Shown here piece by piece: positions 1 through 27,164 of a stretch of 27,164 nucleotides of DNA. The position numbers and the translations under genes are program-made. Source of the DNA: a virus; IMG/VR virus record IMGVR_UViG_3300043466_002688, positions 1 through 27,164 of that record; one strand, 5' to 3'. Positions within the stretch are counted from its first letter, which is position 1. Each line of letters begins with the position of its first letter. The notes under the pieces are model-generated. The model was given only the letters and a program-made list of their open reading frames with translations, did not search any database and had not been told where the DNA came from.

Positions 1-1035
1 ACAATCAACCTCAACCATAGTATTCAAAGACCCACAACTACCTGTATAAACCCTTATTTCTGTATCAAAATTGGTTGAATTATTACAAGTAGAAGCAATT
101 AAATTCTTATCTGTCCCTGTTATTTTATACCAAACATTATTCGATTGAGTAGCACAACTTGACGTACTAGTAGGTACATCAGAAGTTGAACCTATGGTGG
201 AAACAAGACCACTCGAATATGGTGTAGTTATTGTTGTTGCATTTGAACAAAAATCATTATTGTTAGGAGCGCCAGTATATGTCCAAATAAAAATTAATCC
301 TGATGTCGGATAACAAGTACCATTACTGGTGAATCTACAAGTATGTGCATTTGATGTTCCGGCTGTGGTTCCATTAGGCGCTCCCCAATTTGGAGAAGCA
401 TCTGGAACTGAGTTTGTCAATCTCCTTGTGTTGTAGTCCGCGTTGGTTGTACCCCTTAAACCAACTTGTGGTTGATATGTTGTACTATTGGCGATAGTTG
501 TCATATTACCATAAACTACTCTAATATTACCAGTTGATTTTTCAATTCTAATTTGAAATGAAAAACGTTCCGTACTACTTTGAAGATACCTTGCACAATT
601 TTGCCATTGAAATACTACCTCTGAACCTAAATCTTCCCACCTTCTTTCATAGAGTTGTGAACTTATTGCGGTACTTCTTAAATCCATACCCAAAGCGGAA
701 ATTACACCCGCCGCACCACTATTTGAAGAGATTGGGCCAGTAACCCCATTTCCTGTTGTTGTAGTTGTTGGATTTAACCACAATGAACCATCCGCGGTCA
801 TATTAACGGATGTTATGGTTGAACCATTAAATACAAATTGTGAGCCACTTGATAATGTAACACTACTACCATCAGTATCGTATGATGTGACACCACCAGT
901 AGTTGTTACCAACTGAACCCCACCTGTTATTGGTGTATATGTACCTGTAGTTTCACTAAAAGTATAAACGGAAGAAACTTGTGAATTAATGGCACAACTT
1001 ATTAAGAATGATAATATGAAAATTATTTTTTTCAC
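1..1035 (-). CDS. Secreted beta-rich surface/adhesin-like protein, N-terminal 345 residues (partial)
   Basis: An open frame of 345 codons with no stop, running off the left edge. The start is a GTG at 1035-1033; no ATG lies in frame before the upstream gene's stop. The protein opens with a Sec signal peptide (MKKIIFILSFLISCAINSQ), followed by about 230 residues of Thr/Ser/Gly/Asn-rich beta sequence with the look of flavobacterial secreted proteins. From about residue 255 there is a module with NDFCSNA, VWYKITG, FDTEIRVYTGSCGSL and a final Asp-x-Cys pattern. The large secreted protein at 24739 carries the same module. It starts 26 bases after the endonuclease gene upstream and is probably cotranscribed with thyA. 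A host-interaction or surface role is inferred; a tail-fibre role is possible but the signal peptide argues for export. Confidence 0.8.
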   Translation of the reverse strand, partial: MKKIIFILSFLISCAINSQVSSVYTFSETTGTYTPITGGVQLVTTTGGVTSYDTDGSSVTLSSGSQFVFNGSTITSVNMTADGSLWLNPTTTTTGNGVTGPISSNSGAAGVISALGMDLRSTAISSQLYERRWEDLGSEVVFQWQNCARYLQSSTERFSFQIRIEKSTGNIRVVYGNMTTIANSTTYQPQVGLRGTTNADYNTRRLTNSVPDASPNWGAPNGTTAGTSNAHTCRFTSNGTCYPTSGLIFIWTYTGAPNNNDFCSNATTITTPYSSGLVSTIGSTSDVPTSTSSCATQSNNVWYKITGTDKNLIASTCNNSTNFDTEIRVYTGSCGSLNTMVEVDC

Positions 1036-1061
1036 GGTTTTCCCTTTATTGTAAATATGAA

Positions 1062-1844
1062 TTAATTTGATAAAGGTGCTGATATTTTAGGGTGTGATTG
1101 ATAGTTTTCGTATTTTTTATTTTTAGATTTTATTCTCCATAAAATAGTTGGTGATGGAATACCTGTCTTTCTCGACGCTTCCGTCAAACTCTCATAAAAA
1201 ATATTATCAATTTCAACTTGTGTCATATTAGTTGGTTTTTTACCTTTTCTTTTTTCACTCAATTTCTTTTTAGTCTCTTCAGAGTGTTGTTTACCGAAAA
1301 ATGGGTTATCAGGTCCATTTCTTTCATACTTAATATGTTCCATACATCTTTTTGCTCCCTGACTAATTTTTTTACCACAAACTTCACAATTAGAAATCGA
1401 TATACCGCCCTTCCAATTTGGGTTAGTCTCCATCGGTTGGGAGTGTTTTTCTTTTTTCTCCTCATCGGTCATTGTGTTATATCTTCTTTTAACCGATTCG
1501 GTCATTTTTTCAACAATCTTATCTTTATTAGGGTTTTTTGTTAAGTTATCCCCACCACTTGATTTTAAACCAATATTATATTCTGGATTTAAATCTAAAT
1601 AATATTGTTCTTTTTCAAGTAAAACCATTTCATCACATTCCTCAACAACCTCAAATAAAAAATTTTTCTCACCATACTTATCCCAAGCTCTTTGTAATAT
1701 ACAATTTATATGGATATTATTTTTTAATTCTCTTTTATGTCTACTTAATCTCTTTTCAATTTGTTTTGATGAACCATAATAACATTTACCATTAACCAAA
1801 TTTTTAATTCTATATATTCCAATCATACGACTACCATTTAACAT
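1062..1844 (-). CDS. GIY-YIG homing endonuclease with a ThyA-like C-terminal tail
   Basis: An I-TevI-type homing endonuclease. The GIY-YIG nuclease domain is at the N-terminus (IGIYRI near residue 8, CYYGSS near 21, an Arg/His-rich KRLSRHKREL helix, and the NPEYNIG end motif with the catalytic Glu region). Next come NWKGG and a CEVCGKK zinc-finger-like segment, a NUMOD3 repeat (NPFFGKQHSEETKKKLSEKR) and a helix-turn-helix of the IENR1 type (EASRKTGIPSPTILWRIKS). The last residues, YQSHPKISAPLSN, match the ThyA C-terminus just upstream (YQSHPTIKLPLSN). The family normally ends soon after the helix-turn-helix, so this tail looks fused on. Met7 (at 1826) may be the true start because relatives usually begin MIGIY. 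The gene follows thyA by 43 bases and probably lies in its transcript. Confidence 0.9.
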   Translation of the reverse strand: MLNGSRMIGIYRIKNLVNGKCYYGSSKQIEKRLSRHKRELKNNIHINCILQRAWDKYGEKNFLFEVVEECDEMVLLEKEQYYLDLNPEYNIGLKSSGGDNLTKNPNKDKIVEKMTESVKRRYNTMTDEEKKEKHSQPMETNPNWKGGISISNCEVCGKKISQGAKRCMEHIKYERNGPDNPFFGKQHSEETKKKLSEKRKGKKPTNMTQVEIDNIFYESLTEASRKTGIPSPTILWRIKSKNKKYENYQSHPKISAPLSN

Positions 1845-1877
1845 AAATATCTACAAAATGTATAAAGTTAAATGGTA
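1832..1877 (-). repeat. 11-bp perfect inverted repeat around the endonuclease start codon
   Basis: TACCATTTAAC and GTTAAATGGTA (1832-1842 and 1867-1877) are perfect complements separated by 24 bases. In the thyA-endonuclease transcript this forms a hairpin whose 3' arm begins at the last base of the first ATG. It could hide the start of the endonuclease on the long transcript, as hairpins do for T4 homing endonucleases; that role is inferred. Confidence 0.55.
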
Positions 1878-1887
1878 ACCCTAAGAA

Positions 1888-2964
1888 TTAATTAGAAAGT
1901 GGTAATTTTATTGTTGGATGACTTTGATAACCCTCGATTTGAAAATCGGTTATTAAACAACTATTCAAAAATTCGTCAATACCTTCGTTAAAATTAACTT
2001 GATTAGAAATAACTAATTTTGGTAACTCAAAAGGTTCTCTTGTTAATTGTTCTTTAATTCCATCGATTTGGTTTAGATAGATGTGACAATCACCCATATT
2101 ACTAATCAATTCATCAGGAACCATATTAACCATTTTCGCAATTATCTCTAATAGTAATGCGTAGGATGATATATTGAATGGGGTCCCCAACGGAACGTCT
2201 TGACTTCTGGCGTTGTACATTAAAGAGATTGCTCTGGTTGGAATGTTATAAGTATCAAATAGTCTATTCCATCCACTCACGTCACTTGGGAATATATCTT
2301 TGTTCCAATTTGATTTGTTATATGAATCCATCCGTTCTTGTTCACTTAACTCTCTTGTATAAACTTGAAATCCATAATGACAAGGTGGAAGTACCATTTG
2401 ATCGAGCTCGGCTGGGTTCCACGCTGAGACAAGTAGGCGTCTTGAGTCGGGATTTGTTTTGAGGTCGTTGATGAGGTTTGCGATTTGGTCGATACCTGGT
2501 TTAAGAACTTTTTTAGGTACACCAATCGTAGACCATTCTCCCCAATTACGCCACTGATGCCCATACACGGGTCCTAATTCACCCCACTTATTAGCAAACT
2601 CATCATCTGTTTTGATTCTATCAATAAACATTTCTCTTGATAGTGGTATTGGCGCACCGCCTGGAGAGTAAGATTTCCACCATTTTTCATAGTTCTTATA
2701 AGCATCCCCATCCCAAATATGACAACCATTGTCAACTAAAAACTTAATATTGGTATCACCTCTTAAAAACCATAACAATTCAGTTACCATAGTTTTCCAA
2801 GCCATCTTTTTAGTTGTAAGTAAAGGAAACCCATCACTCATTTTATGACGTATTTGTCTTCCAAATACTGAGATAGTTCCAGTTCCTGTTCGGTCACCTT
2901 TTGTTACTCCATTATCCAAAATGTCTTGGAGTAGGTCTGCGTATTGTTTATCTAGTTTGTTCAT
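1888..2964 (-). CDS. thyA: Thymidylate synthase (ThyA)
   Basis: Folate-dependent conversion of dUMP to dTMP. Family motifs in order: DRTGTGT near residue 25 (phosphate-binding Arg), PLLTTKKMAWK near 48, ELLWFLRGDTNIKFL near 62, WGELGPVYGHQWR near 127, the Arg pair in DSRRLLVSAWNP (175-176), the catalytic Cys195 in LPPCHYGFQVY, RSQDVPLGTPFN near 253, and a GDCHIYLNQ segment in place of the usual GDAHIY. At 359 residues it is longer than the 264-residue E. coli enzyme, mainly through insertions near 90-125 and 205-240. The start at 2964 (MNKLDKQ) is preferred; an in-frame ATG at 2979 lies two bases after the promoter box. It is the first gene of a minus-strand unit. A typical nucleotide-supply gene of large phages. 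Confidence 0.96.
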   Translation of the reverse strand: MNKLDKQYADLLQDILDNGVTKGDRTGTGTISVFGRQIRHKMSDGFPLLTTKKMAWKTMVTELLWFLRGDTNIKFLVDNGCHIWDGDAYKNYEKWWKSYSPGGAPIPLSREMFIDRIKTDDEFANKWGELGPVYGHQWRNWGEWSTIGVPKKVLKPGIDQIANLINDLKTNPDSRRLLVSAWNPAELDQMVLPPCHYGFQVYTRELSEQERMDSYNKSNWNKDIFPSDVSGWNRLFDTYNIPTRAISLMYNARSQDVPLGTPFNISSYALLLEIIAKMVNMVPDELISNMGDCHIYLNQIDGIKEQLTREPFELPKLVISNQVNFNEGIDEFLNSCLITDFQIEGYQSHPTIKLPLSN

Positions 2965-2981
2965 AAGTTTTAATACCATAA

Positions 2982-3013
2982 CAAAGATAGTTATAAAAAA
3001 AAGTAAAATCAAA
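2982..3013 (-). promoter_or_regulatory. Bacteroidota-type promoter of thyA
   Basis: On the minus strand, TTTG (3013-3010), 20 bases, then TATCTTTG (2989-2982). This is a full match to the Bacteroidota housekeeping consensus TTTG/TAnnTTTG. Confidence 0.7.
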
Positions 3014-3027
3014 TTAAATTTTGAAAC

Positions 3028-3034
3028 TATTTAT
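3028..3034 (+). promoter_or_regulatory. TATTTAT element before the HExxH peptidase gene
   Basis: Context AAACTATTTATCTATT, ending 5 bases before the ATG at 3040. One of 14 sense-oriented copies in the window; see the finding on two promoter classes. Confidence 0.4.
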
Positions 3035-3039
3035 CTATT

Positions 3040-4203
3040 ATGAGAGATTTAATTAGAAGAATATTAAAAGAAGCCGTTGGTGTTCCTGAAGGTGTTTTAG
3101 AATCGTCCGAAATATTATATAATGAAATATATAATGAATTACAAACCATTCCTAATGAATTAGACAATGAAATGGAATTTGATATTGAAACTGGATTATC
3201 TATATCCGACTTATATATTACTGATGTTTTTTTAACAATAACGTTTGAAGAATATGATAAATTATCAGATGTTGAGTTTTATTCTATGGCGGTTGCTCAA
3301 AGAACGATTTTTAATAATAAAATTTTAAAATTAAAAGCTAAAATAGATAAAGGTCAAATTAATATGATTATTAATTTGGCAGGACCTGAAGGAACAACAA
3401 AAAAAGAAATTATAGAATTTTTTGAAAAAAAATCTAAGGAGATTACTAGTTCTTTGTCTCACGAATTAGGTCACTCATATAACAATTATAAGAAAAAATA
3501 CAAATCAATAAAAGAAGTTCCGAGTTATGCCGGAATTGCCTCAACATCTTTTCCGTTCTACCCAATACAGAAATTTTTACATTACGTTTATTTTACTCAT
3601 GCGGTTGAAAATTTGGTTAGACCAATTGAGGTTTCTTCGCTTATGAGGTCTAATGAAATAGATAAAGAAGGTTTTTATGATTTTCTAACAAACAATGAAA
3701 CTTATAAAATGTTAAAGAAGATTAATAATTTTTCTTATGAAAAAATGAGAGAAGAATTAAAACAGGATTCAAAAGCCGTTAAAATTTTCTTAAAGAGAGT
3801 TGGTGTAGAAAATGTTGAATCATTTAAAACCGATGATGAATTAGTTGACGAATTGCTAAGAATTGTTTATATTAATTTAACCAATAATACAATCACCAAA
3901 GTTAAAGAAATGATGACAACAAGTGATTTTGAAGAAATTATTGGTTTTATAGGTAAAAAACAAAAAATATTTTATGATATGATTGATTATTTTAATAAAT
4001 TTGATAATAATATCTTAGGATTTTATTTAAATGAAGAAAAGAAAATGAAAATTGTATCATCAAAAATTATGAAAAGATTATCAAAACTTTGGTCTCTTGC
4101 CAAAGAAAAAAATTCATCAATTAAGAATTGGGAATTACATCACAAAATAAATAAAACAGGTGAACAATTTGAAACTGAGTTGAAGTATAGACGTAGAAAG
4201 TAA
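3040..4203 (+). CDS. Tagged putative zinc metallopeptidase (HExxH)
   Basis: A 387-residue protein I cannot assign to a named family. It begins MRDLIRRILKEAVGVPE, a basic amphipathic helix ending in Leu-Lys-Glu-Ala, which resembles the T4 prohead-protease cleavage rule ([IL]-x-E before a small residue). A zinc-peptidase motif HELGHSYNNY lies at residues 141-150 (His141, Glu142 and His145 as the presumed ligands and base). About 40 residues on, HAVENLVRPIEV could supply the third Glu ligand of a gluzincin-like site. The C-terminal half is helical and Lys-rich, ending in RRRK. No signal peptide. Divergent from thyA across a 75-base gap. A peptidase carried in the virion is the working inference. 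Confidence 0.7.
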   Translation: MRDLIRRILKEAVGVPEGVLESSEILYNEIYNELQTIPNELDNEMEFDIETGLSISDLYITDVFLTITFEEYDKLSDVEFYSMAVAQRTIFNNKILKLKAKIDKGQINMIINLAGPEGTTKKEIIEFFEKKSKEITSSLSHELGHSYNNYKKKYKSIKEVPSYAGIASTSFPFYPIQKFLHYVYFTHAVENLVRPIEVSSLMRSNEIDKEGFYDFLTNNETYKMLKKINNFSYEKMREELKQDSKAVKIFLKRVGVENVESFKTDDELVDELLRIVYINLTNNTITKVKEMMTTSDFEEIIGFIGKKQKIFYDMIDYFNKFDNNILGFYLNEEKKMKIVSSKIMKRLSKLWSLAKEKNSSIKNWELHHKINKTGEQFETELKYRRRK

Positions 4204-4204
4204 A

Positions 4205-4432
4205 TTAATCGATTATATTAATTGTGTCACCAATCTGATAAATGTTTTTTCTATTTGTAAATGTGACATCACAATCGGTATGGTAAAAATATTTTAATCC
4301 GAATTCTATGGATGATTTATTTCTAATTACACTAATACTTGTAATTACACATTTTTTAAATTTAACTTTTTCTTGGGGGTTTTGACAACAGGAAATTAAA
4401 AATACTAAGACAAGTATTATTAAATTTTTCAT
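4205..4432 (-). CDS. Small lipoprotein of unknown function
   Basis: 75 residues with a lipoprotein signal peptide: short basic start, hydrophobic LIILVLVFLI, and lipobox LISC with the lipidated Cys followed by a second Cys. The mature part is about 60 residues with two further Cys and no domain I recognise. The start overlaps the stop of the upstream gene by four bases (ATGA), so the two are translationally coupled. An exported phage lipoprotein could act in superinfection exclusion, as short lipoproteins do in other phages; nothing in the sequence proves this. Confidence 0.7.
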   Translation of the reverse strand: MKNLIILVLVFLISCCQNPQEKVKFKKCVITSISVIRNKSSIEFGLKYFYHTDCDVTFTNRKNIYQIGDTINIID

Positions 4433-4698
4433 TTTATATTATTAATTATAAATTGTAACTGAGTTTCGCTAATAACGTAATTTGATGTTTTTAAACTTTC
4501 GTTTTGTTTCTTACGCTTTTTAAATTTTAACTTTAATAAAGATATTAAACTATCAAGAGTTTTTTTTAATTCAGGGTCTTTAATTTGGTTTTCATTGAAA
4601 AACTCTCCAATTTCTTTTGAAACAGATTCAATATCGGAATAAGATTCGACTTTACGAAGTCTATCGAATAATGAAGATAATTTTTCTTTTTTTGTCAT
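4429..4698 (-). CDS. Small protein with a C-terminal terminal-tag motif
   Basis: The start is taken at 4698 (MTKKEKLSSLFDRL), because the open frame upstream of it is AT-rich non-coding sequence. About 89 residues, highly charged, with a Lys-rich stretch (KLKFKKRKKQNESLK). It ends SNYVISETQLQFIINNIK, almost the same terminal motif as the protein ending at 17732 (ESYLITKKQLINLVSKVL). Function unknown; see the finding on terminal tags. Confidence 0.65.
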   Translation of the reverse strand: MTKKEKLSSLFDRLRKVESYSDIESVSKEIGEFFNENQIKDPELKKTLDSLISLLKLKFKKRKKQNESLKTSNYVISETQLQFIINNIK

Positions 4699-4702
4699 AT
4701 AT

Positions 4703-4709
4703 ATAAATA
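4703..4709 (-). promoter_or_regulatory. TATTTAT element before the small tagged gene
   Basis: Minus-strand context TTATATATTTATATAT, ending 4 bases before the ATG at 4698. Confidence 0.35.
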
Positions 4710-4714
4710 TATAA

Positions 4715-4721
4715 TATTTAT
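4715..4721 (+). promoter_or_regulatory. TATTTAT element before the CxxC-repeat gene
   Basis: Context ATAATATTTATTTAAT, ending 14 bases before the ATG at 4736; it is divergently paired with the element at 4703. Confidence 0.4.
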
Positions 4722-4735
4722 TTAATATAATCAAA

Positions 4736-5578
4736 ATGGATAAAAATAAATTAATAAAATTAGCGAATAAATTTTCTGGAACATATTCTGATGAAATTCC
4801 ATCTGATTTTTATAGAGAATTAAAGAGAATGTCTGATTATCATAATATTTTTGATAGTTATAACCCTATCGATACCGTGATTTTATGTTTTTTGGTGTCC
4901 GAAATAAATAGAGGCAACACCGATTTGGAAAACACCTACGACCAAATAAAAAATAACTTATATTCTTTTTGTATTGGTGAAATAACTGAAGAAGATGTAA
5001 TGGATGAATGTGAGTTTTGTAGTGGGTACGGCACTCAAAAATGTTCAAGTTGTGGTGGTGATTCCGATATAACTTGTCACGAATGTGGTGGTGATGGAGA
5101 AATTGATTGCGATGAGTGTGGTGGTAGTGGTGAAGATGATGAAGATAATTCTTGTGATAATTGTGGTGGAGAAGGAAAAGATACTTGTTCAACTTGCGAA
5201 GGTACCGGATACGTAAACTGCCCAGATTGTTATGATGGTAGAGAAGATTGTGAATATTGTGAAGGTTCAGGTGAGATGGAAATGGATGATTATTTAGAAG
5301 TAGAACAAATGATTTATTTAAGTTGGGATAAAGATAACCAATTTTCTAATTTAGAAACAAAATCTGATTTGGATAAATTTGAAAATGAAAGTTATTTAAA
5401 AATCGTTAATAACCCTAAAAATATTTTAATTTGGGGTGATAATATAAAAACAGATATGTTAGATAAAGATGATTTTACTAAAGGTGATATTTTTTTAATT
5501 GATTTTACAACAAACCCTTTATTAAAAAATAAAGGTGGTAATAGGGGAATAATAGATATTAATTCAACTATTCTCTGA
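4736..5578 (+). CDS. DnaJ-type cysteine-rich (CxxCxGxG repeat) protein
   Basis: 280 residues. Residues about 91-181 hold eight CxxC motifs, mostly of the DnaJ zinc-finger form CxxCxGxG: CEFCSGYG, CSSCGGDS, CHECGGDG, CDECGGSG, CDNCGGEG, CSTCEGTG, CPDCYDGR and CEYCEGSG. DnaJ has four such motifs and binds two zinc ions, so this is a doubled array. There is no J domain (no HPD motif), so it cannot by itself stimulate Hsp70 in the usual way. The region after the zinc array is acidic and of unknown function. dnaK lies 1.1 kb downstream, so a co-chaperone or client-holding role is possible but inferred. Its last 15 bases overlap the convergent gene. Confidence 0.75.
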   Translation: MDKNKLIKLANKFSGTYSDEIPSDFYRELKRMSDYHNIFDSYNPIDTVILCFLVSEINRGNTDLENTYDQIKNNLYSFCIGEITEEDVMDECEFCSGYGTQKCSSCGGDSDITCHECGGDGEIDCDECGGSGEDDEDNSCDNCGGEGKDTCSTCEGTGYVNCPDCYDGREDCEYCEGSGEMEMDDYLEVEQMIYLSWDKDNQFSNLETKSDLDKFENESYLKIVNNPKNILIWGDNIKTDMLDKDDFTKGDIFLIDFTTNPLLKNKGGNRGIIDINSTIL

Positions 5579-6046
5579 TATAGAATCGTCAGTAAATCCG
5601 TCTAAACTAAGACCTGAAAAATATTCTCCTAAGTAACTAGCATCAGAATCTTTAATTTTAATTTTAAATTCATCTGGAATGCTATTTCCATAAAAATCCC
5701 CCATATCTTTATCTATTGAACTTTTTAATTCAATAAAATAATCAACCAACACATCAACAGAGTCTTGATTACCTATTGATTCCGAATTAAAATAAAGAGC
5801 TAAAAAAGTTTTACTTATTAGTGAATCTTTATCTTTAAAATAAGAATCAGATAATTCAAATCCAGAATATTTTGATAACTCTTCAAAATTAATTTTTAAA
5901 TCAACAAATAGCGTATATCTGTATTTATTTTCATAATCAGGGAAAATATTAAAACCGCTAATAAAAGGATATTTTTTCTTTAATGCTTTTACAACCAGAT
6001 CAATCCCTTTGATTTCTTTCTTACTTAAATTTTCAGTATTAGGCAC
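5564..6046 (-). CDS. Hypothetical protein
   Basis: 160 residues starting at a GTG (6046-6044; MPNTENLSKKEIKG). It is a mixed alpha/beta soluble protein with acidic segments and no signal peptide; no family recognised. Its 3' end overlaps the convergent CxxC-repeat gene by 15 bases, which argues for a compact viral genome. Confidence 0.6.
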   Translation of the reverse strand: MPNTENLSKKEIKGIDLVVKALKKKYPFISGFNIFPDYENKYRYTLFVDLKINFEELSKYSGFELSDSYFKDKDSLISKTFLALYFNSESIGNQDSVDVLVDYFIELKSSIDKDMGDFYGNSIPDEFKIKIKDSDASYLGEYFSGLSLDGFTDDSISENS

Positions 6047-6058
6047 AATTTTTTTTAT

Positions 6059-6065
6059 ATAAATA
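6059..6065 (-). promoter_or_regulatory. TATTTAT element before the GTG-started gene
   Basis: Minus-strand context TTAATATATTTATATAAA, ending 12 bases before the GTG at 6046. Its presence supports that start. Confidence 0.4.
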
Positions 6066-6067
6066 TA

Positions 6068-6250
6068 TTAAAATAACTTTCTAATATCATTCATAATTTT
6101 AATTTGTTGTAATTCCAACTTTCTAATTTCTTCTTTTTGTTTTTGATTAGGTTCGATATTTTGACCTTTAATTTCGGATATTTTATTTCCAATACGAGTA
6201 TGTTCGTTTAATAATTGACCATAAAGGTTGGCTTTCATTTCTTCTGTCAT
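6068..6250 (-). CDS. Small coiled-coil hypothetical protein
   Basis: 60 residues, almost entirely charged helix (LLNEHTRIGNKISEIKGQ, then EEIRKLELQQIKIMNDIRK). It is probably a short coiled coil. It follows the gene at 6509 on the same strand with its own upstream TATTTAT element. No family recognised. Confidence 0.55.
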   Translation of the reverse strand: MTEEMKANLYGQLLNEHTRIGNKISEIKGQNIEPNQKQKEEIRKLELQQIKIMNDIRKLF

Positions 6251-6272
6251 AATTTAATAATAATATTAGATG

Positions 6273-6279
6273 ATAAATA
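6273..6279 (-). promoter_or_regulatory. TATTTAT element before the coiled-coil gene
   Basis: Minus-strand context CTTTACATATTTATCATC, ending 22 bases before the ATG at 6250. Confidence 0.35.
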
Positions 6280-6287
6280 TGTAAAGA

Positions 6288-6509
6288 CTATGATTTTTTT
6301 CTTTTAACCTTTAACTTAGGCATATCCATAGTAATTTCCTTTTTGAATTTAACTTCCACTTCGTAAGGATTTACCATACTTATTTTACTATCAAATTTCC
6401 AAATTGAGATTCTAAATTCATCTTCATATGTTCTTTGCCATTTAGTACTTTTAGTGGTAGTAACTTTTTGTGTTGTTGTTTCTGTTGTGGTTGTTTTTTT
6501 CTTTCTCAT
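6288..6509 (-). CDS. Small basic hypothetical protein with a Thr-rich start
   Basis: 73 residues: MRKKK, then a Thr/Lys run (TTTTETTTQKVTTTKSTK), then a beta-rich part (EFRISIWKF, EVEVKFKKE) and a basic tail (KLKVKRKKS). Possibly nucleic-acid binding, judged only from charge. The start codon lies four bases after a TACCTTTG promoter box, which implies leaderless mRNA. Confidence 0.55.
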   Translation of the reverse strand: MRKKKTTTTETTTQKVTTTKSTKWQRTYEDEFRISIWKFDSKISMVNPYEVEVKFKKEITMDMPKLKVKRKKS

Positions 6510-6513
6510 AAGA

Positions 6514-6545
6514 CAAAGGTATGAACTTTTTTTTAATCCACCAAA
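6514..6545 (-). promoter_or_regulatory. Bacteroidota-type promoter of the 6509 gene
   Basis: On the minus strand, TTTG (6545-6542), 20 bases, TACCTTTG (6521-6514), four bases, then ATG. Confidence 0.65.
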
Positions 6546-6550
6546 TAAAT

Positions 6551-6590
6551 TTTGTCATATTTTTTAAAATTTTTATGACATTTTGTCATA
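6551..6590. promoter_or_regulatory. TGTCATA repeat cluster upstream of dnaK (candidate operator)
   Basis: TGTCATA at 6553-6559, its inverse TATGACA at 6574-6580, and a second TGTCATA at 6584-6590. The two direct copies are 31 bases apart, about three helical turns, and the outer pair of the first two forms a 7-bp inverted repeat. It sits between the divergent 6509 gene and dnaK. It does not match the CIRCE heat-shock operator as I know it. Confidence 0.4.
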
Positions 6591-6626
6591 CCCCTTTGTT
6601 TGGTATAGTTTTTAATAAGCGAATTT

Positions 6627-6640
6627 TGGAGTTGACTCCA
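6627..6640. promoter_or_regulatory. Palindrome TGGAGTTGACTCCA before dnaK
   Basis: Perfect 6-bp arms around TG, 36 bases before the dnaK ATG. It is the only GC-containing palindrome in an AT-rich leader, hence a candidate operator or 5' UTR hairpin. Confidence 0.35.
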
Positions 6641-6676
6641 TAATAAAATATTAATATAATTAAACAAAAAAAAAGT

Positions 6677-8539
6677 ATGGGAAAAATAATAGGAATTGAT
6701 TTAGGGACCACGAATTCGTGTGTTGCGGTAATGGAAGGTAATGAACCTGTGGTGATACCTAATAGTGAAGGTAAGAGAACAACACCATCAATCGTTGGTT
6801 TTACAACAAGTGGGGAAAGAAAAATAGGAGACCCTGCTAAAAGACAATCGGTTACAAACCCCGATAAAACAATCCATTCAATTAAAAGATTTATGGGGAC
6901 TTCTTTTGAAGAATCCAAAAAGGAATTAACAAGAGTTCCTTATAAAGTAGTGAAAGGTGATAATAATTCTCCAAGAGTTGAGATTGATGATAGAAAATAC
7001 TCCCCACAAGAGGTTTCGGCAATCATCTTACAAAAAATGAAACAGACCGCTGAAGATTATTTAGGAACTTCTGTGACTGACGCGGTTATTACCGTACCCG
7101 CTTACTTTAACGATGCTCAAAGACAGGCAACTAAAGAGGCCGGTGAGATTGCGGGGTTAAATGTAAGACGTATCATAAACGAGCCCACATCGGCCGCTCT
7201 AGCTTATGGTCTTGATAAGAAAGATAAGGATATTTTGGTCGTGGTATTTGATTGTGGTGGTGGAACTCACGATGTATCAGTTTTAGAATTAGGTGATGGC
7301 GTTTTTGAAGTATTGTCAACAGATGGTGATACTCATTTAGGTGGTGATGATTTTGACAATACAATCATAGATTGGTTAGTTAAGGAGTTTAAAGATGAGA
7401 ATGGTATCGATATTTCTAAAGACCCTATGGCATTGCAAAGATTAAAGGAGGCCGCTGAAAAGGCTAAAATAGAACTATCCTCAAGCGTTTCAACAGAGAT
7501 TAACTTACCTTATATTATGCCGGTAGATGGTATTCCAAAACACTTAGTTAAGACACTTACAAGGTCTAAATTTGAACAATTGGTAGATTCTTTGGTTCAG
7601 AGAACTATTGACCCTTGTAAGTCAGCATTAAGAAACGCGAAATTAAATCCGAGTGATATTGATGAAATTATCTTAGTTGGTGGTACAACAAGAATTCCTG
7701 CAATCCAAGACGCAGTTAAGAAATTCTTCGGAAAAGACCCATCAAAAGGGGTAAATCCTGATGAAGTTGTAGCTTTAGGAGCGGCAATTCAAGGAGGTGT
7801 TTTAGCGGGCGATGTTAAGGATGTTTTATTGTTAGATGTTACACCATTATCTTTAGGTATTGAAACTATGGGTGGTGTGTTTACAAAATTAATCGAGTCA
7901 AATACAACAATTCCAACCAAAAAATCACAAGTTTTTTCTACCGCATCAGATAATCAACCAAGTGTGGAAATTCACGTATTACAAGGTGAGAGAGCTATGG
8001 CAAAAGATAATAAAACTATTGGTAGATTTCATTTAGATGGTATTCCACCCGCTATGAGAGGAACACCTCAAATAGAAGTCGTGTTTGATGTGAATGCAGA
8101 CGGTATAATTAATGTTTCTGCGGTTGATAAAGCCACAAACAAAACACAATCAATTAGAATTGAATCTTCATCAAGTTTATCGCAAGAAGATATTGAAAGA
8201 ATGAAAAGAGATGCGGAATTAAATGCCGAATCAGATAAGAAATCCAAAGAAGATGCTGAGGTTTTAAATATGGCGGATAGTACAATATTCAATATTACCA
8301 AATCAATGAATGATTTATCAGATAAATTAACAGAAGAACAAAAAACCGAAATTAATTCTAAGTTAGATTTATTAAAAGAATCTCATAGTAAAAAAGATGT
8401 TGAGTCTGTTACAAAACATATGGATGAATTAAATGAACATTTCCACAAAATTTCACAAGAAATGTATCAAAGTAGTGGCGATGGAGACCAATCAACCACA
8501 ATAGACCCAAATGATGTTGAGTTTGAGGAAGTTAAGTAA
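6677..8539 (+). CDS. dnaK: Hsp70 chaperone DnaK
   Basis: ATP-dependent protein-folding chaperone, 620 residues, full length (E. coli 638). Nucleotide-binding domain: [18 protein letters not shown] at the start, [20 protein letters not shown] near 140, the second phosphate loop at 192-199, and [13 protein letters not shown] near 335. The linker [14 protein letters not shown] is near 383, followed by the substrate domain ([25 protein letters not shown]-like [10 protein letters not shown]) and the helical lid, ending EFEEVK. Overall wording is that of Bacteroidota DnaK, suggesting capture from a host. Odd: the usually near-invariant DLGGGTFD is DCGGGTHD here (Cys193, His198), though Thr197, equivalent to E. 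coli Thr199, is kept. No dnaJ or grpE is nearby. It has its own leader with repeats and its own terminator, so it is monocistronic. Confidence 0.97.
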
Positions 8540-8548
8540 AAAAAATAA

Positions 8549-8576
8549 AAATCCTTGGAAATCCCAAGGATTTTTT
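8549..8576 (+). terminator. Rho-independent terminator of dnaK
   Basis: Perfect 10-bp stem AAATCCTTGG / CCAAGGATTT (8549-8558 and 8564-8573), a five-base loop, then a T run. Confidence 0.85.
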
Positions 8577-8585
8577 ATATCTTTG
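8555..8585 (+). promoter_or_regulatory. Bacteroidota-type promoter of the MSGGAF gene, overlapping the dnaK terminator
   Basis: TTG at 8555-8557, 20 bases, TATCTTTG at 8578-8585; the ATG is 20 bases further on. The -33 part lies inside the terminator stem. Confidence 0.6.
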
Positions 8586-8605
8586 TATTCTAAAATTAAT
8601 AAACT

Positions 8606-8944
8606 ATGTCAGGAGGAGCTTTTGAATATAACCAATATAAAATTGGTTACATTGCAGATGAGGTTGAACAACTAATCAGAAAAAATGGTAAAGAAAAAAC
8701 CAAAGAAGAGATGAAAGATGAGGGTTGGAGAGACCCTGATTGGTATGAAAAATATCCTGAAGATAAATTTCATTACAAGTATCCTGATGAAGTGATTGAA
8801 AAATTCAAAGAAGGTTTGGAAATTCTTCGTAAAGCCGAAATTTACGCTCAAAGAATAGATTGGTTAATATCAGGTGATGATGGGGAAGAATCTTTTTTAG
8901 AAAGATTAAAAGAAGATTTAGGTAAATTAAAAAATCCCGATTAA
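8606..8944 (+). CDS. Small MSGGAF-type phage protein of unknown function
   Basis: 112 residues, starting MSGGAFEYNQYKIGYIADEV, a start shared by a widespread family of small uncharacterised phage proteins (MSGG-[AS]-F-[DE]-Y). The rest is strongly charged helix with Tyr/Trp-rich DWYEKYPEDKFHYKYP in the middle. No catalytic motif. The stop codon lies in the loop of a bidirectional terminator shared with the convergent gene. Confidence 0.75.
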   Translation: MSGGAFEYNQYKIGYIADEVEQLIRKNGKEKTKEEMKDEGWRDPDWYEKYPEDKFHYKYPDEVIEKFKEGLEILRKAEIYAQRIDWLISGDDGEESFLERLKEDLGKLKNPD

Positions 8945-8957
8945 AGTTCGGGATTTT
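8931..8957. terminator. Bidirectional terminator at convergent, overlapping stop codons
   Basis: 10-bp perfect stem AAAATCCCGA / TCGGGATTTT (8931-8940 and 8948-8957) with a loop TTAAAGT. TTAA in the loop holds both stop codons, one on each strand. A- and T-runs on either side make it usable in both directions. Confidence 0.8.
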
Positions 8958-9240
8958 CTTTTTCAGATTCTTCCTGTTTTTTTTCTTTTTGAATTTGGTT
9001 AATAATATAACCTGAAACCGCAAATTCTATACCTGACCAAATAAAAAGGTCTGAAGCACTCATTTTATTTATATTTTCCAATAGGAAAAATATCATTCCC
9101 CATTGTGCAATAACAAATGCTATTCCAGACTCAATTCTTTTCTTTGAGAAAAATGATTTTTTACTTGAGTAAATATTAACGGCTTCTTTAATTACCCATT
9201 TAATATTATTCCACCCAAAAAAGTATTTTTTCTTATTCAT
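8941..9240 (-). CDS. Small membrane protein
   Basis: 99 residues: a basic, aromatic N-terminus (MNKKKYFFGWNNIKW), two hydrophobic segments (about 40-56, GIAFVIAQWGMIFFLLE, and about 64-82, DLFIWSGIEFAVSGYIINQI), then a charged Lys/Glu tail. Likely an inner-membrane hairpin with both ends cytoplasmic. It is not a recognisable holin, but two short membrane helices and a charged tail fit that class, so holin-like is one option. Convergent with the MSGGAF gene. Confidence 0.6.
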   Translation of the reverse strand: MNKKKYFFGWNNIKWVIKEAVNIYSSKKSFFSKKRIESGIAFVIAQWGMIFFLLENINKMSASDLFIWSGIEFAVSGYIINQIQKEKKQEESEKENPEL

Positions 9241-9256
9241 AGTATTGTTTTATACT

Positions 9257-9263
9257 ATAAATA
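9257..9263 (-). promoter_or_regulatory. TATTTAT element before the membrane-protein gene
   Basis: Minus-strand context TGTAAATATTTATAGTATAA, ending 16 bases before the ATG at 9240. Confidence 0.4.
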
Positions 9264-9289
9264 TTTACATTTTCAGAATAATTATTATA

Positions 9290-9418
9290 TTAACGACCTT
9301 GACCTCTATACTTCTTAGGTTTTTGGGCTTTAGGTCCGTATTTTTTCTTTATTTTTCCCTTTCTTTTAATCCCGAAAGTTACTTTAGATGATGATGTTGT
9401 TTTAGTTAATTTTGCCAT
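9290..9418 (-). CDS. 42-residue very basic protein
   Basis: A small gene of 42 codons: MAKLTKTTSSSKVTFGIKRK, then a Lys/Arg/Gly-rich tail (GKIKKKYGPK, KPKKYRGQGR). About 15 of 42 residues are Lys or Arg and none is acidic. Coding status is supported by a clean start, an upstream TATTTAT element at 20 bases, and by filling an otherwise empty 200-base gap. The composition fits a DNA-packing or nucleic-acid-binding virion protein; this is inferred from charge alone. Confidence 0.6.
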   Translation of the reverse strand: MAKLTKTTSSSKVTFGIKRKGKIKKKYGPKAQKPKKYRGQGR

Positions 9419-9438
9419 ATTTTTAATTATTTATTTAT

Positions 9439-9445
9439 ATAAATA
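9439..9445 (-). promoter_or_regulatory. TATTTAT element before the basic mini-protein gene
   Basis: Minus-strand context AAAATATTTATATAAATA, ending 20 bases before the ATG at 9418. Overlapping plus-strand copies lie at 9428-9438, about 43 bases before the ATG at 9482. Confidence 0.4.
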
Positions 9446-9446
9446 T

Positions 9447-9477
9447 TTTGCCAGATGAAATTTAATTTGTATATTAG
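9447..9477 (+). promoter_or_regulatory. Promoter of the first CAP-like gene
   Basis: TTTG (9447-9450), 19 bases, TATATTAG (9470-9477, one mismatch to TAnnTTTG), then TAAT and the ATG at 9482. Nearly base-for-base the same as the promoter at 10156. Confidence 0.6.
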
Positions 9478-9481
9478 TAAT

Positions 9482-10126
9482 ATGAAAAAAATATTAATTA
9501 TAATACTAATTTCTGTTAGTTTGTATGTTAAATCGCAAAAAATAGATTTTAATAATTTCAATTCTGAAATTGCGACAAAAGTATTGGCGGAAACGTTTTT
9601 AAATTTTAGAGACACTATTGATTGTTATCGATCCGGTCAAAAATGGTCAGAAAATCATCCTGAGATTTTATTATACCCTGAACTAACCAAACCTAGATGG
9701 TCTGAATGGGTCTACAAAACAATTTCACTACCAAATTGTAGAGATATGGTATCCAACCCAACAACTATATCATATCATATAGACAGAAGTAAATGGTATG
9801 AGGATAATAGTAAACTTATAAGAAAAGAGTTCTATAAAAGTTATAAAGATATACCAAAAATACTTTATGAAAGTTCATTTATAGATTACGTGGAAAATGT
9901 TTACACATTTTATAATTGTAAATTGGAGACATATCAAGAATTGGCGGAAAGGACTATTAAAAATTGGGATGGGTCAATTAGACATAGTTGTGCTATAAGA
10001 GGACTTTCTCACGATGTGGTTGCTTATGAAAAATATAAATTAAAAATAAGAACTATGTTCGCGTGTTGCGTTCTTTATAGTAAAGAAACTAAAATAACAA
10101 GAATTTGTTTAAATTTTATAGAGTGA
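9482..10126 (+). CDS. Secreted protein, divergent CAP/SCP-like fold (copy 1)
   Basis: The start is at 9482 (MKKILIIILISVSLYVKSQ), not the in-frame ATG at 9455, which lies inside the promoter. The signal peptide is followed by about 195 mature residues with seven Cys. Residues of the form TYQELAERTIKNWDGSIRH match by position TYQNYAEDIIKNFMSSKFHK in the next gene, and both fit the second half of the CAP (SCP/PR-1) domain. The first half is divergent and long. It is one of a tandem pair with duplicated promoters. Exported to the periplasm or outside; role unknown. CAP assignment is tentative for this copy. Confidence 0.65.
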   Translation: MKKILIIILISVSLYVKSQKIDFNNFNSEIATKVLAETFLNFRDTIDCYRSGQKWSENHPEILLYPELTKPRWSEWVYKTISLPNCRDMVSNPTTISYHIDRSKWYEDNSKLIRKEFYKSYKDIPKILYESSFIDYVENVYTFYNCKLETYQELAERTIKNWDGSIRHSCAIRGLSHDVVAYEKYKLKIRTMFACCVLYSKETKITRICLNFIE

Positions 10127-10155
10127 GTATTACCGATTATTTATAATATAAAAAT

Positions 10156-10186
10156 TTTGCGGAATGAAATTTAATTTGTATATTTG
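10156..10186 (+). promoter_or_regulatory. Promoter of the second CAP-like gene
   Basis: TTTG (10156-10159), 19 bases, TATATTTG (10179-10186), then TAGT and the ATG at 10191. A TATTTAT element also lies at 10138-10144. Confidence 0.7.
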
Positions 10187-10190
10187 TAGT

Positions 10191-10814
10191 ATGAATAAAA
10201 TATTAATATCTATTACATTGTTGTTTTCAACACTACTTTTATCACAAACAAAAGATGATGTTATTGACTTCAAAAAAATAAATTTAAAATTATTAGATTC
10301 TTTAGTATTTGAAGAGGCGATGAAAGAAAGAAAAAAGGCGAATGTTAGTAGAATGAAACACGATGAAGTTTGTGGTGAATCTGCGAAATATCAATCTGAG
10401 TATATGTCGCACTACTCAGTATTTAGTCACGAAAACCATAAAATTTTTCGTAATGTATTATTAGAAAAACATAGTGATAGATTTAATTATTTTTTGAAAA
10501 ATAAAAAAATTAAAAAAGAATATAAAAATAAAATGGAGATTTTATTTCAATATAAAAATGTGACCACCATAAACTATATGGGTATCGATAAAAAAACTTA
10601 CCAAAATTACGCTGAAGATATTATAAAGAATTTTATGTCATCAAAATTTCATAAAATTGCACTACTTTATGATATGATTAATTATGGAAATATGTGTGGA
10701 GAATATAAAACACACTATAATCCTAATACAGATTGTTTATCAGTTACAGGATTTTTTGTTTTAGAATATAAAGGTTACTCAGGTAAAGATGTTATATCTT
10801 TTGATAATTTTTAA
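10191..10814 (+). CDS. Secreted CAP/SCP-domain-like protein (copy 2)
   Basis: The start is at 10191 (MNKILISITLLFSTLLLSQ, a clear Sec signal peptide); the in-frame ATG at 10164 is within the promoter. The mature protein has the order of motifs of a CAP domain: a first helix EEAMKERKKANVSRMKHDEV, then CGESAKYQSEYMSHYSVFSHEN with the typical His-Glu, and later YAEDIIKNFMSSKFHKIALL with the Ser-x-x-His of the family. CAP proteins are secreted and often bind lipids or act on envelopes. Here the partner is unknown. Four bases separate the promoter box and ATG, so the mRNA is probably leaderless. Confidence 0.7.
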   Translation: MNKILISITLLFSTLLLSQTKDDVIDFKKINLKLLDSLVFEEAMKERKKANVSRMKHDEVCGESAKYQSEYMSHYSVFSHENHKIFRNVLLEKHSDRFNYFLKNKKIKKEYKNKMEILFQYKNVTTINYMGIDKKTYQNYAEDIIKNFMSSKFHKIALLYDMINYGNMCGEYKTHYNPNTDCLSVTGFFVLEYKGYSGKDVISFDNF

Positions 10815-10819
10815 AAAAA

Positions 10820-12067
10820 TTAACTTTCCGACAATACAACTTTGTAAACACCTAATTCAACCGAACCATCAATGAAACGTTTTACACATAAAACACCTGG
10901 ATCCGTTATATATCTCATATTTGCATATGAACCTTCCTCGTAATCGGTTAAATTACCCCAAGATAATCCATCAATTTTTACTTCATTTCCGGTGATTTCT
11001 CCTTTTACCAATGTTTTACCATTAATTTTACCCGTAACACTTAAATCAGGAATATCCCCATTAGATATTAATTTTCTAACGATATCATTATCTTCGACCG
11101 TTATAACGGAATAACCGGTATTAGATTTTATATTTTCAAGTACGTTAAGTTCATAACCTTTATAATTTATTACTCCTTGTTTTGGTTTTGGTACAACGGT
11201 AATCACTTTAGTTTCTTCACCACTTACACCTGAACCTAATTTTGGTTCAGAAGGAATAACCTCAACGTAAACACTTTTTTTACCTTCTCTAATGTTTTTA
11301 TCTGTTTTATTAGGGTCAAAAGCGCTTTCAGGTTCATCGAATATAAATTTATCATCGGGAATATCCACATTTATTTTTTGTTTCACCAAATTCTTTAAAA
11401 ACGTTGACATTCTTTTAGCTCTTTGTTCTGCCAAAAATAAATTACGTTTTGAATCGTCTCTTTCACCGCAATAAGGTTTATCACACCCTACTTTTGAGTG
11501 ATCTAATCCTTTATAACCTCTAGGAACATCTAATGTAGGTCTGGCAGAATCCGCAAACCCCTTTAATTTAATATTCTTAATAGAATCTATACCCCCCTCA
11601 TTAATATTTTTAATGATAGTATCTCTAATTAAGTAGAGAAGAGATTCCGCTTTAACATTTTTATTTACTTCCGGCGTTATCATATTATCGGCATAAGGAA
11701 ATGATTCCCCAACAAACTCAAATCTTGTTAATTCTGGAGTATCTGATATAGGGTCTTTTTTTGTAATACTATATGGTAAATTTTTCCCAATTCCTGACGA
11801 AACTGACAATACATATAAATTTTCTTTGTAGCCAACATTGGATGCGTTAACAATTATTCCTCTATTATCCGTTGAAAAATTTGTAAATGATAAGTTTCCT
11901 GAAGAACCTCCATTCCAATTAGGGGCGTTTGTTCTAATATCGACACCTGACTTTTCAGGGTTATTTGATACGCCAACCAAATTTTGTTCACTTACAACAA
12001 CACCTCTTTTATATGCAAAAAGGTAAGACATTCTCCCTAATTCTTCTGATAATATTTTTCTTTCCAT
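10820..12067 (-). CDS. Tagged protein with an OmpA-like (peptidoglycan-binding) domain
   Basis: 415 residues, no signal peptide. It starts MERKILSEELGRMSYLFAYK, a variant of the terminal tag seen in other proteins here. Residues about 115-235 fit an OmpA/MotB C-terminal domain: FEFVGESFPYADNMITPEVN, IKLKGFADSA near 166 (the G-x-x-D step), and NLFLAEQRAKRMSTFLKNL near 209 (the R-A helix). An insertion of about 25 residues with two Cys sits between these. The last 160 residues are beta-rich. OmpA domains bind peptidoglycan. In a phage this would fit a virion protein that holds or attacks the cell wall during entry; that is inferred from the missing signal peptide and the tag. Confidence 0.7.
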   Translation of the reverse strand: MERKILSEELGRMSYLFAYKRGVVVSEQNLVGVSNNPEKSGVDIRTNAPNWNGGSSGNLSFTNFSTDNRGIIVNASNVGYKENLYVLSVSSGIGKNLPYSITKKDPISDTPELTRFEFVGESFPYADNMITPEVNKNVKAESLLYLIRDTIIKNINEGGIDSIKNIKLKGFADSARPTLDVPRGYKGLDHSKVGCDKPYCGERDDSKRNLFLAEQRAKRMSTFLKNLVKQKINVDIPDDKFIFDEPESAFDPNKTDKNIREGKKSVYVEVIPSEPKLGSGVSGEETKVITVVPKPKQGVINYKGYELNVLENIKSNTGYSVITVEDNDIVRKLISNGDIPDLSVTGKINGKTLVKGEITGNEVKIDGLSWGNLTDYEEGSYANMRYITDPGVLCVKRFIDGSVELGVYKVVLSES

Positions 12068-12083
12068 AATTTTTTATTTTTAA

Positions 12084-12113
12084 AAAAGGGGATGGTAGCG
12101 AACCTCCCCTTTT
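12084..12113. terminator. Strong hairpin upstream of the OmpA-domain gene
   Basis: AAAAGGGGA-t-GG / CCTCCCCTTTT around loop TAGCGAA, with A/T runs on both sides. On the minus strand it lies 17 bases before the ATG at 12067, so it may be a terminator of the upstream gene, an attenuator, or a processed 5' end. Confidence 0.6.
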
Positions 12114-12144
12114 AATGTTACCGTAACGATAACGATCCTAAAAG

Positions 12145-12162
12145 TCCCCAACTATATGGGGA
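12145..12162 (-). terminator. Terminator-like hairpin after the 12163-12672 gene
   Basis: Perfect 6-bp stem TCCCCA / TGGGGA with a six-base loop directly after the stop, followed by CTTTTA on the minus strand. Between it and the next hairpin lies a palindrome GTTACCGTAAC (12117-12127). Confidence 0.6.
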
Positions 12163-12672
12163 TTATTTTTCTTTTATTAAATTCAAACAACGTTTTAAAT
12201 ACTCCTTCGCTCTAGGAGTCGGGTCTTTATGATTTAAAACTTTTTCAATGTCCTTAACCAATTCTTCGCCGTGCTCATTTTCTTTATAAAGTTCAATTAC
12301 TTTATCCATCGCGCTAAGACAATCTCCATTTGTTTCGTCATAATAATGTTTATTTCTGAACATATTAAGGTGATTCATTAAATCATATGATAAATGTTCA
12401 CCACCATCATTAATATGAGGATGTAGTCTTAAAGTTCTTAAAATATCAAGAGCATCGACCATACCATTAATACCCCCATCTCTTTTATTCAAATTTGAGA
12501 TGTATAAGTTAAAATCTTTTGATGTACCAACGATGTCGTCTAATGGAATGGTGTTAGTTGTTAAACATCTTGGTTTAGAATCTGTTTTTTCTTTTTCTAA
12601 TGAGACATCCTCAAGTAATTGTTGTCTGATTATTTTACGAATTTTTTTTTCGTCTAATATAACTCTTTTCAT
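12163..12672 (-). CDS. Tagged hypothetical protein
   Basis: 169 residues, beginning MKRVILDEKKIRKIIRQQLL followed by EDVSLE. This is a clear example of the terminal tag, with a Leu-x-Glu step that could be a prohead-protease site. The body is soluble, helical, and carries CLTTNTIPLDDIVG, HINDGGEHLSYDLMNHLNMF and a second Cys near NGDCLSAMDKV. No family recognised. It is read before the OmpA-domain gene on the same strand with two hairpins between them. Probably a virion or core protein by tag. Confidence 0.65.
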   Translation of the reverse strand: MKRVILDEKKIRKIIRQQLLEDVSLEKEKTDSKPRCLTTNTIPLDDIVGTSKDFNLYISNLNKRDGGINGMVDALDILRTLRLHPHINDGGEHLSYDLMNHLNMFRNKHYYDETNGDCLSAMDKVIELYKENEHGEELVKDIEKVLNHKDPTPRAKEYLKRCLNLIKEK

Positions 12673-12689
12673 ATTAAAATCTTTTTTTT

Positions 12690-12696
12690 ATAAATA
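12690..12696 (-). promoter_or_regulatory. TATTTAT element before the 12672 tagged gene
   Basis: Minus-strand context ATCACAATATTTATAAAA, ending 17 bases before the ATG. Confidence 0.4.
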
Positions 12697-12715
12697 TTGT
12701 GATAATGATAAATAT

Positions 12716-12913
12716 TTAGTCTTCTTTATCATTATTATCGAAAGGAAAAGATTGTTGTAACCATATGTCAAATATTAGAAAAACTCCCCACCATATTAAT
12801 TTTTTAAAAGATTCTTCGTCTACTGATGTTGCCGTTGTAAATAATAGTACAAATACTTTATAGATAATTAAAAGTCTTATTATTATCGATATAACATAAA
12901 AAAAACTTCTCAT
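12716..12913 (-). CDS. Small membrane protein
   Basis: 65 residues with two hydrophobic segments (about 4-27, FFYVISIIIRLLIIYKVFVL, and about 38-53, KLIWWGVFLIFDIWLQ) and an acidic tail (DNNDKED). The start overlaps the stop of the kinase remnant by four bases (ATGA), so it would have depended on translation of that gene. Function unknown; size and topology would also fit a holin-like or accessory membrane protein. Confidence 0.55.
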   Translation of the reverse strand: MRSFFYVISIIIRLLIIYKVFVLLFTTATSVDEESFKKLIWWGVFLIFDIWLQQSFPFDNNDKED

Positions 12914-13359
12914 AACTTAAATTCAAATCTATTTCTCATTATTTCTAATTTGTCATCAGGAACTCCGTGAATATTTTTACCCCCGTGTCTGTTCTCAACT
13001 ACAACGGTGAAAAGTTTGTATCCGTATTTTTCGGATAATTCAAAGTAAGGTTTCATTTCCCACTCTTGGGTAAATGTATTTGATACCGCAATCTCACGAT
13101 AAAATTGGTCATTAACTAAACTATCTTTCATATAAGTTTCAACCAATTCTTGACACCATTTATGTGCATCTTTGATTTTATTAAAGTCAAAATTATAGTT
13201 ACCATCAACATCTATGAAATACTTGTCGGCTTCACAGACCAAAAAATCGTGACCAACCAATTTTTGAGCGAATGTTGTTTTACCTGACCCTGATTAAGGT
13301 ACTCCCCTAATAAGATATAGAATCTTTTCGGGGAGTACATTTTTTTTTAAATTATTCAT
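12910..13359 (-). pseudogene. P-loop (polynucleotide kinase-like) gene with an in-frame TAA in Walker A
   Basis: Reading from ATG 13359: MNNLKKNVLPEKILYLIRGVP, then TAA at 13296-13294, then SGSGKTTFAQKLVGHDFLV and on to the stop at 12910 in the same frame. The expected phage kinase motif is RGVPGSGKTTFA, so two codons (TAA TCA) look inserted exactly inside the Walker A loop. Downstream, CEADKYFIDVDGNYNFD, IKDAHKWCQELV and TVVVENRHGGKNIHGVP are the usual AAA_33/polynucleotide-kinase-like order. TAA ends many genes here, so reassignment is unlikely. It could be a disabled gene, a readthrough site, or an assembly artefact. The ATG at 13260 would give only the P-loop-less part. Confidence 0.75.
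13299..13338 (+). other. Long hairpin with T-run at the 5' end of the kinase gene
   Basis: GTACTCCCC (13299-13307) and GGGGAGTAC (13330-13338) are perfect complements; the interior adds AAGAT / ATCTT. A run of nine T follows on the plus strand, so it has terminator form in that direction, yet no plus-strand gene leads into it. On the minus strand it lies within codons 8-20 of the kinase, just upstream of the in-frame TAA. Confidence 0.6.
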
Positions 13360-13418
13360 ATATTTATTATTAGAGGTATGTTAGATACCGAATATAATTA
13401 TAGATAAAAAAAAACAAT

Positions 13419-14294
13419 ATGACAAGTTTTAAAAGAAATTGTCCGAAATGTGAATGTGAAATAACATATAAAAATAAGTATAATATGTTAAATGCGGAAA
13501 AAAAATATTCTAAATGTAAAAGTTGCGGTTTAAAAGAAATAATGAACGATGAGACCAAAAAAAGAATGTCAGAAAGAGTTAAAGGAAAAAATAATCCAAT
13601 GTATGGTAAGTTTGGTGAACTGAACCCATTTTTTGGTAAAAAACATACTGAAGAATCAAAAAATAAAATGGTCGAATCGAGGGATTATGAAGTTTATAAA
13701 ACTGAAGAATTTAGGAAAAAAATTTCAAATTTAACTAAAGGAGAGAATAATCCAATGTATGGTAAATCAGTTTATACTATTTGGGTTAAAAAATATGGAA
13801 AAGAAATTGCCGATAAAAAGTTAATCGAACTAAAAAATAAACAATCTTTATTAAATAGAGGTAATAAAAATCGTATGTTCGGTAAGCCAGCCCCAAAAAA
13901 TTCTGGAAATGGGATTTCTGGATGGTACAAGGATTGGTTTTTTAGAAGTTTACTAGAGTTGAGTTATATGATATATGTGATTGAACGTTTTAATTTACCT
14001 TGGGAAAATGGTGAATCTGATAAATATAAAATCCCATACGAAATTGATGGTATTAATAAAAACTACTTTCCTGATTTTGTAATAAATGAAAAATATGTAA
14101 TTGAGTGTAAACCAAAAAATTTATGGAGAACAAAAATTAATGAAATAAAGTTTAAATTCGCCGAAGAATTCTGTAATAAAAATAATTTGATTTTTAAAAT
14201 TAAAGATATTATTAAGATTAAAAAACCCGAATTAATGAGATTAATATCCTATGGGGATGTTGTATTGACAAATAAATGGAAGAATAGAATATAG
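13419..14294 (+). CDS. NUMOD3 homing endonuclease with a PD-(D/E)XK-like nuclease domain
   Basis: 291 residues. N-terminal zinc ribbon with CPKC and CKSC (residues about 8-45). Three NUMOD3-type DNA-binding repeats follow (NPMYGKFGELNPFFGKKHTE, ENNPMYGKSV, KNRMFGKPAPKNSG). The C-terminal nuclease has a helix with Glu (FFRSLLELSYMIYVIE), PWENG, then YFPDFVINEKYVIECKPK giving Asp219 and Glu229-x-Lys231, the PD-(D/E)XK triad. This is the architecture of mobile nucleases that insert next to, and home into, conserved phage genes. It stands head-to-head with the broken kinase gene (60 bases between starts), which makes the kinase Walker A region a plausible target. Confidence 0.85.
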   Translation: MTSFKRNCPKCECEITYKNKYNMLNAEKKYSKCKSCGLKEIMNDETKKRMSERVKGKNNPMYGKFGELNPFFGKKHTEESKNKMVESRDYEVYKTEEFRKKISNLTKGENNPMYGKSVYTIWVKKYGKEIADKKLIELKNKQSLLNRGNKNRMFGKPAPKNSGNGISGWYKDWFFRSLLELSYMIYVIERFNLPWENGESDKYKIPYEIDGINKNYFPDFVINEKYVIECKPKNLWRTKINEIKFKFAEEFCNKNNLIFKIKDIIKIKKPELMRLISYGDVVLTNKWKNRI

Positions 14295-14358
14295 TTTAAT
14301 TTTACGATAAAAAGTGTTTACCGATTTTATTTTCTCATTCATATATCAAATATAGACA

Positions 14359-14365
14359 TATTTAT
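14359..14365 (+). promoter_or_regulatory. TATTTAT element before the 14385 tagged gene
   Basis: Context GACATATTTATTAATATAAA, ending 19 bases before the ATG. An AAGAGG (14376-14381) just before the ATG is a rare Shine-Dalgarno-like sequence in this window. Confidence 0.45.
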
Positions 14366-14384
14366 TAATATAAAAAAGAGGTTT

Positions 14385-15005
14385 ATGAAAATAGATAATC
14401 TAATAGGTAAAGTTTTAAGTGAGATTAAAAATCCACCTATGAAATTGATAAAAGATGTTCAAATATCTGAAGAACTGAGTTACCATATTGAAAATAAAAT
14501 ACCTTTAAATGAGAATATTTTCAGAGTATATTCAGATAAATTCTTTAATTTAATTAATGAAGTTAGGTCTTTATATGATAAAAACTTAATCAGTTTAAAT
14601 GAAAATGATATATGGATTGTTGAGTCCGATTTAGGTAAAAAAGTGTTATTGGAGAATGGTGATGAGGTTTGGTTGGACGCACCTATTTATGAAACTGATT
14701 TAGAAGACATATTAACTGAAGCTAAAAAGGGCGGAAAAAATGTAAAACTCAATAGTCCATTCAGAACACCTGGGGGTCCTAAGAAATTTGCGGTATATGT
14801 TAAAACACCAAAAGGAACCGTTAAAAAAGTTACATTTGGTGACCCTAATTTAAGGATAAAAAATGCTAATAAAGGTAGAGCAAAATCATTCAGAGCTCGT
14901 CATAAGTGTGACCAAAAGAAAGATAGAACTACCGCAGGATATTGGAGTTGTAATGTGTCAAGACATAGAAAAAAATTGGGTTTAAAGAGTAGTAGAAGTT
15001 GGTAA
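14385..15005 (+). CDS. Tagged phage protein with a DUF5872-like C-terminal domain
   Basis: 206 residues. The N-terminus MKIDNLIGKVLSEIKNPPMK is a tag-like amphipathic helix with a Leu-Ser-Glu step. The middle is acidic with a beta segment (GDEVWLDAPIYETDLEDILTE). The C-terminal domain from about 130 reads KFAVYVKTPKGTVKKVTFGD, then SFRARHKCDQKKDRTTAGYW and SCNVSRHRKKLGLKSSRSW. This Cys/His/Arg-rich pattern recurs at the end of many marine phage proteins and corresponds to what I recall as DUF5872. The recurrence of that domain on head-related proteins is from memory. It forms an operon with the next gene (one base between). Confidence 0.7.
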   Translation: MKIDNLIGKVLSEIKNPPMKLIKDVQISEELSYHIENKIPLNENIFRVYSDKFFNLINEVRSLYDKNLISLNENDIWIVESDLGKKVLLENGDEVWLDAPIYETDLEDILTEAKKGGKNVKLNSPFRTPGGPKKFAVYVKTPKGTVKKVTFGDPNLRIKNANKGRAKSFRARHKCDQKKDRTTAGYWSCNVSRHRKKLGLKSSRSW

Positions 15006-15006
15006 T

Positions 15007-15606
15007 ATGAAAATTGAAAAATTAATTAATATAATTAATCGATATTTTGATGAGTATGGTAATAAAAATATTATTGATGAATATTTTATTGACCACGATT
15101 TACAAGTTAGAGTTAAAAAAATAATGTCTAATCAAGGTAAAATATATATCTTTGTCGATACAGAACCCCAAGAATTAGAACACACTATAGAAGATGAATA
15201 TGGAGAACCTACAAACCTTTGGTACGCGGTTTTTGAAGAATTAGAACAGATTTTAAAATTACTTAATATTGATATATACAGATATGATATTAGAATGTTC
15301 TTAAATTCATTACCGATCGGTTCTCAAAAAGATTTAGAAACATTTCCTTTTTTAGATGAAAATATTTCCAAAAAACTTAAAATAAGAACATTTTCTGAGA
15401 ATGTTAAAACCGAAGAATTAAAATGGCATTTTGATGAACAAGATAGAGTGGTAATACCTCAACATAAAAATAATTGGTATTTTCAAATGGATAATGAACT
15501 ACCAATTAAATTAACTGAAGGTAAAGAATATTTTATACCAAAAGGTGTGTATCACAGGTTAATTAAAGGTGATGGTGATTTAAAAGTTAAAATATATCTT
15601 AAATAA
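15007..15606 (+). CDS. Cupin-like phage protein
   Basis: 199 residues. The first 95 are helical and begin MKIEKLINIINRYFDEYG, parallel to the start of the gene before it. Residues about 130-199 look like a small cupin barrel: LKWHFDEQDRVVIP, then NNWYFQMDNELPIKL, then EGKEYFIPKGVYHRLIKG with the typical Gly, Pro and His, then LKVKIYLK. One or two His could bind a metal, but the full cupin ligand set is not visible. Role unknown. It converges with the GMP-reductase-like gene, only six bases apart. Confidence 0.6.
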   Translation: MKIEKLINIINRYFDEYGNKNIIDEYFIDHDLQVRVKKIMSNQGKIYIFVDTEPQELEHTIEDEYGEPTNLWYAVFEELEQILKLLNIDIYRYDIRMFLNSLPIGSQKDLETFPFLDENISKKLKIRTFSENVKTEELKWHFDEQDRVVIPQHKNNWYFQMDNELPIKLTEGKEYFIPKGVYHRLIKGDGDLKVKIYLK

Positions 15607-15612
15607 CAAACA

Positions 15613-16644
15613 TCATTTATTATAACGATTAAGAGCGTTTTCGGTGATAAAAATATAATCACTATCTTTAAATTGTTCTAAATCTTTTGAATTTGTATAC
15701 GACATAGCCGATCTAAGATAATCCTCAAAGTTACTAACCCATCCATTTAAAGTGTACTCAATTCTATTTGTTTTTGAAATACCTTCAGATGTTGTTGGTT
15801 TATTTTTACCCCATTTTACTTGAACTTCTTTAGTACTCATGCCTCTAAAATCTTTATATAGACGTTTTTTTAATATTGGAAAATTTTCCCATATTAATTT
15901 TGTAGTTTTCTCACTAATCGGTATTAAATCAAATAATTTTGTTGGTGAACAAGATTCTAAAGTTTTATTTAAAATACCTCCTAACATAACATAATCAGCA
16001 CCTAAAGCAATGGCTTTGATAATATCATCATAATTTCTAAATCCACCATCCGCTATTATTTTTGTTTTAAACCCGTTATTTTTTTTAATCATATAACATT
16101 CAGAAATTAAAGACGCCATAGGATAGTGAACTCCGGTATTCGCAGATGTTAAACAACCGCTACCACCACCAATACCGACTCTAACATAATCAACACCTAT
16201 TTCACAAAATTTCTCAAATGTTTTTGGGTTGGCGACATTACCAACCATAATTTCATATTTTTCAGATTCTCTTGTCTCTATGAATTTTTTACATAATTCG
16301 TGTAATTTTTCCATATGACCATTAGCGATATCGACTAAAAATCGAGTCTCTTTAGTTTCTAATGAACCATCACTAAACCAATTAATTATTTTCTCAAAAT
16401 CCGTTAACGATATTGAACTAAATGAATCATCTTCACCTGAAAAAACTCCTCTTGGTAAACATACCTCTAATTTGTTTTCGTGAAATAACTCACAATTATC
16501 CCCATCAACAACGGTATCCATTGGTGATACAAATATTGGTAATTTACCATTTTCATAAAAGGGATTTACCTCTTTTCTTGATGAAATTGAACTGATTGTT
16601 TCAGGAACTAATGTGATATCCTTAAAGTCGAATTTTTTATCCAT
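15613..16644 (-). CDS. IMP dehydrogenase / GMP reductase family enzyme
   Basis: 343-residue TIM-barrel oxidoreductase of purine nucleotides. Motifs: FDFKDITLVPE at the start, PIFVSPMDTV near 36, the catalytic loop VGIGGGSGCLTSANTGVHYP with Cys164, the phosphate-binding IIADGGFRNYDDIIKAIALG near 197, and YVMLGGIL near 218. The VMLGG wording and the lack of a CBS insertion fit GMP reductase (GMP to IMP with NADPH) a little better than IMP dehydrogenase. The YRG-like flap appears as DFRGMSTKEVQVKWG. Loop residues differ from the usual GPGSxCTT, so specificity is open. A purine-pool counterpart to ThyA. Confidence 0.85.
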   Translation of the reverse strand: MDKKFDFKDITLVPETISSISSRKEVNPFYENGKLPIFVSPMDTVVDGDNCELFHENKLEVCLPRGVFSGEDDSFSSISLTDFEKIINWFSDGSLETKETRFLVDIANGHMEKLHELCKKFIETRESEKYEIMVGNVANPKTFEKFCEIGVDYVRVGIGGGSGCLTSANTGVHYPMASLISECYMIKKNNGFKTKIIADGGFRNYDDIIKAIALGADYVMLGGILNKTLESCSPTKLFDLIPISEKTTKLIWENFPILKKRLYKDFRGMSTKEVQVKWGKNKPTTSEGISKTNRIEYTLNGWVSNFEDYLRSAMSYTNSKDLEQFKDSDYIFITENALNRYNK

Positions 16645-16704
16645 TTTTTAAAAAACTAATATTTCTAATAAAATATAGTAAAATAAAAACAAATAGACAA
16701 ATTA

Positions 16705-17337
16705 TTATTTACCCTTAAATCTTTTTGCGATTTTTGATAATAATTGTTTTAATACCAAACCAGATACGGTTAAAAGACCAAACCCTATTAGTCTTTTAGA
16801 TAGGTCACTAATTTCAGATGAACTAATATTATTCTCGGTAACCATATTATATAGTATGGGTAATAATGGTAATATAAAAGTATAACTTAATATGTTAGTT
16901 ACTTTATGTAATGTAATACCTAAACTACCAATAAAATCAGAAAAAACAGATTTAAATTCTTTACTCTTAGTTAAGACTTTTTTAAATGGTTTATATAAAC
17001 CTTTTTCTTTTATAGTATCGATAATTTTTTTGACGTATTCTTTATTATCGAGATAATAAGACGAAATAACCCCTGTTAAGATTAAACTAATTTCCAAATC
17101 AGATAAACTAGGTTCAACACCTCTTAAAAATTCTTCTAAAGGACCTACAAATCCGCCAATAGTTGCTCCCCAACTAACCAAAAACTCTAAATTAAGACCT
17201 ATCTGACTTGATGAATCCTTAATAACTTTTTTAACAAATTCATAATTTTTTGATAATGTCTCAACAATAAAATCACCACTACCTTCAAGGATTAGTCTTC
17301 TTTTTTGATTTTCATTAATTAAAATTGTGATACCCAT
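16705..17337 (-). CDS. Tagged, partly hydrophobic helical protein
   Basis: 210 residues. N-terminus MGITILINENQKRRLILEG is a clean terminal-tag example with Leu-Glu-Gly as a possible cleavage step. The body has long amphipathic and hydrophobic helices (FLVSWGATIGGFVGPLEEFL, DLEISLILTGVISSYYL, ILSYTFILPLLPILYNMV, IGFGLLTVSGLVLKQLL) and a basic end (IAKRFKGK). A membrane-active internal virion protein would fit; a membrane-anchored protein is the alternative. No family recognised. The protein at 18872 has a similar plan. Confidence 0.6.
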   Translation of the reverse strand: MGITILINENQKRRLILEGSGDFIVETLSKNYEFVKKVIKDSSSQIGLNLEFLVSWGATIGGFVGPLEEFLRGVEPSLSDLEISLILTGVISSYYLDNKEYVKKIIDTIKEKGLYKPFKKVLTKSKEFKSVFSDFIGSLGITLHKVTNILSYTFILPLLPILYNMVTENNISSSEISDLSKRLIGFGLLTVSGLVLKQLLSKIAKRFKGK

Positions 17338-17343
17338 ACGACA

Positions 17344-17350
17344 ATAAATA
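17344..17350 (-). promoter_or_regulatory. TATTTAT element before the 17337 tagged gene
   Basis: Minus-strand context ATCAAAGTATTTATTGT, ending 6 bases before the ATG. Confidence 0.4.
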
Positions 17351-17359
17351 CTTTGATAA

Positions 17360-17366
17360 TATTTAT
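17360..17366 (+). promoter_or_regulatory. TATTTAT element before the 17391 gene
   Basis: Context ATAATATTTATTATTA, ending 24 bases before the ATG; a divergent pair with the element at 17344. Confidence 0.35.
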
Positions 17367-17390
17367 TATTAATAAAATACGTAAAAATAT

Positions 17391-17732
17391 ATGAGACCTA
17401 ACGATTTAAATCCTGATTCAAGAATAAATCCAAAGTTAGAAATTGGTGATAGAGTATGTCTATTATTTATGGATGGTGAAAGTTTATCACCAGGAACTTG
17501 GGGAGTTGCGGGAGAATATTTTGACGCTGCCGGAGAGTGGATGTATAAAGTGACTTGGGATGACGGAAATTATGACAATATTGGTAAAAGAATAAGTACA
17601 TTATCTCTCTCAATTGGAAAAGATACTTGGACAAAAGACCCATACTATACTAATAAAAAAAGAGGAATAAAAAAAGAATCTTATCTTATAACTAAAAAAC
17701 AACTAATTAATTTGGTTAGTAAAGTTTTATAA
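17391..17732 (+). CDS. Small beta-barrel-like protein with a C-terminal tag
   Basis: 113 residues. The first 70 are beta-rich with an SH3-like feel (EIGDRVCLLFMDGESLSPG, then EWMYKVTWDDGNYDNIG). After a Lys-rich linker it ends ESYLITKKQLINLVSKVL, the terminal tag in C-terminal position, closely matching the end of the 4429-4698 product. Unknown function. It is the first gene of a plus-strand run to 19543. Confidence 0.65.
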   Translation: MRPNDLNPDSRINPKLEIGDRVCLLFMDGESLSPGTWGVAGEYFDAAGEWMYKVTWDDGNYDNIGKRISTLSLSIGKDTWTKDPYYTNKKRGIKKESYLITKKQLINLVSKVL

Positions 17733-17741
17733 GTTTAAATG

Positions 17742-17748
17742 TATTTAT
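17742..17748 (+). promoter_or_regulatory. TATTTAT element before the 17765 gene
   Basis: Context AATGTATTTATATAAA, ending 16 bases before the ATG. Confidence 0.4.
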
Positions 17749-17764
17749 ATAAAAAATAAAAATT

Positions 17765-18310
17765 ATGAATCAATATCTTTTTAAGATGACAAGAGAAGAA
17801 AAGGAAAGTATTCTCAATAAACATAGAACTATCTATGATGGATATGTAACCAATTATTCTCAATCTAATACTCAACCATTATATGTTCAGGATTTGGCAA
17901 ATGATAAGATGGGTTTAACCGTAAATAATAAAGGGGATGTTTCCGAATATAAAAATGTGGGAATTAATGAAATGAGATTCGATGGAAAATCGACAGGATT
18001 GTTTGATGAAGACGCTCAATCAGGATCGGCATTTCATCCTGAAGAAACTTTTGAGAGCGAATACCTTAGCGTTGGAACACCATTAGATATGATAGGTGAT
18101 AGAAAAGATGATTTAGAACACGGAACTTTCGGTCACGATGATAAAGAAGAAACCGATGTTTTAGATTTACGAGTTGATGATGACATAACAAATGATGAAA
18201 TGGTTATTAAATATATTGACGAACAGGATATTGATGAAGATGTGATTGAGCCTATACAAGAACAGGTTTTAAAGACACTTAATATGTTTAAAAGATTTAA
18301 TAAATATTAA
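17765..18310 (+). CDS. Tagged acidic protein
   Basis: 181 residues. It begins MNQYLFKMTREEKESILNKH followed by RTIYDGY. The middle and end are strongly acidic (DKEETDVLDLRVDDDITNDE, IDEQDIDEDVIEP), with little hydrophobic core, and the last residues form a short helix (VLKTLNMFKRFNKY). The shape resembles scaffold or internal-head proteins more than an enzyme, but no family is recognised. The next gene starts one base after its stop. Confidence 0.65.
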   Translation: MNQYLFKMTREEKESILNKHRTIYDGYVTNYSQSNTQPLYVQDLANDKMGLTVNNKGDVSEYKNVGINEMRFDGKSTGLFDEDAQSGSAFHPEETFESEYLSVGTPLDMIGDRKDDLEHGTFGHDDKEETDVLDLRVDDDITNDEMVIKYIDEQDIDEDVIEPIQEQVLKTLNMFKRFNKY

Positions 18311-18311
18311 T

Positions 18312-18614
18312 ATGGAGGTTAAAGATTTAATTTCGTTTTATATAGATGATGTATCAAACTTATTAGAGGTGTCCTTTAGAACCATTGACGATGGTGAAGA
18401 ACAATATAGACAGGACTTTATTAGTTTAGATGAAATTACTGAATTTGGTTATGATTTTTTAAATAACACTATAAATGAATCTGATGAAGATTATGAAGAT
18501 ATTGATGAATTATATAAAGGTTTAGATTATATTGATGATGATGAAATCGTCACTTTTTTAAACGAATATTATATGGTTTATCCAAAAAGAACACCCAAAC
18601 CTGAATTGTTTTAA
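18312..18614 (+). CDS. Small acidic hypothetical protein
   Basis: 100 residues, about one third Asp/Glu, with ESDEDYEDIDELYKGLDYID and DDDEIVTFLNEYYMVYP near the end. No motif or signal peptide. The stop overlaps the next start by one base (TAATG), so the genes from 17765 to 18862 are probably one translationally coupled unit. Role unknown. Confidence 0.6.
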   Translation: MEVKDLISFYIDDVSNLLEVSFRTIDDGEEQYRQDFISLDEITEFGYDFLNNTINESDEDYEDIDELYKGLDYIDDDEIVTFLNEYYMVYPKRTPKPELF

Positions 18615-18862
18615 TGAAAACAGATGTAAATACTTTAATAAATCTTATGAAGAGATTTACCACTATCGAGGATAAAGGTGAATTTTCTGAACAAGACGAT
18701 GCAGGAGGAACATCGTCAGGGGGAGGAGGGTCGACAGCTCCTTATCCAACGGTAACTAAATGGGAGAGTGGAGCGACAAGAGGTCCAGCAAATCAAATAG
18801 GTCTAACTAAATGGAAAGATATAGTTAAAATAAACAGAGGTAAGGCAAATACCTTATTATAA
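18614..18862 (+). CDS. Small hypothetical protein with a Gly/Ser-rich middle
   Basis: 82 residues: an N-terminal helix MKTDVNTLINLMKRFTTIED (tag-like), an acidic step (GEFSEQDD), a flexible GGTSSGGGGS linker, and a C-terminal part TKWESGATRGPANQIGLTKW then KDIVKINRGKANTLL. The repeated TKW may mark a tandem element. Function unknown. It is coupled to its upstream neighbour by TAATG. Confidence 0.6.
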   Translation: MKTDVNTLINLMKRFTTIEDKGEFSEQDDAGGTSSGGGGSTAPYPTVTKWESGATRGPANQIGLTKWKDIVKINRGKANTLL

Positions 18863-18871
18863 TTAATAGAA

Positions 18872-19543
18872 ATGGAAAAAAAATTAAATAATTTAGTTAA
18901 AGAAAACTTAATTAAAACTAAACAAATGAAAGAAAGTCTTTTAGTAAAAGAAAGAAGGATTATCGAAAAGAGGTTTAGTCTAATCACCGAAAACAAAATT
19001 GTGAAAACCGAATCCCAAAAAGAGGAAGTTGTTTTAAAAGCTCTTAATGAAGTTGCGAAAATGATGAAAGAAAATTTCAATCATAATTTAATTAATGAAC
19101 AATGGGGAAGTTTAATATCAGATATAGGTAGAGGTACTTGGGAGACTATACAAGAAAATATCGTCAGACAATTGTTAGTATCTCTTGGTATGGATAAAAA
19201 TAGTTTTATGACTGACTTAATCGCAGTTTCAATTAGTAACATTAAATTACACGAAATTACTAAATTATTAGATTGTAAGTATTTGTCAGGAGAAATTGCA
19301 CAAAATTTAGGGGAAACGATGGCATTAAGATTACAACATAGTGTTGGCGGAGGAATGGAATCAGGATTTGCGAATACATTAAGAAATACTTTAGCCGAAA
19401 TAATTGGCGAATCAAACATAGGACAAAAGATGCAATCTAAAATTGCTGAGTTTATTTGTCCTGTAGTTCAAAAATTTAGTGGAAAATTTTCAGAGTCTTT
19501 TGGTAATAAATCAATTGGCTCCGGCGAGAAACCAGCGGGGTAA
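18872..19543 (+). CDS. Tagged helical protein, likely membrane-active or structural
   Basis: 223 residues. The first 45 are a basic helix (MEKKLNNLVKENLIKTKQMK, then KERRIIEKRFSLITENK). FNHNLINEQWGS near 70 is followed by long amphipathic helices and a Gly-rich HSVGGGMESGFANTLRNTL. It ends SGEKPAG in a patch of GC-rich DNA. It resembles the 17337 product in overall plan (tag plus amphipathic helices). No family recognised. It is the last gene of its run, followed by a strong terminator. Confidence 0.6.
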   Translation: MEKKLNNLVKENLIKTKQMKESLLVKERRIIEKRFSLITENKIVKTESQKEEVVLKALNEVAKMMKENFNHNLINEQWGSLISDIGRGTWETIQENIVRQLLVSLGMDKNSFMTDLIAVSISNIKLHEITKLLDCKYLSGEIAQNLGETMALRLQHSVGGGMESGFANTLRNTLAEIIGESNIGQKMQSKIAEFICPVVQKFSGKFSESFGNKSIGSGEKPAG

Positions 19544-19596
19544 AACCCGGATGGGATAAACCAGTAACAGAAAGGGGGTATTCCATATCTAACAAG

Positions 19597-19619
19597 AGGG
19601 TGTCGAAAGACACCTTTTT
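19597..19619 (+). terminator. Rho-independent terminator after the 17391-19543 gene run
   Basis: GGTGTC / GACACC stem with a GAAA tetraloop (19599-19614) followed by five T, a G and more T. The opposite-strand HNH gene ends just beyond it. Confidence 0.85.
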
Positions 19620-19623
19620 GTTT

Positions 19624-20115
19624 TTATATAAATGAGTTTTTAAATTCTTCCCAAACCGATCTAATGTTTGGATTTAAAATGTCGTGAAGTATTGAGGGTT
19701 CGTGTGGGATACATTTTAAAATCATATTAGCTTCTTCAGGTGTCCTATCATTTTTAAATGCGTTACATTTACTACAACAAGTCACTAAATTTGTCCAAGT
19801 ATTTTTTCCACCTCTTGATTTTGGGATTATATGATCGATGGTCAAATTTTCATTTTTACCGCAATAAACACACTCGTAACTATCTCTTTTTAAGATTCTT
19901 TCTCTATTTATTTTTAATGTCCTACTACGATATTTTATGTAGTAAAATAAACGGATAATCAACGGTTTAATGTAAGTTTTTTCGCCCGCAAGAATTGGTT
20001 TGTCTGAGGACTTTAATATTTCGGCCTTACCACTAATAACTAAATTAAAACCTCTATAAATTGAGGTAACATTTAAGGGAGAATAATCTGAGTTTAAAAC
20101 TAAAACTTTATCCAT
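19624..20115 (-). CDS. HNH endonuclease
   Basis: 163 residues. The zinc-bound beta-beta-alpha nuclease lies at about 82-130: CVYC (Cys82, Cys85), TIDHIIPKSRGGKNTWTNLV with catalytic Asp94-His95 and the Asn of TNLV, then CCSKCNAFKNDRTPEEA. The N-terminal MDKVLVLNSDYSPLNVTSIY is typical of stand-alone HNH proteins found in both Bacteroidota chromosomes and their phages, so it may serve packaging, repair or homing. The sequence does not decide between them. Confidence 0.9.
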   Translation of the reverse strand: MDKVLVLNSDYSPLNVTSIYRGFNLVISGKAEILKSSDKPILAGEKTYIKPLIIRLFYYIKYRSRTLKINRERILKRDSYECVYCGKNENLTIDHIIPKSRGGKNTWTNLVTCCSKCNAFKNDRTPEEANMILKCIPHEPSILHDILNPNIRSVWEEFKNSFI

Positions 20116-20125
20116 ATTTTTAAAT

Positions 20126-20132
20126 ATAAATA
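20126..20132 (-). promoter_or_regulatory. TATTTAT element before the HNH gene
   Basis: Minus-strand context TTTTTTATTTATATTT, ending 10 bases before the ATG at 20115. Confidence 0.35.
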
Positions 20133-20156
20133 AAAAAATTTAATTACCAATATATA

Positions 20157-20163
20157 TATTTAT
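20157..20163 (+). promoter_or_regulatory. TATTTAT element before the glycosyltransferase gene
   Basis: Context TATATATTTATTTTTATG, ending 4 bases before the ATG at 20168. Confidence 0.35.
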
Positions 20164-20167
20164 TTTT

Positions 20168-20836
20168 ATGAAACGAAAAATTGTTGGTATCGCCTCTCTA
20201 CCAGATAGAATTGAATCTTTAGAAGAAACTATTTTTAGCCTATATGATCAAGTTGACAAGATAATTATCGGATTGAATAATTATAAAGAAATTCCTTATT
20301 TTTTGGATATGAAAAAAATTGAATGTTATTTACTTGATAACTCATTGGGGGATGCTGCAAAATTTTATAAAATTGATAACTATATGAATGACTATTATTT
20401 CGCCTGTGATGATGATATTATATATCCAAATGACTATTGTGATGTCTTAATTGAAAAATGTGAAAAATATAAATCAATTGTTGGGTTACACGGGGTTATT
20501 TTAAAAAAACCTGTCACAAGTTATTATAAAAACAGAACCGTTTATCATTGTCTAAAACCATTAAATCGAGATATTGAAGTTGATTTACTTGGTAGTGGGG
20601 CTTGTTTAATTGACACTTCAATGTTAAAAATAAGTATCAATGATTTCCCAATTCCAAATATGGGGGATATTTGGTTAGGGGATTTATGTAAAAAACAGAA
20701 TATACCATCATATGCCATTGAAAGGGGTGATAATTGGTTATTATATAATGAAAAAATGAATAATAAATGGACAATATTTGACGATTTTAAATCGAAAAAA
20801 GATATTGAACAAACCAAAATAGTTTCAAAATGGTAA
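20168..20836 (+). CDS. Glycosyltransferase (GT-A fold, family-2-like)
   Basis: 222 residues. The start KRKIVGIASLPDRIESLEET with SLYDQVDKIIIGLN is the usual first strand and helix of GT-A enzymes. The nucleotide-sugar/metal motif is ACDDDIIYPNDY at about 80 (Asp-Asp-Asp), followed by a LLGSGACLIDTSML segment and DIWLGDLCKKQNIPSYAI, the acceptor-side motif with the Asp pair. The stop overlaps the next gene by seven bases, so the two act together. It likely glycosylates a virion protein, a host glycan or modified DNA; the target cannot be read from sequence. Confidence 0.8.
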   Translation: MKRKIVGIASLPDRIESLEETIFSLYDQVDKIIIGLNNYKEIPYFLDMKKIECYLLDNSLGDAAKFYKIDNYMNDYYFACDDDIIYPNDYCDVLIEKCEKYKSIVGLHGVILKKPVTSYYKNRTVYHCLKPLNRDIEVDLLGSGACLIDTSMLKISINDFPIPNMGDIWLGDLCKKQNIPSYAIERGDNWLLYNEKMNNKWTIFDDFKSKKDIEQTKIVSKW

Positions 20837-23151
20837 AGACAACAATTAAATACAATAATACTAATATCATATTTGAAGGGTTATTTGATAGTGACCATAT
20901 CTATCGACACTTAAACATAACTAATAATTTTTACGAATTAAAATTATTGGAGAAAATTAAATCTTTAAACCTTAAAGGAACTTATGTTGATGTTGGTGCA
21001 AATATAGGTAATCACACCCTATTTTTTTCTAAGTTTTGTCCATCGGACAAAGTAGTTTCAATTGAGTTATCTCAAAACATTTTTAACACATTAAAACGAA
21101 ACGTCACTGAAAATAACAATCTTCAAAATGTTGAGGTGATTAATGTTGGTGTCGGTGAAAAATATAAAACAGTAACAATTTCAGATATGGATGTTACTAA
21201 TGTTGGTATGACAAAAATAACCGGTGATGGGGGTGATGTTGTTGTAAATAGCTTAGATATATTGTTAAATGATTTTGAGGATATAAATTTAATAAAGATA
21301 GATGTTGAGGGTTACGAATCAAATGTTTTAGAGGGTGCTAAAAAAATAATATTAAAATACAACCCTATTATTATTGCCGAGCTTAGAAATGATGAGGAAT
21401 TTAATAATTTTGAAAGAATTGCCAATGAGTTGGGGTACTCGACCGACAAAGTCAATTACGCATCAACCCCGACATATTTTTGGTATAAAAAAGAAGTTAA
21501 ATATGATTTTGTATATATAATACCCACATACGAGAGATATGAAAAAATAAAAAATTTAATTGAGAATATATTAGAAAGTCATACAAATACATTAATCATT
21601 ATTATAAATGATGGATCGAAAGATGATAGGTATTTAGATTTAAAAAATTTGAATAAAAATATTATCTATTTGGAAAATACTAATAATAATGGTAAAGAAA
21701 AGTATTGGGTAACCGTTAACAAATTATTAGATGAAATGTCTAAATATAAATTTAAATATGGGGTTATGTTGGCGGACGACTTCAAACTCATTAATGGATA
21801 TTTTGAAAAATTAAAAACAATTATTAATGAAAATGAAATTGTTAGATTATTTACACAAAAAGGAATTGGAGAGACTAATTGGGGTTATCTAAATTGGGTT
21901 GACGGTGCTTTTTGTGCCCCACATTCATTTTTCAAGAAGATAAATTTTGAGTTACATCCAATCAACTCAACAGGTAAAATGAATTCATCCGGGGTTGGGT
22001 GTCAAATGACAAGGCGTTTGAATAATTTAAATTATAAAGTAAAGAATTACGGTTCTTTAGTGGAACATACCGGAAATGACGATTCAAAGATGCACCCGAT
22101 TTTTAGAAAAACACAACCATTAATTAGTAATTTCGATATTAATGAAAAAATACTCACTATTATAATTCCAACCTATAAAAATACTTCATATTTACAAGAA
22201 TGTTTAGATTCTGTTTTATTGTCAGTTAAAAATTTAGATTGTGAAATTATTGTAGGAATTGACGGATGTAAAGAGACATTAAATTATATAAAAACTAAAA
22301 AATTTGATAACAGAATTAGATTTTATTTTTTTGAAAAAAATGTTGGTCCTTACATTATTAAAAATTCTTTATGTAGTATATCTAACTCAGAAATAATATT
22401 ATTCTTTGATTCGGATGATATTATGAATGAAAATATGGTTGCGGATATGTTGGAATTACATAAAACCAAAGACATTGTTAAACCTAAGTATTATGATTTT
22501 ATAGACAATGTTAACAACCATAAAAAAATAACATATTACGGAGAAGGTGTCTTTTCAATTAAAAAAGAAGTTTTTATGTCTATGAACGGATTTGAACCTT
22601 GGAGATGTGAGGCGGATTCAAACTTTTCAAATAGAGTTTATAAAAACGGACTATCTTTAGGATTTACAAAAAATAATTGTTTTTTTAGAAGATTACATTC
22701 AAATAGTTTAACCCAAAGTCCTGAAACAGGATATGATTCAAAAATAAGAAAGGATTACAGAATTTTAAGTTTCAAAAATAACGGAGAATTAAAGTTACCT
22801 AGTTTAGTTACTGAAATTTTTACAGAAATTAAAGTTGAAATAATTGTTAATGACAAAATATCTAAAGATATTGAAATTATTCATTCAAAATCGGACTTAA
22901 TTAAAAAATCGATAAAAGAATCTTTAAATAAGAGAAAAGAAATAAATTACAATAAAGTAAATTCTATAATAAATACTGAACCTGTAAAGCAAGATGTTAG
23001 AATAGTTTCAGAAAAAAAACCTATTGATAGAGAAAAACTCATAGAAATTAAGAAAGATTCTATACGGAAAACTATCGAAAAAGTAATACCTTCTAGACCA
23101 AATAGAAGAAACAATTTACCAAATATTTTTAGTGGTAAGAAAAATTTATGA
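20830..23151 (+). CDS. Three-domain fusion: FkbM methyltransferase + two family-2 glycosyltransferases
   Basis: 773 residues. Domain 1 (about 1-220), FkbM-type SAM methyltransferase: YVDVGANIGNHTLFFSKF near 52, VVSIELSQ, and LIKIDVEGYESNVLEGAKKI near 155. Domain 2 (about 224-435), GT-A: VYIIPTYERYEKIKNLIENI, IINDGSKDDR, MLADDFKLINGYFEKL, WVDGAFCAPHSFF. Domain 3 (about 441-640), a more canonical GT2: LTIIIPTYKNTSYLQECLDS, FFDSDDIMNENMV near 526, MNGFEPWRCEADSNFSNRVY and RRLHSNSLTQ. The last 130 residues are charged, basic and helical without a recognised domain. It probably builds and O-methylates a short glycan together with the enzyme encoded just before it, possibly on the virion. Confidence 0.88.
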   Translation: MVKTTIKYNNTNIIFEGLFDSDHIYRHLNITNNFYELKLLEKIKSLNLKGTYVDVGANIGNHTLFFSKFCPSDKVVSIELSQNIFNTLKRNVTENNNLQNVEVINVGVGEKYKTVTISDMDVTNVGMTKITGDGGDVVVNSLDILLNDFEDINLIKIDVEGYESNVLEGAKKIILKYNPIIIAELRNDEEFNNFERIANELGYSTDKVNYASTPTYFWYKKEVKYDFVYIIPTYERYEKIKNLIENILESHTNTLIIIINDGSKDDRYLDLKNLNKNIIYLENTNNNGKEKYWVTVNKLLDEMSKYKFKYGVMLADDFKLINGYFEKLKTIINENEIVRLFTQKGIGETNWGYLNWVDGAFCAPHSFFKKINFELHPINSTGKMNSSGVGCQMTRRLNNLNYKVKNYGSLVEHTGNDDSKMHPIFRKTQPLISNFDINEKILTIIIPTYKNTSYLQECLDSVLLSVKNLDCEIIVGIDGCKETLNYIKTKKFDNRIRFYFFEKNVGPYIIKNSLCSISNSEIILFFDSDDIMNENMVADMLELHKTKDIVKPKYYDFIDNVNNHKKITYYGEGVFSIKKEVFMSMNGFEPWRCEADSNFSNRVYKNGLSLGFTKNNCFFRRLHSNSLTQSPETGYDSKIRKDYRILSFKNNGELKLPSLVTEIFTEIKVEIIVNDKISKDIEIIHSKSDLIKKSIKESLNKRKEINYNKVNSIINTEPVKQDVRIVSEKKPIDREKLIEIKKDSIRKTIEKVIPSRPNRRNNLPNIFSGKKNL

Positions 23152-23196
23152 TTTTTATTTAGACTAAATCTAAATAAAAAGAATTTTAAATTAAAT

Positions 23197-23227
23197 TTTG
23201 CCAATTAGGAAAAAGTTCATATATTTG
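23197..23227 (+). promoter_or_regulatory. Promoter of the archaemetzincin gene
   Basis: TTTG (23197-23200), 19 bases, TATATTTG (23220-23227), TGGT, then the ATG at 23232. Same spacing as the two CAP-like genes. Confidence 0.7.
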
Positions 23228-23231
23228 TGGT

Positions 23232-23870
23232 ATGAAAAATATAATCACCACCATTTTATTTGTAGTTGTAGTATTCACAATTGCTGAATATGTTAAAAAC
23301 AACAAAGGAGAAATTAATAAAAATGTTAAACGTATTGAAAATCAGGTAGTTACGGAAACCCCTGTAATTTATGAAGAAGTTCGAACAGAGAGCGTTGATT
23401 ATCAGTCCGTTAGAAAAAATAATCAACATATAAACATAGTTCCTTTAGGTAACATTGATTACTCTATACTTGAAGAGACATCTAATGTAATTAAAGATTT
23501 TTATGGTTATTCTACAAGTATTGGTAATCCTGAACAAGTTACATCAGATTTGTTTATTAATGGTGATACATTAGACGCCTACAAGTGTGTCACATCTTTG
23601 AGAAAAGATGTTAAAACTATCTATATTACCAACAATAATTTATACACAAAAGATGGTATGAGATTAAGAGGTTATACAACAATCTACGGTAATACTATTA
23701 TTATGAGAGGTAAACCTGAGTTTATTAAAGAAACGACTATCCACGAAATCGGTCACACTCTTGGTTTAGACCATTGTTCTGATTTAACTTGTATTATGGC
23801 CATCGCTAATGACGAGTATGATAGTGGTGATTTCTGTTCTAAATGTAAAAATATAATCAATAATAATTAA
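23232..23870 (+). CDS. Archaemetzincin-type zinc peptidase with an N-terminal membrane anchor
   Basis: 212 residues. The N-terminus MKNIITTILFVVVVFTIAEY is a signal anchor or uncleaved signal peptide, followed by a charged spacer to about 65. The catalytic core holds HEIGHTLGLDHCSDLTCIM at residues 171-189 and CSKC at 202-205. This is the archaemetzincin signature HExxHxxGx3Cx4CxM...CxxC, in which two His and a further residue bind the catalytic zinc and four Cys a second one. The gap before the last CxxC is 12 residues instead of the about 17 I recall for the family. Cellular archaemetzincins are usually cytosolic, so an exported, phage-borne form is unusual. Its substrate is unknown; a periplasmic or surface protein of the host is likely. 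Confidence 0.88.
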   Translation: MKNIITTILFVVVVFTIAEYVKNNKGEINKNVKRIENQVVTETPVIYEEVRTESVDYQSVRKNNQHINIVPLGNIDYSILEETSNVIKDFYGYSTSIGNPEQVTSDLFINGDTLDAYKCVTSLRKDVKTIYITNNNLYTKDGMRLRGYTTIYGNTIIMRGKPEFIKETTIHEIGHTLGLDHCSDLTCIMAIANDEYDSGDFCSKCKNIINNN

Positions 23871-23882
23871 AATTTAAAAACT

Positions 23883-24146
23883 ATGCCTTATTTTGAAACT
23901 TATGCTGAAGTGGAAGTTGAAGTAGATGAATTCTTATCATCTTGCGGTTCTAAAGAAATTAAACAAGTTATTAAATGGTTAAATGAGGAAGGACATCTTA
24001 CAAATGTAACGACTCCAATCCCTGAAAATGAGCAATTAATCTCAGATAAAAATTGGAATCAAAATTGTCAAAAATTATCTGAAATTAGACTTCAAATGTC
24101 TATGAAAGATATAGAAGTAATTGAAAACATTCTTAAAAAATACTAA
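23883..24146 (+). CDS. Small hypothetical protein
   Basis: 87 residues, acidic (MPYFETYAEVEVEVDEFLSS), with a helical middle (KEIKQVIKWLNEEGHL) and end (MSMKDIEVIENILKKY). The pattern suggests a helical domain with two conserved-looking Cys. It overlaps the next start by one base (TAATG) and follows the archaemetzincin gene by 12 bases, so it is probably in the same transcript. Unknown function. Confidence 0.6.
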   Translation: MPYFETYAEVEVEVDEFLSSCGSKEIKQVIKWLNEEGHLTNVTTPIPENEQLISDKNWNQNCQKLSEIRLQMSMKDIEVIENILKKY

Positions 24147-24625
24147 TGAATATTTTTGTTTTAGATTATAATCCAAAAAAGTGTGCGGAATATCATTGCG
24201 ATAAACACGTTGTTAAAATGATACTTGAAAGTTCCCAACTTTTATGTGGTGTTCATCATATGACCGACCAAGTAACCGACCAAGTACCGTACAAGTTATC
24301 CCATAAAAATCACCCTTGTTCTATTTGGGTAAGAGAGTGTTACGAGAATTACGTTTGGTTATGTGATTTGGGTATGGAATTATGTTCCGAATATACTTAT
24401 AGGTACGGAAAAAGACATAAATCTCAAGATGTTATTGAGTGGTGCATAATTAATAAACCTAAGATAAAAAGTATTGGAGAATTAACTCCTTTTGCTTTAG
24501 CAATGCCTATTGAGTGTAAAATAGGAAACGCCATTGATTCTTATAGAGAATATTACAGAAAAGAAAAAAAAGATTTTGCGAATTGGAAAAATAGGAATAT
24601 CCCTGATTGGTTTATTTATAACTAA
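24146..24625 (+). CDS. Pyrimidine-dimer DNA glycosylase-like phage protein
   Basis: 159 residues, start MNIFVLDYNPKKCAEYHCDK then HVVKMILESSQLLCGVHH, later YKLSHKNHPCSIWVRECYEN, CSEYTYRYGKRHKS, TPFALAMPIECK and DWFIYN. This order of Cys/His-rich motifs is a widespread phage family that databases tend to label pyrimidine-dimer DNA glycosylase. The label rests on distant similarity as far as I know, and no catalytic residue can be confirmed here. A role in repair or DNA modification is plausible. Start and neighbour are coupled by TAATG. Confidence 0.7.
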   Translation: MNIFVLDYNPKKCAEYHCDKHVVKMILESSQLLCGVHHMTDQVTDQVPYKLSHKNHPCSIWVRECYENYVWLCDLGMELCSEYTYRYGKRHKSQDVIEWCIINKPKIKSIGELTPFALAMPIECKIGNAIDSYREYYRKEKKDFANWKNRNIPDWFIYN

Positions 24626-24738
24626 TTTGATTTTTTTATTTCTTTTTTTATATTTATATAAATAACTCAACCTACCCAAGGAAATTGGGGGTCTTCTATT
24701 AAGAAGTTCTTTTAAGAGAGTAGAAACTATGTGTAACA
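24626..24738 (+). other. Leader of the large secreted-protein gene with two hairpins
   Basis: A TATTTAT element lies at 24651-24657, 81 bases before the ATG. Between them are two hairpins: CCCAA / TTGGG with loop GGAAA (24675-24689) and CTTCT / AGAAG with loop ATTA (24693-24706). TTTAAGAGAG follows, near the start. Probably a structured 5' UTR; nothing else is seen. Confidence 0.45.
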
Positions 24739-27164
24739 ATGAAAAAAATAACATACATATTTTTAACTCTACTTACTTTACTATGTATTAAATCATTTTC
24801 ACAAACCGCATTACCCACATCAGGTTCTTTAGTAGGTTCTGGTTCGGGTTCTTGGATTGTACCTTCAAACGTATATTCAATTAAGATTGATGCTTGGGGT
24901 GGCGGAGGTGCGGGAGCAGGACAATCAACAACAGGAACAGGCGGTTTAGCTGGTGGAGCGGGAGGTTCTCATTCCATATCAACAATATCCGTAACACCTG
25001 GTCAAATTATTTATTGGGTGGTTGGAGCATCAAGAACTGGAACATCAGGTAACGCCGCAAATGGAAATGACACTTGGGTTAATGAATTAACTAACTCAGC
25101 ACCCACATCTTCTAATGATGGTGTCTTAGCAAAAGGTGGTCAAAGTGCGGTAGGAACTACTGCGGGTGTCGGGACAACAACTAATTCGGTTGGACAAACA
25201 ATATATCGAGGTGGTTCAGGTAGACTTGGTGGGGTAACCGCTGGTGGCGGAGGTTCAGGTGCGGGGACTTCTGCTAATGGTACTGATGCTACAGGAACTG
25301 CAGGAGCAACAGCCCCTTCAGGTGGTGGTAATGGTGGTAGTGGACACGCTTCGGGTGGTAATGGTACGGCAGGTTCAACACCTGGTGGTGGGGGTGGAGG
25401 AGCATTTAAAAACAACACCACATCAAGAAATGGTGGAGCGGGAGCTGCGGGTCGTGTAATATTAACCTATACCGCAATACCCGTTTGTGCCACACTAACA
25501 TCACCGACAAACAATTCAACAGACATTTTATTATCACAAACTTTAAATTGGGGTGCGGTTAGTAACGCAACAAGTTATGACGTTTACTTTGGAACAAATA
25601 GTTCACCCCCATTTGTAGTTAATCAATCAGGTACTTCATATACACCAACGTTGTCAAATTCGACCACTTATTATTGGAAGGTTATTCCTAAAAATTCGGC
25701 AGGTACGGCTTTAAGTTGTTCAACTTGGTCATTTACAACATCAACACCTGGATGTACGAACGGAACTTTATATCCTTCTACAACATACTCACCATCTTGT
25801 TCAGGTTCTTTTGAAAACATTACAACATTAGGATATGCGGGTGAATACTCAAACGTTAGTTTAATCGCAAACGTTCAATATACATTTAATAGTTCAGTTT
25901 CCACAGATTTTATTACCATAACAAATAGTGGTGGAACAACAAAATATATTTACGGAACAACACCAATAATCTACACACCAACTTCAGATGAAGTTGTTCG
26001 ATTTTATACTCATACTAATAGTAATTGTGGAACTCAGTCTGTTAGCAGAACAAGACAAGTAAAATGTAGTATTCCACCCCCATCAAACGATTTATGTTCA
26101 GGAGCAATTTCTACGACTTGTGATGTAACTTGGAATGGAAGTACTAATTACGCAACTCAAACAGGGGATTCTCCGAGTTGTTTCACAGACGTTTTTGAAA
26201 CTTGGACAGCACCTGGTGTTTGGTATAAGGTGGTTGGTAATGGACAAAACATAACTTTAAGTTTATGTACAGGAACTTCATTCGATACTAAATTATTTGT
26301 ATATACGGGAGTTTGTGGTTCTCTAACTTGTTTAACTTATAATGATGACGATTGTTCGACACAATCAAGAGTTACCTTCACTTCAACAAACAATACTGAC
26401 TATTATGTTTTAGTCACAGGTTATGGAAGTGCTAAAGGAAACTTTCAGTTAGGTGTTACTTATACTTCATCACCACCAACTATTACAACCCAACCAATTA
26501 ATTTACAAACTTGTACAACACCACAAACATTTTCAGTTGTTGCGTCAGGGGTTAGAACACCATTTACATATCAATGGTATCGTAACGGAGTTAGTATATC
26601 GGGAGCTAATAGTGACACATACTCAACATCAACCCTTGGAAACTACTACGTTCAAGTTACAAATAGTTGTAATCAATCAACAAACTCAAATACGGTTACA
26701 TTATCTTTAGCGACAAGTCCGATTGTTACAATACCAAGTTCATCACAGATTTGTGCGGGTGGTTCAGGAACAAACAACATAACTTCATCAGTTACATTGG
26801 GAATACCGACATATACCTATCAATGGCAATTTAATAGTGGTAGTTGGTCAAATACGGTAACCACCTCAACAATAAATGCAACCCCAACCGTAACGAGAGA
26901 TTATAGAGTTATCGTTACAGATGGTAATGGTTGTAAAGATACATCAAACATTCATACGGTTACGGTCATTCCTGACCCAATTAATCCAACATTAAATACT
27001 AAAACACCGAATACTAATAATGTTTGTGTCGGAACTGATTTATACGCAACATTCAATTCAGGTTCAAGTGGGGTTGGTTGTTCTGACATATTTCAATATA
27101 CAATTAACGGAACTTCTTGGTCAAATTATATTCCTGGTACAACAATATCAACATCATCTTTAAG
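24739..27164 (+). CDS. Large secreted multidomain adhesin-like protein (first 808 residues, partial)
   Basis: Open to the right edge. The signal peptide is MKKITYIFLTLLTLLCIKSF then SQ. A Gly-rich beta-helix-like domain spans about 35-245 (GGGGAGAGQ start, AAGRVILTYT end). A fibronectin-III-like domain spans about 250-337 (SPTNNSTDI, LNWGAVSNATSYDVYFGT, TYYWKVIPKN). A Cys-bounded module follows to about 445 (CTNGTLYPSTTYSPSC, FYTHTNSNCGTQ). The NDLCSGA/VWYKVVGNGQ/FDTKLFVYTGVCGSL module spans about 450-575 and is shared with the gene at 1-1035. From about 578 come Ig/PKD-like repeats (FTYQWYRNGVSI, YTYQWQFNSGSW). This is the build of flavobacterial type-IX-secreted surface proteins; a C-terminal sorting domain would be outside the window. 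In a phage it may be host-derived and serve surface display or receptor binding. Confidence 0.85.
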   Translation, partial: MKKITYIFLTLLTLLCIKSFSQTALPTSGSLVGSGSGSWIVPSNVYSIKIDAWGGGGAGAGQSTTGTGGLAGGAGGSHSISTISVTPGQIIYWVVGASRTGTSGNAANGNDTWVNELTNSAPTSSNDGVLAKGGQSAVGTTAGVGTTTNSVGQTIYRGGSGRLGGVTAGGGGSGAGTSANGTDATGTAGATAPSGGGNGGSGHASGGNGTAGSTPGGGGGGAFKNNTTSRNGGAGAAGRVILTYTAIPVCATLTSPTNNSTDILLSQTLNWGAVSNATSYDVYFGTNSSPPFVVNQSGTSYTPTLSNSTTYYWKVIPKNSAGTALSCSTWSFTTSTPGCTNGTLYPSTTYSPSCSGSFENITTLGYAGEYSNVSLIANVQYTFNSSVSTDFITITNSGGTTKYIYGTTPIIYTPTSDEVVRFYTHTNSNCGTQSVSRTRQVKCSIPPPSNDLCSGAISTTCDVTWNGSTNYATQTGDSPSCFTDVFETWTAPGVWYKVVGNGQNITLSLCTGTSFDTKLFVYTGVCGSLTCLTYNDDDCSTQSRVTFTSTNNTDYYVLVTGYGSAKGNFQLGVTYTSSPPTITTQPINLQTCTTPQTFSVVASGVRTPFTYQWYRNGVSISGANSDTYSTSTLGNYYVQVTNSCNQSTNSNTVTLSLATSPIVTIPSSSQICAGGSGTNNITSSVTLGIPTYTYQWQFNSGSWSNTVTTSTINATPTVTRDYRVIVTDGNGCKDTSNIHTVTVIPDPINPTLNTKTPNTNNVCVGTDLYATFNSGSSGVGCSDIFQYTINGTSWSNYIPGTTISTSSL

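Follow-up and report, generated by a model that had tools for sequence, protein, structure and literature searches.

The closest precedent for the arrangement described here is found in fungal mitochondrial DNA, where, according to the part of PMC3630166 available, mobile ORFs replace the ends of genes. Such ORFs are described there for atp6 of Allomyces macrogynus and for atp6, atp9, cox2 and nad3 of Glomus sp., with further cases in Rhizopus (atp9) and Mortierella (cox2). The locus analysed here shares with them a foreign, divergent 3' end, an endonuclease ORF and a displaced native end that matches insert-free relatives; in one Glomus case (atp9) the endonuclease is also of the GIY-YIG type (PMC3630166). 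It differs in lying in phages, at thyA and at many loci, rather than in fungal mitochondrial genes. Further differences are an in-frame fusion that joins the displaced end to the C-terminus of the endonuclease, a hairpin at the start codon, repeats that stack, and a mirrored version at the start of the gene.

Among phage enzymes, I-TevI of the T4 td intron has the same combination of GIY-YIG and I-TevI-type DNA-binding domains and the identical host gene, and T4 enzymes share the start-codon hairpin (PMC2988022). Unlike I-TevI, the endonuclease considered here lies behind the thyA stop, at the thyA 3' end, and no intron was found. The seg and mob enzymes of T4-like phages are likewise free-standing GIY-YIG or HNH homing endonucleases, and hairpins control translation of segB and mobE (PMC2988022). 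They differ from the present case in their position: some are intergenic and have their cleavage sites at a distance of hundreds to thousands of bases, and others split a gene, as mobE does nrdA and mobA gene 60; the part of PMC2988022 available contains no description of gene-end replacement by these enzymes. Titles and abstract openings in the open-licence literature yielded no report of a phage precedent. What is new here, as judged against that literature, is the fungal-mitochondrial type of gene-end replacement seen in phages.

The thyA–endonuclease locus and its leader

The window, which is the whole stretch of DNA analysed (27,164 nucleotides), is a virus record (IMG/VR IMGVR_UViG_3300043466_002688) whose protein families are those of phages. 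Relatives of the locus occur in viral contigs, and those of thyA also in Flavobacterium phages; in the genome contigs searched, the sole relative was in Peptoniphilus (39% identity over residues 1–125). The features of the locus are as follows.

1888..2964, minus strand: thyA, thymidylate synthase (358 aa), present copy (Pfam Thymidylat_synt, E 7.7e-97; PHROG 160)
1888..1929, minus strand: recoded end of the present thyA, YQSHPTIKLPLSN and stop (base comparison with L225 and with the endonuclease tail; recoding pattern in 35 loci)
1824..1884, minus strand: thyA–endonuclease leader, with hairpin arms at 1868–1884 and 1826–1841, the second reaching the start codon
1840..1851, minus strand: ATATTTAT motif in the hairpin loop, a possible promoter, 16 bases ahead of the endonuclease ATG
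1062..1826, minus strand: I-TevI-like GIY-YIG homing endonuclease fused to the old thyA end (254 aa; Pfam GIY-YIG, NUMOD3 and I-TevI_DNA-bd; PHROG 314 homing endonuclease, E 1e-39)
1587..1823, minus strand: GIY-YIG catalytic domain (Pfam, residues 8–86 of 260)
1257..1316, minus strand: NUMOD3 DNA-binding motif, the better-scoring of two stretches (Pfam, residues 177–196)
1122..1256, minus strand: I-TevI-type DNA-binding domain (Pfam I-TevI_DNA-bd, residues 197–241; 28.8 bits against a cut-off of 27)
1062..1103, minus strand: captured former thyA end, YQSHPKISAPLSN, now the endonuclease C-terminus and stop codon (39 of 42 bases as in the native L225 thyA end)

Both ORFs lie where the first-pass annotation had placed them, on the minus strand, with the endonuclease ORF ending at 1062. 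The endonuclease is likely to have 254 rather than 260 residues, starting at the seventh codon (ATG, 1826–1824), because the preceding codons lie in an arm of the conserved hairpin and relatives begin at the matching MIGIY. The start of thyA is the ATG at 2964, within a longer ORF that begins at a TTG farther upstream. Pfam scores for the endonuclease were 37.9 bits for the GIY-YIG domain (cut-off 22.6) and 39.2 bits for NUMOD3 (cut-off 20.4), and both solved parts of I-TevI were matched (PDB 1i3j, 1mk0, 1ln0); the I-TevI zinc finger scored under its Pfam cut-off (15.7 versus 27).

The leader helix has 16 pairs. In 22 aligned leaders (21 distinct), picked for one common layout, 94.6% of cells were paired and nine had changed on both sides, a covariation score equalled in none of 500 shuffles. 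This covariation supports a hairpin over the translation start, as in other phage homing endonucleases, and the hairpin probably blocks translation from thyA read-through transcripts. Five loci (L098, L171, L186, L191 and L205) fold otherwise, and the start search gave no start in eight loci and misplaced that of L020. The loop motif may be a promoter: of the window's 16 copies of ATATTTAT, nine are no more than 40 bases from the ATG of an ORF of at least 70 aa, a raw count uncontrolled for distance, and the exact 9-mer ATATTTATA occurs six times against 2.67 expected, a weak excess.

Displaced and present thyA ends

The resemblance between the C-termini of ThyA and the endonuclease, from which the first-pass annotation had started, was confirmed. 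The last 15 residues, EGYQSHPTIKLPLSN in ThyA and ENYQSHPKISAPLSN in the endonuclease, are identical at 11 positions, while the DNA differs at 18 of the final 48 bases, the first serine being encoded by AGT in thyA and by TCA in the endonuclease. As had also been claimed, the tail sits right behind the DNA-binding part, beginning at about residue 246 after an I-TevI_DNA-bd match to residues 197–241 of 260, and untailed relatives end no more than a few residues from the NY that also marks the tail junction. Since NY(Q) is also the native ending of untailed endonucleases (KKYEKYQYN and KFDNYKYKD, each before the stop), two or three of the 11 identities may not derive from ThyA.

Chance similarity was ruled out with a thyA-tail position matrix built from 119 of 125 thyA ends (LSN-type). 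It gave 25 matches above 11 bits within 3 kb downstream of the 125 thyA stops; in two controls, the antisense strand of the same DNA and up to 3 kb upstream, nothing scored even above 8 bits. Near-identical terminal repeats, the mark of an integrative element whose att site is the 3' end of a gene, were not seen, the window's thyA end and endonuclease tail being identical at 28 of 42 bases.

Two related ends in succession might also reflect a tandem duplication that arose locally at the thyA end and then diverged, and the thyA ends of endonuclease-free phages bear on this. A DNA scan for the rare ending HPKISAPLSN plus stop recovered six viral contigs. One is nearly the same as the window (99.97% identity across 6,083 compared bases); the other five carry copies of a single uninterrupted thyA, its open frame verified for L225. 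This uninterrupted end agrees with the window's endonuclease tail at 39 of 42 bases and with its present thyA end at 27; against the match, different genes lie behind the endonuclease and behind the endonuclease-free thyA. In the sister locus L090, which carries the endonuclease, the tail is identical (42/42) to the native thyA end of the endonuclease-free L035, as compared with 29/42 for L090's own thyA end, and immediately past the stop the downstream flanks are 98.6% identical for 1,200 bases, although the final ~30 thyA codons ahead of the tail differ too. Thus the second end matches another phage's native end and the first does not, and local duplication was rejected as having next to no probability.

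Further pairs gave a graded picture. L095 and L194 have the thyA body and downstream gene in common, and L194 resembles the L095 tail (35/42) more than L095's own thyA end (29/42). The rare KIEAPLSN end of L195 and L196 recurs in L101 (33 and 34/42), and so does their downstream gene. Ten fused loci have a thyA end that could be compared (L084 and L101 have none, and L116 was found later): in nine of them, the endonuclease tail was nearer on average than the locus's own thyA end to 49 endonuclease-free ends. L083 was barely nearer, and in the exception, L099, the tail was not nearer. Some pairs were weak (L083/L211, 29 versus 28 of 42; L095/L195, 29 versus 27), and gene-end replacement, in which the displaced end matches insert-free relatives and the present end does not, is apparent in the window, in L090 and in the pooled displaced ends but fails to show in L099 and L083/L211. 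By these comparisons, what was once a native thyA end now encodes the final 13 residues of the endonuclease and its stop codon, and the thyA of today closes with another, recoded sequence, upstream of the endonuclease. The capture of the original tail by an insertion at the thyA end, as first proposed, is supported by these matches, the endonuclease-free relatives, on which the proposal had been staked, having sided with the endonuclease tail.

An endonuclease ORF between two thyA ends was found in the window and in 13 fused loci, in all of which the tail continues the endonuclease frame (12 with distinct DNA, recovered by pattern, and L116). L116 has retained its fused tail though the upstream thyA is of a divergent type with a different ending. 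After removal of identical 3' ends, 39 loci had a downstream endonuclease: ten were fused, four had an unfused remnant and 25 had neither within 3 kb or before the contig end. The conserved frame could mean that the tail functions as part of the endonuclease, for example as a mimic of the ThyA C-terminus. This we regard as very improbable, as the tail is variable while the adjoining DNA-binding domain is conserved, the remnant in L020 lies out of frame behind the endonuclease stop, and many relatives have no tail. The continuity of the ORF with the displaced end, and the residence of I-TevI in the T4 td intron (PMC2988022, in the part available), could instead suggest a decayed group I intron of the td type, with an ORF extending into the second exon. 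However, thyA has its own stop ahead of the insert, and Rfam turned up no family at its gathering score, either in the window or in the loci L090, L083, L100, L131, L050 and L038; the single match in window positions 900–3200 was a snoRNA at chance level (E 1.3). The intron was rejected and is given hardly any weight.

Recoding of thyA ends and possible exchange between loci

Alanine at the fifth residue from the ThyA end was found in none of 36 endonuclease-occupied loci and in 52 of 80 other loci (Fisher, p 9e-13), in a table that omitted L107, L110, L111, L112, L113, L114 and L137 (outgroup or odd) and identical last 75 bases. The 80 included L128, L131 and four contigs with less than 800 bases downstream; minus these six, the counts were 0/36 and 49/74 (p 7e-13). 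L128 is a 35-residue thyA remnant behind an endonuclease, and in L131 an endonuclease splits thyA. When loci were clustered by thyA kinship at 70, 75 and 80% identity, Ala occurred in 0/9, 0/20 and 0/27 occupied-only clusters and in 10/21, 39/57 and 46/68 empty-only clusters (p 0.013, 2e-8 and 1e-10).

Against the consensus of the 52 Ala-type ends, which themselves averaged 36.8 of 42 bases, 20 displaced tails averaged 36.0 and 35 occupied thyA ends 30.3 (displaced versus occupied, Mann–Whitney p 6e-8); these 20 are the matrix matches above 30 bits among the 25, a selection that favours consensus-like tails, and the full ranges were 26–41 for 15 unfused matches and 30–39 for ten fused ones. 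Recoding of the occupied ends extends to silent sites, most markedly in one block. The presence of a recoded thyA tail, another part of the original proposal, is thus supported statistically.

The association is not exclusive. Ala is absent also in 28 of the 80 loci without the endonuclease; among these L166 has an HNH-like nuclease (below the Pfam cut-off) and L200 a GIY-YIG gene, and in most of the remainder no other nuclease was seen behind thyA. L064 retains Ala despite a NUMOD3/weak GIY-YIG gene behind thyA. In mixed kinship clusters, all endonuclease-free members were non-Ala in 3/4, 3/4 and 2/2 clusters (70, 75 and 80%). The recoded end correlates with the thyA body (r 0.52) more than with the endonuclease (r 0.23), which leaves unsupported a strict cassette in which recoded end and endonuclease always travel together.

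In favour of exchange, endonuclease and thyA-body similarity were weakly related (r 0.31 over 26 loci), and L001 and L082 have endonucleases 89% identical with thyA 65% identical over 83 residues. Counting against exchange, in 446 of 561 pairs the endonucleases resembled each other no more closely than did the thyA bodies, a comparison that also omitted the truncated L077 and L156 and pairs with fewer than 110 thyA residues.

The thyA 3' end as a probable site of repeated insertion

We consider it probable that a homing element replaced the thyA 3' end, leaving a recoded end upstream and the captured native end fused to the endonuclease. I-TevI cleaves at a CNNNG motif. A free-standing element would enter the 3' end of thyA when its I-TevI-like enzyme cut an unprotected thyA, perhaps close to the codons for YQ/SHP or to the I-K-A-P block (ATTAAAGCACC). 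With an occupied thyA as repair template, the recoded end would be copied in along with the leader hairpin and the endonuclease ORF, and this ORF would fuse in frame with the recipient's own thyA tail, so that each new host would provide the enzyme's final residues and stop codon. The recoded end would preserve a whole ThyA and probably no longer be cleaved; the displaced end would probably be safe because the preceding thyA body is absent. Cleavage, resistance and mobility are inferred here.

Other genes are also involved at this site. Unfused thyA-tail remnants numbered 15 in 12 loci, at times two consecutively, and two mirror cases were found at the thyA start. Remnants also lie behind non-endonuclease genes beside un-recoded thyA ends (L050, L154, L183, L210 and cultured immuto phages). 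In the T5-like phage SP01 the endonuclease overlaps the thyA stop, and no tail remnant was seen by eye in the ~120 bases behind it; SP01 falls outside the scope of the tail matrix, whose LSN-type ends make it inapt there. We conclude that the thyA 3' end is a hotspot of wider scope than first proposed, extending to other genes, to tails in stacks and to the start of thyA.

Such a hotspot might be passive, with modules swapped by recombination in the thyA body and illegitimate joining in the short old end, and the endonuclease a passenger with its true target elsewhere. Six of the 12 remnant loci (L050, L149, L154, L159, L183 and L210) have no match to any of the endonuclease queries behind thyA; two near-identical cultured phages differ by different small genes behind thyA, each followed by a short tail remnant; the right junctions of remnants vary in position, often overlapping a TAA stop; the recoded end tracks the thyA body; and known free-standing homing endonucleases of phages cleave at sites hundreds to thousands of bases distant (PMC2988022, in the part available). 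Nevertheless, the loss of Ala-type ends with a downstream endonuclease, which holds by clusters too, the reach of recoding into silent sites with a peak in one block, and at least two nuclease layouts at the same spot (a third if the sub-cut-off HNH match of L166 is counted) make passive exchange unlikely, though it is the most substantial of the alternatives to replacement by a homing element.

A broader proposal, to which we give an even chance, is that thyA ends are landing pads for gene-end-replacing elements. An ORF without its own stop would borrow residues and a stop codon, repeated rounds, some carrying other genes, would stack old tails, and a mirror form would replace the thyA start. 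If so, homing endonucleases would be a general engine adding genes behind a conserved phage gene while leaving it unbroken, and would keep a layered record of gene insertions there. The findings would extend a mechanism from fungal mitochondria to phages, where many related genomes, some carrying the insert and others lacking it, allow base-by-base comparison; as near-identical cultured Flavobacterium phages differ exactly behind thyA, the system is open to experiment. They suggest a route by which a selfish gene may settle inside a coding region with neither intron nor intein, by supplying a replacement gene end.

The thyA-endonuclease junction

The thyA gene of the window, a virus record of 27,164 bases, is followed by an open reading frame (ORF) for a GIY-YIG endonuclease:

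2964-1888, minus strand: thyA
1844-1062, minus strand: GIY-YIG ORF (the endonuclease) downstream of thyA; start likely at 1826

The endonuclease, assigned to PHROG 314, has a GIY-YIG domain, NUMOD3 and a DNA-binding domain of the I-TevI type. It matches both parts of I-TevI that have solved structures, the nuclease and the DNA-binding part; it is an enzyme of the I-TevI kind, but without an intron. The first-pass annotation had claimed that it ends in a ThyA-like C-terminus, and this was confirmed: 11 of the last 15 residues are identical in the two proteins, with 18 differences in the last 48 bases of the genes, including an AGT/TCA serine switch. Elsewhere in the window, the ORF at 13419-14294 (plus strand) combines three NUMOD3 stretches with a nuclease domain like that of TnsA and may encode a homing endonuclease whose nuclease is unusual; a free-standing HNH endonuclease gene lies at 19624-20115 (minus strand).

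Origin of the endonuclease tail

IMG/VR was scanned with thyA, the endonuclease, an alignment of endonuclease C-termini and two more thyA genes as queries. The comparison set was 125 distinct thyA 3' ends, taken from the matches listed together with a few phage records; individual loci carry L numbers. A related endonuclease lay within 300 bases downstream of thyA at 39 of the 125 ends (among the matches listed); SP01, a T5-like phage, and the distant L137 count among these occupied loci.

The viral collection was scanned for HPKISAPLSN* with a degenerate DNA pattern, which matched six contigs: L224, which is 99.97% identical to the window across 6,083 compared bases, and five that all carry the same thyA end, TFKLENYQSHPKISAPLSN. 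In L225, one of these five, thyA is an open frame of 416 residues. The native end TFKLENYQSHPKISAPLSN is identical to the endonuclease tail of the window at 39 of 42 bases, as compared with 27 of 42 for the window's own thyA end; that end and the tail have 28 of 42 in common. Because the downstream gene in the window differs from that behind its endonuclease-free thyA match, this identity shows the origin of the tail sequence rather than empty and filled sites of the same lineage. A same-lineage comparison, on the downstream side, was provided by L090, which has only ~70 codons of thyA, and the endonuclease-free L035. All 42 bases of the L090 endonuclease tail, YQSHGTIKAPLSN*, agree with the native thyA end of L035, unusual Gly included, as compared with 29 of 42 for L090's own thyA end, and the two loci show 98.6% identity over the 1,200 bases right after the tail, starting at the first base. 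The thyA codons of L090 are like those of L035 as far as FELP and then unlike for the last ~30 codons, which fits, without proving, conversion of that stretch. In both comparisons, which follow the check proposed in the first-pass annotation, endonuclease-free relatives thus resemble the captured tail over the present thyA end.

The tail was also closer than the locus's own thyA end in the pairs L095/L194 (35 against 29 of 42; thyA body and downstream gene in common), L119/L062 (39 against 25; downstream DNA unlike), L100/L062 (33 against 24; the downstream DNA is similar at its start, with 78% identity over 114 bases) and, by a small margin, L095/L195 (29 against 27); L083/L211 showed no difference (29 against 28). 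L101, in which thyA is broken off, has the rare KIEAPLSN end in common with L195 and L196 (33 and 34 of 42), together with the downstream gene. On average, the fused tail was nearer than the neighbouring thyA end to 49 endonuclease-free ends at nine of 10 fused loci, L099 being the exception and the margin for L083 being small.

The ThyA-like tail is probably not a working part of the endonuclease, because it is variable, whereas the preceding domain is conserved, and because of the arrangements in two loci. The endonuclease of L020 ends at a stop of its own, behind which a thyA remnant lies out of frame; in L116 (1590-2417) the upstream thymidylate synthase is divergent (Pfam E 4.8e-61) and ends TKLNSKLELAI, while the endonuclease retains the end of another thyA, NYQSHPTIKAPLSN. 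Fused endonucleases have one C-terminal type in common, SPTILWRI...KKYENY, with small variations. Those of L099 and L100 are just 44% identical to the window's over the whole enzyme but 89% over the last 75 residues, a pattern that fits domain shuffling.

Recoded ends and displaced tails

A position matrix from 119 thyA ends was used to scan 3 kb downstream of 125 stops with a cut-off of 11 bits. There were 25 hits above 11 bits, comprising 10 fused tails and 15 unfused remnants (old thyA ends not joined to the endonuclease), the latter in 12 loci, and zero hits above 8 bits in both controls. Twenty displaced tails, 10 fused and 10 unfused, all hits above 30 bits, were compared position by position with a consensus built from 52 endonuclease-free ends of the Ala type (those with Ala as the fifth-last residue). 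The mean match was 36.0 of 42 for displaced tails, 36.8 for the Ala-type ends themselves and 30.3 for 35 occupied ends (displaced against occupied, Mann-Whitney p 6e-8), the selection of Ala-type ends fixing two base positions of the Ala codon by construction. Silent changes also set the occupied ends apart: ATT is replaced by ATA for Ile and TTA by CTT for Leu, and Pro differs at its third base.

This Ala was present at none of the 36 occupied loci, as compared with 52 of the 80 others (p 9e-13). With thyA grouped by identity, Ala-type ends were found in 0/9 occupied-only and 10/21 empty-only groups at 70% (p 0.013), 0/20 and 39/57 at 75% (p 2e-8), and 0/27 and 46/68 at 80% (p 1e-10). Endonuclease-free members of the few mixed kinship groups were frequently non-Ala as well, and 28 of 80 unoccupied loci had a non-Ala end.

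A family endonuclease precedes the remnant in four of the 12 remnant loci (L020, L059, L171 and L186), another nuclease is present in L166 and L200, and six showed no match behind thyA to any endonuclease query. Between the recoded end (KFPLSN) and the old end (PPIKAPLSN) of L166 are a small gene and a gene that matches NUMOD3 and, below the cut-off, HNH and I-TevI_DNA-bd; the two thyA ends of L200 are likewise separated by a small gene and a GIY-YIG gene. Two remnants stand in tandem in each of L149, L159 and L166, as would be expected of successive insertions, although one per pair is weaker (12-28.5 bits). A small gene starting MENYK recurs behind thyA or its endonuclease in L166 (4858-5088), L059, L186, L155, L157 and L042; in L059, L166 and L186 the thyA remnant, translated in a different frame, supplies the C-terminus of this small gene.

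Two near-identical cultured Flavobacterium phages differ in the small genes that separate thyA from the following common gene:

L112, 4273-4556
L221, 4264-5006

This pair, immuto 3-5A and 2-6A, shows 96% identity ahead of the spot and 99% behind it, and in each phage the small genes are followed by a short thyA remnant of 6-8 codons (that of 3-5A is too short for the matrix cut-off; 2-6A lay outside the matrix scan). In L128 (2775-2883), an endonuclease and several small ORFs are followed by a 35-residue thyA remnant, the last 25 residues of which are identical to the L169 thyA end.

A mirror case was found at the thyA start in L038 (1731-3123; copy L039) and L050 (2173-3123). The first 25 codons of thyA break off after GVEKKDR and are followed by a GIY-YIG-like ORF (preceded in L038 by an additional 87-codon ORF; under Pfam's cut-off in L050) and then by a complete thyA with a recoded start, TRNGQT or TRNGDT instead of the common RTGTGT. 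The TRNG start occurs in 12 of 125 thyA rows, some truncated, with an upstream endonuclease detected in two of the 12. In L131 (about 2300-3360), a GIY-YIG gene with an I-TevI-type zinc finger lies inside thyA, with DTxLGLxFN repeated either side; an Rfam search of this locus gave no intron hit.

Possible exchange, leader hairpin and known systems

Between endonuclease identity and thyA-body identity there is a weak correlation (r 0.31, Mantel p 0.026), as would be expected with exchange. Along the body, it peaks at 0.44 in a single segment within the 3' third and is 0.0-0.3 elsewhere. The recoded end correlates with the thyA body at 0.52 and with the endonuclease at 0.23; among 561 pairs, the endonuclease was more alike than the thyA body in 115 and not in 446. 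With its closer tie to the thyA body than to the endonuclease, the recoded end may in many cases undergo co-conversion without the endonuclease; alternatively, a resistant end may spread alone. The matrix scan of 3 kb downstream found no old tail in 25 of the 39 occupied loci. In L050, L154, L183, L210 and immuto, the thyA tail is displaced by other genes beside un-recoded ends; the thyA start of L050 carries an endonuclease. Such displacement implies either that the endonuclease is not needed or that it was supplied by a different phage.

The leaders of 22 thyA-endonuclease loci have one common layout, a 16-pair helix up to the ATG; those beyond the 22 have a different fold or were not placed. 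In this helix 94.6% of cells are paired and nine are changed on both sides, as compared with 28-55% paired in slid controls. Its covariation score was matched by 0 of 500 shuffles, while its count of three pairs with both-sided change was reached in 53 of 500. The loop contains ATATTTAT. Copies at, for example, window 1850 (minus), 4714 (plus), 9264 (minus), 12697 (minus) and 14358 (plus) stand 14-19 bases ahead of start codons; the exact 9-mer is only weakly enriched in the window. Nine of its 16 window copies are no more than 40 bases from an ATG, which makes ATATTTAT a candidate phage promoter, as in T4. In T4 the hairpin is absent from late transcripts, according to sections of PMC2988022.

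The same sections describe distant cleavage sites and gene splitting for free-standing phage enzymes; gene-end replacement is not described for these enzymes in the reviewed sections. A literature search, judged from its listings, found no phage report of gene-end replacement by a homing endonuclease. The anatomy is like that of the gene-end-replacing mobile ORFs of fungal mtDNA, in which, as described in part of PMC3630166, a divergent end has likewise been inserted and relatives match the native end that was displaced. Gene-end replacement of the fungal mtDNA type is known, and its occurrence in phage is new as far as the literature search showed; we therefore regard the thyA arrangement as a new version of a known system.
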